64,000 nucleotides of DNA. Source: Alphaproteobacteria bacterium MarineAlpha3_Bin2 (GTDB taxonomy: Bacteria; Pseudomonadota; Alphaproteobacteria; Rhodospirillales; Casp-alpha2). Shown here one piece after another: positions 1 through 64,000 of this stretch (position 1 is its first letter; every line of letters starts with the position of its first letter). Below the pieces are notes generated by a model. It had not been told where the DNA came from and searched no databases. It saw nothing but the letters and a program-made list of their open reading frames with translations. The translations under genes and the position numbers were made by a program. The stretch spans positions 1-64,000 of the forward strand of contig PTLL01000004.1 in assembly GCA_002938315.1 (NCBI GenBank). The letters are read 5' to 3'.

Positions 1-1
1 G

Positions 2-235
2 GTGGCCATCCAATGGACGCTGTCGATCGCGTCCTACGGTCATTTGTTCCGCCCCCTCGTCGGTTGGGAGCGTGGTGTGTTCGCCGTTGCCGCTCTCGCA
101 GGCTTTATGGGAATGGTGCATGGCGATAAGACGTATTACACCGCGCAGGCGCTACTGTTCATTGCCATGGCGATGATGCTGTTCTCTACCCGAAACCGCA
201 ATTTGAAACGGGCAGAGGTGGAAGCGCAGGAATAA
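2..235 (+). CDS. C-terminal end of a membrane transporter subunit, probably a TRAP-type fused permease (partial)
   Basis: The reading frame is open at the left edge of the window, so only the last 77 residues are visible. They contain two hydrophobic segments (roughly residues 24-38 and 47-60), a polar hairpin between them, and a charged tail ending in an acidic stretch. The pattern of a P-L-x-x-W-E-R step before the first helix resembles the end of TRAP transporter 4TM/12TM fusion permeases, which import carboxylate-type solutes with a periplasmic binding protein. The neighbouring catabolic genes fit a dedicated importer. The family call is an inference from a short tail, and another polytopic membrane protein is possible. 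Confidence 0.45.
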   Translation: MAIQWTLSIASYGHLFRPLVGWERGVFAVAALAGFMGMVHGDKTYYTAQALLFIAMAMMLFSTRNRNLKRAEVEAQE

Positions 236-242
236 AAAACGC

Positions 243-731
243 TTATTCGGGGTTTATCGAGAACAGGATCTGATCAAATTCGACCAACGCGCCGTCGTCT
301 ACATGGATTGCGGCGATAACGCCATCGCTCGGCCCTTCGATGGTCGTATAAAGCTTCATGACCTCGATAAGACAAAGCGGCGTGCCTTTTTCGACCCGTG
401 TTCCGACCTCCACGAACGGCGGCTCATCCGGGGCCGGGCGACGATACGCGGTACCGACCATCGGAGAACGGACAGCGACAAGCCCGTCGTCTATCTTTGT
501 GGTGGCCGTGGTGGTGCCGCCTGGGTTCGCGTCACTAGGCGCGGAAATTGGTTGTTCGGCGCCTGCTGCCGGGGCCGCCGTTACAGACGCGCCCACGCTG
601 GGCGTTGAAGCCGCCCCTTGGCCTTTGCGGACGACTAAACGGGTGCCCTCGACCTCAAGAACGACTTCCTCGCAATCCGAGGCATCGACAATTTTCAGGA
701 TTTCCGCGACATCCTTGAAGTTGAGCGCCAT
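243..731 (-). CDS. Biotin carboxyl carrier protein (AccB-like)
   Basis: This 162-residue protein carries the covalently bound biotin of a biotin-dependent carboxylase. The C-terminal lipoyl/biotinyl domain (about residues 85-162) holds the biotinylation motif E-V-M-K-L with the acceptor lysine at position 126; most acetyl-CoA carboxylase carriers have A-M-K-M instead. An Ala/Pro/Thr-rich flexible linker (about residues 40-80) connects it to an AccB-like N terminus. It lies 22 bp downstream of the IclR gene on the same strand and is probably cotranscribed with it, opposite the biotin carboxylase and carboxyltransferase genes it should serve. The motif variant and the location suggest a carrier for a specialised carboxylase rather than the housekeeping AccB. 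Confidence 0.85.
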   Translation of the reverse strand: MALNFKDVAEILKIVDASDCEEVVLEVEGTRLVVRKGQGAASTPSVGASVTAAPAAGAEQPISAPSDANPGGTTTATTKIDDGLVAVRSPMVGTAYRRPAPDEPPFVEVGTRVEKGTPLCLIEVMKLYTTIEGPSDGVIAAIHVDDGALVEFDQILFSINPE

Positions 732-753
732 GTCTTGCTCCCTCCGGTCGCGC

Positions 754-1608
754 TCAAGTTCTCGACGCGATTAGAAACGTCGATGCAAGATTGGCCGCTG
801 CGGCTTTCATTTGCGGCACAAAGGCCCGCGCCTCGTCGAGGGTCATGCGCGCTTCCGGCGCTGAAATCGCGATTCCGCCGATGCATTTACCGTCTTCGGT
901 AATAACCGGTACGGCCTGGCAAACGACGCCGTGCATGAATTCCTGATCATCCGTGCCAATGCCGGTTTCGCGGATTTGGTGCAACGCCTTCATTAAGGCG
1001 TTCACATTGGTTATCGTATTTTCGGTATATCGGGATTTCGGCATCGAGCCAAGCAATGCAGATGCCTCGTCTTTCGGCAACCGGCTAAGCAATAGCTTTC
1101 CAATCGCCGTGCAATGGGCCGGTACCCGGCTGCTGGCTTCGAAGCGCAGCCCTAGAGGCCACTTCGCCTCGACCCGGTCGAGATAAATCACTTCGCCGCC
1201 GCTGAGAACGCCGTAATTGCTGTTTTCTTTGGTTTCGTCGGACAGCCCCTGCAAGATCGAATGACGGAGCGAACGGGGCGCCGCCGCTGCAAGTGTCCGG
1301 TGCGCGAGATCGACGAGGCTGGCGCCTTCGATGAAGCCCAAACCGGACCCGTCGCGTTCGAGAAAGCCGATGTCTATGAGTAAGTTAACAATTCGATGCG
1401 CCGTAGGCTTGGTCATCCCGGTAACCCGAATGATGTCAGCCATGGATGTCTGGGCCGGATTGGCGGAAACCGCTTCCAGGACGGAAAAGGCCTTGCCGGT
1501 CGCGCCCAGTTCCGTCAACTGTTCGAAGCGGGCGCCCGTGGCATCGACCGGGAAAATTTTCGTTTCTTCGGCCAACGAAGCCGATGAACGTTTTACCTTT
1601 AAATTCAT
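754..1608 (-). CDS. IclR-family transcriptional regulator
   Basis: A 284-residue protein with an N-terminal winged helix-turn-helix (about residues 35-90, with the T-x-x-T-A-H-R recognition-helix pattern) followed by an IclR effector-binding domain that ends in the usual I-S-A-P motif. IclR proteins bind small organic acids and control adjacent catabolic operons. The gene is divergent from the biotin carboxylase operon across a 113-bp intergenic region and is followed by the carrier-protein gene. It most likely controls both directions. The N terminus is about 30 residues longer than many family members, so a downstream start is possible. Confidence 0.9.
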   Translation of the reverse strand: MNLKVKRSSASLAEETKIFPVDATGARFEQLTELGATGKAFSVLEAVSANPAQTSMADIIRVTGMTKPTAHRIVNLLIDIGFLERDGSGLGFIEGASLVDLAHRTLAAAAPRSLRHSILQGLSDETKENSNYGVLSGGEVIYLDRVEAKWPLGLRFEASSRVPAHCTAIGKLLLSRLPKDEASALLGSMPKSRYTENTITNVNALMKALHQIRETGIGTDDQEFMHGVVCQAVPVITEDGKCIGGIAISAPEARMTLDEARAFVPQMKAAAANLASTFLIASRT

Positions 1609-1615
1609 AACGATC

Positions 1616-1645
1616 TTGACAGTTTTGTTATCCGATCCGCACTAT
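1616..1645 (+). promoter_or_regulatory. Candidate promoter for the biotin carboxylase/BKACE operon
   Basis: A perfect TTGACA at 1616-1621 is followed after 18 bp by CACTAT at 1640-1645, in the divergent gap between the IclR gene and the biotin carboxylase. Transcription would start near 1652, about 70 bp before the GTG at 1722, leaving an AT-rich leader where the regulator could bind. This is pattern matching only. Confidence 0.3.
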
Positions 1646-1721
1646 GCATCCGTCAAAAAATGAAATCAATTGTCTTGTATGGTGAGACGCCATTATTGAC
1701 TAGGACCATCGGAGCAACGGC

Positions 1722-3101
1722 GTGACCGACATCCCGGCCAGACCGAGTATATCGCGCGTCCTTATCGCCAACCGCGGCGAAATCGCGCTCAGGGCGGTCC
1801 GCGCATGCCGTGCGATCGGTCTGGAAACGGTCGCGATTTTTTCCAGCGCGGACGCAGATTCCCCCCATGTCTGGGCCGCCGACAGTGCGGTCTGCCTCGG
1901 CCCGCCGCCTAGCACCGAGAGCTATCTCGCGATTCCCTCGGTTCTCCACGTTGCCGTTAAAATGGGCTGTGACGCCGTCTATCCGGGTTACGGGTTTCTT
2001 GCGGAAAACGCGGAATTCGCCGAGGCCTGCGCTGAAAATAATCTCAAATTTATTGGGCCTTCCGCCGAAGCTATCCGTACCATGGGGGACAAGGCCCGGG
2101 CACGCGAGACGGCCAAAAGTTTTGGTGTCCCCGTGGTTCCCGGCTCCGACGGGGTCTATACCGACGCCGCAGAGGCCGCCAAGGCCGCCAAGGGTATTGG
2201 CTTTCCGATGCTGCTGAAGGCACGGTCCGGCGGTGGCGGGCGCGGCATGCGGGTCACCGAGGACTTGGATGGATTTTCCGAGGCCTTTACTCAGGCCACA
2301 CGCGAGGCCGAGGCCGCCTTCGGCGATGGGGCGATCTACCTGGAACGTTTTTTCCCCAAAGTTCGGCATATCGAGGTTCAGGTCCTGGGCGACGGAAAGG
2401 GTAATTCGTTGCAATTTGATGAACGCGATTGCTCTGTTCAACGTCGCCATCAAAAACTTGTCGAGGAGTCACCCTCTCCCGCCGTAGACGAAAAGCTGCG
2501 CGCCCGGCTTCTCGAAGTTTCCGGCCTCCTGACACGGGGCATCGCCTATGAAGGCGCGGGCACGGTCGAGTTCATTTTCAATGAGGCATCCGGCGAGTTT
2601 TTCTTTATCGAAATGAACACCCGCATCCAGGTCGAACACCCGGTCACGGAAATGCGGACCGGGCTTGATCTTGTCGAGTTGCAGTTCAGGATCGCTGCCG
2701 GAGAACCACTGCCGAGCCTTGATACGGACGCCATGCCCGGCGGCCACGCCATCGAGTTCCGCATCAACGCCGAGGACTGGATGCGAGGGTTTGTCCCATC
2801 ACCCGGGCGGCTTGAGGCATGGCAGCCCCCCCGGGGGGAAGGCATCCGGCTCGACGCGGCCGTCTACCAGGGCCAACGCATCACCCCCTATTACGATTCC
2901 ATGATCGCGAAGCTGATTGTTCATGGCCGCGACCGGAACGAAGCCTTGTCGCGGGCCCGCGATGCCTTGTCCGGCTTTCGTTGCGAGGGGATTGCCAATA
3001 CCATCGGTTTTCATCGTATTCTCGTTGACGAGGACGATTTTATCGCTAACCGCATTCACACGCGCTGGACCGAAACCGCGCTTGCGTGGCAAACGGACTG
3101 A
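1722..3101 (+). CDS. Biotin carboxylase (AccC-like) subunit
   Basis: A 459-residue ATP-grasp enzyme that carboxylates the biotin of its carrier protein using ATP and bicarbonate. The N-terminal pre-ATP-grasp fold (I-A-N-R-G-E-I-A near residue 15), the glycine-rich loop G-G-G-G-R-G-M-R near residue 170 and the signature E-M-N-T-R-I-Q-V-E-H-P from about residue 297 are intact, and the length matches AccC. The GTG start is chosen because GGAG lies 8 bp upstream (1710-1713). It is the first gene of a four-gene run (carboxyltransferase, BKACE, amidase) with short gaps. The context points to a subunit of a catabolic carboxylase, not the housekeeping acetyl-CoA carboxylase, which pairs with accB and accA/accD. 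Confidence 0.9.
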   Translation: MTDIPARPSISRVLIANRGEIALRAVRACRAIGLETVAIFSSADADSPHVWAADSAVCLGPPPSTESYLAIPSVLHVAVKMGCDAVYPGYGFLAENAEFAEACAENNLKFIGPSAEAIRTMGDKARARETAKSFGVPVVPGSDGVYTDAAEAAKAAKGIGFPMLLKARSGGGGRGMRVTEDLDGFSEAFTQATREAEAAFGDGAIYLERFFPKVRHIEVQVLGDGKGNSLQFDERDCSVQRRHQKLVEESPSPAVDEKLRARLLEVSGLLTRGIAYEGAGTVEFIFNEASGEFFFIEMNTRIQVEHPVTEMRTGLDLVELQFRIAAGEPLPSLDTDAMPGGHAIEFRINAEDWMRGFVPSPGRLEAWQPPRGEGIRLDAAVYQGQRITPYYDSMIAKLIVHGRDRNEALSRARDALSGFRCEGIANTIGFHRILVDEDDFIANRIHTRWTETALAWQTD

Positions 3102-3111
3102 AGGGGCCGGC

Positions 3112-4563
3112 ATGGGCAGAAAAGTTCGTCTGATCGACGTTACCATCCGTGACGGCCACCAATGTCTGTGGGCGACTCGGATGACCACGGCGATGATGAA
3201 AGAGATCGCCCCGAAACTCGATGAAGCGGGGTTCGAAGCTATCGATCTGGTCGGCGGGGCGGTGTTCGACGTCTGCGTCCGGTTTCTCCGGGAAGACCCG
3301 TGGGAACGCATGCGCATCCTCAACACATGGGTGACTAAGACGCCGTTGATCATCCACACGCGCGGACAGAGCCTGTTTACATTCGAGTTTTTTGCCGATG
3401 ATATCGTCGAACTGGCGGCCGAGCGATTTGCCGCAAACGGCATGCGCTATCACACTGTTTATGATGCCCTGAACGATATCCGCAACCTCGAAATACCTAT
3501 CCGGGCCGCGCGCGGCCATGGAATCCACGTTGTGCCTGGACTGGTCTATACCCATAGCCCGGTGCATACCGATGAATATTACGTGCGCAAGACCAAGGAA
3601 CTGATGGCGATCGGGGTCGATGGTGTCTTCATCAAGGACCCGAGCGGACTATTGACGCCGGAACGGATTGCGACCCTTGTTCCGGCCATGAAAAAGGCCC
3701 TCGGCGACCTTCCATTGCAGCTTCACACACACTGCCTTTCGGGGCTGGCGCCCTATGTCGCGCTGCAAGCCGTCGAGCACGGCGTCGATACGGTGCATAC
3801 GGCGACATCGACCCTGGCCAACGGCGCCTCGCACCCGCCGACGGAGTTGTTTACCCGCAACTGCCGCCGGCGCGGCCACGAGGTGGATATCGACCTTGGT
3901 CCCATCGAAGAGGTCGCCCAGCGCCTTCAATTCATCGCCGAACACGAAGACAAACCCGTCGGCAAGCCTCTCGAGTACGATGAGTTTCATTTCCACCATC
4001 AGGTCGCGGGCGGCATGATTTCCAATCTGCATCATCAGCTGGAAACGGTCGGCCTCCAAGACAGGATCGAGGAAATACTGGAAGAGGCTGGCCGGGTGCG
4101 GGCCGACCTCGGGCACCCAATCGTCGTCAGCCCGTTCGCGCAATATATTGTTACCCAATCTGTTTTAAACGTGATGGGACAAGACCAGGGCCGGGATCGC
4201 TACAGCACGGTGCCCGACGAAGTGCGGCTTTACGTGCGCGGTGGCTATGGTGAAATCGCAGGCAAAATCGACCAGAACCTGTATGACCGGATCACCGCGG
4301 GCGCCGAGCCGATCACCGAACGCCCGGGTGCACTGGTTGCGCCGGCACTGGGTCGTATCCGTAAATCCAGGGGGCCGTTTGCATCCGACGACGATCTTCT
4401 GCTGGCGGCATTTTACGACGACACTCAGTATGACGCGTTAAAGGAGGCGGGAGCGATCGGCACGGACTATCCGATTATGCGCACACCATTGCTTACGCTC
4501 GTGAAGGAACTAGCGGAACGGCCCGCCATTAAAAGTTTTCATATCAGCCAAAACCCGACTTAG
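3112..4563 (+). CDS. HMGL-like biotin-dependent carboxyltransferase (pyruvate carboxylase subunit B / oxaloacetate decarboxylase alpha type)
   Basis: A 483-residue TIM-barrel carboxyltransferase lacking a fused biotin domain. Visible family residues are D14 in the D-x-T-x-R-D-x-H-Q segment, K175 in F-I-K-D-P-S-G (the lysine carbamylated in pyruvate carboxylase) and the metal-binding H205-x-H207. The residue after the second His is Cys rather than the usual Asp, so it is a divergent member. The ATG at 3112 is chosen over an in-frame extension to 2917, because it follows AAGGGG and clears the upstream gene by 10 bp. It should move carboxyl groups between biotin and a keto-type substrate, using the adjacent carboxylase and carrier. 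The acceptor cannot be told from sequence. Confidence 0.85.
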   Translation: MGRKVRLIDVTIRDGHQCLWATRMTTAMMKEIAPKLDEAGFEAIDLVGGAVFDVCVRFLREDPWERMRILNTWVTKTPLIIHTRGQSLFTFEFFADDIVELAAERFAANGMRYHTVYDALNDIRNLEIPIRAARGHGIHVVPGLVYTHSPVHTDEYYVRKTKELMAIGVDGVFIKDPSGLLTPERIATLVPAMKKALGDLPLQLHTHCLSGLAPYVALQAVEHGVDTVHTATSTLANGASHPPTELFTRNCRRRGHEVDIDLGPIEEVAQRLQFIAEHEDKPVGKPLEYDEFHFHHQVAGGMISNLHHQLETVGLQDRIEEILEEAGRVRADLGHPIVVSPFAQYIVTQSVLNVMGQDQGRDRYSTVPDEVRLYVRGGYGEIAGKIDQNLYDRITAGAEPITERPGALVAPALGRIRKSRGPFASDDDLLLAAFYDDTQYDALKEAGAIGTDYPIMRTPLLTLVKELAERPAIKSFHISQNPT

Positions 4564-4578
4564 GACCCCAAGAACACC

Positions 4579-5412
4579 ATGACCGAACCTTGTATTATCA
4601 CCGTCGCCATCACCGGCGCGCTGCCCACCAAAAAAGACACTCCCGCCGTGCCGGTGACGCCGGAGGAACAAATCGAATCCACCGTTGAGGCGTATGAAGC
4701 CGGGGCCTCGCTGGTCCACATCCATGTTCGCAATAAAGATCAAACCCCAGGGTCCGATCCGGACAAATACCACGCCATTCAGGAAGGCGTCGAAAAGCAC
4801 TGCCCCGGCATGATCATTCAGTTCTCGACCGGTGGGCGGGGCCGCGATCAGAACCAGCGGGCCGGCATGCTGCACCACCGCCCCGACATGGCCTCGCTGG
4901 CCACGGGGTCCGTCAATTTTCCGAGCAACATCTACGAAAATCCGCCCGATTTCGTTGAGTCCCTGGCGACGCGGATGCTCGAATTCAACGTCAAGCCGGA
5001 AGTCGAGGTTTTCGATGCCGCCATGCTCTACAACGCCGCCCATCTGGTTAAAAAGGGTTTGATTAAGCCTCCCGTTCACCTGCAATTCGTTCTCGGCATC
5101 CCCAATGCCCTGCCGGCGCGCCGGTCACTGCTGGAGTTTCTGATCAAAGAGCGCGAAGAGGTATTGCCCGGATCGACCTGGGCCGCGGCCGGAATCTCTC
5201 GTCACCAATTCGAGGTCAATCAGTGGTGTCTGGAGCTCGGTGGTCATTGCCGCACCGGGCTTGAGGACAACATAAAGTTCGACCGCGACCGTTTGGCCGT
5301 AAGCAATGCCGAACTGGTCACGAAGATCGTCGATATCGCCGGCGACTATGGGCGGCGCCCGGCGACGTCTGTGGAAGCGAGGGAGATTCTGGGTCTTACC
5401 AATGCCGACTGA
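4579..5412 (+). CDS. BKACE family beta-keto acid cleavage enzyme (Kce-like, DUF849)
   Basis: A 277-residue TIM-barrel enzyme of the family named for 3-keto-5-aminohexanoate cleavage enzyme. Members react a beta-keto acid with acetyl-CoA to give acetoacetate and a new acyl-CoA. The zinc ligands are visible as H47 and H49 in V-H-I-H-V-R and E229 in the R-T-G-L-E-D-N segment; the opening P-I-x-x-A-x-x-G pattern is replaced by V-A-I-T-G-A. It starts 15 bp after the carboxyltransferase and its stop overlaps the amidase start by 11 bp, so all are likely one transcript. Side-chain specificity differs widely in this family, so the substrate is open. Confidence 0.9.
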   Translation: MTEPCIITVAITGALPTKKDTPAVPVTPEEQIESTVEAYEAGASLVHIHVRNKDQTPGSDPDKYHAIQEGVEKHCPGMIIQFSTGGRGRDQNQRAGMLHHRPDMASLATGSVNFPSNIYENPPDFVESLATRMLEFNVKPEVEVFDAAMLYNAAHLVKKGLIKPPVHLQFVLGIPNALPARRSLLEFLIKEREEVLPGSTWAAAGISRHQFEVNQWCLELGGHCRTGLEDNIKFDRDRLAVSNAELVTKIVDIAGDYGRRPATSVEAREILGLTNAD

Positions 5413-6811
5413 TGCGCGGAGCGCAACCGCCTTTAAAACGGCGCAGGTGTTAGTCGCCGAGGTGCGTGGCGGGCATGCCGCGCCCAGCGACATCGCGCGG
5501 TCCGTCTTGGACGACATTCAGGCACGCGACGGGGCCCTTAATTGTTTCGCCAGTCTCAATCCGGACGACGTCATCGCGCAGGCGTCGGCGCTCGACCAGC
5601 GTCTCGCCAGGGGCGAGGACTTAGGCCCGCTCGCCGGGCTGCCCGTGTCGGTGAAGGATCTGATAGTGGCAAAGGGGCACCCCACCGCCTTCGGTTCCCT
5701 GACCATGCAGGGCAACGTCATCGACCTGGATGCCCCCGTTGTCGAACGGTTGCGCGCCGCCGGCGCGGTGATGCTGGGCAAGACGACGACCAGCGAATTC
5801 GGCTGCAAGGCGGTCGGCGACAGTCCTCTTACCGGCATCACCCGCAATCCGTGGAATACGGCGAAAACACCGGGCGGCTCCAGTTGCGGCGCCGCCGCTG
5901 TCGTCGCCTCGGGTATTTCGCCAGTGGCCATCGGCACCGATGGGGGTGGGTCTATTCGTATACCGGCAAGCCTGACTGGTTTGGTCGGTTTCAAGGGCCA
6001 CTTCGGACGGGTTCCGGCCTATCCTGCCGCCGCCGTGCCGACGTTGATCCACATCGGACCACTTTCGCGCCGCGTGCGTGATGCCGCTTTGATGATGTCG
6101 GTAATCTCCGGGTTCGATGAACGGGACCCCTATAGCATCGCCGGGCCAAAGCCCGACTATCTTGCCGCTTGCGAACGTCGGCCCAAGGGTCTGCGCATCG
6201 CCTACAGCCCGACCCTGGGATATGCCCGCCCGGACCCGCAGGTGGCGGAAATGGTAGAGGCCGGGCTCGGGCGGCTGGAAGCGGCGGGTTGTCAAATAGA
6301 TGTGGTCGAGCATGTTTTCGACGATCCGGTGAAAATTTGGATGACGGAGTTTTATGCCGGTGTCGGCACGCGCCTGAAAACGGCCATGGAAACCCGGGGG
6401 GACGATATTGATCCAGCCGTTGCGAATGTGTTGGAGGGCGCCTATTCGCTGTCGGCAACCGACCATCAGGAACAGATGTTCGAGCGGTTTCAGTTCCGGG
6501 ACCGGGTCCGGGCGTTTTTCGAGGACTACGACATCCTCGCCACGCCGGCGCTGCCCGTGACCGCCTTCGACGTCGGCCTGAATGTCCCGCCGGGTCACAA
6601 GGGCCGGGATGCGATTTCCTGGGCTTACTACAGCTATCCCTTCAACCTGACGGGGCAACCGGCGGTGTCCGTTAATGCCGGTTTCGACGCCGACGGGTTA
6701 CCGGTCGGGATTCAACTCGTCGCCCGGTCGCTGGCGGAAGAAACGCTCTTTTCCCTGGCCGCGGCGTTCGAGGAAGACGGCCCGGAACCGGACAGACGTC
6801 CTTCCCAGTAA
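5402..6811 (+). CDS. Amidase signature family hydrolase
   Basis: A 469-residue amidase. The Lys-cisSer-Ser triad is complete: K85 in V-S-V-K-D-L, S160 in G-G-S-S-C-G and nucleophile S184 in G-G-G-S-I-R-I-P. The ATG at 5402 lies inside the end of the BKACE gene (11-bp overlap), which implies translational coupling; the longer in-frame extension to 5306 lies wholly within that gene and is rejected. It hydrolyses a carboxamide, releasing ammonia or an amine. In this operon it may act before or after the beta-keto acid step. It is not GatA, since there is no GatB/GatC partner and the context is catabolic. Confidence 0.9.
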   Translation: MPTDARSATAFKTAQVLVAEVRGGHAAPSDIARSVLDDIQARDGALNCFASLNPDDVIAQASALDQRLARGEDLGPLAGLPVSVKDLIVAKGHPTAFGSLTMQGNVIDLDAPVVERLRAAGAVMLGKTTTSEFGCKAVGDSPLTGITRNPWNTAKTPGGSSCGAAAVVASGISPVAIGTDGGGSIRIPASLTGLVGFKGHFGRVPAYPAAAVPTLIHIGPLSRRVRDAALMMSVISGFDERDPYSIAGPKPDYLAACERRPKGLRIAYSPTLGYARPDPQVAEMVEAGLGRLEAAGCQIDVVEHVFDDPVKIWMTEFYAGVGTRLKTAMETRGDDIDPAVANVLEGAYSLSATDHQEQMFERFQFRDRVRAFFEDYDILATPALPVTAFDVGLNVPPGHKGRDAISWAYYSYPFNLTGQPAVSVNAGFDADGLPVGIQLVARSLAEETLFSLAAAFEEDGPEPDRRPSQ

Positions 6812-7478
6812 GAAACCCCGGCGTCAGCCGCCTTTCGCGTCTTCCAGGGTCATGTCCGCCGTTTTCTCACTGGTCATGATCGCTGGTGCGTTTGCTCTTT
6901 CACAGGTGAAGGGGCCAGAAAGCCGCGAATTGCCTAACCCTTGCGTTTTGTTAGTTGATCAGGGATGAGCCTTTGTAATAGAGGGCGACTAAGAACCAGG
7001 TCCCAAATTTTTTGCCGTCGAAATTTTCAGAAGCCCCTTCTAGTGGGGGATGACGGTACTATACAGATCACGGGTATTCATATGGGACCCATTGGTTTTC
7101 TGGCAGATAGTCTGGCCATGAGTAATGTCCGCTTTGGCCCCGAAAGCGGGCATCTTTGAGGTAGTCGAAAAGAGTCCGTTAATGACCCAAAGCGGACGTT
7201 CTAGTTCCCAGATAATTTAAATTTATTATGTTATGAGGATCACCCGGAATGCGCCAAATTCCTTAACAAACTTGGACCATTATTTTGGGGTCACCCCGAG
7301 AAGAACTTCGATGGCTTTATCCTTGATCGATTGAATGCGGCCTTCCTGCATCGGGTGCCGTTCACGAACCTTTGACCGCAGGGCAGATGATTTCGGGAGG
7401 TTTTGGGTTGGAATGTCGCCGCCGGAGGGTTAAACATTTCTCATACCAACCGCTTGAAATACCGGTAAAATAGAACCC
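6812..7478. other. Long intergenic region without a supported gene
   Basis: This 667-bp stretch follows the amidase operon and precedes the radical SAM gene. It contains the palindromic repeat annotated separately. On the minus strand an open stretch from 7429 down to a TAA at 7280 encodes a 49-residue tail rich in basic residues that does not start with a usable codon near its left end (first ATG at 7351, giving 23 residues). It could be the end of a decayed gene, but I do not recognise it. No rRNA or tRNA was found. Confidence 0.5.
7124..7200. repeat. Palindromic intergenic repeat, three-arm inverted structure
   Basis: A 14-base arm at 7124-7137 (AATGTCCGCTTTGG) is matched in inverted orientation with one mismatch at 7187-7200. 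Its core is also inverted immediately next door (7139-7152), giving a tight 11-bp hairpin with a 7-base loop and a larger enclosing stem. Short translations across it read V-R-F-G-P-E-S-G-H, which resembles the spurious peptides often predicted from a dispersed repeat widespread in alphaproteobacterial genomes. It is therefore most likely one copy of such an interspersed family. Copy number cannot be judged from one window. Confidence 0.6.
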
Positions 7479-8438
7479 ATGCCCGAAGGCAACGCATTCC
7501 AGATCAAGGCCTTGGACCCGCGCAAATTCCAGGACCCCCACGTCACCGCCGAGGGGATCACGCGTGCCGTCGTCGCGCTGACGCACTTGCGGACACTTTG
7601 GTTCAATACCGGATCGCTGTGCAACATCACGTGTCAGAACTGCTACATGGATTCCAGCCCCACCAATGACCGGCTTGCCTACATGACGGTGGCCGAGGTC
7701 AAGGCGTTCCTGGATGAGATCGAAGCCGAACGCCTGCCGGTCGAGGAAATCGCCTTCACCGGCGGCGAGCCGTTCATGAACCGGGAATTGCCGGACATGA
7801 TCGAGCTTGCGCTGAGCAGAGGATTCCGGGTGCTGGTGCTGACCAACGCCATGAAGCCGCTGTTGAACAAACGCCCCCGGCTGCTGGACATCCTCGACCG
7901 CCACGGCCAGGCGCTGACGCTCAGGGTTTCCATCGATCATTTCACCAAGGCCAAACACGAAGCGGTGCGCGGTGCGGCGTCCTGGGCGCCGATGATCGAA
8001 GGCCTGCGCTGGCTCGCCGAAAACAATTTTAAGATCACCATCGCCGGGCGTACCTGCTGGGATGAAAACGACGCCGAGGCGCGCCGGGGCTATGGCGAAC
8101 TGTTCGAGGCCCAGCACATCCCCGTCGATGCCGATGACCCGGCGGCTCTGGTTCTGTTCCCGGAAATGGACTCCGCCGCCGATGTCCCCGAAATCACCAC
8201 CCATTGCTGGGATATTCTTGGCGTCGCGCCGGAAACCATGATGTGCGCCACGTCCCGCATGATCGTCAAACACCGTGGCCAGGACAGGGCCTCGGTGGTG
8301 CCATGTACGCTGCTGCCCTATGACACCGCGTTCGAGCTCGGCCATGATCTGACCCAGGCGGCGAAAACAGTGCAGCTCAATCACCCCCATTGCGCCAAGT
8401 TCTGCGTCCTCGGCGGCGCCTCGTGCAGCCCCGAATGA
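7479..8438 (+). CDS. Radical SAM protein with Cys-rich C terminus
   Basis: A 319-residue radical SAM enzyme. The [4Fe-4S] motif C-x3-C-x2-C is at C48, C52 and C55, and the G-G-E-P motif for SAM binding follows near residue 90. The last 70 residues add several Cys residues (M-M-C-A-T-S, V-V-P-C-T, and C-A-K-F-C...C near the end) that could hold an auxiliary SPASM/twitch-like cluster. Its stop codon shares 4 bp (ATGA) with the next gene's start, so the two are coupled. The reaction is not evident; auxiliary-cluster members often modify peptides or act in cofactor synthesis, but no small precursor gene is seen beside it. Confidence 0.8.
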   Translation: MPEGNAFQIKALDPRKFQDPHVTAEGITRAVVALTHLRTLWFNTGSLCNITCQNCYMDSSPTNDRLAYMTVAEVKAFLDEIEAERLPVEEIAFTGGEPFMNRELPDMIELALSRGFRVLVLTNAMKPLLNKRPRLLDILDRHGQALTLRVSIDHFTKAKHEAVRGAASWAPMIEGLRWLAENNFKITIAGRTCWDENDAEARRGYGELFEAQHIPVDADDPAALVLFPEMDSAADVPEITTHCWDILGVAPETMMCATSRMIVKHRGQDRASVVPCTLLPYDTAFELGHDLTQAAKTVQLNHPHCAKFCVLGGASCSPE

Positions 8439-9307
8439 TGGAGTCTGCCGTGCGCGACCTTGGCCGGCTGGACGGCCCGGTGCTGTGTTTCGGCGGCCCG
8501 TATTCCAACGCCCAGGCGACCGAGGCCTTGTTGGTGGAAGCCCGCACCCGGGGCATTCCGCCTGATCGGGTGATTTGCACTGGCGACGTCGTCGCCTATG
8601 GCGGCGACCCGCAAGCCTGCGTCGATCTTGTCCGTAATGCCGGTATCCAAATGGTAATGGGAAATTGCGAGGAATCGCTGGGATTTAACGCCGACGATTG
8701 CAATTGCGGGTTCGAAAAAGACAGCGACTGCGCGGCGTGGTCCGCCGATTGGTTCACCCATGCGGCTTCGGTTCTGGATGGTGACGCGTTGGCGTGGATG
8801 CGATGCCTGCCCCGCCAATTGCGGTTCTTCCTGGCCGGGCGCAAGATCGCCGTCATCCATGGCGGCGATCAAAACATCTCAGATTATGTCTTCGCCTCAA
8901 CCCCCGATGTGGCCAAGGCCGTTATTTTGGACCGCCTTGATGCCGACGCCGTCATCGGCGGCCATTCGGGGCTGCCGTTCACGCAGGTTCTGGGGCCCCG
9001 ACTTTGGCATAACGCCGGCGCTATCGGCATGCCCGCCAACGACGGTACCCCGCGGGGTTGGTATTCCATCCTTACCGGCAGCGATGACGGAATTGATATT
9101 ACGCTTCATGGTTTGGTCTACGACCATCATGCCGCCGCCCTGGCGATCCGGGCCGTCACCCCGGGCCTGCCCTATGCCCAAACCCTGGAAGACGGATTGT
9201 GGCCGAACATGGCGGTATTGCCCGAAACGGAACACGGCCTTCAGGGCCTTGCCCTCGAGCCCCCACCGGTGCACTGGCCAAATCGACTTACCGTAGCCGC
9301 TGAATAA
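8435..9307 (+). CDS. Metallophosphoesterase-like protein with degenerate metal site
   Basis: A 290-residue protein that follows the calcineurin-like phosphoesterase plan: a first strand/loop at residues 16-25, G-D-V-V-A-Y-G at 50-56, G-N-x-E at 76-79, then V-I-H-G-G and G-G-H-S-G. The first motif, normally D-x-H, reads G21-P-Y23, and the His of G-N-H is C78, so at least two canonical metal or catalytic positions are missing. A Cys-rich insertion (C-N-C-G-F...C) follows near residue 90. It starts with ATGATG inside the radical SAM stop. It may be a divergent enzyme with altered metal binding or a non-catalytic partner of the radical SAM protein. Confidence 0.75.
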   Translation: MMESAVRDLGRLDGPVLCFGGPYSNAQATEALLVEARTRGIPPDRVICTGDVVAYGGDPQACVDLVRNAGIQMVMGNCEESLGFNADDCNCGFEKDSDCAAWSADWFTHAASVLDGDALAWMRCLPRQLRFFLAGRKIAVIHGGDQNISDYVFASTPDVAKAVILDRLDADAVIGGHSGLPFTQVLGPRLWHNAGAIGMPANDGTPRGWYSILTGSDDGIDITLHGLVYDHHAAALAIRAVTPGLPYAQTLEDGLWPNMAVLPETEHGLQGLALEPPPVHWPNRLTVAAE

Positions 9308-9466
9308 CTCCAATAACGCATGGTATTCCTTTGAAATTTATACAGTTTTACGGTTTTTCCGAATGGGGCTGGAAAAATACCCTGCTAGGCATAAGTATAG
9401 GGGGCTCCAGGCGGTGAATTTGTTGCCGCCGAAACAGCCAATCTAAAGCCACCGGGAAGAGTTGGA

Positions 9467-9874
9467 ATGACCGAGCCATACACCTACGCTGAAACTACCA
9501 GCGCCATCACCATCACCGTCGAGCCGTTTTACCTGGATGAACAGTCCGAGCCGTCGGAAGGCCATTTTGTGTGGGCCTATCACGTCCGCATTGAAAACAA
9601 CGGTCAGGAAACGGTGCAATTGATGACGCGGCACTGGCGGATCACTGATTCGCTGGGCAACGTCCAGGAGGTTCGCGGCGACGGCGTGATCGGGGAGCAA
9701 CCGGTTCTGCCGCCCGGCGAGTCCTTTGAATACACCTCCGGCACGCCCTTGAACACGCCGTCGGGGATTATGGCCGGTACCTATCAGATGGAAACCAACC
9801 GGGGCAAATGTTTTGAAGTCATTATTCCCGCCTTTTCCCTTGATAGTCCCCATCAGGCCGGGCAGATCCATTAA
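9467..9874 (+). CDS. apaG: ApaG/CorD family protein
   Basis: A 135-residue single-domain beta-sandwich protein of the ApaG family. Typical features are H-F-V-W-A-Y-H-V-R-I-E-N, the L-M-T-R-H-W-R-I-T-D segment, the V-x-G-x-G-V-I-G-E-Q-P loop and the Y-x-S-G-x-P-L-x-T-P-S-G turn. ApaG has been linked to Co2+/Mg2+ resistance, and an ApaG domain is found in some F-box proteins; its biochemical role is unsettled. The ATG follows a purine-rich GGGAAGAG. folE starts 18 bp after its stop, so the pair may be cotranscribed. Confidence 0.93.
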   Translation: MTEPYTYAETTSAITITVEPFYLDEQSEPSEGHFVWAYHVRIENNGQETVQLMTRHWRITDSLGNVQEVRGDGVIGEQPVLPPGESFEYTSGTPLNTPSGIMAGTYQMETNRGKCFEVIIPAFSLDSPHQAGQIH

Positions 9875-9892
9875 TCGCGACGGAATGATCCC

Positions 9893-10603
9893 ATGAACAA
9901 GCCCATTTCTACGAACAAGCCACTGAAAGTAGTGGACGGCGAGACCGACGCAAGTCTCACCCCGGATATCACCCTCGACGACGACTGCGGACCGATCGAA
10001 CCCGTCGCCGACAAACCCAGCCGGGAGGAGGCCGAGGACGCCATTCGAACCCTGATCAAGTGGGCCGGCGACGATCCCGAACGCGCGGGGCTTTTGGACA
10101 CTCCCGCCCGCGTGGTGCGATCCTATGAGGAATTTTTCGACGGCTATGAGTCGTGCCCAAGAACCATTCTGACCCGCACCTTCGATGAAACCGACGGCTA
10201 TGACGAAATCGTTTTGTTGCGCGACATCCGTTTCGAATCCCATTGCGAACACCACATGGCGCCGATTGTCGGTAAAGCCCATGTCGCCTATTTGCCGCGG
10301 CACCGGGTCGTCGGTATTTCCAAGCTGGCCCGGTTGGTCGAAATTTTTGCCAAGCGCCTTCAGATCCAGGAAAAAATGACGGCTCAGATCGCCAACACCA
10401 TCAATGGCGTTTTAGAGCCCCGCGGTGTTGCCGTGGTGATCGAGGCGGCGCATCATTGCATGACCACCCGGGGCATCCATAAACCGGGGGCAACCATGGT
10501 CACCAGCCGCATGCTCGGCGCCTTCCGGGACGACCCTTCGACGCGGCGGGAGTTTTTATCGATGATCGGTAATCCGTCCACGGACGGGACCTCCTTCGGC
10601 TGA
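9893..10603 (+). CDS. folE: GTP cyclohydrolase I
   Basis: A 236-residue enzyme catalysing GTP to 7,8-dihydroneopterin triphosphate, the first step of tetrahydrofolate (and queuosine precursor) synthesis. Zinc ligands are C118 and H121 in C-E-H-H-M-A-P and C189 in H-H-C-M-T-T-R-G. The block G-K-A-H-V-A-Y-L-P and the G-I-S-K-L-A-R tract are canonical. The first 40 residues are a non-conserved acidic extension typical of longer alphaproteobacterial FolE. It lies 18 bp after apaG. Confidence 0.97.
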
Positions 10604-10687
10604 ACCGACACCGGCAAAACCCGAAACCCCACTTTATCCTCACTTGACCCTGAAACCTCTACGGGTTTACTGAACTGGGGGACACAT

Positions 10688-12133
10688 ATGGATTTCCGGC
10701 CTATCTTCCTGGTTATCGGCATTCTGCTGGCGACGCTGGCGTTGGTGATGTTAATCCCGGCCTTGGTCGATGCCTTTACCGGCCACTCCGATTGGGAGGT
10801 ATTCGCCATTTCGTCCGGCGTGACTTTGTTCGTCGGCGTTGCCATGGCGCTGACCAGCCGCGCCGGGGCCATGCGCCTGACCATCCGCCAAGCTTTTGCC
10901 ATGACCACGCTAAGCTGGCTGACGATGACCTTTTTTGCCTCGCTGCCGTTCATTTATTCAAGCCTGGGTCTGAACTTCACCGATGCCTTTTTCGAGGCCA
11001 TGTCGGGGATCACCACCACCGGATCAACCGTGATCACCGATCTTGATAATGCGCCTAAGGGGATTTTGCTTTGGCGGGCGTTGCTGCAATGGCTGGGCGG
11101 CATCGGTATTATCGTCATGGCCATTGCCGTTTTACCGATGCTGAAGGTTGGCGGCATGCAGTTATTCCGCATGGAAAGTTCCGATCAATCGGAAAAAGCC
11201 CTGCCCCGCGCCGCCCAGGTCGCGACGGCCATCGGCGTCATTTATTTACTGCTATCCGGTGCCTGCGCCGGCGCCTATTGGCTGGCCGGCATGTCCGGCT
11301 TCGATGCCTTCGCGCACGCCATGACCACCATCGCCACGGGCGGATTTTCCACCGTCAACGCCTCGATCGGGCATTTTAACAATGCCACCATCGACACCAT
11401 TGCCGTTGTCGGCATGATCATCGGCTCGTTACCGTTCATCTTGTACCTGAAGACCCTGCAAGGCGATTTCCGGGCGCTTTTTTCCGACACCCAGGTGCAA
11501 ATGTTCCTGTCATTGGTCAGCGTGGTGGTGATCATGGCGGCCGGGTGGTTGTGGCTTAAAAACGGTCTCGGCCCCATTTTGGCGCTGCGTTTTGCGACCT
11601 TTAATATTGTTTCCATTATCACCGGCACCGGCTACACCACTTCCGATTTTAGCCTGTGGGGCAGCTTCGCGTTGCCGATTTTCTTTTTCATCATGTTCAT
11701 CGGCGGCTGTGCCGGGTCGACCACCTGCGGGATCAAGATTTTCCGGTTCCAGGTATTATACGCCGCAGCGCGCAGCCAGATTCACCACCTGTTGCAGCCG
11801 CACGGGGTTTTCGTCCCCCAATACAACCGGCGTCCCATTTCAGATGAAGTCATCGTTTCGGTGTTGAGCTTCTTCTTTATGTGGTTCATGTCGTTCGGCT
11901 TGTTAGCGCTGGGGTTGGGGATGCTGGGGCTGGATTTCCTAACCGCCTTTTCCGCCGCCGCGACCTCCATTTCCAACGTTGGCCCTGCCTTGGGCCCCAT
12001 CGTCGGGCCATCGGGCACCTTCCAGGTGCTGCCCGACGCCGCCAAATGGCTGTTGGCGGGCGGCATGCTGTTGGGCCGGTTGGAACTGTTTACGGTAATT
12101 GTGCTGTTCAGCCGCTCGTTCTGGCGGGGGTAG
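10688..12133 (+). CDS. trkH: Trk-type potassium uptake membrane subunit TrkH
   Basis: A 481-residue polytopic membrane protein of the TrkH/KtrB superfamily. Four pore-loop segments with selectivity-filter glycines can be picked out: T-T-T-G-S-T, I-A-T-G-G-F, T-G-T-G-Y-T and I-S-N-V-G-P, and the conserved G-G-C-A-G-S-T-T-C-G-I-K loop is present. TrkH works with the cytoplasmic NAD-binding TrkA, which is not encoded here. The ATG follows GGGGG at short spacing. The gene is separated from folE by 84 bp and stands alone on the plus strand. Confidence 0.95.
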   Translation: MDFRPIFLVIGILLATLALVMLIPALVDAFTGHSDWEVFAISSGVTLFVGVAMALTSRAGAMRLTIRQAFAMTTLSWLTMTFFASLPFIYSSLGLNFTDAFFEAMSGITTTGSTVITDLDNAPKGILLWRALLQWLGGIGIIVMAIAVLPMLKVGGMQLFRMESSDQSEKALPRAAQVATAIGVIYLLLSGACAGAYWLAGMSGFDAFAHAMTTIATGGFSTVNASIGHFNNATIDTIAVVGMIIGSLPFILYLKTLQGDFRALFSDTQVQMFLSLVSVVVIMAAGWLWLKNGLGPILALRFATFNIVSIITGTGYTTSDFSLWGSFALPIFFFIMFIGGCAGSTTCGIKIFRFQVLYAAARSQIHHLLQPHGVFVPQYNRRPISDEVIVSVLSFFFMWFMSFGLLALGLGMLGLDFLTAFSAAATSISNVGPALGPIVGPSGTFQVLPDAAKWLLAGGMLLGRLELFTVIVLFSRSFWRG

Positions 12134-12145
12134 AGCAAAACCCGA

Positions 12146-12163
12146 GCAAATGGCCTCATTTGC
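12146..12163. terminator. Hairpin between convergent trkH and lipoprotein genes
   Basis: GCAAATG and CATTTGC form a perfect 7-bp stem around a GCCT loop in the 57-bp gap between two convergent genes. There is no clear T-run on either side, so it is at best a weak bidirectional terminator. Confidence 0.35.
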
Positions 12164-12190
12164 GACGACGAAATTGGGGTTAAACTACCC

Positions 12191-12781
12191 CTAGCGCAGC
12201 CAGGCGACCAAGTGTTTGCGAATATTCTCTTCCATTACCTTGTCGAAATCCCGCACCAAGGCATCGGTCAACTCGAACCAAAGGCGTTCGCGCTTGTTGA
12301 TGGAGGCGTCCTCGCGAATGGTTGAAAACCGGGTCGCTTGCGCAATGGTGTGGCCGCTAGCCTCGCCATTGGTAACCTCCAGGCGGGCCTGGACGGTCAT
12401 GTCGTAGCGCTGCGATTGCTGCTTGGTGAAGGTGGCGGTGAGGCCGGTCTTTCTTTGAAGTTGCACTTCAATGGCGGTCGCGTTGAGGATAACCAGCCGT
12501 GCCGTGCCGGAACGGCCGACGGTCCTGAACCTGTCCTTGGCCCATTGCTTCAGCGCCTTGACGGGCGGCGTCGGGAAAAGATGTTCGACGTTGGGCGGCC
12601 TCAAGGGCGCCTGGTATTGGGAGACGACCTCGAACTTAGCAACGTTCAGCTTGATTGGCTTTAGGTGCGCGAAGGTTAAGTCAGGAAAGGTCTCTACATG
12701 AACGAGCGTTTCACAGCCCAACAGCCCCAATGGCAGGAACGCCAATATCAGCGGCGCGAATATACGGTGGAATCGAATCAT
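12191..12781 (-). CDS. Predicted lipoprotein of unknown function
   Basis: A 196-residue protein with a signal sequence ending in the lipobox L-G-L-L-G-C (Cys at about residue 23), so it is likely lipid-anchored at the membrane. The mature part has no motif I recognise. It contains an alternating-strand region (about residues 85-150) with a T-A-T-F-T-K-Q-Q-S-Q-R-Y stretch reminiscent of lipoproteins with an LptE/DUF330-like fold, but this is not firm. It begins 8 bp downstream of the argF stop on the same strand and may share its transcript. Confidence 0.75.
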   Translation of the reverse strand: MIRFHRIFAPLILAFLPLGLLGCETLVHVETFPDLTFAHLKPIKLNVAKFEVVSQYQAPLRPPNVEHLFPTPPVKALKQWAKDRFRTVGRSGTARLVILNATAIEVQLQRKTGLTATFTKQQSQRYDMTVQARLEVTNGEASGHTIAQATRFSTIREDASINKRERLWFELTDALVRDFDKVMEENIRKHLVAWLR

Positions 12782-12789
12782 CCCCTATT

Positions 12790-13701
12790 CTACCCCAAAC
12801 ACCAGGCAAGAATACCCTTCTGTGCATGCAGCCGGTTTTCGGCCTCGTCCCAGATTACCGATTGGGGGCCGTCCATGACCTCGTCGGTGACTTCCTCACC
12901 CCGGTGCGCCGGCAGGCAATGCATGAACAGCGCGTCCGCCTTGGCACCCGCCATCAGCGCCTGATCGACCCGGAAAGGTTCCAGCAACTTCATCCGCGCA
13001 TCGGCGTCGGCATCGCCCATGGACACCCAGGTGTCGGCGTTGACCAGATCGGCGCCATCGACGGCGGCGGCGGCATCATCGGTGACGGTAATGTCGCCGC
13101 CTTCGCTCACAGCCCATTGCAAAATTTCGGGGGCAGGCTTGAGCGAATCGGGGCACGCGAGGCGCAACGTAAACCCGAACCGGACGGCGGCGTGGATCCA
13201 GCTGTTGGCGACATTGTTACCGTCTCCGGACCAGGCCACGACCCGGCCCTTAATGGGGCCACGATGTTCTTCATAGGTCATCACGTCGGCCATGATTTGG
13301 CACGGATGCGAATAATTCGTCAGCCCATTGATGACCGGCACCGTGGCATAGGCTTCCAGGTCTTCCAGTTTTTTCGGATCATCGGTGCGGATCATGATGG
13401 CGTCAGCGTACCGGGATAGCACGCGGGCGGTATCGGCAATGGATTCGCCGCGGCCCAATTGCGATTCGGCGTCGCTCATCACCACCACCTGGCCGCCCAG
13501 GTGCTGCATGCCGACTTGAAACGACACCCGGGTCCGAGTCGACGGCTTCTCGAAGATCATCACCAGGGTCTTGCCGGCGAATACCGGTTTTGAGACACCG
13601 TCTGCATGCGCGCGCTTAAGGCTGCCGGCCAAATCCAGAATGTCCCGCAAGGTCTTGGTATCGAAGCGGTCAAGGTCGAGAAAATGCTTCACGGCCGTCA
13701 T
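12790..13701 (-). CDS. argF: Ornithine carbamoyltransferase
   Basis: A 303-residue enzyme that makes citrulline from carbamoyl phosphate and ornithine. The carbamoyl-phosphate motif S-T-R-T-R is near residue 55, the ornithine loop D-A-x-x-x-M-G is visible near residue 225 (W-V-S-M-G-D), and H-C-L-P-A-H-R-G is near residue 265. Its ATG shares one base with the stop of argD (TAATG), so the two are translationally coupled in an argD-argF pair, as in many alphaproteobacteria. Confidence 0.97.
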
Positions 13702-14873
13702 TACGCGTCCAATTCGCCTGCCGCCTTGTCGATGATGGCGATGGCTTCATCGACGTGGCTGTCCTCGATAATCAACGGCGGCACCAAACGAACGACGTTT
13801 TCGCCCGCCGCCACCGTCAGCAGCCCGCCTTCGGTCAGCTTGGCAACAACATCCATATTGGTGGGAACGCATTTCAGCCCCACCATCAGCCCCGAACCGC
13901 TGATGCCCTCGAACACCGTTGGGTGATTGACGGCGATCTCTTCCAGGCGCTGCCATAGCCGCTTGGCGATGGCGTTGGCCTTGTCCAGAAATCCTGTTTC
14001 CAGAACCACGTCGAGGACCGCATTGCCGACCGCCATGGCCAGCGGGTTGCCGCCAAAGGTGGACCCGTGGCTGCCCGCGGTAAGCGCCGACGCCGGGCCT
14101 TCCTTGGCAAGGCAGGCGCCGATCGGAAAGCCGCCGCCCAGTCCCTTGGCCGAAGCCAGAATATCGGGTTCGATCCCGGCCCATTCATGGGCAAACAGCT
14201 TGCCGGTCCGCCCGATGCCGGTTTGAACCTCGTCCAAGATCAACAGCACCCCAAATTCATCGGCGAGGGCGCGCGCCCCTTTCAGGTAGTCCTTGGACAG
14301 CGCCCGGATGCCGCCTTCGCCCTGGACCGGTTCGATCAACAGGGCGGCGGTCTCGGGACCGACCGCGGCGCGCATCTCGTTGAGGTTGTCGAAGGCGACT
14401 TGGTCGAAGCCGTCGACCACTGGGCCGAACCCGGCCAAGTGTTTTTCCTGGCCGCCGGCGGCGATCATCGCCAGCGTGCGGCCGTGGAAAGCGCCCTCGC
14501 AGGTGATCACCCGGAAGCGTTCCGGGTGGCCCTGGTCGCTTTGGTATTTGCGCGCCATCTTGACCGAGGTTTCCACCGCCTCGGCGCCGGAATTGATGAA
14601 CACCACACTATCGGCAAACGATGCCGCGACCAGCCGTTCGGCCAGACGCGTCTGTTCCGGAATCTGATACAGGTTGGAGCAATGCCAAAGCTGCCCGGCT
14701 TGGCGGGTCAGCGCCTCGACCAGGTGCGGGTGGCAGTGGCCCAGGCAGGTCACCGCGATACCGCCGCCGAAGTCCAGATAGCGGGTGCCGTCGGAAGCAT
14801 ACAGGTACACCCCCTCGCCTTTTTCGAAAGCAATATCGGCCCTGGCGTAATTGGCCATAACGGGTGAAATCAT
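13701..14873 (-). CDS. argD: Acetylornithine aminotransferase
   Basis: A 390-residue class III PLP aminotransferase. Seen in sequence are [11 protein letters not shown] near the N terminus, the cofactor aspartate region [14 protein letters not shown] and the PLP-binding lysine in [12 protein letters not shown] chose the ATG at 14873, which has GGAGAG nine bases upstream, over an in-frame extension to 14939. It transfers the amino group to N-acetylglutamate semialdehyde in arginine synthesis and may also serve lysine synthesis as succinyl-DAP aminotransferase, consistent with dapD/dapE elsewhere in the window. Confidence 0.95.
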
Positions 14874-14997
14874 CGGAACTGCTCTCCAATCGCTGTGGCG
14901 GCCCGCCGAAACAGGCCCCGGTCCAAGGAAAGCGGCCAAGTATCTTTATCCGGACTTAACCTGTCAACGCCCGCCTCTATAAGGTGTCGCGTCGGGT

Positions 14998-15807
14998 TTA
15001 CGCCTTTAGCCGGTACCCGGACTTGAACATCCAGGTGCACAGCGCCCAAAGACAGGCATTTACACCGGCCATGATGACAAGACCGGCCATGATGTTGCCG
15101 TCGGCGTGGCCGGTGAAGCCATAGCGCATCCCGTCGATCATATAAAAGAAAGGATTGAAATGGGCGGCGAGTTGGGCCTTCTCGGGCAACCGCTGGATGG
15201 AATAAAAGGTGCCCGACAGGAACGACAGCGGCGTAATAATAAAATTGGTGACCGCCGCGATGTGATCGAATTTTTCCGACCAGATGCCGCCGATCGTGCC
15301 CAGTAACGCCAACATCAGCGACGCCATGAAGCCGTGGTAGAAAACGAAGCCCCAGTGCTGGATATCGATGTCGACGAAAAAGCTCATCGCCACGGCAACG
15401 ACAACGCCCACCGAAATGCCTCTGGAAACGCCGCCCATGGTAATACCGAAAACCAACTCATGGGCGGTGAACGGCGGCATCAGGGTATCGATGATGTTGC
15501 CCTGAATTTTGGAAATCATGATCGATGACGACGTGTTGGCGAAGGCATTCTGGACAATGGACATGACGATCAGCCCCGGCGCCAGGAATTCCATGAACGG
15601 AATGCCGGCGACGGTCCTGACCGTGCCGCCTAGCGCCAGCGTGAATACCGCCAGAAATAGCAGCGTCGTCACCACCGGCGCCATCAAGGTCTGCGTATAG
15701 ACCTTCACGAAGCGCCGGACCTCGCGCAGGTAAAGGGTCCACAGCCCGATCCAGTTGACCGCGCCCATGGGGGTGATGGTTGGGGGAGATATCTTCTGAT
15801 CAGTCAT
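14998..15807 (-). CDS. ABC-2 type transporter permease
   Basis: A 269-residue membrane protein with about six transmembrane segments and the ABC-2 signature region near F-x-P-x-Y-x-I-D-G-M-R-Y-G-F-T-G, matching the YadH/NodJ/DrrB-type permeases that export lipids, polysaccharides or drugs. Segment order and length are normal. The ATG at 15807 is preferred over a TTG at 15840. No ABC ATPase gene is adjacent, so its nucleotide-binding partner must be elsewhere. It is divergent from recX with a 42-bp gap. Confidence 0.88.
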   Translation of the reverse strand: MTDQKISPPTITPMGAVNWIGLWTLYLREVRRFVKVYTQTLMAPVVTTLLFLAVFTLALGGTVRTVAGIPFMEFLAPGLIVMSIVQNAFANTSSSIMISKIQGNIIDTLMPPFTAHELVFGITMGGVSRGISVGVVVAVAMSFFVDIDIQHWGFVFYHGFMASLMLALLGTIGGIWSEKFDHIAAVTNFIITPLSFLSGTFYSIQRLPEKAQLAAHFNPFFYMIDGMRYGFTGHADGNIMAGLVIMAGVNACLWALCTWMFKSGYRLKA

Positions 15808-15849
15808 GATGCCTGGATATATACGCCCGGCGCGTGACAATATCCAACC

Positions 15850-16431
15850 ATGAAGGATCGCGAAGAAAATAAAATCGAGAAGCGGAAAAAACGCAACCCC
15901 CGCAAGGTGACGCCGAAATATCTGGACAACGCGGCGCTGTATTACCTGTCCCGGTATGCCACATCGGCGGAAAACCTACGCCGCGTGATGATGCGCAAGA
16001 TACACCGCTCGGCCAACCACCACGGCACCGACGTTGAGGACGGCATCGCCCTGCTTGAGGCTATGATCGCGCGGTATTTAGACTCCGGCCTGCTCGATGA
16101 CGGGGCCTATGCCAAAGCCAGGGCAGCCAGCCTGCACCGATGGGGCAATTCCGCGCGGGTGATAACTGGAAAGCTCAGGCAAAAGGGCGTCGGCAACGAT
16201 GACATTGCCGGCGCCCTCCAGGCGCTGAGCGAGGAAGATCACGATCCCGAATGGGCCGCCGCCGTCATGGTCGCCAAACGCCGGCGCCTGGGCCCCTTCG
16301 CGACCCAAAAAACGACCGAGGAGACACGCGAAAAGCACTTGGCGGCGCTGGCCCGGGCCGGGTTTTCCTATGACATCGCCCGGCGGGTTATTGACGCGGA
16401 AAGCGAAGAAGACCTTGAACAACCGTCCTAG
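15850..16431 (+). CDS. recX: RecX family regulatory protein
   Basis: A 193-residue basic protein made of tandem three-helix RecX repeats (clear at about residues 28-60, 75-115 and 140-180), with the usual A-L-Y-Y-L-S-R-Y-x-x-S and K-L-R-Q-K-G-V patterns. RecX modulates RecA filaments. The very basic first 20 residues are an extension often seen in alphaproteobacterial members. recA is not in the window. The start is an ATG 42 bp from the divergent ABC permease. Confidence 0.85.
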   Translation: MKDREENKIEKRKKRNPRKVTPKYLDNAALYYLSRYATSAENLRRVMMRKIHRSANHHGTDVEDGIALLEAMIARYLDSGLLDDGAYAKARAASLHRWGNSARVITGKLRQKGVGNDDIAGALQALSEEDHDPEWAAAVMVAKRRRLGPFATQKTTEETREKHLAALARAGFSYDIARRVIDAESEEDLEQPS

Positions 16432-16518
16432 CCGATTAGGTTGGACTTCAGATTAAAAAATCTTCGAGGAGATTAACAAGAGGCGAGGAGCGGCTATGCC
16501 GCGACAGGGAGATTGAAT

Positions 16519-16857
16519 TTGACCACTATTTATCACAATCCACGATGCTCAAAATCCCGCCAGACGCTGGCGTTGTTGGACGAACGCGGCATTGAGCCGG
16601 ACATTATCGAATACCTGGTGACGCCGCCCAGCATTGAGGAATTGACCAACATCCTGGCCATGTTGGGCCTTGGCCCCCGCAATCTCCTGCGTAAGAAGGA
16701 CGCCAAGGAAGCCGGCCTCGACGATCCCGGCCTCGACGACGCGGCGCTTATCAAGGCCATGGTCGCCAACCCCATTGTCATCGAGCGCCCCATTGTCATC
16801 AACAATGGCAAGGCGGCGTTGGGCCGGCCACCGGAAAGCATCGCCGAGATTCTTTAA
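16519..16857 (+). CDS. arsC: ArsC-type arsenate reductase (glutaredoxin-dependent)
   Basis: A 112-residue thioredoxin-fold protein. The catalytic motif H-N-P-R-C-S-K-S-R is at the N terminus, and the three arginines used to bind arsenate can be placed (R-N-L-L-R-K-K, I-E-R-P-I and G-R-P-P-E). No ATG fits. A TTG at 16519 lies 6 bases after GGAGA, while another TTG at 16513 abuts that site, so 16519 is chosen. A six-codon ATG...TGA minicistron (16496-16516) overlaps the start region. There is no arsenic operon around it, so a general thiol-redox role is possible. Confidence 0.88.
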   Translation: MTTIYHNPRCSKSRQTLALLDERGIEPDIIEYLVTPPSIEELTNILAMLGLGPRNLLRKKDAKEAGLDDPGLDDAALIKAMVANPIVIERPIVINNGKAALGRPPESIAEIL

Positions 16858-16967
16858 ACGCTTGCGGAAACCTGATGAAAAGCTGAAGGAAAACAAGGCC
16901 GCCGTTGACGTTCTGAGGCCATCAATTCACTATGGGCTAATATTCTTGTATGCGCCGGGTTCCTTGA

Positions 16968-17289
16968 ACAAAGAGAGAGAGGAGCCCGCCCCTGGGAGAG
17001 ACTAAGGCTGACGATCAAGCGTCCAATAAACCCAAGCGCACCCTCAGCGCCACCCTGACGCCGGTCTCCGACACACCCGCGCCTGCGCCGGCCCCGGCCC
17101 CGCAAACACCAACGGCGGAACAGGTCGCCACGTGGCAGGCGCTGGATGTTGGGACGCGAAGACAGCCCCTGGTACCCGACGCTGCGCCTGTTCCGCCAAC
17201 CCGCCCCCGGCGACTGGACGACGGTATTCGAAAACCTGCGCCGGTCGCTGACCGGACTGGCCGCGAGCACCAAGGCCGCCGACAACTAA
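16968..17289 (+). pseudogene. Frameshifted gene relic with a glycosyltransferase-like C-terminal tail
   Basis: Read in frame from 16968 to about 17151, the DNA encodes a Lys/Pro/Ala-rich stretch ending in W-Q-A-L-D-V-G. From 17149 a +1 shifted frame continues with R-E-D-S-P-W-Y-P-T-L-R-L-F-R-Q and ends at TAA 17289. The S-P-W-Y-P-x-x-R-L-F-R-Q segment resembles the end of TPR-containing glycosyltransferase-like proteins. A strong ribosome-binding site (GAGAGGAG, 16977-16984) precedes it, but the only in-frame start nearby is CTG 16992. I read it as a decayed or frameshifted short gene; a base-calling error is also possible. Confidence 0.35.
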
Positions 17290-17300
17290 AAGCAAACCCG

Positions 17301-17873
17301 CTACCCGGGCGGCAGTGGCGGCCTGGGGCCGGGTTGGTCCATCTCTTTTTCCATCTTTGGCGGCAGCACGGCCTCCGGTTCCGGCGCGTCCACTTGTTTC
17401 GGCGCTGCCGGCTCCGGGGTGAGGTCTATACCGCTCAAATCGATGCTCAATTGCGGCGTCATCATCGGTGGCGGCGGCGCCGTGGCCGCGACGGGGGGCT
17501 TGGCCGACGCCGGTTCGGGCACTGGCGCCGGTGGCGCAGTCGATGATACCGGCGGCGGTTCCGGCGGCGCGAAGGTGGTCGGCGCCGGTTCCGGTGCTTG
17601 GCCCGGAACCGGTAAGGGCGAACCCGGGGGCAGGGCGGCGGTGGGCGGCAGCGTCAACGGCCGGTAAAGCGTTTCCGGCTGGGTTCCCGGTGCGCCGGGG
17701 GTGGGTGGCCGTAACGACGGGCTCGGTTGCCGCCACCGGGTGCCGTATTCGTTGGCCATGGGGTGCGGTTCGGAAAGCATCTTGTCCATGTCATAGGTCG
17801 TGCCGATGCTGTCGGCGGCGGCGCGCCCCGACAGGATAGTAGCGACCGTCAATACGAGTACGGTGGTTTTCAC
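17301..17873 (-). CDS. Exported proline-rich protein of unknown function
   Basis: A 190-residue protein with an N-terminal signal peptide (K-T-T-V-L-V-L-T-V-A-T-I-L-S-G-R-A-A-A-D; cleavage after A-A-A). The mature region is dominated by Pro, Ala, Glu and Thr (about residues 50-190), so it is probably extended or disordered in the periplasm. The GTG at 17873 has AGGGAA 6 bases upstream and is preferred over an in-frame start at 17891. No family is recognised. Low-complexity composition could also come from a spurious frame, but the signal peptide and the ribosome-binding site support a real gene. Confidence 0.6.
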   Translation of the reverse strand: MKTTVLVLTVATILSGRAAADSIGTTYDMDKMLSEPHPMANEYGTRWRQPSPSLRPPTPGAPGTQPETLYRPLTLPPTAALPPGSPLPVPGQAPEPAPTTFAPPEPPPVSSTAPPAPVPEPASAKPPVAATAPPPPMMTPQLSIDLSGIDLTPEPAAPKQVDAPEPEAVLPPKMEKEMDQPGPRPPLPPG

Positions 17874-18028
17874 GTCGTTCCCTAACACCACAAACCATTG
17901 AAATTATTTCATTTATTAGCACACCGGGCAATAGTTTTCAGGTTTTGGCCCGCAACCGTTGACCGCTCCCCTTCGCATGGGCAACATGTCCGAGCCGTGG
18001 CGGGACTGATTTAAGCCGCCAAAAGTAT

Positions 18029-18631
18029 GTGCGGGGGTCCCGATTAAAGAAAACCAAACAAACCTTCAACGATGTTGAGGTCATCTTCCGCGAGGAAGAA
18101 CCCAGCGATACCGCCTTCGAGATCGTTTCCGGCAATGTCGAAATCTCCAAGCAGGGCGACGGCGGTACCGTCAGCCTGGCGGTCCTGAACCCCGGCGACA
18201 TGTTCGGCGAGATGGGTGTCCTCGATCAAGGCATCCGCAGCGCCACGGCCACCGCTGTCGGCGCGGTCACCGTCAGCGCCATCAGCCGTAAGGAGTTTCT
18301 CGCCGGCATTCAGGAAAAACCGGAAATCGCGCTCGGCATCATGAACCAAATGGCCGCACGCCTGCGCGGCGCCGGCGATCAACTCGCCAACGATGCGCCA
18401 ACGGCGGCGGTCACGACGACGCTGGCGGGGGCGAAAGCGCCCTTGGACAGCGGCCTGTCGGCACAGGTGCGCCCGGTCCAAGGCGGTGAAGGTGTTGGCC
18501 CGTCGGCACCCGCGAAAAAGGGATTCTGGAGTAGGCTATTAAATCTCGATGCCCTTCCCAAAATCGAACGCATTGAGGTTCAGGTGGCGCCGAAGGACCT
18601 TCCCCCCATGGACTGGAAAGAGGACGAATAA
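18029..18631 (+). CDS. Cyclic nucleotide-binding domain protein
   Basis: A 200-residue protein. Residues 13-115 form a cNMP-binding beta-roll: V-I-F-R-E-x-E-P-S-D, I-V-S-G-N-V-E-I, L-N-P-G-D-M-F-G-E-M-G-V-L, then I-R-S-A-T-A-T-A. There is no DNA-binding domain; the rest is an Ala/Gly/Pro linker and a short conserved tail containing F-W-S-R-L-L-N-L. The start is uncertain. GTG 18029 gives an N terminus that begins close to the first strand, and no upstream ATG is in frame. It may sense a nucleotide and act by protein contact. The ABC cluster begins 200 bp downstream. Confidence 0.8.
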   Translation: MRGSRLKKTKQTFNDVEVIFREEEPSDTAFEIVSGNVEISKQGDGGTVSLAVLNPGDMFGEMGVLDQGIRSATATAVGAVTVSAISRKEFLAGIQEKPEIALGIMNQMAARLRGAGDQLANDAPTAAVTTTLAGAKAPLDSGLSAQVRPVQGGEGVGPSAPAKKGFWSRLLNLDALPKIERIEVQVAPKDLPPMDWKEDE

Positions 18632-18829
18632 CCGCCATCCGAATAATCACTTTTGAGAATTAATTTTTCCGGCTACGGGCTTGCCGGAACCTTTTTAGGC
18701 CATTATATTCCCGCCGTCGTTCATAAAATCAACACAATTAATTGTATGTTTGACTTCGGTCGTCCGGACGAAGAGGCGGCAACAGGGTTAAACAATAAAA
18801 TAAACAGGCAACCACTGGGCATCACGACA

Positions 18830-19801
18830 ATGGCGGAGAAAATCGTTCTTAACGGCCTGACCAAAAAGTTTGGGCCAATCCTGGCCGTTGACAATATTTC
18901 CTTGTCCGTGGCCACCGGCGAGGTCTTGGGTTTCCTGGGCCCCAACGGCGCCGGGAAATCGACGACCATGCGGATGCTGACCGGCTTCATCGAGCCGACG
19001 TCCGGCACCGCCGAGGTCTGTGGCCTGGATGTCACCCGCCATCCCGTCGAAATTAAACGCCGGATCGGTTACCTTCCGGAAGGCGCACCCACCTACGGCG
19101 ACATGACGCCGGAATCCTATCTTGGCTTCATCGCCGAAATCCGTGGCTTCAACGGACCCGAAATTCGCCGCCGTATCGAGGCCGTCACCGAAAAAGTCGA
19201 TATCGGCAGCGTCTTGCGCCAGCCCATTGATACCCTGTCGAAGGGATTCAAGCGCCGCGTCGGGCTCGCCCAGGCGATGCTGCACGACCCCGAAATCCTG
19301 ATCATGGACGAACCCACCGACGGCCTTGATCCCAATCAGAAACACCAAGTCCGAAAATTAATCCGCGAGATGTCCGCCGACCGGGCAATCATCATTTCCA
19401 CCCATATTCTCGAAGAAGTCGAAGCCGTGTGTTCGCGCGCCGTGATCATCGCCCATGGCCGTTTGTTGGCCGACAGCACGCCCGAGGAATTGCTGTCCCG
19501 TGCGCCCGACCATAACGCCGTGATGATCACCGTCGATACCAACAAATCCGACGCGGTCAAAAAAACCCTGGAAGGCCTCGATGCCGTCAAAAACACCAGA
19601 TCCGAAAAGACCGCAAACGGTGCCACACGCCTGGTCATTCGGCCAAAAAAGGGCAAGTTGATCGCCGACGACGTCAGCCAATTATTGCGGTCAAAGAACA
19701 TTCCGGTGCAGGAGATGTTCGTCGAACGGGGATCTTTGGATGACGTCTTCCGCAAAATCACCAAGGACGGGAAATCTGCTGGAGGTGGGACCAATGCGTA
19801 A
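18830..19801 (+). CDS. ABC transporter ATP-binding protein (GldA/ABC-2 type)
   Basis: A 323-residue ATPase with Walker A G-P-N-G-A-G-K-S-T, the signature L-S-K-G-F-K-R-R-V-G (a degenerate LSGGQ typical of the ABC-2 exporter/GldA group) and Walker B I-L-I-M-D-E-P-T-D-G-L-D-P. The ATG at 18830 is chosen because the family consensus starts there; an in-frame extension to 18653 is unlikely. About 80 residues after the core domain form a separate C-terminal extension. It overlaps the permease gene by 8 bp and heads a four-gene cluster with a GldG-like and a DUF4340 protein. Confidence 0.93.
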   Translation: MAEKIVLNGLTKKFGPILAVDNISLSVATGEVLGFLGPNGAGKSTTMRMLTGFIEPTSGTAEVCGLDVTRHPVEIKRRIGYLPEGAPTYGDMTPESYLGFIAEIRGFNGPEIRRRIEAVTEKVDIGSVLRQPIDTLSKGFKRRVGLAQAMLHDPEILIMDEPTDGLDPNQKHQVRKLIREMSADRAIIISTHILEEVEAVCSRAVIIAHGRLLADSTPEELLSRAPDHNAVMITVDTNKSDAVKKTLEGLDAVKNTRSEKTANGATRLVIRPKKGKLIADDVSQLLRSKNIPVQEMFVERGSLDDVFRKITKDGKSAGGGTNA

Positions 19802-20528
19802 CATTGCGATCATCGCCAAGCGTGAAATCAAAGGCTATTTCACCACCCCATTGGCGTATATCTTCATCGTCATATTCCTGGCCATGTCCGGCGCCTTCGC
19901 CTTTTACATCGGCGGCTTCTTCAATCGCGAACAGGCCAGCCTGGCGACATTCTTCCTGTATCACCCGTGGCTATATCTCATGCTGGTGCCGGCCATCGCC
20001 ATGCGATTGTGGGCAGAGGAACGCAAGACCGGCACGATCGAAATTTTGATGACGCTGCCAATTTCCACCTCCGAAGCGGTGCTCGGTAAATACCTGGCCG
20101 CATGGGGGTTCACCGGCATCGCCCTGACGTTGACGTTTCCCATGTGGATCACCGTCAACGTGCTGGGCGAACCCGACAACGGCGTCATCCTGGCCGGCTA
20201 TCTGGGCAGCTTTTTCATGGCCGGCGCATTTCTAGCCATCGGTTCGTGTATCTCGGCGCTGACCAAGAATCAGGTCATCGCGTTCATCGTCGCGGCCACC
20301 GTTTGTTTTCTGTTCACCATGAGCGGCCTGGAATTGGTGTTGAGCTTCTTCCGCGGCTGGGCGCCGGAAATATTGGTGCGGACCATCGCCTCGATGAGCT
20401 TTCTGACTCACTTCGGCGCTATCTTAAAGGGGGTCATCGACATCAGGGACCTGATCTTTTTCGGTACGCTGATTGCGTTTTGGCTGTTTGCCAATGTCAT
20501 CATCATCGACCTCAAGAAGGCGGCCTGA
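19794..20528 (+). CDS. ABC-2 type permease (GldF-like)
   Basis: A 244-residue membrane protein with about six transmembrane segments. It begins with the K-R-E-I-K-G-Y-F-T-T-P-L-A-Y-I-F motif that is characteristic of the permeases found with GldG-like proteins, and includes W-A-E-E-R-K-T-G-T-I-E at the end of the second segment. A strong GGAGGTGG lies just before the ATG at 19794, inside the ATPase gene. It pairs with that ATPase as the translocation core. Confidence 0.92.
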   Translation: MRNIAIIAKREIKGYFTTPLAYIFIVIFLAMSGAFAFYIGGFFNREQASLATFFLYHPWLYLMLVPAIAMRLWAEERKTGTIEILMTLPISTSEAVLGKYLAAWGFTGIALTLTFPMWITVNVLGEPDNGVILAGYLGSFFMAGAFLAIGSCISALTKNQVIAFIVAATVCFLFTMSGLELVLSFFRGWAPEILVRTIASMSFLTHFGAILKGVIDIRDLIFFGTLIAFWLFANVIIIDLKKAA

Positions 20529-20532
20529 TCCA

Positions 20533-22437
20533 ATGCGCTGGCTGGAATCCATGGAACGCTCGAAACTCGCCGTTATGGGGTTGGCGCTGGGCGTTGTTCT
20601 TTTCTTCGCCGTCAACGTTTTTTCCAACACCACCTTCCAGTCGGCGCGCCTGGACCTGACCCAGGGAAAGCTGTTCACCCTTTCCAGCGGCACCCTGAAA
20701 GTGCTGGCTTCCAGTGGTGAGCCGATTTCGCTGAAGTTTTATTTTTCCAAGCTATTGGGTGAACGCAGCCCCCAACACGCCACTTATTTCGAACGCATCC
20801 GGGAACTGCTGGAGCGCTATCAGGATATATCCGGCGGCAGAGTCCAACTTGAAGTGATCAACCCCGAGCCCTTTTCCGACGACGAGGACCGCGCCGTCGC
20901 CGCGGGCCTGACGGGGATTCCGTTGAACGAAGCGGGCGATCTTGGCTATTTCGGCCTTTCCGGCTCCAACAGCACCGACGACAAAGCCGGCATTCCGTTT
21001 TTCACGCCGGAACGGGAAACCTTCCTGGAATACGACCTGACCCGAATCATCTACACCCTGGCCGATCCGGAACGCAAAGTGATCGGGGTGATGTCGCCGC
21101 TGCCCATCAATGGCGGCGCCGCGCAACCGCCGTACCAACAATCGCCGCGCTGGACAGTGCTGGACCAGATCAGTGATTTCTTCACGGTCAAAATGCTGCC
21201 CACGCAAATGCGCGAAATTCCAGGCGACATCGATATCCTGATGTTGGTCCACCCCAAGGGATTGGATGACTTCACCTTATACGCCATCGACCAGTTCGTG
21301 ATCGGCGGCGGCAGGGCGATGGTATTCGTCGATGCCAACGCGGAGGTCGATGTCCCCCCCGACGGGCGCATGCAGAGCCTGCCGGTATCGGACTTCAATA
21401 AAATTCTCACCACCTGGGGGCTCAAGCTGGCCGACAATAAGGTCGCCGGCGACCTGGATGCGGCGCGCCGGGTCAACGTCCGGGTCGGCAAAAAAACGTC
21501 GGTCGTCGATTACGTGATCTGGTTAGGGTTGGACAAAAGAAACTTCGATAGGGGCGATCTCATCACCGGCAATATCAGTTCGCTGAATTTCGCCGGCGCC
21601 GGCATTTTAGAGCCCACCGGCATCGAAGGAATCAAGATCCAGCCGTTGATCTCCACCGGGCCCAGGTCCATGGCCATCGACGCGTCAAAGGTCATGTCCC
21701 GGCCCGACGCCGTCGGTCTGTTCCGGGATTTCAAGGCCGACGGCAAGCCGTTGATGCTGGCGGCGCGCATCAACGGCACCGTCAAAACGGCCTTCCCCGA
21801 TGGCCCGCCCAAAGAAAAAGACGGCACCCCGGCCAAGGGTGTGCCGCCTAAGCATTTGGCCCAATCGGCAACACCGGCCAACCTGGTCGTGGTTTCCGAT
21901 GTCGACATGTTGCACGACAGGTTCTGGGCCGAAATTCGTCAGCTTCTGGGCCAGCAGCTTTTGGTGCCCTACGCCAACAACGCCGATTTCGTGGTCAGCG
22001 CCTTGGATAACCTCGGTGGCAGCGATGACCTGATCGGGCTCCGCGGCCGCGCAAATTCGACCCGCCCCTTCACCATGGTGCAGGATATCCGCCAGGCGGC
22101 GGAACGTAAATTCCGGACCAAGGAACGAGATCTTCAGACCAAGTTGGAAGCCGCACGCGCCAAACTGGATTCGCTGCAGCGGCGTCGTGGCGGCAAACAG
22201 GAAGTCGTCGTCAGCGCCGACGACAAGTCCGCGATCCAAGATTCCCGGAACAAAATCGTCAGAATTCGCAAGGGCCTTCGGGATGTTCAGGTGGCGTTAC
22301 GCCAAGACATCAACCGCTTGGAAGGATTGCTTAAGTTCCTCAACATCGGGCTTATTCCGCTGCTGTTGGGCTTCGGCGCTATTGTTGTCGCCCTTATCGG
22401 CCGATTTCGCCGCAAATCCCTGTTCGTGACGGAATAA
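20533..22437 (+). CDS. GldG-like ABC-transporter auxiliary protein
   Basis: A 634-residue protein with one N-terminal transmembrane helix (about residues 15-33), a large extracytoplasmic domain, a charged coiled-coil stretch (about residues 515-600) and a C-terminal transmembrane helix near residue 610. The opening after the first helix, R-L-D-L-T-Q-G-K-L-F-T-L-S, is the hallmark of the GldG family, named from gliding motility but found in many non-gliding bacteria. The ATG at 20533 follows the permease stop by 4 bp. It probably forms a complex with the ATPase and permease. Its transported substrate is unknown. Confidence 0.9.
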   Translation: MRWLESMERSKLAVMGLALGVVLFFAVNVFSNTTFQSARLDLTQGKLFTLSSGTLKVLASSGEPISLKFYFSKLLGERSPQHATYFERIRELLERYQDISGGRVQLEVINPEPFSDDEDRAVAAGLTGIPLNEAGDLGYFGLSGSNSTDDKAGIPFFTPERETFLEYDLTRIIYTLADPERKVIGVMSPLPINGGAAQPPYQQSPRWTVLDQISDFFTVKMLPTQMREIPGDIDILMLVHPKGLDDFTLYAIDQFVIGGGRAMVFVDANAEVDVPPDGRMQSLPVSDFNKILTTWGLKLADNKVAGDLDAARRVNVRVGKKTSVVDYVIWLGLDKRNFDRGDLITGNISSLNFAGAGILEPTGIEGIKIQPLISTGPRSMAIDASKVMSRPDAVGLFRDFKADGKPLMLAARINGTVKTAFPDGPPKEKDGTPAKGVPPKHLAQSATPANLVVVSDVDMLHDRFWAEIRQLLGQQLLVPYANNADFVVSALDNLGGSDDLIGLRGRANSTRPFTMVQDIRQAAERKFRTKERDLQTKLEAARAKLDSLQRRRGGKQEVVVSADDKSAIQDSRNKIVRIRKGLRDVQVALRQDINRLEGLLKFLNIGLIPLLLGFGAIVVALIGRFRRKSLFVTE

Positions 22438-22452
22438 AAAGGACCTCACACC

Positions 22453-23487
22453 GTGTCACCGAAAACATTTGTTGTTCTTAGCATCCTCACCGTCGTCGCG
22501 CTCGGCGCGGCGGTGTTGGCGCCGGGCCTGAACCAGGGCTACCAGCCCGCCGCCGGCGCCGGCGACAGGGTGTTCCCGAAGCTGATTGATCGGGCCAACG
22601 ATGTCGCCGCCGTGGTCATTGAACACGCCAAGGGCCGGATAACTCTGATCAAAAATGATGACGGCTGGACCATGAATGAACGCGACGGCTACAACGCCCG
22701 CCAAGTCCGGGTCCAGCGCACCATCTTAGGCCTGGCGCAACTGCGGTTTTGGGAACCGAAAACCCGAAACAAGGAAAAATTCGACAAACTTGAACTCCAA
22801 AACCTGGATGCCAAAGACGCCAAATCAAAGGTCATCAAACTTTTTGATGAAGGCGGCGTCGTGCTGGTCGATCTAATCGTCGGCAAGCGGCGTCCCAGCC
22901 TGCCCGGCACCACCACCGGCGGCGTCTACATCCGCAAACCCGACAGCGATCAGACCTGGTTGGCGGCGGGCATCACCGACGTCACCGAAGATATGAAGAA
23001 CTGGTTGGAACGTAAAATCCTCAATATTGGATTCTCCCGGGTGAAAAACATCGTCATTCGCCACCCCGACGGCGAGACCATCAACATCTCGAAACCGACC
23101 GAGAAAGCCGAGGTATTCAAAATCGATAATATGCCACCAGGCAAGAAACTGATTTCCCCGGTGGAACTGGGCAGTGCCGGCAGGGCGCTGAATAATTTTC
23201 AGTTGGATGATGTTCGCAAGGATGAAATTCCATTCGATGCCGCCATCACCATCACCACGGACTTCACCACCTTCGACGGGCTTTCCATCAAAACCATGGT
23301 TGCCAAACAGGATGGGGCCCATTGGCTTAAGATCCAGGCGACGGGAACAGCGGGCGATGCCTCCATTAAAGCCGACGCCATCACGGCGCGGACGAAGGGC
23401 TGGGCCTTTAAGATTTCAGATTACGCGGCATCCAACCTGACCATGCGCTTCAAAAACCTGGTCGAAGACGCCAAGGCCGGGTCTTAA
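22453..23487 (+). CDS. DUF4340 domain protein, membrane-anchored partner of the GldG-like protein
   Basis: A 344-residue protein with a single N-terminal membrane helix and an extracytoplasmic region that carries the DUF4340 repeat pattern (V-x-V-I-E-H-A-K-G-R-I-T-L near residue 55 and W-x-M-N-E-R-D-G-Y-N-A). GTG 22453 is chosen, with AAAAGGA upstream at normal spacing. DUF4340 proteins routinely follow GldG-like genes, and here the gap is 15 bp, so the four genes form one operon. The molecular role of the domain is not established. Confidence 0.88.
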   Translation: MSPKTFVVLSILTVVALGAAVLAPGLNQGYQPAAGAGDRVFPKLIDRANDVAAVVIEHAKGRITLIKNDDGWTMNERDGYNARQVRVQRTILGLAQLRFWEPKTRNKEKFDKLELQNLDAKDAKSKVIKLFDEGGVVLVDLIVGKRRPSLPGTTTGGVYIRKPDSDQTWLAAGITDVTEDMKNWLERKILNIGFSRVKNIVIRHPDGETINISKPTEKAEVFKIDNMPPGKKLISPVELGSAGRALNNFQLDDVRKDEIPFDAAITITTDFTTFDGLSIKTMVAKQDGAHWLKIQATGTAGDASIKADAITARTKGWAFKISDYAASNLTMRFKNLVEDAKAGS

Positions 23488-23508
23488 AAAACTATTCAAC
23501 GGGACAGG

Positions 23509-24879
23509 TTATTTTCCCCGCTTGGCAGCGCGTCGCATGCACTTCAAGCACTTTTCAAGCTCCGCAATATAAGGGATATGCTCCTCTTCAATGGTATGCC
23601 GGGGGCTATCCTTATAGGCTTCTGCGACCCAATCGTTCCTGGCCGCCACGTCGGTTTCCATTTCGGCCTTTGACGGCAGACGGGCGTCGCCCAATTCAAT
23701 TTCCCGGACCCAACGCGCCTGGTATTCGTAGACCATGTTCAAGGAGGTGTCCGTATTGAAGAACCCCATGAGATACAGCCCGGGCCAATCCGGTTGGACC
23801 ATGCGTTTGTAGAGATCGAGCCGGTTGTCTTTCAACGGTACAATTTCTGAAGAAAGAAACGGCAGATCGATCAGATACCCCGTCGCTGCTATCAGCGTGT
23901 CGAAATTTTCCGACGTCCCGTCGACAAAATGAATGGTCCGGCCGTCAATTCGTTCAATTCCTTGTTTGACGGTGACCCGATTGTAAGCAATGTCGGTGAC
24001 GATGGTGCCGTTTGACGTCACGTGGGCGCGCTTGTCCAGGGACTTAAACCCTAACTTGGCCATCGAACCGTGGGCCAAATAGGTGAGCACGGCGGTCAGT
24101 TTGCGCCTAAGCCAGGATGGGATCCAACGTTGCTGGATCTTATGGGTGATATCGGTGAAGGGGATGCCGCAGAATAATTTTGGCAGGATTAACACACCGG
24201 AGCGTGCCACCAGGACGCATTTAGGCGAGGTAACGCAAAGGTCGCCGGCAATGTCACAGGCCGAGTTGCCGACGCCAACGATGCAAATTCGCTTGCCGAC
24301 GAAGGACTCCGGTTCCTTGTAGTCAAAACCGTGCACGTACTCGCCGGTGAAGTCGTCTCTGAACATGGGCACGTGCATGGGAACGCTGAGGTGCCCGGTG
24401 GCAACGACCAAAGAATCAAATTGCGCCGCTTCTCCGACTTCCAGTTCGACTTTCCATCGAGGGGACTCGCCCTTTTTCGGATCGAACAAGGGTTGGATAT
24501 TGGTAACCTGAGAATGGAATCGAATGCGCCGTTCCAAATCAAAGTGCCGTGCATATTTGGCCAGATAGGCGTGCATGTCATAGTGGTCGGGAAAAGATTG
24601 GACGTCGGCGTCAAAATCGAGATCGTGAAAACGGGTAACCCCGCGCGAGGTGTTGATGTGCAGCGTCCGGTAGGCGGCGGATCGCCCGTTGTCGTTCATG
24701 AAACACCAGAGCCCTCCGATTTGGGAGCCGATCTCAAAAATCGTAACGTCAAACCCCGCCTTTGTTAGGTACTTGGCTGCACAGAGCCCACAAGCGCCAG
24801 CGCCGATGACGGCAATGCGCTTGGCATTGATCATCAACGATGGATCGGCATTCGCCGCTCGTGAAGAATTTTCGTTCAT
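23509..24879 (-). CDS. Flavin-containing monooxygenase
   Basis: A 456-residue flavoprotein of the FMO type. The FAD-binding G-A-G-A-C-G-L-C-A-A is near residue 26, the FMO fingerprint F-T-G-x-x-V-H-G-x-D-Y is near residue 180, and the second Rossmann motif I-V-G-V-G-N-S-A-C-D (NADPH) follows near residue 200. The C-terminal A-T-G-Y is in place. Members oxygenate nucleophilic N or S atoms or perform Baeyer-Villiger reactions. Trimethylamine monooxygenases belong here too, but nothing nearby identifies the substrate. It is convergent with the DUF4340 gene and has no operon partners. Confidence 0.9.
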   Translation of the reverse strand: MNENSSRAANADPSLMINAKRIAVIGAGACGLCAAKYLTKAGFDVTIFEIGSQIGGLWCFMNDNGRSAAYRTLHINTSRGVTRFHDLDFDADVQSFPDHYDMHAYLAKYARHFDLERRIRFHSQVTNIQPLFDPKKGESPRWKVELEVGEAAQFDSLVVATGHLSVPMHVPMFRDDFTGEYVHGFDYKEPESFVGKRICIVGVGNSACDIAGDLCVTSPKCVLVARSGVLILPKLFCGIPFTDITHKIQQRWIPSWLRRKLTAVLTYLAHGSMAKLGFKSLDKRAHVTSNGTIVTDIAYNRVTVKQGIERIDGRTIHFVDGTSENFDTLIAATGYLIDLPFLSSEIVPLKDNRLDLYKRMVQPDWPGLYLMGFFNTDTSLNMVYEYQARWVREIELGDARLPSKAEMETDVAARNDWVAEAYKDSPRHTIEEEHIPYIAELEKCLKCMRRAAKRGK

Positions 24880-25166
24880 CCGGCGATGTTAGCCCGTTTT
24901 TCGGGGTGTGCAACTCGGTCTTCGACCCACACCAAACGATCGAACTGGTGATAAAAACCAATCCATCAACGGCAACTCGGATGTCCTTCGCTCCTAGAAT
25001 CCGTAAGGAACCTTGATCTGGACGTCAATGAGCATCACTAGCAATGCGCAGCTTGGTACAAAAGTTAGAAATCAATAATGGGGTAAATCCGCCCTTTCTC
25101 GTGCTCCCTATGTGCTCCCTAGAGAGATAAAGGCATTGGCGGTTTTATACTAAGTCTTTGAAAAGA
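24880..25166. other. Non-coding AT-rich stretch beside tRNA-Arg
   Basis: No gene is supported. Downstream of the tRNA on the minus strand are two adjacent copies of GTGCTCCCTA (25101-25110 and 25112-25120, the second ending before the final A becomes AG) and a 13-codon minus-strand ORF (25035 to 24994) whose start M-L-I-D-V-Q-I-K resembles the beginning of some tyrosine integrases. This could be the trace of an old integration event at the tRNA 3' end; it is too short to call. Confidence 0.3.
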
Positions 25167-25243
25167 TGGCGCACCCGGGAAGACTCGAACTCCCAACCTC
25201 CTGATTCGTAGTCAGACGCTCTATCCAATTGAGCTACGGGTGC
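25167..25243 (-). tRNA. tRNA-Arg (anticodon ACG)
   Basis: The minus strand folds as a complete 77-nt cloverleaf: acceptor GCACCCG pairs with CGGGTGC, the D arm contains AGCTCAATTGGATAGAGC, the anticodon loop CTACGAA presents ACG, and the T arm has GTTCGAGTC. The terminal CCA is encoded (25167-25169). ACG becomes ICG after A-to-I editing and reads CGU/CGC/CGA. Confidence 0.96.
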
Positions 25244-25520
25244 ATTGGCCATGGGTCCGATTCGAACGGTCATAAATTGGCGAAATAACCGCCTCGAAGG
25301 GTGGCGACACTACTCTACAGATACGCCCATGGCAAGAACCTGAAAATGTTCCATTTAGGGTCAAATTAGCGTATGAAAATAGTAACTTGTGGTGTGATTC
25401 CTCTTTGAGTAAGATTTCCGTTAATAAATTTGGATAGATGGGGGTCTTTGCTTTATGTTTCGATTTAGTTATTGTTGTTGCGGGGATGAATCCGTTCAGA
25501 AACAAAGACAAAGGCGAGTG

Positions 25521-26705
25521 ATGGCTTTTCCAGGCGTTCAATTTTTTGTGGTGGGGGTAATGTTTTTTGTTTCCGCCTGTTCGTTTGCCGAAAACACGCT
25601 GTGGCCTTCCCTGACCGGGGAGAGTCCGACTGCCACCAAACAATCGGCCGCCGGTCAAACCCCGGCCAAGTCTGCGCAAATGAAGCAAGCGCCCGCCGGT
25701 GGCAGCCAGCCGGTTATCGTCGCCCAGAACCCGCCGCCGCTCGGCACCACCAATTTTCAGCCTGCCAGCGTTACCCCCGGCCAGGCCACCGGCACCTACG
25801 TCGGCAAGAAAGTGATTGATCTGCGCCAAGAGCTGAAGCGTCTGCAACAATCCATTTCCAACAATAACGGCCTGCTTCAGTCGCTCCGCGGCAAGATCGT
25901 CGCCAATTCACAGCGATACCACGGCACCATCGCCGCCGTGAACGCGCGCCTTCAAGTCGGCACCACGCCGGGCAACCCGATCCTGGTGCAGCAGTTCAAC
26001 AGCGCCCAGGCCGACCTTGACCGGATCGCCGCCGACATTACCGAAATGAATGCGCTGGCTAACCGGGTCAGCAACAATTCGACGATGTCGTCATTCCTGT
26101 CGGAATCGGCGCGGGCGTCGTTTACCGTTTCCGGTGCCGTCGATGAAGATCACCGTCAGCTGGCGATCCTGGAAGACGAGGTCAACCGCACCGATGTGCT
26201 GATCTCCCGGCTGTTGAAGGAAGTGTCCAGTGACGTGCGCCGGCAGACCAACTATGTCGCCACCGAACGCGCCAATTTGAATTTGGTTTCCGCCGCCATC
26301 CGTAGCGGTGAAATATTCGGCGGCAGCCTGGTCAACAAGGCCTTGGCCTCGGCGACGGCGGGACGCAGCGGCAATATCGCGGCCAGGCCCATGAGCACCG
26401 CCGGCAAACGCCCCTTGGTGGTGATCCGGTTCGACCGCGCCAAGGTACCGTATCAGCAAGCGCTGTATAATGCCGTCAGCCGCGTCCTCGAACGCCGCCC
26501 GTCGGCCGTCTTCGATTTGGTCGCCGTCGCCCCGACTGCCGGCGGCACCGCCAAGATGGCGCTGAATTCGAACAAGGCGCGCCGCCATGCGGAGGAAGTC
26601 CTCAGGGCGTTGATTGAAATGGGCCTGCCGCCTGCACGGGTCGCCGTTTCGGCCAAGACCCTTTCAGCAGCCAAGACCAACGAGGTCCACGTCTACCTGC
26701 GGTAA
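25521..26705 (+). CDS. Predicted lipoprotein with coiled-coil and OmpA-like C-terminal region
   Basis: A 394-residue protein. The ATG at 25521 has AGGCGAG just upstream and begins a hydrophobic signal ending in V-S-A-C, a plausible lipobox. A Thr/Pro/Gln-rich linker (about residues 35-85) leads to a helical, coiled-coil-like section (about 95-260). The last 85 residues follow the OmpA/MotB plan loosely, with N-S-N-K-A-R-R-H-A-E-E-V-L replacing the usual N-x-x-L-S-x-x-R-A, suggesting cell-wall or envelope association. I do not recognise a named family. A hairpin terminator follows. It is monocistronic next to tRNA-Arg. Confidence 0.75.
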   Translation: MAFPGVQFFVVGVMFFVSACSFAENTLWPSLTGESPTATKQSAAGQTPAKSAQMKQAPAGGSQPVIVAQNPPPLGTTNFQPASVTPGQATGTYVGKKVIDLRQELKRLQQSISNNNGLLQSLRGKIVANSQRYHGTIAAVNARLQVGTTPGNPILVQQFNSAQADLDRIAADITEMNALANRVSNNSTMSSFLSESARASFTVSGAVDEDHRQLAILEDEVNRTDVLISRLLKEVSSDVRRQTNYVATERANLNLVSAAIRSGEIFGGSLVNKALASATAGRSGNIAARPMSTAGKRPLVVIRFDRAKVPYQQALYNAVSRVLERRPSAVFDLVAVAPTAGGTAKMALNSNKARRHAEEVLRALIEMGLPPARVAVSAKTLSAAKTNEVHVYLR

Positions 26706-26731
26706 ACCGCTTTTGATTTTTGAAATTTTTG

Positions 26732-26760
26732 CTGGCGCATTGTAACCAAGCGCCGGTTTT
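26732..26760 (+). terminator. Rho-independent terminator between convergent genes
   Basis: CTGGCGC (26732-26738) pairs with GCGCCGG (26750-26756) around an 11-base loop, followed by TTTT. A T-rich tract lies on the other side (read as A's for the opposite strand), so it may work for both the lipoprotein gene and the small gene on the minus strand. Confidence 0.5.
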
Positions 26761-26769
26761 CAATTGTGC

Positions 26770-26979
26770 TCAGCCCCCGGAACCGTCTGCGTCTTTCCTG
26801 AACTGGGCGTCCAGGGCCTGTTCCATTTTCAAAAGATTTTGCGGCACCGGCAGGCCCTCGGCCCGGAAGGTTTCCAGAATCTGATGAAGGCGGAAAAAAA
26901 GCTCATGGCTGTCACCGGGCTCCCCTTCCAGTTGGTTCATCAAATAAGAGATTTCGGCGTCGAGATCATCCATGGTCAT
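26770..26979 (-). CDS. Small acidic protein of unknown function
   Basis: A 69-residue, mostly helical acidic protein with no recognised motif. It starts at an ATG with AAGGAGAT eight bases upstream, which is one of the best ribosome-binding sites in the area and supports real translation. A second ATG two codons later is possible. The sequence pattern (leucine-rich helix, L-x-x-I-L-E-T-F-R-x-E-G-L-P-V-P) suggests a compact helical bundle. It lies 86 bp from the YqaA-like gene on the same strand. Confidence 0.7.
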   Translation of the reverse strand: MTMDDLDAEISYLMNQLEGEPGDSHELFFRLHQILETFRAEGLPVPQNLLKMEQALDAQFRKDADGSGG

Positions 26980-27065
26980 GGCGACATCTCCTTGTGACCC
27001 GTTGCGGGCGACACCCCTATTTTCTCATAAATAGGCGTCTACAGTAACCCCCGGGCCGCAGTCCC

Positions 27066-27494
27066 TTACAGAAAGCCTTGCGCCGCCAGGATAACCACGG
27101 CGTAGCGCCCGGCCTTGCCGATGCTGACCAAGAGGAGGAACAGCCAGAAATTGACCCGTAAGACGCCGGCGGCGAAGGTTAGCGGGTCGCCGATGAACGG
27201 TACCCACGCCAACAACAACGACCACACCCCATAGCGTGAAAACCAGCGCCCGGCGCGATCAAGCTTTTCCTTATCGACCGGAAACCAGCGCCGGTCCTGC
27301 CAGCGCAGGCAAAAGCGGCCCAGCCCCCAATTGACGGCGGCGCCCAGCACATTGCCGAGGCTGGCCAGAAACCAAAGCCAGATCATGTCGTAGTCCCCCG
27401 CCGCCATCAGCCCCACCAACACCGCTTCCGACGAAAACGGAAGCACCGTGGCGGCGAGGAGCGCGCTCAGGAAAAGCCCCACATATCCTTCCAT
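27066..27494 (-). CDS. YqaA/DedA-type small membrane protein
   Basis: A 142-residue protein with four to five membrane segments and the YqaA-family features S-S-E-A-V-L-V-G, G-N-x-x-G-A-x-x-N-W-x-x-G-R and W-x-P-F-I-G-D-P-L-T-x-x-A-G. These belong to the SNARE-associated/VTT (DedA) superfamily, which is linked to membrane lipid flipping and envelope integrity. The gene ends 2 bp past a run of minus-strand genes and lies 20 bp downstream of panC, so it may be cotranscribed with panB-panC. Confidence 0.88.
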   Translation of the reverse strand: MEGYVGLFLSALLAATVLPFSSEAVLVGLMAAGDYDMIWLWFLASLGNVLGAAVNWGLGRFCLRWQDRRWFPVDKEKLDRAGRWFSRYGVWSLLLAWVPFIGDPLTFAAGVLRVNFWLFLLLVSIGKAGRYAVVILAAQGFL

Positions 27495-27514
27495 GACTTA
27501 GGGGGCGCTCACGT

Positions 27515-28354
27515 CTAAACCGAAACGTTGTCGATCAGCCGGGTCGTGCCCAAGGTGGCAGCGGCCAGCACGCGGGCGGGCCGGGAGACGTCGGTGACCT
27601 CGTCCAAGGTTTCCGCATCACGGACGTTGAGGTAATCGACACTGGCGAACCCGGCACGGAGAAGCTGATCCATGCCCCATTCGGACTGTTCGGCCACGTT
27701 GACGCCGCGGCCAACATTTTCGGCGACCTGCGAAAGCGTGCCGAACAGGACCGGCGCGATGGTGCGCTCATCGGCCTTCAGGTAGGCATTGCGCGACGAC
27801 ATCGCCAAGCCGTCGGTCTCACGGACGATGGGAACCGCCTCGATACGGACCGGAATATCAAGGTCTCTGGTTAACCGCCGGATCACCAACGACTGCTGAT
27901 AGTCCTTTTCCCCAAACACGGCGATATCGGGCAGGGCTTGCACCAATAGCTTCGTCACCACCGTCGCCACGCCGGTGAAAAAGCCGGGCCGGTGTTCGCC
28001 TTCCAGAATGTCGCCGAGGCCATCGACGTGAACGGAGGTGGCGAAGCCAGTGGGGTAGACCTCTTCCGGGCCCGGTTGAAACAAAAGATCGGCGCCTTCG
28101 GCCTCCAGTTTCGCCATGTCATCAGCTGCGTCGCGGGGATAGCTGTCCAAATCCTCGCCGGGCCCGAACTGCTTGGGGTTCACGAACAGGGTGACGCAGG
28201 TCCGCATAGTCTTGGCGCGGGCGTGACGGACCAAGGACAGATGGCCTTCGTGCAGCGCCCCCATGGTCGGCACCAGACCAACGGTTTCGCCCTGTTGACG
28301 CCACCTTTTAAGGGCGGCGCGCAATTCCGGAATTGTCCTGACCGTTTCGACCAT
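27515..28354 (-). CDS. panC: Pantothenate synthetase
   Basis: A 279-residue enzyme of the nucleotidylyl transferase superfamily that condenses pantoate with beta-alanine using ATP. The motifs P-T-M-G-A-L-H-E-G-H (HIGH-like), F-V-N-P-x-Q-F and the K-D-Y-Q-Q-x-x-x-I-R-R loop are present, as is the M-S-S-R-N-x-Y-L block. It follows panB with a 9-bp gap, forming a panB-panC operon for coenzyme A precursor synthesis. Confidence 0.97.
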   Translation of the reverse strand: MVETVRTIPELRAALKRWRQQGETVGLVPTMGALHEGHLSLVRHARAKTMRTCVTLFVNPKQFGPGEDLDSYPRDAADDMAKLEAEGADLLFQPGPEEVYPTGFATSVHVDGLGDILEGEHRPGFFTGVATVVTKLLVQALPDIAVFGEKDYQQSLVIRRLTRDLDIPVRIEAVPIVRETDGLAMSSRNAYLKADERTIAPVLFGTLSQVAENVGRGVNVAEQSEWGMDQLLRAGFASVDYLNVRDAETLDEVTDVSRPARVLAAATLGTTRLIDNVSV

Positions 28355-28363
28355 TGGTGGCGG

Positions 28364-29200
28364 CTAGTTACCCTTGTCCTTGGGCACGCCGAAGCAGTGA
28401 ACCAGTTCCGGGAACCGCCTTTCATGGACGTCTTCCGCATAGGCCTTAGCGGCATTTTCGACGACACCGCCCAGTTCGGCATACCGTTTGACGAATTTCG
28501 GGGTAAAGTCGGAAAACAGGCCGAGGGTATCCTCGGTCACCAGAATTTGCCCATCACAGGCCGGTGACGCACCGATGCCGATAGTCGGCACGGAAACGGC
28601 TTCGGTAATTTCGCGGGCCAGCGCCTCGACGGTGCCTTCGATGACAATGGCGAAGGCGCCGGCCTCATCGACGGCCCGGGCGTCTTCGAAGACCTGCTTC
28701 CAGCCTTCGTCGTCCTTGCCCTGGATTCTAAAACCACCCCGGCTTTCGGCCTTTTGCGGCAACAACCCGATATGGCCCAGCACCGGAATGCCGTTTTCCG
28801 TCAACTGGCGGATAGTGTCAGCCATTTCGACACCGCCTTCCAGCTTGATACCCTGGGCGCCGGTTTCCGCCATAACCCGTTGGGAGGAGGCCAGGGCCAG
28901 TTCCGGGCTTTCCTCATAGGTGCCGTGGGGCAGATCAACAATGACGCAGGCGCGTTCCGAGCCACGGATCACCGCGGCGCCGTGGTTGATCATCGCATCC
29001 AGGGAAACGCCACGGGTTGTTTCCAATCCGTAAATGACCATGGCCAGGCTGTCACCCACCAACAACAAATCTATATGGGGGTCCAACCATTGCGCCATCG
29101 GTTTTGAGTAGGCGGTCAGGCAAGCCAACGGTCGGCCGCCCTTGCGCGCCTTGATATCGGAAACGGAAATCCGCCGGTTGGTGGTTGCTTCGTCGCTCAT
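28364..29200 (-). CDS. panB: 3-methyl-2-oxobutanoate hydroxymethyltransferase
   Basis: A 278-residue TIM-barrel enzyme that makes ketopantoate from alpha-ketoisovalerate and methylenetetrahydrofolate. The T-A-Y-S-K-P-M-A start of the barrel, the metal-binding V-G-D-S-L-A-M-V region, the K-L-E-G-G and G-H-I-G-L-x-P-Q motifs and the catalytic glutamate in V-I-E-G are visible. Its ATG has GGGAG upstream. Divergent from purC across 138 bp. Confidence 0.97.
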
Positions 29201-29338
29201 TGCGCTCCCCTGGGAGTGGCCGCGACTTTAACAGATAAGACCATGAGATCACGCTCGTTTTATGGGGCTGATCTTGGCCAGTGCGTGTTCTATACTCGCG
29301 CTTCAATTTATACCTAATAACTGAGCCCAGCCATATCC

Positions 29339-30328
29339 ATGACAGATACCGACCCCCAAACACAATTGATCCTCGACAACTGCTTGACCGAAGCCTTGTT
29401 CCCGGAACTGCCCGGCCACCAAAGCGGCAAGGTCCGAGAATCCTACGATCTTCCTGACGGACGCCGGGTGATGATCGCCACCGACCGTCAGTCGGCCTTC
29501 GACCATGTGTTGACGGCGGTGCCCTGTAAGGGCCAGGTGCTGAACCAGACCGCCATGTTCTGGTTCGATCAAACCCAGGACATTTGCCCCAACCACGTCA
29601 TCGAAGCGCCCGACCCCAACATCGTCTTCGGCCAGCGGCTTGATATGCTGCCTGTTGAAATGGTGGTCCGCGACTACATGACCGGATCGACGGACACCAG
29701 CATCTGGCCGATGTATGAACGTGGCGAGAGGGTGCTCTATGGCCATGACTTCCCCGATGGACTGGTCAAGAACCAGAAACTGCCGGGCACCATCCTGACA
29801 CCCACCACCAAGGCCGCCCAAGGCGAACACGACGCCCCGATCACGACCATTGAAATCGTCGAACAGAACCTGTTGAGCCAGGATCAATGGGACAAACTGG
29901 CGGAACTCAGCCTCGCCATTTTCGCCCGCGGGCGGGAGATCGCCAACGACAACGGCCTGATCCTGGTCGATACCAAGTATGAATTCGGGCTTGATAGGGA
30001 CGGCCACATCACGCTGGCCGATGAAATCCATACCCCCGATTCGTCCCGCTATTGGATCGCGGACAGCTATGCGGGCCGCCTGGACGCGGGCGACGAGCCG
30101 GAAAGCCTGGACAAAGAATTCCTGCGGCTTTGGATCAGGGGAATTTGCGACCCCTATAAAGACCCGATCCCGGAAATCCCGGCGGCTACATTGATGGAGT
30201 TTTCCGGTAAATACGTCGATCTCTACGAACGCGTGACCGGGCTGGATTTTCAAAAGCCCACTATGGAAACCCCCATGGCCGATCGGATCCGGTCCTGTTT
30301 GACCAAAACCCTTCCGGAGTTCTTCTGA
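29339..30328 (+). CDS. purC: Phosphoribosylaminoimidazole-succinocarboxamide synthase (long form)
   Basis: A 329-residue SAICAR synthetase. The G-K-V-R-E-S-Y-D substrate loop, the D-R-x-S-A-F-D motif and the C-terminal D-E-x-H-T-P-D-S-S-R-Y-W box are typical. It is about 90 residues longer than the E. coli enzyme, with the extra sequence at both ends. Some alphaproteobacteria carry both a short and a long PurC; whether this is the only copy cannot be seen here. It makes a purine intermediate. The ggt gene follows with a 2-bp gap. Confidence 0.95.
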   Translation: MTDTDPQTQLILDNCLTEALFPELPGHQSGKVRESYDLPDGRRVMIATDRQSAFDHVLTAVPCKGQVLNQTAMFWFDQTQDICPNHVIEAPDPNIVFGQRLDMLPVEMVVRDYMTGSTDTSIWPMYERGERVLYGHDFPDGLVKNQKLPGTILTPTTKAAQGEHDAPITTIEIVEQNLLSQDQWDKLAELSLAIFARGREIANDNGLILVDTKYEFGLDRDGHITLADEIHTPDSSRYWIADSYAGRLDAGDEPESLDKEFLRLWIRGICDPYKDPIPEIPAATLMEFSGKYVDLYERVTGLDFQKPTMETPMADRIRSCLTKTLPEFF

Positions 30329-30330
30329 TC

Positions 30331-32076
30331 ATGAGGCGCCCACGGGTTACTATGTTGGTCCTGGCCGGGGTATTGGTGCTGGGCGCCTGCCAACACGACG
30401 CATTCGAATTATTTACCACCGCTCAGCCATCCCCTGCCGAGCCTGAAAAGGGGAATGTGAAAAAGCATATGATTGCCGCCGCCCACCCCCTCGCCGCAGA
30501 GGCCGGGCGGGATATCTTGCGCCAGGGCGGCAGCGCCATCGATGCCGCCATCGCCGCCGAAATGGTCTTAAGCCTGGTGGAACCGCAATCGTCAGGCATC
30601 GGTGGCGGCGCCTTCATGGTCCATTTCGCCGCCAAGACCGGCGCCATCGATACCTATGACGGTCGCGAAACGGCACCGAAATCGGCAAACCCGTACATGT
30701 TTCTCGACGGCGCCGGAAAGCCCCGGAAATGGAACAATGCATCCATGGGCGGGCTTGGCGTCGGCGTGCCCGGATTGTTGAAGATGCTGGAATTGGCCCA
30801 CAAGGAACACGGCCGCCTCGCCTGGCGCGACTTGTTCCAGCCCGCCATCAAGCTGGCGCAACAAGGATTTCCCGTTTCCGAACGCTTGGCCGGGCAAATC
30901 GCGACGGCCAAGGGGCTCAGGCAAGGCCCCGTCGCCGGAACCTATTTTTTTAACAATGACGGCACCCCGTTAAAGGCCGGCACATTGCTCAAAAACGTCG
31001 GCTTGGCCGATACCCTAAAGCGGGTCGCCGAAAATGGCGCTAGCGCATTTTATGCCGGCGACATCGCCGCCGCCATTGCCCGCACGGTTTCCCGCGCGCC
31101 ACGCAATCCCACCGCCATGAAGGTTGCGGATATCGAATCGTATCAAGCCAAAAAGCGCCCACCGGTGTGCGCCTCTTATCGCCAATGGCTGATTTGCGGG
31201 ATGGGGCCACCGTCGTCGGGCGGCATCACGACCTTGCAAATTTTAGGCATCTTAACGCGATTCGATCTGGCCAAAATAAAGCCCGACTCGGCCCTGGCGC
31301 TGCACCTGGTCAGTGAGGCCAGCGGATTGGCGTTCGCCGACCGCAAAATCTATATCGGCGACCCGGACTTCATCCCGGTCCCGTCATCCGGCTTGCTGGA
31401 CCCGGAATACCTGAGCCTCCGGGCCGCCGAAATTTCCCCCTTCAAAGCCAGGGGCAAACGCCAACCCGGCATGCCCGGTGCCGGCGTGGGGTTGCGGCGT
31501 GGTTTGTCCGATGACAATGAAGGGGTCTCAACCACCCACATGAGCATTATCGATGGCGACGGCAATGCCGTTTCCATGACCGCCAGTATTGAGCGCGCCT
31601 TCGGCTCCCGGCTGATGACGCGCGGCTTCCTGCTCAACAATCAATTGACCGATTTTTCCTTCACGCCCAACGCCGGCGGCGGCCCCGTCGCCAACCGGGC
31701 CGAGGCAGACAAACGTCCGCGTTCGTCGATGTCGCCGGTCATCGTCTTCGACGGCCAGGGACGGGTGGTCATGGTGGTTGGCTCGCCGGGGGGGTCGCGC
31801 ATTATCGGCTATGTCGCCAAGGCTCTGATCGCCGTACTCGATTGGAAAATGAACATCCAGGAAGCCGTCGATTATCCCAATTTCGTCAACCGCAACGGGC
31901 CGTTTGATATTGAGGAAAATACGGCGCTCGCCGCGCTCAAGCCGGCGATTGAAAAAATGGGTCACACGGTTCGCCTCAGACGCCTGTATAGCGGCCTCAA
32001 CGGCATCGTCGTCACTTCGGGCGGCCTGGAGGGCGGTTCCGACAAACGCCGCGAAGGCGTCGCCATCGGGGATTAA
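30331..32076 (+). CDS. ggt: Gamma-glutamyltransferase, lipoprotein-type signal
   Basis: A 581-residue Ntn hydrolase that cleaves glutathione and other gamma-glutamyl compounds in the periplasm. The N terminus carries a lipoprotein signal ending in L-G-A-C near residue 20, so the enzyme may be membrane-anchored rather than soluble. The autocleavage nucleophile is T401 in S-T-T-H-M-S, followed by the D-G-x-G-N-A-V-S-M-T block, and the G-S-P-G-G-S oxyanion motif comes later. Coupled 2 bp after purC, an unusual pairing. Confidence 0.93.
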   Translation: MRRPRVTMLVLAGVLVLGACQHDAFELFTTAQPSPAEPEKGNVKKHMIAAAHPLAAEAGRDILRQGGSAIDAAIAAEMVLSLVEPQSSGIGGGAFMVHFAAKTGAIDTYDGRETAPKSANPYMFLDGAGKPRKWNNASMGGLGVGVPGLLKMLELAHKEHGRLAWRDLFQPAIKLAQQGFPVSERLAGQIATAKGLRQGPVAGTYFFNNDGTPLKAGTLLKNVGLADTLKRVAENGASAFYAGDIAAAIARTVSRAPRNPTAMKVADIESYQAKKRPPVCASYRQWLICGMGPPSSGGITTLQILGILTRFDLAKIKPDSALALHLVSEASGLAFADRKIYIGDPDFIPVPSSGLLDPEYLSLRAAEISPFKARGKRQPGMPGAGVGLRRGLSDDNEGVSTTHMSIIDGDGNAVSMTASIERAFGSRLMTRGFLLNNQLTDFSFTPNAGGGPVANRAEADKRPRSSMSPVIVFDGQGRVVMVVGSPGGSRIIGYVAKALIAVLDWKMNIQEAVDYPNFVNRNGPFDIEENTALAALKPAIEKMGHTVRLRRLYSGLNGIVVTSGGLEGGSDKRREGVAIGD

Positions 32077-32089
32077 GCCGGGGAAACGA

Positions 32090-33502
32090 TTAAGCCTCAC
32101 GCCGGGCCGGAAGCTTGATGCGGAAGGTGGCGCCCTGGTTGGCATTTTCCGGATCGAGTAATTCCACATCACCGCCATGCACCTTGGCGATGTCGTGGAC
32201 AATCACCAACCCCAATCCCGTGCCGCCGTCACGCGCCGATCCGGCGAACGGTTGAAACAGCTTCTCCTTGGCTTCGGCGGGCAGGCCGGGTCCGTCGTCG
32301 GTGACATCGATCAAAATCCAATCGTTGTTGACCTTGGCGCTGATGCGTAAATTTTCGGCGCCGGCCTCCATGGAATTCTGGCCGAGATTGGTCAACACCC
32401 TGAAAAGGTGGTCACGGTCGGCTTCGATCTCGATTCCTTCGGGCACGCCGTTTGCCCATACAAGGGACACCGCCTGCGCTGCCTGAGAACTCACCGTGGA
32501 AGCGGCCTCATCGACCAGGTCCTTGAGCGAGAATCGGATCAGGTCGGGTTGTATATCGGCATCGCTGACGAAATTAAGGGTCTGGCTGCACAGGTTGACG
32601 GCCTTGTCGATGGCCTTCATCAGCCGCGGCATCACTTGCTTGACTTCCGGGTCGTCGATATTGGCGAGCCGGTCCGACGCCAGCACCGCGGTCGCCAGGC
32701 TGTTGCGGAGATCGTGATTGACCTTGGCGACAGCGGTGCCGAGGGCGGCCAGGCAGGTTTTCTGCTGAAGCGCGGCCCTGAGTTCGCCCTGCATCACCGC
32801 CAATTCGCGTTCAGCAAATCCGACTTCGTCGGGACGCTGGCTGGGAACGATCATCCGGGTGACGTCCTCCGGTGCGGCGCGGAACAACGCCATGCTTTTG
32901 GTAATGCGGCGCATGGGCCGAACCAACAGCCATTGCAGAGAAAAGAAAACCAGGCCGGCGGTAAATAGCGAGATGACGATCGAAAGGTTAAAGATTCGCT
33001 GGGAATACTCCCACATGGCGGCGCGCATGGGGGCTTCGTCGATCAGCACCTCGACCAAGACCGTGGGGTCCTTTGACGACTTGCCGATAACGCGGAGAAC
33101 CCGATTTTCGTCTTGGGCCAGGGTTGAAAAGGCCTCCATGATCCAGTTCATGAACGTGCCTTTGGTGATATCGATGGTCAGATCCACCTTGGGCGGCATT
33201 TCCTTCGACACCATTAACATCCGCCGGTCGGGTCTATTAACGACGATGCCATAGGCCTCGGTATGAAACAGCAAGGCTTCTTCCAGGGGTTTTTCGACTT
33301 TCTCCCCCGGCATGACTTCGACCGCCAGCATCGAAAGATGCGCACGCGTGATGTTTTCTTCGAAATAGACCTTGCGGAAGCGCGATATGGACGGTGCCCA
33401 GATCAAAAATTCGGCGATCATGACGAAAAATACCGTCAACAACAGAAGCCTGAATGACAAACCTTTGAGAAACCCGGGCCGGGGCGGCTGTATCTCGGTC
33501 AT
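32090..33502 (-). CDS. Sensor histidine kinase, orphan
   Basis: A 470-residue membrane sensor. A first transmembrane helix (about residues 16-35), an extracytoplasmic domain of about 145 residues and a second helix (about residues 175-200) lead to a HAMP-like linker. The phosphoacceptor is H263 in N-H-D-L-R-N-S; the ATP-binding N box (N-L-G-Q-N-S-M-E), G1 (D-D-G-P-G-L) and G2 (G-G-T-G-L-G-L) follow. ATG 33502 is chosen over a TTG at 33538. No response regulator is adjacent, and ggt converges on it, so its partner is encoded elsewhere. Confidence 0.9.
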   Translation of the reverse strand: MTEIQPPRPGFLKGLSFRLLLLTVFFVMIAEFLIWAPSISRFRKVYFEENITRAHLSMLAVEVMPGEKVEKPLEEALLFHTEAYGIVVNRPDRRMLMVSKEMPPKVDLTIDITKGTFMNWIMEAFSTLAQDENRVLRVIGKSSKDPTVLVEVLIDEAPMRAAMWEYSQRIFNLSIVISLFTAGLVFFSLQWLLVRPMRRITKSMALFRAAPEDVTRMIVPSQRPDEVGFAERELAVMQGELRAALQQKTCLAALGTAVAKVNHDLRNSLATAVLASDRLANIDDPEVKQVMPRLMKAIDKAVNLCSQTLNFVSDADIQPDLIRFSLKDLVDEAASTVSSQAAQAVSLVWANGVPEGIEIEADRDHLFRVLTNLGQNSMEAGAENLRISAKVNNDWILIDVTDDGPGLPAEAKEKLFQPFAGSARDGGTGLGLVIVHDIAKVHGGDVELLDPENANQGATFRIKLPARREA

Positions 33503-33547
33503 GATATTCTTTATACCAAGGATCGTTGCCCCGACCAACAGTGGCCA

Positions 33548-34981
33548 TCAGCCGAAACGGCTAAGGAACCTGACGATTTTGCGGGTTCGCTCGGAAAACA
33601 GCGACGCCGTGTAAAAACTGCCGGCGGCGCGTTTGGAGACTTCACCAAAGGTCGGATAAGGGGTGATCATCTGGGCCATGTCGCCGATTTTTAGATTTTT
33701 ACTTTTCGCCAATACCCAGGTTTGAATCAGCTCTCCGGCGTGCGCACCGGCGATACCACAGCCGAGGATTTTCCCCTTCGCCGTCACCACCGCCTTAATC
33801 ATGCCATCGGTTTCTTTTTCGGCCTGGGCCCGGTCGTTTTCATGATAGGGCCAGCGCAGCACCCGTATATCGCCATGCGCATCTTTGGCCTGGGCTTCGG
33901 TGAGGCCGACCTGAGCCAGTTCCGGTGCCGTAAAAGTAACCCACGGGACGGACCCGGTATCGACCTTGGCCGGCCACCGGAACAGCGCGTTCTTGATGAC
34001 CACCCCGGCGTGGTATCCGGCGACATGGGTAAATTGCAGGCCACCGGCGACATCGCCGATGGCGAATATCTTTTTGTTGGAGGTTCGCAGCCTGGCATCC
34101 ACGCCGATTCCCATATCCGAATAGCGGATTCCGGCCTCATCCAGCCCCAGGCCATGAACCGTAGGCCGCCGTCCGGCGGCGACAAGGATGTGGGAGCCGG
34201 ATAGAATTTCGTCCGGCCCGCCGCCATCGCCGGTGGTCCATTTAACGTCAATTCCGTTTTTGGTTTTTTCGATGCCCTTTATATTGGCATGTTCGATGAT
34301 TGTGACGCCGTCGGCTTCCAATTGCCGGCGCACCACATCGACCAATTCCGGATCGTCCTTAGGCATGACGGTAAACATTTCCAGCACCGTCACCCGGCAG
34401 CCCAGATGCCGATGCGCTTGGGCCAACTCAATGCCGATGGGGCCACCGCCGACAATGATCAAGTGTGCCGGCAAGGTGGTGGCGGAAAAGATGGTTTCAT
34501 TGGTGAAAAAATCCACATCTTTCAAGCCAGGAATCGGTGGCAGGAAGGCCCCGGAACCGGTGGCGATAACGAACCGCCGGGCACTAATCATTGTTTCCCC
34601 GACGCTGACCTCGGCGGGTCCGGTGAAACGGGCTTCACCCTTGATCACCTTGACGCCCATGCCTTCGAACCGTTCAACTGAATCATTAGGCTCAATGGCG
34701 GCGATGACTGCGTCGATATGGCCGTAGACGCCGGCGGAATCGACGTTTGGTTCCGCGGCCCGAGCCCCGAAGCGCCCGGCTTGACGAACCCCTTCGGCGG
34801 CATGACCGGCGGCCAACATTGCCTTCGACGGCACACAGCCGTAATTTAGGCAATCGCCGCCCATCTTATCTTTTTCGATCAGCACCACCGAGACGCCCAA
34901 TTGGGATGCGCCGGCCGCCACCGAAAGCCCGCCTGAGCCGGCGCCAATGATACAAATGTCGGCCTTGATGTTATCAGCCAT
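33548..34981 (-). CDS. FAD-dependent pyridine nucleotide-disulfide oxidoreductase (not lipoamide dehydrogenase)
   Basis: A 477-residue class I flavoprotein disulfide reductase: FAD motif G-A-G-S-G-G at residue 13, redox pair C44/C49 in G-G-D-C-L-N-Y-G-C-V-P-S-K, second Rossmann motif I-V-G-G-G-P-I-G and the FAD-binding G-D-V-A-G. The C-terminal catalytic His-Pro-Thr of lipoamide dehydrogenase is replaced by T-P-Y-P-T, so a Tyr sits at the base position as in mercuric reductase, but the C-terminal Cys pair of MerA is absent. Its start overlaps the TVP38-like gene by 8 bp. The substrate is probably a membrane-associated thiol or quinone, by inference. Confidence 0.9.
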   Translation of the reverse strand: MADNIKADICIIGAGSGGLSVAAGASQLGVSVVLIEKDKMGGDCLNYGCVPSKAMLAAGHAAEGVRQAGRFGARAAEPNVDSAGVYGHIDAVIAAIEPNDSVERFEGMGVKVIKGEARFTGPAEVSVGETMISARRFVIATGSGAFLPPIPGLKDVDFFTNETIFSATTLPAHLIIVGGGPIGIELAQAHRHLGCRVTVLEMFTVMPKDDPELVDVVRRQLEADGVTIIEHANIKGIEKTKNGIDVKWTTGDGGGPDEILSGSHILVAAGRRPTVHGLGLDEAGIRYSDMGIGVDARLRTSNKKIFAIGDVAGGLQFTHVAGYHAGVVIKNALFRWPAKVDTGSVPWVTFTAPELAQVGLTEAQAKDAHGDIRVLRWPYHENDRAQAEKETDGMIKAVVTAKGKILGCGIAGAHAGELIQTWVLAKSKNLKIGDMAQMITPYPTFGEVSKRAAGSFYTASLFSERTRKIVRFLSRFG

Positions 34982-35717
34982 CTTTTTGTTTTTTCATCTT
35001 CTTGTAAACGACCGGAAGCAGGGACAAACACGCCAATCCCAGCAGCGGCCCGAACACTTCCATACTGAAGATGATATCCAAATCCGGCATATCCCCTCGG
35101 TCGAAGACCGCTCCCAAACCATTGCCTATACTACAGAAAACGGCGGTGCCGGGAATAATACCCAAGAATGTTCCAATCACGAAAGTCCGGGTCGGAACCC
35201 CCAACAGTGCCGGCACCAGATTAACCAGCCAGAACGGAAACAACGGCACCAGCCGCAAAACCAATAAATAAGACAACGCGTTTTCCTGGAATCCTTGTTC
35301 CATTTTACGCATGGTGGCGCCAGCCTTTTCATGGAAAAAATCGGCCAGCGCATACCGGGCGATGAGAAAAATGCCAAGGGCGCCCAGGGTCGCGGCAAAA
35401 ACGACGACGATGGTCGAAACCACTGTTCCCATCAGGAACCCCGCCCCCAATGACAGCCATACGGCGCCAGGAATCGACAACGCCACCACCAGCGCATAAA
35501 TCAGGATCATGCTGATGATCGCAACGAAATGATTGTCCACATACCATTCCATCACCGTCTTGCGGTGATTCTTCAGCATCTCGAAACTAAGGAATTCATC
35601 CAACCCGAAAATGAAGACGGCGGCGAACGCGGCGACAACCAACAACAACGGCAAAACCCTTACCCACAGTGTTTTTCTTGGCTCGATTGCAGTTTGTTTG
35701 TGTTCGGCTCCGGTCAT
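34974..35717 (-). CDS. TVP38/TMEM64 family membrane protein
   Basis: A 247-residue integral membrane protein of the SNARE-associated/VTT domain family, with about six hydrophobic segments. Conserved features are S-I-P-G-A-V-W-L-S-L-G-A-G-F-L-M-G, R-Y-A-L-A-D-F-F, L-R-L-V-P-L-F-P-F-W-L-V-N and G-T-F-L-G-I-I-P-G. The ATG at 35717 is chosen because it opens the conserved protein and has AAGGATCG upstream; the in-frame extension to 35831 is not conserved-looking. It is coupled to the disulfide reductase, a pairing common in bacteria whose function is unresolved. Confidence 0.9.
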   Translation of the reverse strand: MTGAEHKQTAIEPRKTLWVRVLPLLLVVAAFAAVFIFGLDEFLSFEMLKNHRKTVMEWYVDNHFVAIISMILIYALVVALSIPGAVWLSLGAGFLMGTVVSTIVVVFAATLGALGIFLIARYALADFFHEKAGATMRKMEQGFQENALSYLLVLRLVPLFPFWLVNLVPALLGVPTRTFVIGTFLGIIPGTAVFCSIGNGLGAVFDRGDMPDLDIIFSMEVFGPLLGLACLSLLPVVYKKMKKQKDG

Positions 35718-35992
35718 CGGGAGGGCGATCCTTTTCTGATCCGGCAAAAGGGGGATATTGATTACTGAACCAGTTTTAAGGTGAACCACCCATGTTCGGC
35801 AACCGCTAGCCCGTGGTCCACCGGTAAACAATATGTGACCTTATATTGATGACGCAGCCACTTCCATTCCCAGAACCCATAAAACAGTCCCTAAGGCCCC
35901 GGTTTTCCTGACCTCCAGGATGGTTGCAAGCGGCGTTGACTTCGCCTGTGCAAAACCGTATACAGCGGGCTCTTATTTGTCGGAGACGAGCC

Positions 35993-36127
35993 GTGAAGCG
36001 TACTTTTCAACCAAGCAAACTTGTCCGTAAACGTCGGCATGGTTTTCGCAGTCGCATGTCGACTGTTGGCGGCCGCCGGATTCTTTCCACCCGCCGCGCC
36101 AAGGGGCGGAAACGCCTTTCTGCGTGA
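35993..36127 (+). CDS. rpmH: Ribosomal protein L34
   Basis: A 44-residue basic protein with the unmistakable [17 protein letters not shown] opening and a R-R-A-K-G-R-K-R-L tail. It starts at GTG with GGAG 8 bases upstream; there is no ATG, and the in-frame extension to 35924 would add 23 residues that are not part of L34. It heads the classical rpmH-rnpA-yidD-yidC order. Confidence 0.98.
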
Positions 36128-36160
36128 CGGCGTGACCGATCGCGGTTATCCGGCCTGTCC

Positions 36161-36574
36161 GTGCCTATCCACATCGAGCCTACCGACGTGTTGCGGCTGA
36201 AGCAGCGGCGCGAGTTCCTGCGTGTTGCCGGGGCCGGACACAAGTGGGTGGCGCCGGGGTTGATCCTTCAGGCCCGTACCCATATGCCGGGTGAGGCGTT
36301 TAAGGTTAAGGAGAACGACGAGGGAAAAGACGGGAACGACGCGAACGGATTTCGACTTGGTTTTACCGTCAGCCGCAAAGTTGGCGGCGCGGTGGATCGC
36401 AACCGGGCCAGGCGACGTCTCCGGGCGGCAGCGGAAAGGGTCATGCCCCGGCATGCTAAGCACGGCAATGATTTTGTCCTGATTGGGCGGCGCGCGACAT
36501 TGAAACGGCGGTTCCAGGCCTTGGTCGGGGACTTGCAAACGGCATTAAGGAAACTTGATGCTTACGAAGAATAA
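36161..36574 (+). CDS. rnpA: Ribonuclease P protein component
   Basis: A 137-residue basic protein; the RNase P protein helps the catalytic RNA mature tRNA 5' ends. The RNR motif is present as D-R-N-R-A-R-R-R-L-R, with F-R-L-G-F-T-V-S-R-K-V-G-G-A before it. A poorly conserved, Glu/Asp/Lys-rich insertion (about residues 45-62) makes it slightly long. The start is uncertain, with GTG 36161 or a GTG at 36189 both possible. It sits 33 bp after rpmH. Confidence 0.95.
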   Translation: MPIHIEPTDVLRLKQRREFLRVAGAGHKWVAPGLILQARTHMPGEAFKVKENDEGKDGNDANGFRLGFTVSRKVGGAVDRNRARRRLRAAAERVMPRHAKHGNDFVLIGRRATLKRRFQALVGDLQTALRKLDAYEE

Positions 36575-36605
36575 CTGAGACCAGGTGCTCTCAAGAGGGA
36601 CGGTA

Positions 36606-36860
36606 ATGAAGTTTTTCGGCAAATTTTTACAAGGCCTGATCCGGGCGTACCAGCTAATGATCATTCCGGTAATGCCGGCAGGCGGCTGCCGTTTTCACCC
36701 GACGTGTTCCGTCTATGCCATAGACGCTATCGGCCAACACGGTCCCATCAAGGGCGTCTGGCTGGCGCTAAAACGAATTTTACGTTGTCACCCGTGGGGC
36801 GAGGCGGGCACCGACCATGTCCCCCTGCCAGAGGACAAAACGGAAAAGGCGGCGGGCTAG
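36606..36860 (+). CDS. yidD: Membrane protein insertion efficiency factor YidD
   Basis: An 84-residue protein with the YidD core (Y-Q-L-M-I-I-P-x-M-P-x-x-x-C-R-F-x-P-T-C-S-x-Y-A) and L-K-R-I-L-R-C-H-P-W-G-E-x-G. It is a peripheral membrane protein that assists YidC-dependent insertion. ATG 36606 follows AGAGGGAC; an in-frame start at 36585 is not needed. It lies 4 bp before yidC. Confidence 0.97.
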   Translation: MKFFGKFLQGLIRAYQLMIIPVMPAGGCRFHPTCSVYAIDAIGQHGPIKGVWLALKRILRCHPWGEAGTDHVPLPEDKTEKAAG

Positions 36861-36864
36861 GACA

Positions 36865-38637
36865 ATGATCGATAATAAAAACATGATCATAGCGGTGGTG
36901 CTGTCGATCCTCATATTAGTCGGGTTTGAATGGTATTTTTCCAAGAACCGACCCGCCCCCACCGAGGAACAGGCACAATCCGAACTGGTGCAGCCGACAC
37001 CGGGTCAAGCGACGCCCAATATACCCAAGGCGGCGGCGAACCAACCGAGCCCGTCCCAACTAGGGGTCTCCGTTCCCACCGCCCCGGGCTTGCCGACGGC
37101 GGCAAAGGAATCATCGCTCATGGCGCTCCTTAAAAATGGCGACAGAATCAAGATCGAGACCCCCCGCCTGCACGGATCTATTGCGCTCATCGGCGGCAGG
37201 ATGGATGACCTGTCCCTTCCCGATTACCGCGAAACGCTGGAGCCGGACAGCGACGAAATCGTTCTGTTGATTCCAAAAGGGGCAAAGGACGCCTATTTCG
37301 CCGAATTCGGCTGGGTGCCGGGCGGCGGCCAGACGGTGCCGACCGCCGACACGGTCTGGAAGTCGGATCGCAAAACCCTCAGCCAGGAAACCCCGGTGAC
37401 GTTGACCTGGGACAATGGCAAAGGATTGAAATTTTCACGCACTATCGCCATTGACGATAAATATATGTTTACCATCACCCAGTCGGTGAAGAACACCGGC
37501 ACCAGTGCCGCCACCCTCTTTCCCTATGGCCTTATTTCGCGGCGCAGCACCCCAGAAGTCAGCGGCTTTTACATTATTCATGAAGGGCTGATGGGAGTCG
37601 CCAACGAAACACTCAAGGAAATCAGTTACGACGACCTCAAGGAGCAAGGCCAGGTCAAGGATACCGCCACGGGCGGTTGGATCGGCATTACCGATAAGTA
37701 CTGGTTGACGGCCCTGGTGCCGGACCAGAAGGCCAAGGTTAATTCGCGTTTCTTATTCCGCCGGGATAATGGCGAAGACCTGTATCAGGCCGATTACCTG
37801 TCTGCCGCCGTCACCATCGCACCCGGCCAGACAGCCCGATCTGAAAACCGCCTGTTCGCCGGCGCCAAGGAAGTCACGACCATGGACGCCTATAACGAAC
37901 AATTAGGCATCGATCGTTTCGACCTGACCATTGATTTCGGCTGGTTCTATTTCCTCACCAAACCGATTTTTTACGCCCTTCTCTACATCAACAACATTGT
38001 CCTGAACTTCGGGATTTCGATCATTCTGCTGACCATGGGCATCAAACTGGTGTTTTTCCCCCTGGCCAACAAGTCCTACACGTCGATGAGCCGGATGAAG
38101 AAGCTGACGCCGCAGATAACGAAACTGCGCGAGCGTTTCAAAGATGATAAGACGCACCTGAACCAGGAAATGATGGAACTCTACAAACGCGAAAAAGTTA
38201 ACCCCGCTGCCGGTTGCCTACCGATCTTGATTCAAATTCCAGTGTTTTTCGCCCTTTACAAAGTCCTGTTCGTGAACATCGAAATGCGCCATGCGCCATT
38301 CTTCGGATGGATCAAGGATCTGTCGGCGGCCGACCCGACGTCCATCTTTAATCTGTTCGGGCTGATCCCGTGGACGCCGCCGGATTTCCTGATGATCGGG
38401 ATTTGGCCGCTGATTATGGGTGTGTCCATGTTTCTGCAGCAAAAACTGAACCCGCAGCCCACCGATCCGATGCAGGCGAAGCTTTTTCTGTTCCTGCCGA
38501 TCTTGTTCACCTTCCTGCTGGCGCGATTCCCGGCCGGCCTGGTGATTTACTGGGCGGTGAACAATGTGCTCTCCATGGCGCAGCAATGGGTCATCATGCG
38601 GCGTATGGGAATATCCGGGAAAGATGCCCTGAAGTAG
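36865..38637 (+). CDS. yidC: Membrane protein insertase YidC
   Basis: A 590-residue inner-membrane insertase. One N-terminal helix is followed by a large periplasmic domain (about residues 55-350) and a C-terminal group of five hydrophobic segments with the conserved M-M-E-L-Y-K-R-E-K-V-N-P-A-A-G-C-L-P-x-L-I-Q-I-P block. A Pro/Ala/Gln-rich linker after the first helix is variable. It starts 4 bp after yidD, with translation probably coupled, and is followed by engB. Confidence 0.98.
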   Translation: MIDNKNMIIAVVLSILILVGFEWYFSKNRPAPTEEQAQSELVQPTPGQATPNIPKAAANQPSPSQLGVSVPTAPGLPTAAKESSLMALLKNGDRIKIETPRLHGSIALIGGRMDDLSLPDYRETLEPDSDEIVLLIPKGAKDAYFAEFGWVPGGGQTVPTADTVWKSDRKTLSQETPVTLTWDNGKGLKFSRTIAIDDKYMFTITQSVKNTGTSAATLFPYGLISRRSTPEVSGFYIIHEGLMGVANETLKEISYDDLKEQGQVKDTATGGWIGITDKYWLTALVPDQKAKVNSRFLFRRDNGEDLYQADYLSAAVTIAPGQTARSENRLFAGAKEVTTMDAYNEQLGIDRFDLTIDFGWFYFLTKPIFYALLYINNIVLNFGISIILLTMGIKLVFFPLANKSYTSMSRMKKLTPQITKLRERFKDDKTHLNQEMMELYKREKVNPAAGCLPILIQIPVFFALYKVLFVNIEMRHAPFFGWIKDLSAADPTSIFNLFGLIPWTPPDFLMIGIWPLIMGVSMFLQQKLNPQPTDPMQAKLFLFLPILFTFLLARFPAGLVIYWAVNNVLSMAQQWVIMRRMGISGKDALK

Positions 38638-38661
38638 CCCTGTTGCTTGAAGGCGGCTGGA

Positions 38662-39360
38662 ATGACGACGCCCGAATCCGATAACAATAAGAAAGTCGGG
38701 AACGACACCGCGCAGGCCCTGGAACAGGGACGCTTGCTGTTCGCCAAGCAGTGCGACTTTATCCTGGGCGCCACCAATATGAATCAGGTGCCGGTCTCGG
38801 AACTGCCGGAAATTGCATTTGCCGGACGGTCCAATGTCGGCAAATCGAGCCTGATTAACGCGCTCACCGGAAGAAACACGTTGGCGCGCACGTCGAACAC
38901 ACCAGGACGCACCCGCCAGGTTAATTTTTTCGACCTAGGGGGCCGGTTGATGCTGGCAGATCTTCCCGGATACGGCTATGCACGGGCGCCGAAAACCGAA
39001 ATCGCCCAATGGACGACGTTAATCGAGGATTATCTCAGGGGGCGCGTCGGGCTTCGTCGGGTGTGTCTGTTGATCGATGCGCGGCACGGGATCAAGGCCA
39101 CCGACAACCAGGTCATGAAGCTTCTGGATCAAGCGGCGGTGGTTTACCAAGTCGTGCTGACCAAGTGCGATAAGGTCAAGAAGGCCCCGCTTCAAGCCCG
39201 CCAGAAGGAAGTGTCGACCACCCTGGCCGGGCACACGGCGGCACACCCGGAGATCATCGTCACCTCGGCACGTAAGGGGCACGGCATCGCCGAATTGCGC
39301 GCCGCGCTGACATCCCTGGCGGCGCCCGGGACACTGGCCGAGCATGAAAAACTAGGCTAG
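38662..39360 (+). CDS. engB: Ribosome biogenesis GTPase EngB (YihA/YsxC)
   Basis: A 232-residue P-loop GTPase needed for large-subunit assembly. G1 is G-R-S-N-V-G-K-S-S, the G2 Thr is in T-P-G-R-T, G3 is D-L-P-G-Y-G, G4 is T-K-C-D-K, and the SAK-like G5 is T-S-A-R-K. The ATG at 38662 is chosen over TTG 38647. It is 24 bp after yidC and 12 bp before argB, a common alphaproteobacterial arrangement. Confidence 0.96.
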   Translation: MTTPESDNNKKVGNDTAQALEQGRLLFAKQCDFILGATNMNQVPVSELPEIAFAGRSNVGKSSLINALTGRNTLARTSNTPGRTRQVNFFDLGGRLMLADLPGYGYARAPKTEIAQWTTLIEDYLRGRVGLRRVCLLIDARHGIKATDNQVMKLLDQAAVVYQVVLTKCDKVKKAPLQARQKEVSTTLAGHTAAHPEIIVTSARKGHGIAELRAALTSLAAPGTLAEHEKLG

Positions 39361-39372
39361 GTTCCCCCGGTG

Positions 39373-40317
39373 ATGAGCAAGAAACCGAAAAAACCGGCAA
39401 AAAAGAAAAGCCCGGCGAAACCGCCTAAATCCAGTGACGATTGGCTGGGTCAGGCCACGGTATTGTCCGAGGCGATGCCGTATATGCAACAGTATGCCGG
39501 CGAGACCTTCGTGATCAAATATGGCGGGCACGCCATGGGCGATCCCAAATTGGCGGATTTATTCGCCCGTGACATCGTGCTGTTGCGGCAAATTGGCATC
39601 AATCCAATTGTCGTCCACGGCGGTGGGCCGCAAATCGCCGATATGCTGAAACGGCTGAAAATCAAAAGCGAATTTATCGATGGGCTCCGGGTCACCGACG
39701 AAGCGACCGTGAACGTCGTCGAAATGGTGCTGTCGGGGTCGATCAACAAACAGATCGTGTCCGCCATCAACGCCGCCGGTGGGTTCGCCATCGGGCTTTC
39801 CGGCAAGGACGGCAACCTGATCCGGTGCGACAAGGCTACACGCACCAAACGCGACCCGGATTCCAACATTGAAAAGGTTCTGGACTTAGGCCTGGTTGGC
39901 GAACCGAATGAGATCAACCCACATATTCTGGCGCTATTCGATGAATCGGACATCACCCCGGTGATCGCGCCGATCGGCACAGGGCCGGACGGCGAAACGC
40001 TCAACATTAACGCCGACACCGTCGCCGGCGCCATCGCCAACGCCGTCGGCGCCAAACGGTTGATGATGCTGACCGACGTGGTCGGGGTTCTCGACAAAAA
40101 AGGCAAGCTGATCGCCGAAATGCCCCTGAGAAAAGCCAAGGCGTTGCTCAAAAACGGCACCATCGACGGCGGCATGATCCCCAAGGTCAACACCTGCCTC
40201 AACGCCATTGAAGGCGACGTCGAAGGCGCCGTCATCATCGATGGCCGGGTCGAACATGCGATTTTAATCGAATTGTTTACCGAAGGCGGCGCCGGCACCC
40301 TGATCACGCGCGGTTAG
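39373..40317 (+). CDS. argB: Acetylglutamate kinase
   Basis: A 314-residue amino acid kinase of arginine synthesis. Key features are I-K-Y-G-G-H-A-M at the N terminus of the fold, V-H-G-G-G-P-Q-I, the R-x-T-D (substrate) region and [13 protein letters not shown] near the C terminus. A basic 22-residue Lys/Pro tail precedes the core. GTG 39370 lies immediately upstream, but ATG 39373 is chosen. It overlaps the small minus-strand gene's stop by 4 bp at its end. Confidence 0.96.
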
Positions 40318-40445
40318 GTTAGGTCCTTGATAAAGTCCAACTGCCATTCCAGTTCTTCATCGTCGAGGGGATAGTCGTTGCCGTCGGCGCGAAGCGATTC
40401 TTTTGTCCCGACCAGGGCGAGCTTGCGTTGAAGCGTTTCCGCCAA
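40314..40445 (-). CDS. Small ORF on the minus strand, unknown function
   Basis: A 43-codon ORF from TTG 40445 to TAA 40314, convergent with argB. The peptide is balanced in charge and ends in an acidic helix-like stretch ([12 protein letters not shown]). The frame stays open only 7 codons further upstream. The start is unsupported by a clear ribosome-binding site, and this could be the end of a broken gene whose N-terminal part is in another frame. Coding-like composition is the only evidence. Confidence 0.3.
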
Positions 40446-40624
40446 TTTCGCGCTTAACCCCGCTTTTCAGGCAATGGCAAGCATGCCCTTGGCACTGCGA
40501 TTGGTATTGACGGCGCGCACGACGTCCCGCGCCCAGCCCTCAGACTTGCATACGGTGATATTCTATTGCATTCAAGGGAAAGAAAAAGCCCACATTTCCA
40601 TCAATCGCCACCCTCATAAAAGCA

Positions 40625-41308
40625 ATGGATCAAACAAGCGCTCCCAAAACCCGTCTGATAGAGGCTGATTGCTGGGTTTTCGACCTGGATAACACCCTGT
40701 ATCCGTCATCATCCGACCTATTTCCCCAGGTCGACAAAAGAATGACCCGTTTCATTGCCGATTTCCTGGATTTGAACATCCAAGAGGCCGGTGAACTTCG
40801 GCGCGCCTATTACCTGGAATACGGCACCACACTTTCGGGGTTGATGGCGCTTCACGACATGAGGCCCGAGGCCTTTCTTGATTTCGTCCACGACGTCGAC
40901 TTAGGCGTGGTGACGCCCGACCCACTGCTTGATCAGGCGCTTTCCAGGATTCCGGGGCGGAAAGTCATTTTCACCAACGGACCCACCAACTATGCGGAAC
41001 GAATTCTGGCGCGGCTATCCATCGGCCATCATTTCGAAGACATTTATGACATCATCGGCGCCCAATACATCCCCAAACCCAAGCCCGAACCCTATGACGC
41101 TCTGGTTCGCCGTTGCAAATTAACGCCGTCGCGAACGGTGATGGTCGAAGACCTAACCCGTAATCTGGCCCCGGCCGCACACCTGGGCATGACCACGGTC
41201 TGGGTCCGCCCAGAGCGCCTTCGCGATCAAGACGACCCGGTGCCTGCGCACATCGACCACGTCGTCGACGACCTTCCCCAGTGGCTTGGCGCGTTGACGG
41301 CGGAATAA
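40625..41308 (+). CDS. HAD-family hydrolase, pyrimidine 5'-nucleotidase type
   Basis: A 227-residue haloacid dehalogenase-superfamily phosphatase. Motif I is F-D-L-D-N-T-L (nucleophile Asp), motif II is F-T-N-G-P, the motif III lysine is in P-K-P-K-P-E-P-Y, and motif IV is M-V-E-D-L-T-R-N. The helical cap matches the SDT1-like pyrimidine 5'-nucleotidase branch, which removes phosphate from nucleoside monophosphates. It starts 307 bp after argB and precedes dapD; this HAD gene is often found in that neighbourhood in alphaproteobacteria. Confidence 0.9.
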   Translation: MDQTSAPKTRLIEADCWVFDLDNTLYPSSSDLFPQVDKRMTRFIADFLDLNIQEAGELRRAYYLEYGTTLSGLMALHDMRPEAFLDFVHDVDLGVVTPDPLLDQALSRIPGRKVIFTNGPTNYAERILARLSIGHHFEDIYDIIGAQYIPKPKPEPYDALVRRCKLTPSRTVMVEDLTRNLAPAAHLGMTTVWVRPERLRDQDDPVPAHIDHVVDDLPQWLGALTAE

Positions 41309-41422
41309 TACCAAGGGTCGCTATCGCCAAACCGTCCCGCGTATTGACACCCCGTATTGACACTCCGGGCGGCGTACCGCATTTTCTGTCGCCGCGAATA
41401 ACCGCAATTGAAAGTAAATCCC

Positions 41423-42265
41423 ATGACGACCGCCGACCTGCAAGCCACCATTGACGACGCCTGGGAAGACCGCGACAACATCGGCATCGGCACCACCGGT
41501 GCGGTCCGTGACGCCGTTGACGGCGCCCTCAACCTGTTGGATGCCGGTGACGCCCGTGTCGCTGAAAAATCAGGCGGCGAATGGCAGGTTAATCAATGGC
41601 TGAAAAAGGCGGTATTGCTGTCTTTTCGCCTCAACGACATGGCCCCGATCCCCGGCGGACCTGGTGGCGCGCCTTGGTTTGACAAGGTCGCATCCAAGTT
41701 TCAGGGCTGGGATGACAGCCACTTCCGCGCGGCCGGATTTCGCGCCGTACCCAATTGCATCGTCCGCCACTCGGCCCATATCGCGCCCGGCGTCATCCTG
41801 ATGCCCAGCTTTGTTAATTTGGGCGCCTATGTGGACAGCGGCACCATGGTCGATACCTGGGCGACGGTCGGCTCCTGCGCGCAAATTGGTAAAAACTGTC
41901 ACATTTCCGGCGGTGCCGGTATCGGCGGCGTGCTGGAACCGCTCCAGGCCGGCCCGGTGATTATCGAAGACAATTGCTTTATCGGGGCGCGTTCCGAAGT
42001 CGCCGAAGGCGTCATCGTCGAAGAGGGCGCGGTGCTGTCCATGGGGGTCTATATCGGCGCCTCGACCAAGATCGTCGACCGCGCCACCGGCGAGGTGATG
42101 TACGGCCGGGTGCCTGCCTATTCCGTGATCGTTCCGGGCTCCATGCCGGGGCGCGAACTTGAAGACGGCACCCCGGGCCCGGGGCTGTATTGCGCCGTCA
42201 TCGTCAAGCGGGTGGATGAGAAGACCCGCTCGAAGACATCCATCAACGAACTACTCCGGGATTAA
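41423..42265 (+). CDS. dapD: Tetrahydrodipicolinate N-succinyltransferase
   Basis: A 280-residue left-handed beta-helix acyltransferase of lysine/diaminopimelate synthesis. Hexapeptide-type turns run through about residues 115-225 (for example [20 protein letters not shown]). ATG 41423 gives the usual N terminus M-T-T-A-D-L-Q; a TTG start at 41408 is less likely. It is followed by dapE after 15 bp, so the two steps that add and remove the succinyl group are one operon. Confidence 0.97.
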
Positions 42266-42280
42266 CACAGGAGCGATCCC

Positions 42281-43435
42281 ATGGATCCCCTTGAATTAAG
42301 CCAGGCCCTGATTCGCTGCCCCAGCGTGACCCCGACGGACGCAGGCGCCCTTGATGTCCTTGCCGGGGCGCTTGAAGGCCTCGGCTTCACCTGCCACCGC
42401 CTGCCCTTTACCGGCGACGGCAGCCACGAGGTGCAGAACCTCTATGCCCGGATCGGCGACGACGCGCCGAATTTCTGTTTCGCCGGCCATACCGATGTGG
42501 TGCCCGTCGGCGACGCGGGAAATTGGTCCGTCGATCCCTTCGAAGCCTTGGTCAAAGACGGGCGGCTTTATGGGCGCGGGGCCTCGGATATGAAAACCGC
42601 CATCGCCGCCTTTACCGCCGCCACGGCCCGGTTCTTAAGCGAGCACGGGCCGGATTTCGGCGGCTCCATCAGCTTGTTAATCACCGGCGACGAGGAAGGT
42701 GCCGCCATCAACGGCACCGTCAAGGTTCTCGATTGGCTGCAGGATCAACACCAGGTCATCGACGCCTGCTTGGTCGGCGAACCGACAAACACCGACACCC
42801 TCGGCGATACGATAAAAATTGGCCGCCGGGGGTCCATGAACAGCGTCCTCACCGTGCAAGGAACAAGCGGCCACGCCGCCTATCCGCAGCTCGCCGACAA
42901 CCCCATTCACCGGTTGATGGCGATGCTGACGGCGATTATCGATACCCCCCTGGACGAGGGCACCGCGCATTTCCCGGCATCGCAACCGGTGGTCACCAGT
43001 ATTGATGTCGGCAACCCTGTGACCAATGTTATTCCGGCCACGGCGACGGCAAATTTCAATGTTCGTTTCAACGACCTTCATTCCGGGGACAGCCTGGTGG
43101 CCCTGCTTCGCCAACGGTTCGACGCCATTAGCGGCGAATACGACCTGGCCGTGCGGGTTTCAGGCGAACCGTTCCTGACCGCCCCCGGCCCGTTGGCCGC
43201 CACCGTCGCCGCCGCCGTTGAAACCGTCACCGGCCGGCAAGCGGAATTTTCCACTTCCGGCGGCACCTCGGATGCCCGCTTCATCAAGGATCACTGCCCA
43301 ATCGCGGAATTCGGCATGATTAACGACACCGCCCATAAGGCCGATGAAAACGCCGCGGTTGACGATATCGGCACGCTTTCGGAGATCTACCAGGCAGTGC
43401 TTGAGCGTTTCTTCACCGACAGCGCCAAAGGCTGA
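42281..43435 (+). CDS. dapE: Succinyl-diaminopimelate desuccinylase
   Basis: A 384-residue M20 metallopeptidase-family enzyme. The [10 protein letters not shown] motif (first Zn ligand and the catalytic Asp), the L-I-T-G-D-E-E-G motif with the catalytic Glu, and the dimerisation-domain G-R-R-G-S are visible. The ATG at 42281 has CAGGAG upstream. It makes LL-diaminopimelate for lysine and peptidoglycan. A 188-residue membrane-protein gene follows 5 bp later. Confidence 0.96.
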
Positions 43436-43440
43436 CCCGG

Positions 43441-44007
43441 ATGCCTTCGGCGCGTGAGGTCATGACGGCCCTCTACGGCACTTACCGGCTGGCCCGCCTC
43501 GATGCCGCGGGAATGGACTTTTTCGACGCGACGCCGGCGGGGTTTTGGCGGTCTTTTTTCGCCGCCGTGCTGATCGCCCCATTTTATCTATTGTTGTTAA
43601 CCATTCGTTTTTCCGGACTGCCGGAAACGGCGCCGTTTTTCAGCTTCATCGCCATCGAATCCATCGCCTACGTCATCGTCTGGGTCGCCTTTCCCCTGCT
43701 GATGGCGTCGTTGGCCAAAATTCTCGACCGGGATTCGCACTACATCCGCTTCATCGTCGCCTATAACTGGGCCGCGGTCCTGCAAAACGGCCTCTATCTG
43801 CCGATCGCCATCATGGCGACATCGGGCCTGTTGGCTGCCGGAACGGCCAATGCGCTGGGACTGATGGCGCTCAGCCTGATCGTGTTTTACACCTGGTTTA
43901 TCACCCGTACCGCGCTGGAGATTCCGGCCGGCATCGCCGCCGGCATCGTCGGTTTGGATTTTCTGCTGAGTATTCTGATCAATACTGTTGCTACGGGGTT
44001 GCTTTGA
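43441..44007 (+). CDS. Integral membrane protein of unknown function
   Basis: A 188-residue protein with about five hydrophobic segments (near residues 38-55, 68-85, 105-125, 130-150, 160-182). It has no motif I recognise; the general plan is that of Yip1-like small membrane proteins. It starts at ATG 43441, 5 bp after dapE, so it is the last gene of the dapD-dapE run. Function cannot be assigned. Confidence 0.7.
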   Translation: MPSAREVMTALYGTYRLARLDAAGMDFFDATPAGFWRSFFAAVLIAPFYLLLLTIRFSGLPETAPFFSFIAIESIAYVIVWVAFPLLMASLAKILDRDSHYIRFIVAYNWAAVLQNGLYLPIAIMATSGLLAAGTANALGLMALSLIVFYTWFITRTALEIPAGIAAGIVGLDFLLSILINTVATGLL

Positions 44008-44391
44008 AGGCGGTGGTGGGTTGGGGGTTCCAGCGGGGTGAGGGGGGCAGCTTGCTGGCCGGGAGCGGGGATTTCCCCTCCGAAAGTCTTAAAATCACCT
44101 GAAAGCGGTCGCCGTTCCGATTCGCTTATAGAGTCCGGGTTTAGCAATAACCCGGCCTGCGGGCATGAACACAAATGTCCGTTTCAACCACTGAGGTCAC
44201 GGAAAAATGAGACAGCCGGGATTTATCGTTACGGGACCATTTGGCGACGCTTCGCCGTGCCTAGCAAACGATTGGGCCGCTCCGAAAACCTTTTGTCATA
44301 GCGGATTACCAGATGGGCAATCGGACGGATTGTACGAAAACTGTGTGCGCTATCCTGGCTCACCAAATCGCTATTTAACGGAGTAATGCAC
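44008..44391. other. Intergenic region after dapE operon
   Basis: No supported gene. It holds a G-rich stretch (44030-44075) and the hairpin at 44135-44155 that may end the dapE operon. An 87-codon frame at 44038-44301 has no ribosome-binding site and an atypical composition, so I treat it as chance. Confidence 0.4.
44135..44155. terminator. Hairpin after the dapD-dapE operon
   Basis: CCGGGTT (44135-44141) and AACCCGG (44149-44155) form a perfect 7-bp stem with a 7-base loop. No T-tract follows, so it may act as an RNA stabiliser or weak terminator. It is 128 bp after the last membrane-protein gene. Confidence 0.35.
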
Positions 44392-44475
44392 GTGGATTAC
44401 GATGAGGATTTTGAGGATTTGGATTGCCAGATGACAGACGACGGAACCTGTCAGTTGGCTGGAACCGAAGAATGA
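44392..44475 (+). CDS. Tiny acidic Cys-containing ORF with UGA before further in-frame codons
   Basis: A 27-residue ORF starts at GTG 44392, eight bases after GGAG (44380-44383); an upstream ATG at 44386 would be too close to that site. The peptide is very acidic (Y-D-E-D-F-E-D-L-D) with Cys at two points. After the UGA at 44473-44475 the same frame continues D-E-C-P and reaches UAG at 44488. In frame with a C-x-x-C-like spacing, the UGA occupies a place where Cys would be natural. It may be a short real protein that ends at UGA, a gene truncated by TGC-to-TGA mutation, or a selenocysteine candidate. No function is recognised. Confidence 0.4.
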   Translation: MDYDEDFEDLDCQMTDDGTCQLAGTEE

Positions 44476-44490
44476 GACGAATGCCCGTAG

Positions 44491-44821
44491 CTTCCAATAA
44501 TCCAACATTTCCGATTGCACGTTTTTTTAATTTTTTCCTAGATTCTCTCCCTAAAACGGACCTTATTCTGTAATTAGGCTAATAGACTAATTCTTGTCGG
44601 TCCGTAATTGGCATCCAGAGCCATTCGGCACCAATCGGCCGTCCGAAACGGCATAATAATTAATTTATAACAATAGCTTAATGCCTACCCAGCCAAAGGA
44701 GGCGCGAAGGTATTAAATTAGGAAAATGTAGACAAATATAGAGGGGTGCAGAGGAATGCATATATTTTGAATGAGATTTGCCATAATACATGGCCGGCCC
44801 GCCGGTAGTGGATAGACTTCC
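44491..44821. other. AT-rich island without a supported gene
   Basis: About 330 bp of clearly lower GC than the flanks (runs such as TTTTTTTAATTTTTTCC near 44523). The only ORFs are short and lack a ribosome-binding site; one 10-codon ORF beginning near 44682 is followed by a GGAGG-like tract. It could be leader DNA of an accessory gene or old horizontally acquired sequence. Confidence 0.35.
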
Positions 44822-45153
44822 CTAAGGCAGCAGCCAGCTGATGCCGATCATCGCCAGCAGCACCGGTGAGGTCAACAGGCCGGCGACGGCGAGCACAGTA
44901 AGCCGACGAAGGCCCAGGAGACATGGCCCAGAAACAAGGCCACCAACGAACAGATAAAGGCCAGCGGCACGAAAATATAGCCCTTGGTGAAAATGCCCAG
45001 GAGGCCGAGCGCGATTGCGGCGGCGCCCATAAACGGGACGCCTTCTCGGTCATCCGGTACATCGGCCGCCGGTTGGTCGGATACCGGTTGATCGGATTCC
45101 AGCCGGTCCGGGGCCGGTGGTTTCGGTTTCAGGCGAAGCGGTATTTTAAACAT
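44822..45153 (-). pseudogene. Small membrane protein gene interrupted by a frameshift
   Basis: From ATG 45153 the frame encodes a proline/aspartate-rich linker then two hydrophobic segments (about residues 43-62 and 65-80), but it runs into a TGA at 44872 after a Ser/Pro/Cys tail. In the next frame the sequence goes on as A-V-A-G-L-L-T-S-P-V-L-L-A-M-I-G-I-S-W-L-L-P and stops at TAG 44822, which restores a normal membrane protein of about 110 residues. One base is therefore gained or lost around 44885-44905. The gene may be decayed or the read may contain an error. Confidence 0.55.
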
Positions 45154-45219
45154 GGCTGAATGGACTATACGGGCCGGGTGTGGCCGAGACAACGTGATCC
45201 GGGGCCGCCCGATGGGTGT

Positions 45220-45957
45220 TCAGTAGGTGACCTCGACCAGATAGAGGCCTTCGGCCGGGGCCGTGGGGCCGGCGGCGGCACGTTTTTTTTGCGCCAGCGC
45301 CGCCGTAACGTCAGCCGCCGTCCATTTGCCTTCGCCGACCAGTTTTAACGTGCCGACAAAATTCCGGACCTGGTGGTGAAGAAAAGACCGGGCCCGGACA
45401 TCGAACGCGATGACATCCCCCTCGCGGCTGACATCCAAGCTGTCCAGGGTCTTGACCGGCGATGTCGCCTGGCAATTGGTGGCCCGGAAAGAGGTAAAAT
45501 CATGTTTTCCGATCAACCCCTTGGCCGCATCATCCATGGCGTCTGCATCCAACGGCACCGGCACCCACCAGCTGAATCCGCGTTCCAGGGTCAGCGGCGA
45601 ACGGCGATTGGTGATGCGATAGACGTAGTGACGGCCCGTCGCCGACAGGCGGGCGTCAAAATCATCATCGACCGGGGCGGCCTCCAATACCGCAATGGCG
45701 GCGGGTTTGAGGTGAAAATTAAGGGCCTTGCGGACGGTATCCGCCGTTTCCTCCCGATCAAGGGTGAAATGAGCGACCTGGCCCAGGGCATGAACCCCGG
45801 AATCCGTGCGCCCGGCGCCGAATACTTTCACCGATTGGCCGGTGAATTTCTCCAAGGCCTCTTCAATCGCCTGCTGAACGCTATAGCCGTTTTCCTGTCG
45901 TTGCCAGCCGACGAAGCCGGTACCATCGTATTCAAGGAGAATTTTATATCGAGACAT
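45220..45957 (-). CDS. truA: tRNA pseudouridine(38-40) synthase TruA
   Basis: A 245-residue pseudouridine synthase that modifies the anticodon stem-loop of many tRNAs. The catalytic aspartate lies in [12 protein letters not shown] near residue 55, and the F[12 protein letters not shown] motif is near residue 205. Length is normal. In related genomes this gene often follows def-fmt; here about 1.2 kb with an inserted plus-strand gene separates it from fmt. Confidence 0.96.
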
Positions 45958-46189
45958 TGCTTGTTTTAGGCGCTTTCCAAACGTTACCGCAGGTTAAGGG
46001 GCTGAAACATATTGAATTATTTTGAAATTTTATAATGGTATTGGAGACATAAACCCTTGCCATTATGGAGGGGTTGGCAAAGCCGGTGTTGTAAACGCCT
46101 TCTTTCTTGCCGTGGGCCGATTACTGTTTGCCCGAGTTGAAATAAAATCGGTGATGAATTTAAACCCTTTAACTTGATCGAAACGCTAT

Positions 46190-47232
46190 ATGTCCTTCTC
46201 AGCAGATGCAAAAGTAAATGATACCGACAGGGATTCACTGCACATCCTGCAGTTGGAGATTCTGCCGCTTGAAACACCGTCGCTGAACCGGGCGCGGTTG
46301 ATTAAGAATGTCCGCCTCAAAAGCGTGATCGAGCTTTTCAAGGATGCGGATACCGGCAGCGGCCAGATCGACATCGAGGATCTTCCCCATCAATTCAACT
46401 GGGACATGTCTGACCCACCCGACGATATGGTCATGTTGCGCAAGGTCGGTATGCTTCCAAGTTATGACGTCTATAGCCTGCGAATCTCGCTCCGGGAAAT
46501 GGATATTCCCATCAACGACCATGAGGCGCTTCGCCTATCGGATTCCATGAACAAGGAATTGACGTCCTATATGACGGGTTTCACCCGACCCCTGATTTCC
46601 CAGATTTATGGCGGTGAGGATGATGTCGCGATCAACAGCTTCGACGACGTGATCAAGCTGTTCCGGGATCCCGACGTCAAAACGTCGCTTGAGAAAATTC
46701 GAATCATGGCCAACAAGTTGAACATTAAGCCTGAGGAAATTCCCCGAATCATGGAAGATTACGGCGAAATTTTCCTGTCGTTGTCCTATTACCGCCGGTG
46801 CTGGACGCCATTGAGCCCATCATCACCGAATTCCTGGAGGCGATGGATGATTTACGGGACAATTACCAATTCAAGACCGACCAGAACCTGCGCGCCACCA
46901 TGGAAGAAATGGAAGCCTCCATCAATGAGTTGATGGCCGCGATCACCGGGCGTTTCGAGAATTTCGAACGCGGCACCAAACACATGTGGGATGAAATATC
47001 CGCCGAGCGCTTCCACAAGGTCGAACAATTGATCAGCAGTTACCACACCACCATTGGCGGGGTGTTGTGTTCGCTCAGCGTCAAAATGGAAGCCTGGGCC
47101 AGACTGTTCCCAACCCCATCGTCCGGCGGCCCCGGCAAACGGGCCGAATTCATCATGTCGGAAATGAAACAGGGCATGGAAAATATCCAGGAAATCGAAG
47201 ATTCGGCGCCCATGCTGTCGGGGCTGAGCTAA
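46190..47232 (+). pseudogene. Gene of unknown function split by one frameshift
   Basis: The first frame (46190 to 46797) encodes about 202 residues of a helical protein (K-x-x-S-V-I-E-L-F-K, D-V-I-K-L-F-R-D-P-D-V-K) and then turns into a Trp/Pro/Ser-rich nonsense tail. From GTG 46798 the next frame continues smoothly with L-D-A-I-E-P-I-I-T-E-F-L-E and runs to TAA 47232, giving about 347 residues in total. A single missing base in the GG before 46799 would join them. No domain is recognised. It sits between fmt and truA and ends 2 bp before fmt's stop, so it looks inserted into that cluster. It could be a sequencing error or a young pseudogene. Confidence 0.6.
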
Positions 47233-47233
47233 G

Positions 47234-48172
47234 TCAATCCACCTTCGTCCCCGCAGGCATCGGAAACCCGCGCACGAAGGCATCGCCATCCTGGCGGCCC
47301 TTACCCGCCCGTTGCACCTGCAACAGCCTGAGGGCGCCGGTCCCGCAAGCCACGGCCAGCGCATCGTCGACCAGGGTGCCGGGGGTAGTGCCGGCCTCTT
47401 CCCCCCCGGCCTCAACGACGTCTGCCGCCAGCACTTTGATGCGGCCGCCGTTAAAATCGAACCAAACGCCGGGCCAGGGATTGAGCGCCCTGACATGGCG
47501 TTCCAATTCCTCCGCCGGTCTGCGCCAATCGAGCCGGCCTTCATCGCGATCGAGCTTGGCCGCATAGGTGGCGCCATCATCGGGTTGGGGCGTTGGCGTC
47601 AAGGTCCCCGCCGCCAGGCCCTCCAGGGCCTCAACCATCAAGGCCGCTCCCATCGCCGCCAATGCGTCATGCAATGTTTCCGCCGTGGTCGCCGCCGTGA
47701 TCGGTGTTGTCCCCGTAAGGTAAACATCGCCCGTATCCAGGCCCTCGTCGATTTGCATGATGCTGACGCCGGTTTCCGTATCACCCGCCATGATCGCCCG
47801 TTGAATGGGGGCGGCGCCGCGCCACCGTGGCAACAATGAGGCATGAACATTGAGGCAGCCCAGCCGTGGGGCTTCGATGACGGGGCTTGGAAGCATCAAG
47901 CCATAGGCGACAACGACGCAAGCATCGGCGTCCAGGGCGGCAATCGCGGCCTGGACATCCGGGTCGTTGAGCGTTGCAGGTGTGCGCACGGCCAGCCCTT
48001 TGGCCTCGGCGGAGGCATGTACGGTGGACAATTTCGGCTTTTGTCCGCGCCCGGCCGGACGCGGCGGTTGCGAATACATCGAGACGATCTCATGCCCGGC
48101 ACCGATCAGCGCATCCAGAACCGGCACCGAAAAATCGGGACTGCCCATGAAAATAAGGCGAAGAGGGTTCAT
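47234..48172 (-). CDS. fmt: Methionyl-tRNA formyltransferase
   Basis: A 312-residue enzyme that formylates initiator methionyl-tRNA. The [11 protein letters not shown] motif ([13 protein letters not shown]), the catalytic Asn/His/Asp region and the start [11 protein letters not shown] match the family. It follows def with a 23-bp gap on the same strand, the usual def-fmt pair. Confidence 0.97.
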
Positions 48173-48195
48173 CGGAGGCGGCCCTTTTTGGAAAA

Positions 48196-48711
48196 TCAGG
48201 CGGTGGCCATTTTTTTGGCCTTCGACAGCTTGCGAAGAATCATCTTCCGCTTCAAGGACGATATATGATCAACGAACAGGATGCCGTCCAGATGATCCAT
48301 TTCGTGCTGGATGCAGGTCGCCAACATGCCGGTGGCGTCCAGCTCTTGTTCCTCACCGGATCGATCCAGGTAGCGGACGCGGATGGATTCGGGGCGTTCG
48401 ACCTCGGCATATTGTTCGGGCAAAGATAGACAGCCTTCTTCGTGGTTGCCTTCCTCATCGGACACCCAAAGCAGCTCCGGATTGGCCATGCGAATGGGGT
48501 CCGGTTCTTCTTCCGCGCGGCTAATATCCACAACGATCACGCGGCGAGAATCGCCGACTTGCGGCGCCGCTAAACCGATGCCGTTGGCCACATGCATACT
48601 TTCCAGCATATCGTCCATCAGCGCCCGCACGTCGTCATCGACAGCTTTCACCGCCTTGGCGGTGATTTTCAGGCGCGGGTCCGGGGCGACGATAATATCT
48701 AAAATGGCCAT
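48196..48711 (-). CDS. def: Peptide deformylase
   Basis: A 171-residue metalloenzyme that removes the N-formyl group from new proteins. The three motifs are intact: [17 protein letters not shown] (Cys metal ligand) and Q-H-E-M-D-H-L-D-G (two His ligands and catalytic Glu). It heads the def-fmt pair and is divergent from rmuC. Confidence 0.98.
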
Positions 48712-48821
48712 GGCTACCGATTGTTCCCATACATTCGATTTCCAAGCAGATATGGCTTCCGGCCTGCCCAGTCAAGGGTTAGACTCAAGCGAGTCTCCAT
48801 TGGAATGGGCCGTTCATAGAC

Positions 48822-49880
48822 ATGGATGCAACGTTTCTACTTATCGCCGTGATCATCATGGCAGGTGTTGGCGTCGCCGCTTTCATGGCCGGACGTCGCG
48901 GCAGCGGTGGCGGCAGCGACGACTTGGAGCGAATTCTCCAGAATCAAGCCGAACTTTCTGGGCGCATGCAGCAATCCGATACCAGCCTCAATGAACGCCT
49001 GGAAGCCCTAACCAAAAGGCTCGGCGACGGCCTCAACCAACAAACCGAGAAAACCGGCGATAAGTTGAATGACCTGCAAAAACGGTTGGCGGTAATGGAT
49101 ACGGCGCAGCAAAAAATCACCCAGCTTTCCGAGCAAATGGTCAGCCTCGAGGGGATTTTGTCCAATAAGCAGGCGCGTGGCCAATTCGGGGAATTTCAAA
49201 TGGAGTCCCTGATCAAGGATTTCCTGCCGCCCTCGGCCTATGAATTTCAAGTGACCTTGTCCAATGGAACCCGGGTTGATTGCCTGATCAGGTTGCCGTC
49301 ACCGCCGGGCATCATTCCCATCGACTCGAAGTTTCCCCTTGAAGCCTACCGCGCCATCCAATCGGCGAAAACCGAAACGGAACAACAAAATGCCAATCGT
49401 AGTTTTTCAAAAGATGTCGGCACTCACATCAAACACATTGCCGAGCGGTACATTATTCAGAACGAAACAGATTGGGCCGTTATGTTCATACCGTCGGAGG
49501 CGATTTTCGCCGAATTAATTTCTAATTTTCCCAATATGGTCGAAGAGGCACATCGCCGCCGGGTCGGGTTTGCCTCGCCGTCAACATTGATGGCCTTGGT
49601 CAATACCATCGGCGCCATCCTCAAGGACGGCCAAATGAAGGAACAGGCCGGTCTTATTCAAAAGCAGGTTGAATTGATGCTGAATGATGTCCGCCTGCTG
49701 GATGAACGTGTCGGCAAGCTGCAAACCCATTTCCGCCAAGCCAACGAAGACATTGAAGGCATCGCCATATCGAGCGGAAAAGTTGCCGACCGTGGCCAAA
49801 AAATCCGGGACGTCCAACTGGACGATGAAGAAACCGCCCCCGAATTGGATTCGCCCCAACCCCGTTTGAAAGAAGTCTAG
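48822..49880 (+). CDS. rmuC: DNA recombination protein RmuC
   Basis: A 352-residue protein with an N-terminal membrane helix, a long coiled coil (about residues 45-110) and a C-terminal nuclease-like domain with the family sequence L-S-N-G-T-R-V-D-C-L-I-R and I-P-I-D-S-K-F-P-L-E-A-Y. RmuC limits inverted-repeat rearrangements. It converges on recR with stops 3 bp apart. Confidence 0.94.
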   Translation: MDATFLLIAVIIMAGVGVAAFMAGRRGSGGGSDDLERILQNQAELSGRMQQSDTSLNERLEALTKRLGDGLNQQTEKTGDKLNDLQKRLAVMDTAQQKITQLSEQMVSLEGILSNKQARGQFGEFQMESLIKDFLPPSAYEFQVTLSNGTRVDCLIRLPSPPGIIPIDSKFPLEAYRAIQSAKTETEQQNANRSFSKDVGTHIKHIAERYIIQNETDWAVMFIPSEAIFAELISNFPNMVEEAHRRRVGFASPSTLMALVNTIGAILKDGQMKEQAGLIQKQVELMLNDVRLLDERVGKLQTHFRQANEDIEGIAISSGKVADRGQKIRDVQLDDEETAPELDSPQPRLKEV

Positions 49881-49883
49881 GGC

Positions 49884-50477
49884 CTAAACCGGCTGGCGGG
49901 CCTTGAGGGCGGCACCCAGCGTGCCGTCATCCAGATAATCCAATTCCCCACCGACAGGAACCCCGTGCGCCAGTTCCGTCACCTGGACGCCGGTGCTGGC
50001 CAGACGGTCGCATAAGTAATGCGCCGTTGTCTGACCGTCGACGGTGGCGCTGGTGGCTAAAATCACCTCTTTGATACCGCCATTGCCGACGCGGTCGATG
50101 AGGCCCGGGATATTGAGGTCCTCCGGCCCGACCCCGTCCAGCGCCGATAGAGTCCCACCCAACACATGGTAATGACCCTGGAACACCTTGGCCCGTTCCA
50201 ACGCCCACAAGTCGGCAACATCCTCGACAACGCAAATGAGGGTCGCATCGCGTTTGGGATCGGTGCAAAGCTGGCAGGGGTCCTGGGTGTCCAAATTGCC
50301 GCATGCCGAACAGGTCAGAATGTTTTCCAGCACGTCCCCCATCGCCTTGGTCAACGGCTGGGCCAGAGATTCGCGGCGTTTAATCAGGTGCAGGACGGCG
50401 CGGCGCGCAGAACGCGGGCCCAGGCCTGGCAATTTCGCCAGCAGGGTGATCAGAATTTCAATTTCGGCGGAAACCAT
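49884..50477 (-). CDS. recR: Recombination mediator protein RecR
   Basis: A 197-residue protein with the N-terminal helix-hairpin-helix ([12 protein letters not shown]), a C4 zinc finger (C-S-A-C...C-Q-L-C), and a Toprim domain with E-D-V-A-D. RecR with RecO loads RecA on gapped DNA. It lies 19 bp downstream of ybaB, a conserved pair. Confidence 0.97.
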
Positions 50478-50496
50478 CGTCCGTTAAAGGTCCAAG

Positions 50497-50820
50497 CTAA
50501 AAAGGGAGCTTCATCCCCGGCGGCAACGGTAGCCCGCCGGTCAGATCGGACATTTTTTCTTGAACCGTCTGTTCGATCTTTCCCTTGGCGTCGTTGAAGG
50601 CGGCCAGGATCAGGTCTTCCAACACTCCCGCTTCTTCGTCGTTGATCAGGGCCGGGTCGATGGAAAGCTTGCGGGCTTCGCCCTTGCCGTTGAGCGTTAC
50701 CTTGACCATGCCGCCCCCCGATACCCCGGTGATTTCCAGATCGGCCAATTCTTCCTGCATGCCGGCCATCTTGGCCTGCAATTCCTTGGCCTGTTTCAAC
50801 ATCTGTCCGAGGTTTGTCAT
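50497..50820 (-). CDS. ybaB: Nucleoid-associated protein YbaB/EbfC
   Basis: A 107-residue member of the YbaB/EbfC family of small dimeric DNA-binding proteins. The leucine/lysine-rich opening helix (L-G-Q-M-L-K-Q-A-K-E-L-Q-A-K) and the strand G-G-G-M-V-K-V-T-L-N-G are typical. ATG 50820 is chosen; another ATG two codons earlier is possible. It sits with recR; the dnaX gene that normally precedes them is separated by an oppositely oriented exonuclease gene. Confidence 0.96.
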   Translation of the reverse strand: MTNLGQMLKQAKELQAKMAGMQEELADLEITGVSGGGMVKVTLNGKGEARKLSIDPALINDEEAGVLEDLILAAFNDAKGKIEQTVQEKMSDLTGGLPLPPGMKLPF

Positions 50821-50881
50821 GGGCATTCTCTTTTCAAAGCATTTAAGTCAGGGCACACCACAGTGTATAACATTGGCAACC

Positions 50882-51712
50882 ATGCAGCATCAAAGCCTCT
50901 TCGTCTTCGATATCGAAACCGTGCCCGACACGGATGCGGTGCCTAACCTCACCGGGTTCGAATCTCCCGGCATTGAGGAACGCCGCCAGGAGCTTGAACG
51001 CTATCACCTGGAAAAAACCGGCGGCAAGAACGCCTTCCCCCGCCAGCCCTTTCACCGGGTCGTCGCCATCAGTTTCCTGGAAGCCGAAATTGAACGCGAC
51101 GGCAATCAGGAAGCCTATTTGCTGCGCGAGTTACGCTCCGGCGGCGAGGCCGGATTCGATGAAAAACAATTACTGGAGGGTTTCTTCGGGTATTTCGAAA
51201 GGTTGAAACCACGCCTCGTCAGCTTCAATGGCCGCGGCTTCGATCTGCCGGTATTGAAATACCGGGCCATGGTTCACGGAGTCGACGCGCCCTGGCTATA
51301 CGGTGCCGGCGACAAGTGGAACAGCTACACCCAACGGTATTCCACCGACTGGCATTGCGACCTTCTCGACGTGCTGTCCGACCACGGCGCGTCCGCCAGG
51401 GTGAGCCTGGACGAGGTCTGCTCTGTCATGGGCTTCCCCGGTAAATTCGGCGTATCCGGCGCCGATGTCGCGGGTATGATTGATGACGGACGCATCGACG
51501 AGGTCCGCCATTACTGCGAAACCGACGTTCTCAATACCTATCTGGTGTATCTCAGGCTGATGTTGCACAAGGGAACCGTCCCCCTGGACGCCTACAACGC
51601 CGCCGTCGCCGACATCGTATCGCTGATCGAATCCGAAGCCGCTGAACGCCCGTATCTCAATGGATTCATGAATGCCTGGGGACAGGCGTCCAACAACACC
51701 TTCACGCTCTAG
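50882..51712 (+). CDS. Predicted 3'-5' exonuclease (DnaQ-like, PolB type)
   Basis: A 276-residue protein with the DEDD exonuclease pattern: D-I-E-T at residues 11-14, the second Asp in S-F-N-G-R-G-F-D-L-P-V-L, and a third motif Y-C-E-T-D-V. Such proteins are related to the proofreading domain of family B polymerases. The ATG at 50882 starts the conserved fold; the in-frame extension upstream crosses the ybaB coding sequence. Its stop overlaps the dnaX stop by 4 bp (convergent). Its substrate is not known. Confidence 0.9.
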   Translation: MQHQSLFVFDIETVPDTDAVPNLTGFESPGIEERRQELERYHLEKTGGKNAFPRQPFHRVVAISFLEAEIERDGNQEAYLLRELRSGGEAGFDEKQLLEGFFGYFERLKPRLVSFNGRGFDLPVLKYRAMVHGVDAPWLYGAGDKWNSYTQRYSTDWHCDLLDVLSDHGASARVSLDEVCSVMGFPGKFGVSGADVAGMIDDGRIDEVRHYCETDVLNTYLVYLRLMLHKGTVPLDAYNAAVADIVSLIESEAAERPYLNGFMNAWGQASNNTFTL

Positions 51713-53214
51713 GCGGGATCGCCCTCATCGGAGTCAGGCGCCACGCGGATATCTTCGATACTGGAACCGGGGAACGTCTCCATCACCGCTTTCACCAAGG
51801 GGTGTTTGGCGGGGTCGGTTTTCAGTTTCGGGCTGTTGGGCGCCGGTTTACCGGCATCATTTGACGCGGTCGGCACCGGGTTGGGGGCATCTTCAAGGGG
51901 TGGTTCGGGTGCCGTTTCCGGCATCGCTACCACCACCGGGGATGAAGCCGTCCCGGTCAACCGCGCCTCGGTCGTCGGCCCGCCAGGCGGCGGGGCAGCT
52001 GATGGCTTGGCCCCGCTTTGCCCCGCATCCCGTTGCATTCCGCGAATGGCTTCTTCCGGGGTCGGTAATTCGGCGGTATGGGCCAACCGTACCAGGATCA
52101 TTTCCGCCGCCTGGATCGGCGACGGCGCCTGGCGGACTTCCTGCAACCCCTTGAGCAGCATTTGCCAGGTTCGAGCCAGGGCCGCCATCGACAGCCGGCT
52201 TTCCAGGTCCTTGCCCCGGACCCGTTCGATTTCGGGGACGTCCGGCGCGTCGGCGGCCGCGGCCACGACCTTGATGCGGGTCAACCAATGGGTAATTTCC
52301 AGCAGGTCTTCCAATATAGCCAGTGGATCGGCGCCTTCCTTGTATAACTGACCGAGCAGATCCAACGCCGGCGCCACATCACCGGCCATCACCGATTCCA
52401 ACAACATGAAACTGCGCGATCGATCAGCAAGCCCCAGCATGCCCCGCACCTCGGCCTCGTCGATTTCACCGTCCCCTTCCGTTGCCGTATGGGACACCGC
52501 CTGGTCCAACAGGCTGAGCCCATCCCGGACACTGCCATCAGCGGCACGTGTAATCAGATGCAGGGCGGACTGGGAAATCTTGGCGCCTTCTTTTTCAGCA
52601 ATGGCGGCGAAGTGGGCGGCCAAGGTCTCCATATCGACGCGACGCAGGTCAAAGCGTTGGCAGCGGCTGAGCACTGTCACCGGCACCTTACGGATTTCGG
52701 TGGTGGCGAAGACGAATTTCACGTGTTCCGGCGGCTCTTCCAGTGTCTTCAACAAGGCATTGAAGGCGTGCCGTGACAGCATATGCACTTCGTCGATGAT
52801 GTAGATCTTGAAACGCGCCGATGTCGGGCGATAGCGCACACCGTCGATGACTTCGCGGATATCATCGACACCGGTGCGGCTGGCGGCGTCCATTTCCAGC
52901 ACGTCGACATGACGATCTTCGGCAATGGCCAAGCAGTTCGCGCACACACCGCAAGGATCCGGCGTCGGCCCCCCATTGCCGTCGGCGCCGATGCAGTTCA
53001 AGGCACGGGCGATGATGCGCGCCGTCGAGGTTTTACCGATGCCCCGGACGCCGGTCAGAATATAGGCTTGCGCCAGCCGATCCGCGTGGATGGCGTTAGT
53101 CAGGGTTTGCACCATGGCATCCTGGCCGACCAATTCGGCGAACGTGGACGGACGGTACTTGCGAGCAAAAACCTGATAGGGGGCGGTGGTTTCGGGGGAA
53201 GGGGTCTCGTTCAT
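51709..53214 (-). CDS. dnaX: DNA polymerase III subunit gamma/tau
   Basis: A 501-residue clamp-loader subunit. Walker A G-V-R-G-I-G-K-T-S-T, zinc-binding cysteines in C-G-V-C-A-N-C, DEAH-like D-E-V-H-M-L and the sensor S-R-C-Q-R-F are seen in order. The C-terminal part is Pro/Ala-rich and shorter than in E. coli tau. ATG 53214 (M-N-E-T-P-S-P-E) is chosen because the SRP RNA lies just upstream; an in-frame extension to 53406 would run through the RNA gene. Confidence 0.97.
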   Translation of the reverse strand: MNETPSPETTAPYQVFARKYRPSTFAELVGQDAMVQTLTNAIHADRLAQAYILTGVRGIGKTSTARIIARALNCIGADGNGGPTPDPCGVCANCLAIAEDRHVDVLEMDAASRTGVDDIREVIDGVRYRPTSARFKIYIIDEVHMLSRHAFNALLKTLEEPPEHVKFVFATTEIRKVPVTVLSRCQRFDLRRVDMETLAAHFAAIAEKEGAKISQSALHLITRAADGSVRDGLSLLDQAVSHTATEGDGEIDEAEVRGMLGLADRSRSFMLLESVMAGDVAPALDLLGQLYKEGADPLAILEDLLEITHWLTRIKVVAAAADAPDVPEIERVRGKDLESRLSMAALARTWQMLLKGLQEVRQAPSPIQAAEMILVRLAHTAELPTPEEAIRGMQRDAGQSGAKPSAAPPPGGPTTEARLTGTASSPVVVAMPETAPEPPLEDAPNPVPTASNDAGKPAPNSPKLKTDPAKHPLVKAVMETFPGSSIEDIRVAPDSDEGDPA

Positions 53215-53275
53215 CGTCGGTCCGGTGCCAATTGAATCCCGCCGCCGATGGGTTTTGGGCGGCGGGGTATAAGGT

Positions 53276-53371
53276 GAGAGACTGGAAACCGACCCAAGCG
53301 AAAACTCGTTACGGCTGCTTCCTTCCGGACCTGACCGGGTTGGCGAGAGGCCTGTCCGGCCCCAGTCTCCC
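53276..53371 (-). ncRNA. ffs: Small signal recognition particle RNA (4.5S-like)
   Basis: On the minus strand, a stem of GAGACTGG with CCAGTCTC at the ends encloses the SRP domain. The highly conserved core (GGTCAGGTCCGGAAGGAAGCAGCC, plus-strand 53312-53335) is present. The RNA of about 95 nt ends shortly before the dnaX start. It forms the ribonucleoprotein with Ffh that targets membrane proteins. A well-formed promoter lies just upstream. Confidence 0.95.
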
Positions 53372-53377
53372 GGGGCC

Positions 53378-53406
53378 ACTATAACAGCCGGGGCATGGCG
53401 CTCCAA
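53378..53406 (-). promoter_or_regulatory. Sigma70-type promoter for the SRP RNA
   Basis: On the minus strand TTGGAG (53401-53406) and TATAGT (53378-53383) are separated by exactly 17 bp. Transcription would begin about 7 bases downstream, near 53371, which is the predicted 5' end of the SRP RNA. Position and spacing agree well. Confidence 0.65.
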
Positions 53407-53430
53407 GCATTGCCGTCGAAGTCAGCGGAA

Positions 53431-53946
53431 TTAGATTCGGGTTTTACGTTCTTCGATGATGATGACGCCGTCGGGTCCGTCCGTAAAACCGCCGAGCAAC
53501 GTAAGGGGCAGATCTTCGTATTCATAATGACCGTCAACGGTCGCCACCATTCTTATTTCCACCGTTTCGTGGGGCGAAACCCAAATTCCGCCATAACATT
53601 CGGAATCTACAACTTTCCCGCCGAAGGTGGTCTGAATGACGGTGACATTGGTAAGAAATTCGTAGGCATTAAAGGCATGGCCGACATTATCGCCGTTTCG
53701 GATGCGGAACACATAGGGCCAGCCCTGGCGCATGCGGATCACCATCGGTGAAAATTCGCCATGGCGGATGCGAAGGTCGACCTCCGGCACCTGCGTCCAG
53801 TTGATTTGCTTAACCGCTTTCGCACTGACTGTCGGACATTGAAGCGCAAAACCGGTGACACCGGCCGGTGAAACGCACGCGGTCAGCAAAAAGGCTATTG
53901 CCAGTACCAGTGAAGTCCCGCCCAGAGGGCACCCACCCATCTTCAT
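53431..53946 (-). CDS. Cupredoxin-like lipoprotein
   Basis: A 171-residue protein with a signal peptide ending in L-L-T-A-C (lipobox) and a mature region resembling a plastocyanin/azurin-like beta-sandwich: F-S-P-M-V-I-R-M-R-x-G-W-P-Y-V-F-R-I-R-N, then a His near V-G-H-A-F-N and a Cys in D-S-E-C-Y-G-G (possible copper ligands). ATG 53946 has GGAGG upstream and is preferred over 54015. It is probably membrane-tethered in the periplasm. The metal and partner are not established. Confidence 0.75.
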   Translation of the reverse strand: MKMGGCPLGGTSLVLAIAFLLTACVSPAGVTGFALQCPTVSAKAVKQINWTQVPEVDLRIRHGEFSPMVIRMRQGWPYVFRIRNGDNVGHAFNAYEFLTNVTVIQTTFGGKVVDSECYGGIWVSPHETVEIRMVATVDGHYEYEDLPLTLLGGFTDGPDGVIIIEERKTRI

Positions 53947-54159
53947 CTTCGCCTCCTTCGTTCCCCCCATACCCCGGCCGGCAGGCCGAAGCACCCAGAG
54001 GGATGAGAACCGCAAGAAGTCCCTACAGGCTAAGCCGTGATTCTTAACAAAACATCAACGCCTCAAGGGTTTACGGGCAAAGGATCAACTTGGAAATTAA
54101 GTGGGTCGGGGTACGGCGGGCCGGTTGAAACGCTCGTGGCCCTGTGTCAGGTTTCAAAG

Positions 54160-55137
54160 ATGGCAAAACCCTTACAGTATGCCGGCGTCGCGCTTGACCG
54201 CGCCAATGCCTTGCGCCGCGACGCGGCCTGGGTCGCCGAATGCCTGGGCGAACCCGGAACGTTGGTAACGCCGGTCTGGCGCGGCCACAACTTGTTCAAC
54301 GCCGGGCCCACACCGGAAGCGGTGTTCCTGAATGGCGAAGCGGCGCAGTCGGCGATGTCGGCAGCCGGAACCGTGGTTCTGTTGGGCCTGGACGACCGAA
54401 CGGCCTATGCCGCCGCCGATCTATCGGCGCTGGAGAAAAACGCCCTGGCCCCATTCACCAAAAACGACACCAAGACCGGCGAATTCGATGATTTACGCCA
54501 CGTCGGCGCCCTGATGACCGGGCCGGAGGCGGCGATACTGGCGTATGCCCGGGGCATGATCCATTGGCATCAACGGCATCTTTTTTGCGGCGTCTGCGGG
54601 GCGCCGACAACATCCCGGGACGGCGGACATGTCAGGATTTGCGACGGGGGGGCCGACGGGGGCGACGACACCCACATGCATTTCCCGCGCACCGATCCGG
54701 CGGTCATCATGCTGGTCGCCCACGACAACCCCGAAGGTAACGGGCCGGCCTGCCTGTTGGGACGCCAACGCCGTTGGGTCGACGGCATGTATTCAACCCT
54801 GGCCGGCTTCGTCGAGCCAGGCGAAACCCTAGAGGCCGCCGTCGCCCGCGAGGTGCTGGAAGAAGCCGGCATCCACGTCACCGACGTCCGCTATATGGCG
54901 TCGCAGCCGTGGCCGTTCCCGTCGTCGTTGATGTTGGGATACCGGGCCCGCGCCGAAACCACGGACATCAAAATTGACAATCGCGAACTTGAAGACGCCC
55001 GCTGGTTCACCCTCGAGGAAATGAAAAGTTTCGGCGAATGGGGCGATGCATCCCCCCGCAAGAGGCGCTTTCCGAGGACGGATTCCATCTCGCGCTGGCT
55101 GATCGACGGCTGGCTCGGGGAAACCGGGGGCGTTTGA
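54160..55137 (+). CDS. nudC: NAD(+) diphosphatase NudC-like
   Basis: A 325-residue Nudix hydrolase. The Nudix box is G-F-V-E-P-G-E-T-L-E-x-x-V-x-R-E-V-x-E-E-A-G, and S-Q-P-W-P-F-P-S-S, the NudC hallmark for NAD(H) binding, lies 15 residues later. The N-terminal zinc ribbon keeps C-G-V-C but the second Cys pair is altered: one Cys is followed by a Gly/Asp-rich run (G-G-A-D-G-G-D-D) and His residues. ATG 54160 is chosen over the in-frame start 54037. It hydrolyses NAD(H) and can decap NAD-RNA. Confidence 0.92.
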   Translation: MAKPLQYAGVALDRANALRRDAAWVAECLGEPGTLVTPVWRGHNLFNAGPTPEAVFLNGEAAQSAMSAAGTVVLLGLDDRTAYAAADLSALEKNALAPFTKNDTKTGEFDDLRHVGALMTGPEAAILAYARGMIHWHQRHLFCGVCGAPTTSRDGGHVRICDGGADGGDDTHMHFPRTDPAVIMLVAHDNPEGNGPACLLGRQRRWVDGMYSTLAGFVEPGETLEAAVAREVLEEAGIHVTDVRYMASQPWPFPSSLMLGYRARAETTDIKIDNRELEDARWFTLEEMKSFGEWGDASPRKRRFPRTDSISRWLIDGWLGETGGV

Positions 55138-55141
55138 AGCC

Positions 55142-56002
55142 TTAGTCCTCACCGCCGTTCTGCTGCAACCGGAAGGGATGCGCCGTATAAACGCCCAGAA
55201 TCTTGATTTCGTGAGTGACGAAATCGAGTTCTTCCAGCGCCAGCTTCAAGGCCTTCTGTTCCGGGTGGCCTTCGGCGTCGGCATAAAATTGGGCGGCGAC
55301 GAAAGCGCTATCGACGTAACTTTCCAGCTTGGTCATATTGACGCCGTTGGTGGCGAACCCGCCCAGCGATTTATACAGCGCTGCCGGCACATTGCGGACC
55401 CTGAAGACGAAACTGGTCATGGTGTTTTCCGCATCGACGCCCGGATCAAACGGTTCGGCAGCCATCACGACGAAGCGCGTGGTATTGTGATCGGCGTCTT
55501 CGATGCCGGCCCTGAGGCTGACCAGACCGTCCGTTTCCGCCGCTAATTCCGACGCGATGGCGCCTTGGGTCTTATCGCCGGCGGCCGCGATATCCGCCGC
55601 CGCGCCGGCGGTATCCACGTGTTCCACCGGTTTCAGCCCCAACTCCTGAATCAGCTTGCGGCACTGGTTGAGCGCGTGAATATGGCTGTGGACGTGGGTC
55701 AGGTCGGAAATTTCGGTACCGGCGACGCCCAACAGATGATGGTTCACCCGCTGGAAATGCTCGGCGATAATGTGAAGACCGGAATCCGGCAACAGGTGGT
55801 GAATGTCAGCAACCCGCCCGGCGACGGAATTCTCAATGGGGATCATCGCTAAAGCCGCATTGCCGGTACGCACCGCGTCGAACGTATCCTCGAACGACCG
55901 GTTGGCCAGGGTCGTCATCTCCGGATAGGCGCTGCGGCACGCCATGTCGGAATAAGCGCCGGGCGAGCCCTGGAAGGCAAGAGTGTTTTTAGGATCGAAC
56001 AT
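55142..56002 (-). CDS. pheA: Prephenate dehydratase
   Basis: A 286-residue enzyme with no chorismate mutase domain: substrate-binding G-S-P-G-A-Y-S and a N-T-T-R-F motif (T-R-F), followed by a C-terminal ACT domain with G-V-N-M-T-K-L-E-S-Y, the site of phenylalanine feedback. It converts prephenate to phenylpyruvate. It is 35 bp downstream of kdsB on the same strand. Confidence 0.96.
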   Translation of the reverse strand: MFDPKNTLAFQGSPGAYSDMACRSAYPEMTTLANRSFEDTFDAVRTGNAALAMIPIENSVAGRVADIHHLLPDSGLHIIAEHFQRVNHHLLGVAGTEISDLTHVHSHIHALNQCRKLIQELGLKPVEHVDTAGAAADIAAAGDKTQGAIASELAAETDGLVSLRAGIEDADHNTTRFVVMAAEPFDPGVDAENTMTSFVFRVRNVPAALYKSLGGFATNGVNMTKLESYVDSAFVAAQFYADAEGHPEQKALKLALEELDFVTHEIKILGVYTAHPFRLQQNGGED

Positions 56003-56037
56003 CGGCTCAATTGCTCGCGTTTATGGGGGACTCGCGT

Positions 56038-56826
56038 TTACGTAGCTTGGGGCGCCAATAGCTCGCGGGCGCGGTCAAGGTCGGCGGGAGTATCGACACC
56101 CAATGGAACCGTGTCAACGCGTTGCGCGTCGATGCGCATGCCGGATTCCAGCGCGCGAAGCTGTTCCAGGCATTCCTGTTGTTCCAAGTCGCCCCGGGGC
56201 AGCTTGACGAAACGATCGAGGGCGGCGCGCCGGAAAGCGTACAAGCCGATGTGGTGAAAGTGGGGACCCTCGCCGCTGGGCACCGCCGTGCGGCTGAAAT
56301 AAAGGGCGCGGCCGCAATCGGCGCCGTCGGCCATCGACAACACCGCCTTGACCACGTTGGGATCATCCAGTTCGGCCTCGTCGGTGATCGGGCTGACCAG
56401 GGTGGCGATATCGACGTCCCCGTTCGCCAATGGCAGCAACGACGCCTTGACGGCTTCCGGATCGATAGTCGGCAGGTCGCCCTGAAGATTGATGACGCAA
56501 TCGTGTTTCTTCAAGGGGTCCACCGTATGCAGGGCTTCGAACACCCGGTCCGATCCCGAGGCATGGTTGGGATTGGTATAGATGGCGTCGCCGCCGGCGT
56601 CCTTCACGGCATCGATAATTTGGAAATCGGCACAGGCGACGATCACCGGGCCGGCATCGGCCTCCATGGCGCGGCGCCAGACATGGACGATCATCGGCAC
56701 ACCGTGAATATCGGCCAGTGGCTTATCCGGCAGCCGCATTGACGCCAATCGAGACGGAATGACGACGATCGGGTTAGTAGGCGCCGCCGGGGGCGGGGTT
56801 TTATTTTCGTTCATAGCTGGCACCAT
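56038..56826 (-). CDS. kdsB: 3-deoxy-manno-octulosonate cytidylyltransferase
   Basis: A 262-residue nucleotidyltransferase that activates KDO as CMP-KDO for lipopolysaccharide. The opening V-I-P-S-R-L-A-S-M-R-L-P-x-K-P motif, the C-A-D-F-Q region and N-L-Q-G-D-L-P are canonical. The first 17 residues are a non-conserved extension, so M5 at 56814 could also start the protein. It is divergent from the cytochrome c gene. Confidence 0.96.
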   Translation of the reverse strand: MVPAMNENKTPPPAAPTNPIVVIPSRLASMRLPDKPLADIHGVPMIVHVWRRAMEADAGPVIVACADFQIIDAVKDAGGDAIYTNPNHASGSDRVFEALHTVDPLKKHDCVINLQGDLPTIDPEAVKASLLPLANGDVDIATLVSPITDEAELDDPNVVKAVLSMADGADCGRALYFSRTAVPSGEGPHFHHIGLYAFRRAALDRFVKLPRGDLEQQECLEQLRALESGMRIDAQRVDTVPLGVDTPADLDRARELLAPQAT

Positions 56827-56922
56827 AGCCGCCCCAAGAGAATCCGAAAACAGCTTTGCTGATTGAACAAAAGGCCGCCTTGGGGCAACATTCCCCTATT
56901 GCCAACCTTTGGGACGATCAGT

Positions 56923-57453
56923 ATGCGTTTTTCAATCTATGAAAAGACGGGTTTTGGGTTCCTGGTGGCGGCCTGTCTGGTCTGGGGCGTCGATTTTACC
57001 GGCAACATCCTGGTCAAGGCCGAGCCGCTGCAAAAGGCCGTTTTCATGGCCGCGAAGGCGCCCGCCGCTGAAAAAGCCGCCCCCGCCGCAAAAGCCGAAG
57101 GCAGTGTGATGGCGATGCTGGCCGATGCCGATACCGGCGCCGGACAAAAAGCCTTTAAAAAGTGCAAAGCCTGTCATTCCACCGATAAAGGCGGCAAAAA
57201 TAAAGTCGGCCCCAACCTTTGGGATATCGTCGGCAAGGCCAAGGCCGCAGGCAGCGGGTTCAAATATTCCGACGCCTTGAAAGGGCTTGGCGGGGATTGG
57301 TCCTATCAGGACCTGGACGCCTTCCTAGTGAGCCCCAAGGCGTTCGCCAAAGGAACCAAGATGAGCTTTAAGGGCCTTAGCAAGGCAAAAGATCGTGCCG
57401 CCGTGATCGCATACCTGCGGTCCTTGAGCGATCAGCCGAAACCGTTGCCGTGA
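56923..57453 (+). CDS. Membrane-anchored class I cytochrome c
   Basis: A 176-residue cytochrome with an uncleaved N-terminal membrane helix (about residues 10-28), an Ala/Lys/Pro-rich linker (about 40-60), and a cytochrome c domain with the haem motif C81-K-A-C84-H85 and an axial Met at M147 in T-K-M-S-F. It resembles CycM-type cytochrome c, which links cytochrome bc1 to terminal oxidases. ATG 56923 is chosen over an in-frame extension to 56863. The gene and the oppositely oriented kdsB make a common alphaproteobacterial neighbourhood. Confidence 0.93.
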   Translation: MRFSIYEKTGFGFLVAACLVWGVDFTGNILVKAEPLQKAVFMAAKAPAAEKAAPAAKAEGSVMAMLADADTGAGQKAFKKCKACHSTDKGGKNKVGPNLWDIVGKAKAAGSGFKYSDALKGLGGDWSYQDLDAFLVSPKAFAKGTKMSFKGLSKAKDRAAVIAYLRSLSDQPKPLP

Positions 57454-57473
57454 CCCCAGGCGACGCCGGAACC

Positions 57474-58247
57474 ATGACAGAGACCGGCGCTTTCATCGGC
57501 TTGGCCGAACAACTGGCCGAGGCGGCGCGTGGCGTGGTGATGCCCCATTTCAGAAAGCCTCTGGCGATTGATTCGAAACCGGACCAATCCCCGGTTACTA
57601 TCGCCGACAAGGACGCCGAGGCGGCCATGCGCGGGCTGATCGAAGACGCGTACCCTGACCACGGTATCATCGGCGAAGAATTCTCTGACACACGCCCCGA
57701 CGCCGAATTCGTCTGGGTGCTGGATCCCATCGACGGCACCCAATCTTTCGTTACCGGCAAGCCGTTGTTCGGCACCCTGATCGCGTTGATGCATAACGGC
57801 CGCCCGGTGCTCGGCGTCATGGACATGCCGGCGCTCCAGGAACGCTGGATCGGCGTTCACGGGCAGCCGACGACGTTTAACGGCAAACCGGTCACCACCC
57901 GGGCCTGTGAAAGCGTCGAGAAGGCCTGGCTGTACGCGACATCACCGCACATGTTCGAAGACGCCGATTTCCCGGCCTTCGAGCGTCTGCGCCAGGCATC
58001 GTGGCGGGCCGTTTACGGCGCCGAATGCATGGCTTACGGCCTGCTCTCCAACGGCCTTGTCGATATGGTCTGCGAGGGGACCATGGATTTACACGACTTC
58101 GCCCCGATGGTGCCGATCGTCGAAGGCGCCGGCGGCGTCATCACCGATTGGCGGGGCGCAGACTTAGGTCCCAACAGTGGCGGTAACGTCCTGGCATCCG
58201 GCGACAAAGCTATCCATGCCGCTGCCATTAAGCTGTTGGAAGGCTAA
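57474..58247 (+). CDS. Inositol monophosphatase-family phosphatase (probably histidinol-phosphatase)
   Basis: A 257-residue metal-dependent phosphatase. The metal motif D-P-I-D-G-T-Q-S-F is near residue 85 and E-E-F-S-D is near residue 65. The sequence is closer to the HisN-type histidinol-phosphatases than to CysQ, but that is inferred. Either GTG 57450, overlapping the cytochrome c stop, or ATG 57474 could start it; the ATG has a better upstream site. It may supply the last-but-one step of histidine synthesis. Confidence 0.85.
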   Translation: MTETGAFIGLAEQLAEAARGVVMPHFRKPLAIDSKPDQSPVTIADKDAEAAMRGLIEDAYPDHGIIGEEFSDTRPDAEFVWVLDPIDGTQSFVTGKPLFGTLIALMHNGRPVLGVMDMPALQERWIGVHGQPTTFNGKPVTTRACESVEKAWLYATSPHMFEDADFPAFERLRQASWRAVYGAECMAYGLLSNGLVDMVCEGTMDLHDFAPMVPIVEGAGGVITDWRGADLGPNSGGNVLASGDKAIHAAAIKLLEG

Positions 58248-58320
58248 TCATCATATTTTCGCCATCCTTGGATGGTGTTTTGGTATCCTCTGAAGGGATT
58301 CAATCAACCGAAGGAAAACC

Positions 58321-60150
58321 ATGCGCCTTTTGACCGTTGCCGTATTTACCGCCGTTCTCAGCATTGCCCCCGTTTCCGGTTTCAGCGCCGAGACATCACA
58401 CGGCCTCGCCATGCACGGCGATCTCAAATACCCGGCCGGGTTCAAGAACTTCGAATACACCAATCCGGCCGCGCCCAAGGGCGGTACCGTCCGGCTCAAT
58501 GCCGTCGGCACCTTCGACAGCTTCAACAGCTTCATCGTCAAGGGCAACGGGGCGGCGGGGGTGGGATTCATCTACGACAACCTGATGCATGGGTCCGCCG
58601 ACGAGGCTTTCTCCCAATACGGCCAACTGGCGGAATCCATCGAGGTGCCCAAGGACCGTTCCTGGGCCGCCTTCACATTGCGTGCCGAAGCCAAATGGCA
58701 CGACGGCAAGCCGGTTTCCGTCGCCGACGTTATCTGGACCTTCAACACCCTGACCACCAAGGGAACGCCGTTTTACCGGTTTTATTACGGCAATGTCGCC
58801 GACGTGGTACAGACCGGACCGCGCACCGTGCGGTTCAACTTCAAGCCCGGTGAGAACCGGGAACTGCCATTGATCCTGGGCCAGTTGACGATCCTGCCGA
58901 AACATTATTGGCAAAACCGCGATTTCACCAAGACCACGCTGGAGCCGCCGCTCGGCAGCGGCCCATACAAAATCGAGAGTTTCGAGGCGGGCCGGTCGAT
59001 CACCTACACTCGCATCAAGGACTGGTGGGGCGAGAATATCCCCGTCAACCGTGGCCAATATAACTTCGACACCATCCGCTATGATTATTACCGCGACAGC
59101 ACCGTCGCCCTGCTGGCGTTCAAGGGTGGCGAATACGATTACCGCGCCGAAAATTCCTCCAAGGCCTGGGCCACGGCCTATAAGACACCCAATGTGGAAA
59201 AGGGATTGATCCGCAAAGTGGAAATCAACCATAACCGGTCATCGGGGATGCAGGCCTTCGTCATGAACACCCGGCGCGATCTCTTCAAAGACCGCCGTGT
59301 GCGCAAGGCGCTCGCCTATGGCTTCGATTTCGAATGGTCCAACAAGAACCTGTTTTACGGCCAATATTCCCGGACCAGAAGCTATTTCGATAATTCCGAG
59401 CTGGCGGCGACGGGGGTGCCCGAAGGCGATGAGTTGAAATTGTTGGAACCCTATCGGGGCCGCATCCCGGACGAAGTGTTTTCTCAATCCTACAACCCGC
59501 CGAAAAACGACGGGTCGGGCAACGTGCGGCGCAATCTTCGCAGCGGCGGCAGGTTGTTGACCGAGGCCGGCTGGCGGATCAAGGACAATAAACGCGTCCA
59601 TGAGAAAACCGGCAAACCGCTGGAATTCGAGGTCTTGCTGGTCAGCCCGTTGTTTGAGCGCATCGTGCTGCCATTCGCCAAGAACCTGGAAAAGCTGGGT
59701 GTCGCCGTCCGGGTGCGTACCGTCGATCCGTCGCAATACCGCCGCCGCATCGATACCTTCGATTTCGATGTCATCGTCGGCGGCGCCGGGCAATCGTTGT
59801 CGCCGGGCAACGAACAACGGTCCTATTGGGGGAGCACCGCCGCCGATATCGAAGGCGGCCGCAACACCATCGGCATCAAGGATCCGGTGATCGACGAGCT
59901 GATCGAAAAGGTGATTGCCGCGCCCGACCGTAAGGCCCTGGTGGCGAGCGTCAAGGCGCTGGACAGGGTATTGCAATGGGGCCATTGGGTGATCCCCCAC
60001 TGGCACGCCAAATACGACCGTGTCGCCTATTGGGATAAGTTTGGGCGACCTAGAATCACGCCCATTCAAGGCAACCAGTTCCTGGCCTGGTGGGTCGATC
60101 CAAAAAAAGAAGAGGCCCTGAAAAGCAACATTGCCTCAGCCATACAATGA
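58321..60150 (+). CDS. yejA: Extracellular solute-binding protein, YejA/OppA type
   Basis: A 609-residue family 5 peptide-binding lipid-free periplasmic protein. A signal peptide ends in F-S-A-E; the mature part carries the typical T-x-T-F-N-T-L and D-W-W-G-E-N-I-P-V-N-R-G-Q-Y-N-F-D segments and ends in a basic/acidic tail. YejA-like proteins collect oligopeptides, including microcin-type compounds. It is the first gene of the yejABEF operon, starting 73 bp after the phosphatase. Confidence 0.93.
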   Translation: MRLLTVAVFTAVLSIAPVSGFSAETSHGLAMHGDLKYPAGFKNFEYTNPAAPKGGTVRLNAVGTFDSFNSFIVKGNGAAGVGFIYDNLMHGSADEAFSQYGQLAESIEVPKDRSWAAFTLRAEAKWHDGKPVSVADVIWTFNTLTTKGTPFYRFYYGNVADVVQTGPRTVRFNFKPGENRELPLILGQLTILPKHYWQNRDFTKTTLEPPLGSGPYKIESFEAGRSITYTRIKDWWGENIPVNRGQYNFDTIRYDYYRDSTVALLAFKGGEYDYRAENSSKAWATAYKTPNVEKGLIRKVEINHNRSSGMQAFVMNTRRDLFKDRRVRKALAYGFDFEWSNKNLFYGQYSRTRSYFDNSELAATGVPEGDELKLLEPYRGRIPDEVFSQSYNPPKNDGSGNVRRNLRSGGRLLTEAGWRIKDNKRVHEKTGKPLEFEVLLVSPLFERIVLPFAKNLEKLGVAVRVRTVDPSQYRRRIDTFDFDVIVGGAGQSLSPGNEQRSYWGSTAADIEGGRNTIGIKDPVIDELIEKVIAAPDRKALVASVKALDRVLQWGHWVIPHWHAKYDRVAYWDKFGRPRITPIQGNQFLAWWVDPKKEEALKSNIASAIQ

Positions 60151-60176
60151 ACGGGACCTGAGCACCGGAACGCCAC

Positions 60177-61292
60177 ATGTACGCATACATCATCCGCCGC
60201 CTGTTGCTGATCATCCCGACGTTGTTGGGAATCATGGTCATCAACTTCGCCGTCGTCCAAGTGCTGCCGGGCGGACCGGTGGAACAGATGATCGCCCAGT
60301 TGACCGGCGAGGCCATCGACGTCACCGCCCGGGTCGGCGGCGAGGCCGGTTCAGAGGTCAACGCCGGCAAACGCACCCAAACCACCGGCAAACAGGCCGG
60401 TGCGCCGAGCCGGTACCGCGGCGCCCAGGGGCTGCCGCCGGAACTGATCAAGGACATCGAGCGTCAATTCGGCCTCGACAAACCGGCCCATGAGCGTTTC
60501 GCCCTGATGATCGGGAACTACGTCCGTTTCGATTTCGGCGACAGTTTCTTTCAGGACAAAAGCGTTACTCAATTGGTCATCGACAAGATGCCGGTATCGA
60601 TCTCGTTAGGCATCTGGACGACACTGCTGGTCTATCTGATCTCGATCCCGCTGGGGATCCGGAAGGCGGTTCAGGACGGCTCGCGCTTCGATGTGTGGAC
60701 CTCCGGTGTGGTCATTTTCGGCAACGCGGTGCCGTCGTTCCTGTTCGCGATCCTGCTGATCATGCTGTTCGCCCGTGGCGGCATTTTCCCTTATTTTCCG
60801 CTGCGCGGCCTGACCTCGCCGAATTTCGAAACCCTGTCCCTGTTCGGCAAGATCGCCGATTATTTCTGGCACATGGCGCTGCCGCTGCTGTCCATGATTA
60901 TTGGTGGTTTCGCGGGCCTGACCATGTTGACCAAGAACTCGTTTCTTGAAGAGATCAACAAACAATACGTGATCACGGCGCGGGCCAAGGGGTTGGCGGA
61001 AAAACGCGTGCTCTACGGCCATATCTTCCGCAATGCCATGCTGATCGTCATCGCCGGTTTTCCCGCCGCCTTCATCGGCATTTTGTTCACCGGCGTGATG
61101 CTGACGGAGATCATCTTCTCGCTGGACGGGCTCGGCCTGTTGGGGTTCGAAGCGGCCTTGAAGCGCGACTTCCCGGTGATGTTCGGGACGCTGTACTTCT
61201 TTACCCTGCTGGGCCTGATCATGGGGATCATCGGCGACCTGATGTACCACGTCATCGATCCCCGCATCGATTTCGAAGCCCGGGAGGTTTAG
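60177..61292 (+). CDS. yejB: Peptide ABC transporter permease YejB
   Basis: A 371-residue permease. A long hydrophilic insertion (about residues 45-95, Gly/Arg/Glu-rich) after the first membrane helix is the YejB hallmark. The EAA-like loop reads E-E-I-N-K-Q-Y-V-I-T-A-R-A-K-G-L near residue 260. It starts 26 bp after yejA. Confidence 0.95.
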   Translation: MYAYIIRRLLLIIPTLLGIMVINFAVVQVLPGGPVEQMIAQLTGEAIDVTARVGGEAGSEVNAGKRTQTTGKQAGAPSRYRGAQGLPPELIKDIERQFGLDKPAHERFALMIGNYVRFDFGDSFFQDKSVTQLVIDKMPVSISLGIWTTLLVYLISIPLGIRKAVQDGSRFDVWTSGVVIFGNAVPSFLFAILLIMLFARGGIFPYFPLRGLTSPNFETLSLFGKIADYFWHMALPLLSMIIGGFAGLTMLTKNSFLEEINKQYVITARAKGLAEKRVLYGHIFRNAMLIVIAGFPAAFIGILFTGVMLTEIIFSLDGLGLLGFEAALKRDFPVMFGTLYFFTLLGLIMGIIGDLMYHVIDPRIDFEAREV

Positions 61293-61295
61293 GGT

Positions 61296-62387
61296 ATGGC
61301 CAACGACGCCCTCACCCTCGAAAGACAAGCCGCACCGTCGCCGGAAAGCCGGTTCCTAGGGCTCCGTCTGACGCCGATCACGCGGCGCCGGTTGGCTAAT
61401 TTCAGCCGCAACCGCCGGGGCTACTGGTCGTTTTGGATATTTCTAGCGCTGTTCTTCCTCAGCCTGTTCGCCGAGCTGATCGCCAACGACAAGCCGTTGT
61501 TGGTCCGTTTCGACGGCGGCTTTTATTCGCCGGTATTCGTCCAATACCCGGAAACTACCTTCGGCGGCGAATTCCTGACCGAGGCCGATTACCGGGACGA
61601 ATTCGTGATTGAGCTGATCAACAAAAAAGGTTGGATGTTGTGGCCGCCGGTGCGCTATTCCTTCGACACCATCAACTACAACCTCAAGACCCCGGCGCCG
61701 GCGCCGCCCAGCACCCAGAACTGGCTCGGCACCGATGATCAGGGCCGCGACGTGGTCGCCCGGATTATCTACGGCTTTCGCATATCGGTGCTGTTCGGGT
61801 TGGCGTTGACCATTATCAGCGCCTCGGTCGGCGTTTCCATCGGCGCCTTGCAAGGCTTCTACGGCGGCCTGTTAGACCTTTTGGGACAACGCTTCATAGA
61901 GGTGTGGGCCGGGATGCCGATGCTGTATTTGCTTATCATCATGGCCAGTGTCATTACACCGAATTTCTGGTGGCTGTTGGGCCTGATGCTGCTGTTCAGC
62001 TGGATGGGGTTCGTCGGCGTGGTGCGGGCCGAATTCCTGAAGGCGCGCAATCTGGATTTCGTCCGCGCCGCCAAGGCGCTCGGCGTCAGCGACCTCAAGA
62101 TTATCTATAAACACGTGTTGCCCAACGCCACCGTCGCCACCGTGACCTTCATGCCGTTCACCCTCGCCGGTTCCATCACCACGCTGACGGCGCTGGATTT
62201 CCTCGGCTTCGGTCTGCCGGTGGGCTCGGCCAGCCTGGGGGAGCTTCTAAACCAAGGCAAGGCCAACCTGCACGCGCCGTGGCTGGGGTTTTCGGCCTTC
62301 GCCATCGTCGCCATCATGCTCAGCCTGCTGGTTTTCATCGGCGAAGCGGTGCGTGACGCGTTTGACCCGAGGAAGACCTTCCGATGA
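61296..62387 (+). CDS. yejE: Peptide ABC transporter permease YejE
   Basis: A 363-residue permease with an N-terminal transmembrane helix, an extracytoplasmic loop and the standard binding-protein-dependent transport domain; the EAA loop is R-A-E-F-L-K-A-R-N-L-D-F-V-R-A-A-K-A-L-G. It starts 3 bp after yejB and overlaps yejF by 4 bp (ATGA). Confidence 0.95.
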   Translation: MANDALTLERQAAPSPESRFLGLRLTPITRRRLANFSRNRRGYWSFWIFLALFFLSLFAELIANDKPLLVRFDGGFYSPVFVQYPETTFGGEFLTEADYRDEFVIELINKKGWMLWPPVRYSFDTINYNLKTPAPAPPSTQNWLGTDDQGRDVVARIIYGFRISVLFGLALTIISASVGVSIGALQGFYGGLLDLLGQRFIEVWAGMPMLYLLIIMASVITPNFWWLLGLMLLFSWMGFVGVVRAEFLKARNLDFVRAAKALGVSDLKIIYKHVLPNATVATVTFMPFTLAGSITTLTALDFLGFGLPVGSASLGELLNQGKANLHAPWLGFSAFAIVAIMLSLLVFIGEAVRDAFDPRKTFR

Positions 62388-64000
62388 AACCGCTATTGAA
62401 AATATCCGGCCTGCATACGTCTTTCGGCGGCGGCCAAGACGAGGTCAAGGCGGTCCGTGACATCTCGCTGACGATTGAGAAGGGCGAGACCCACGCGCTG
62501 GTCGGTGAGAGCGGCTCGGGCAAGTCGGTGACGGCGCTATCGGTGATGCAGTTATTACCCTATCCGCGCGCCCACCATTCAGGTGGCAGCATTACCTTCC
62601 AGGGTCAGGAGCTGATCGGGGCTGAGACCGACACCATGCGTGAGATCAGGGGCAACCGCATCGCCATGATCTTCCAGGAACCGCTGACCTCCCTCAACCC
62701 GCTGCATTCCATCGAAAAGCAGATTGCCGAGGTCCTGCATCTGCACAAGGCGCTCAGCCCTGATGAAGCCCACGCCCGGGTGCTGGAGCTGTTGGACCTG
62801 GTGGGTTTGAGCGAGGCCAAGACCCGCCTCGGCGCCCTGCCCCATGAATTTTCCGGCGGCCAGCAGCAACGCGTGATGATCGCCATGTCGCTGGCCAACG
62901 ACCCCGACATCCTGATTGCCGACGAACCGACGACGGCCTTGGACGTCACCATTCAGGCGCAGGTGTTGAAGCTGTTGCAGGACCTTCAGGAAAAACTCGA
63001 CATGGCGATGTTGCTGATCACCCATGATTTGGGCATCGTCCGCCACATGGCCGACACGGTATCGGTGATGACCGACGGCGAAATCGTCGAACAGGGCACC
63101 GCCGAACAGGTGTTCGCCAACCCCAGCCACGAGTACACCAAGCATCTGCTGGCCGCCGAACCCAAAGGCCGCCCCGATGCCCCGCCCGCCGATGCGCCTG
63201 AGGTCATGAACGCAGGCGACATCAAGGTCTGGTTCCCGATCAAGAAAGGCATCATCCGGCGCACCGTCGATCACGTTAAGGCGGTGGATGGGATCACCTT
63301 ATCGGTCCGCCAGGGCCATACGCTGGGCGTCGTCGGCGAAAGCGGATCCGGCAAAAGCACGCTCGGCCGCGCGCTTTTGAAGCTGGAAAAAAGCCGCGGT
63401 GAGATCACCTTCGAGGGTCGCTCGCTGCAAGCCATGAACGCCAAGGACTTGAAACCCTACCGGCGCGAAATGCAGATCGTCTTCCAGGACCCGTTCGGGT
63501 CCTTGAGCCCGCGCCTGTCGATCCGCCAAATTGTCGAGGAAGGGCTTTTGGTGCACGGCGTCGGCGGCGAGAACGGCGGCGGCAACGGCGCCGACCAACG
63601 CCGCGATCTGGTCGTGCAGGCCTTGGAGGAAGTCGGTCTGGAAGCGACCATGCTGAACCGCTATCCGCATGAATTTTCCGGTGGCCAGCGCCAGCGCATC
63701 GCCATCGCCCGGGCGCTGATCCTGAAGCCCAAATTCATCGTCCTGGATGAGCCGACCAGCGCGCTCGACATGTCGGTGCAGGCGCAAATCGTCGATCTGT
63801 TACGCGACCTGCAAACCAGCCACGACCTGGCCTATCTGTTCATCAGCCACGACCTGAAAGTCATTCGCGCCATGGCTCACGATATCATCGTTATGCACCG
63901 GGGCCGGGTCGTCGAACAGGGCACCGCCGAAAGCGTCCTCGAGGATCCCCAAGACCCCTACACCAAGGCGCTGATGACCGCCGCCTTCGACATGAAGGCC
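62384..64000 (+). CDS. yejF: Peptide ABC transporter ATP-binding protein YejF (partial at right edge)
   Basis: At least 539 codons from ATG 62384, with no stop before the window ends, so the last part is missing. Two nucleotide-binding domains are fused: Walker A in G-E-S-G-S-G-K-S-V near residue 45, the second in G-E-S-G-S-G-K-S-T near residue 320, each with its own Q loop, a F-S-G-G-Q signature and D-E-P-T. It energises the YejBE permease. Coupled to yejE by the ATGA overlap. Confidence 0.95.
   Translation, partial: MKPLLKISGLHTSFGGGQDEVKAVRDISLTIEKGETHALVGESGSGKSVTALSVMQLLPYPRAHHSGGSITFQGQELIGAETDTMREIRGNRIAMIFQEPLTSLNPLHSIEKQIAEVLHLHKALSPDEAHARVLELLDLVGLSEAKTRLGALPHEFSGGQQQRVMIAMSLANDPDILIADEPTTALDVTIQAQVLKLLQDLQEKLDMAMLLITHDLGIVRHMADTVSVMTDGEIVEQGTAEQVFANPSHEYTKHLLAAEPKGRPDAPPADAPEVMNAGDIKVWFPIKKGIIRRTVDHVKAVDGITLSVRQGHTLGVVGESGSGKSTLGRALLKLEKSRGEITFEGRSLQAMNAKDLKPYRREMQIVFQDPFGSLSPRLSIRQIVEEGLLVHGVGGENGGGNGADQRRDLVVQALEEVGLEATMLNRYPHEFSGGQRQRIAIARALILKPKFIVLDEPTSALDMSVQAQIVDLLRDLQTSHDLAYLFISHDLKVIRAMAHDIIVMHRGRVVEQGTAESVLEDPQDPYTKALMTAAFDMKA

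Follow-up and report, generated by a model that had tools for sequence, protein, structure and literature searches.

We analysed a stretch of 64,000 nucleotides from Alphaproteobacteria bacterium MarineAlpha3_Bin2 (contig PTLL01000004.1, positions 1 to 64,000 of the forward strand), called the window below. The locus considered here is flanked by genes in the order dapE, membrane protein, small membrane protein on the minus strand, truA, an order conserved within the genus; dapE and truA are putative assignments made from the sequences. The site was compared with six other loci of the genus, genomes G001, G002 and G008 being left out. The distance between the end of the upstream membrane-protein gene and the start codon of truA is 1952 bases in the window and 1978 bases in G004, compared to 1104-1180 bases in the five others. 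Thus a small reading frame located in this region lies in an insertion of about 0.8 kb (Table 1). The insertion sits between convergent genes, and no other gene was recognised within it. The insert of G004 at the same site seems to consist of other, apparently broken ORF pieces.

Table 1. Features of the insertion and of the reading frame (positions in the window)
Feature	Positions	Strand	Remarks
Intergenic insertion of about 0.8 kb holding the frame	44010..44820, approximate		missing from five of the six other genus loci compared by synteny
Dispersed intergenic repeat left of the frame	44024..44181	+	pieces match other places
Shine-Dalgarno-like site GGAG	44380..44383	+	from sequence; 8 nt before GTG 44392, 2 nt before ATG 44386
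Truncated reading frame, ATG 44386 or GTG 44392 to TGA	44386..44475	+	matched to the family by the window-free profile
Acidic N-terminus, Cys1 (44425-44427) and Cys2 (44449-44451)	within 44386..44475	+	
TGA at the Cys3 position of the family	44473..44475	+	TGC in L060
In-frame remainder D-E-C-P (including Cys4) and TAG 44488-44490	44476..44490	+	codons identical or synonymous to L060
Dispersed repeat right of the frame	44487..44805	+	from the TAG of the frame onwards similar to the copy that G004 has at this site

The small membrane-protein gene next to the insertion (44822-45192 or 44872-45192, minus strand) is frameshifted near position 44896. Its last helix, AVAGLLTSPVLLAMIGISWLLP, is encoded in another frame, and the gene is read in a single frame in G004 (L003). 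This frameshift could point to local sequence errors. A plasmid search with the DNA of positions 44000-44820 produced no match, and the only Rfam match obtained with positions 43900-45300 was sub-threshold and located elsewhere. An upstream frame of 59 amino acids (44207-44386) was considered as the start of a transposase and dropped, as it had no Pfam match.

Both dispersed repeats have features of their own. The one to the right of the frame (copies L003, L042, L043, L045) ends in TTTGCCATAATA and has direct repeats of the TGTAGAC type and a motif AAAGGAGG, and two of its copies (L042, L043) begin, as judged by eye, with a promoter-like TTGACT/TATATT. It has at least 12 matches in G004, the query copy included, and at least six in G006, and matches occur in at least seven of 61 genomes. 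As we read the copies, one side of the repeat abuts the 3' end of a convergent gene, and the neighbours on the other side differ. Some copies of the repeat to the left (L035-L041) in related genomes read as frames of the MSAFGGKAD type; no paper containing 'AFGGKAD' repeat strings was found.

Before the TGA the frame encodes VDYDEDFEDLDCQMTDDGTCQLAGTEE. A first-pass annotation, made from the letters of the sequence, had described a good GGAG site feeding the GTG at 44392, an acidic peptide of 27 codons with two cysteines, and a UGA followed in the same frame by D-E-C-P and UAG. All these elements are present as described. The GGAG site at 44380-44383 has a better spacing to this GTG (8 nt) than to the ATG (2 nt), a start at which would give 29 codons. 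The peptide contains 11 acidic residues, and its N-terminal stretch, VDYDEDFEDLD, is acidic. The codons after the UGA are GAC GAA TGC CCG (44476-44487). The same annotation considered a clean extension of only four codons to be a notable coincidence, which proved to be ordinary: among 523 TGA-ended stretches of at least 40 codons in six frames of the window, 95 extend by at most five codons, and six of these 95 (6/523) do so with a cysteine. UGA is an ordinary stop codon in the window, since it terminates nine of 20 genes chosen by eye.

A family of small acidic four-cysteine proteins

In the frame, C, DG-x-C, AGTEE, the stop and DECP follow one another in an arrangement that resembled a known protein type. 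We scanned viral contigs with a degenerate DNA pattern for DG-x-C-x2-AG-x-E-x-C-D, which was based in part on the window and in part on this protein type. The pattern matched 66 stretches (IMG/VR loci L057-L122), 57 of which were judged by eye to encode one coherent protein; the other nine (L058, L068, L088, L095, L096, L102, L110, L113, L114) were set aside by eye as non-family. Removal of identical peptides left 49 members for the alignment and profile. A stricter pattern including C-P matched ten viral stretches.

The members have an acidic start followed by C-x4-DG-x-C-x2-AG-x-E-x-C-D-x(1-2)-C. The residues D, G, Cys2, A, G, E, Cys3 and D were fixed by the pattern, and thus their invariance in the alignment is circular. 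The following features lie outside the pattern. Cys1 stands exactly four residues before DG in all 57 relatives and in the window (LDC-QMTD-DGTC). Cys4 is found in 56 of 57 relatives, the remaining one being cut by its contig end, and is followed by proline in 40 of 57. Finally, there is an acidic stretch ahead of Cys1, in the family and in the window frame alike. The frame also has the A-G-[ST]-E core after Cys2 (A, G and E being pattern-fixed), and the Cys4-Pro of its DECP follows the TGA in register, as in the family tail. It shares with the family the acidic start and the order and spacing of C-x4-DG-x-C-x2-AG-[ST]-E-x-C-D. However, it lacks Cys3 before the D, where it has the TGA, has no tail after CP, and lies outside any phage gene block.

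Relatives were also found in 13 further bacterial-genome loci (45 stretches matched the pattern), including those of Stakelama, Croceicoccus, Nitratireductor, Novosphingobium, Devosia and cyanobacteria. Searches of protein family collections gave nothing convincing: three Pfam families with 50 members as queries (best E 0.015), ten PHROGs families with 50 members, each matched by at most two of them (best E 0.0042, phrog_2764, 2/50), and two NCBIfam families with 49 members (matched by three and one, best E 0.0064). No match to the family was found in PADLOC or in a profile search of PDB, and none of six peptide strings from the family was found in a paper. By these sequence searches, the family of small acidic four-cysteine proteins appears to be uncatalogued and to occur mainly in phage contigs. 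The structure of the L060 segment predicted with the family alignment is of low confidence (mean pLDDT 61.6, pTM 0.28). The spacing of the four cysteines suggests that they may hold a metal ion.

A block of the phage contig L060 (6524-11039) encodes ERF, YqaJ, the four-cysteine protein and SSB in that order, separated by small ORFs. At five further loci, chosen by eye and including two bacterial contigs, DUF5131, a PDDEXK-like domain, MT-A70, YbcO and HNH are encoded nearby; across all six loci, eight of ten proteins tested had a Pfam match. Given these neighbours, the gene context points to DNA-processing blocks.

To compare the frame with the family we used a profile built from the 49 members, the window's own row being left out. 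A first search, made with an alignment that held this row, was circular and is not counted. In six frames of the window the window-free profile finds the frame with E 1.5e-9, the TGA (read as X) falling under the consensus cysteine. Among the matches listed in a search of 297 genomes, the own genome has 37.4 bits (E 7e-9), and 41 of the 296 others have matches with E values no higher than 0.5, the strongest scoring 17.9 bits. When 385 genomes of the class were searched, only the own genome reached E 0.001 among the matches listed, and none of the 384 others did. The frame of 29 amino acids matched nine of 100 relatives, namely its own genome and eight weakly; the best weak match (L011) was rejected because it is read out of frame within a longer ORF, and L012 is that same gene in a sister genome. 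A read-through query in the 297 genomes retrieved its own locus and weak matches in seven genomes, none of them convincing by eye. The frame had no match in Pfam, PHROGs or NCBIfam, and neither tblastn nor contig scans gave a match when the read-through frame or L060 served as query.

It is very improbable that a random frame in spacer DNA resembles the family by chance. The window contributed to the pattern, and most of the profile score precedes the UGA. However, 37.4 bits is to be set against at most 17.9 bits among the matches listed in the 296 other genomes, and the spacing of Cys1, the acidic start and Cys4-Pro, all outside the pattern, fit as well. It is the family match, and not the short clean extension, that goes beyond chance. 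The truncated frame scores 34.3 bits; with the tail added it scores 34.7 bits with X at the UGA, 35.6 bits with W and 41.3 bits with C. The bulk of the score thus sits before the UGA, the tail with X adding only 0.4 bits, and therefore the tail is supported mainly by its register and by the comparison with L060.

The UGA codon at the third cysteine position

The codon of Cys3 was analysed with a pattern in which it was left free and Cys1 was required. This pattern matched 47 viral stretches (34 distinct peptides), of which 35 have TGC, 12 have TGT, and none has TGA. Dropping the requirement for Cys1 added two stretches (TCA, CGG), both devoid of family features, and a pattern demanding TGA matched a single stretch in the viral contigs (L163), an unrelated frame full of stops. 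The proposal of the first-pass annotation that the UGA stands where a cysteine is expected is therefore well founded. As TGC or TGT occupies this position in all 47 viral stretches, we count the frame as a broken copy of the family and not as an intact member.

The most similar sampled relative is L060, with 20 of 33 aligned positions identical. Both share LDCQMT and the shorter CDECP ending; L060 has in addition an upstream CxxC segment, which the frame lacks. In an ungapped comparison of 30 codons, ten are identical, nine synonymous and 11 changed, one of the latter being TGA for TGC. Beyond the UGA the codon pairs are GAC/GAC, GAA/GAG, TGC/TGT and CCG/CCG, two identical and two synonymous. 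These codon pairs fit translation of the tail during most of its past and do not date the stop. The annotation had suggested to look in homologues for TGC at this codon and for conserved D-E-C-P. The cysteine codon, Cys4 and C-P did recur, at the frequencies given above, and the exact short D-E-C spacing between Cys3 and Cys4 did not, being common to the frame and only one of 56 relatives, L060.

Three explanations had been offered for the UGA: selenocysteine, a recent TGC-to-TGA truncation, and a true end of the gene. The last is disfavoured, as the reading frame of the homologues goes on to include Cys3 and Cys4.

Decoding of the UGA as selenocysteine in place of Cys3 is very unlikely. Two observations speak for it: the UGA aligns with a conserved cysteine, the frame continuing in register behind it, and two other members of the genus (G005:C197 and G008:C126) encode a full-length SelA. 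SelA is absent from the other eight genomes searched, the own genome included, so that the selenium trait is patchy in the genus and, with two carriers, exists nearby. The own genome, however, is 97.08% complete, and no SelA, no SelB over the cut-off and no tRNA-Sec over the gathering score were found in it. The eight sub-threshold SelB matches were taken for other GTPases. Among nine weak tRNA-Sec matches, ARAGORN reads eight as Ser, Leu, His, Cys or Gly tRNAs; the ninth (G000:C60) had no locus and was outside this comparison. The suggested SECIS-like stem-loop just after 44475 did not appear either: no stable structure was found by folding energy, the values being near those of shuffled sequences (z +1.25, +0.04, +0.85 and -0.78). 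No second homologue with TGA at Cys3 was found in the viral contigs (0/47). A probable metal-ligand cysteine is an unusual place for selenocysteine.

These results can be set against a metagenomic survey of selenoproteins. New families were accepted there with SECIS-like structures and, previously reported candidates excepted, at least two TGA sequences, and singleton TGA/Cys pairs were treated as possible sequencing errors (PMC1088965). The frame is like the bacterial selenoproteins found as TGA/Cys pairs in having a TGA aligned with a conserved cysteine and a frame running on behind it, and differs from them in being a singleton, with no SECIS-like fold and no selenocysteine machinery found in the genome.

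Slightly less improbable, if still very unlikely, is the broader possibility that the UGA is translated, giving an acidic four-cysteine protein of the phage type with selenocysteine or a readthrough residue at Cys3, and that the machinery was missed. If true, this would add a new family of selenoproteins or of recoded genes, among proteins whose genes lie in recombination blocks in some phages. A functional short peptide, or programmed or leaky readthrough of the UGA with a useful product, is improbable as well. The ribosome site and the start are intact, and the codons after the UGA are synonymous relative to L060. However, the synonymous change may be older than the stop or belong to the branch of L060, none of the viral relatives ends at this point, and among the matches listed there is no other copy at E 0.001 in the class or above 17.9 bits in the relatives.

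Origin and fate of the frame

Of the three explanations offered, the recent truncation is favoured. The frame is likely a nonsense-truncated copy of the uncatalogued acidic four-cysteine family, acquired and now decaying. Since no family member above 17.9 bits is among the matches listed in the 296 relatives, horizontal gain of the gene is likely, and we infer that it probably arrived by this route. One base change at the conserved Cys3, from TGC or TGT to TGA, would then halt translation, leaving the cell with an acidic peptide of 27-29 residues and two of the four cysteines. If the four cysteines bind a metal ion, the truncated product could not do so. The copy has probably lost its function. 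The piece lies in the insertion with dispersed repeats on both sides and most likely represents a decaying remnant. The start and the Shine-Dalgarno site are undamaged, as are the remaining conserved residues, so the decay, if real, is young.

The main rival to the nonsense truncation is an error in base calling or assembly, in which case the organism would carry TGC or TGT and encode an intact protein of 32-34 residues with all four cysteines. We consider this unlikely, if clearly less so than any of the readings that involve chance or translation of the UGA. The sole defect of the frame is one base in one assembly: it is one base away from an intact gene, with the Shine-Dalgarno site, the start and the other conserved residues present. 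An error is made somewhat likelier by the neighbouring membrane-protein gene, which carries a frameshift absent from G004, and it would agree with the view of singleton TGA/Cys pairs in the survey (PMC1088965). However, nothing was seen in the assembly that marks the base as doubtful.

Genes with nonsense mutations occur in intergenic remnants of bacterial genomes. The nonsense-truncated frame resembles them in having a single stop in a recognisable frame inside a lineage-specific insertion. It differs from them in that the gene is very short and the frame contains no second disabling change.

The reading of the sequence without tools had caught a true Cys/UGA pair, and it was homology together with the check for the machinery, and not the context of the stop, that resolved it. 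At the same time, a recurring family turned up that has no convincing model in Pfam, PHROGs, NCBIfam or PADLOC, and in one phage contig it adjoins the recombination genes ERF, YqaJ and SSB.
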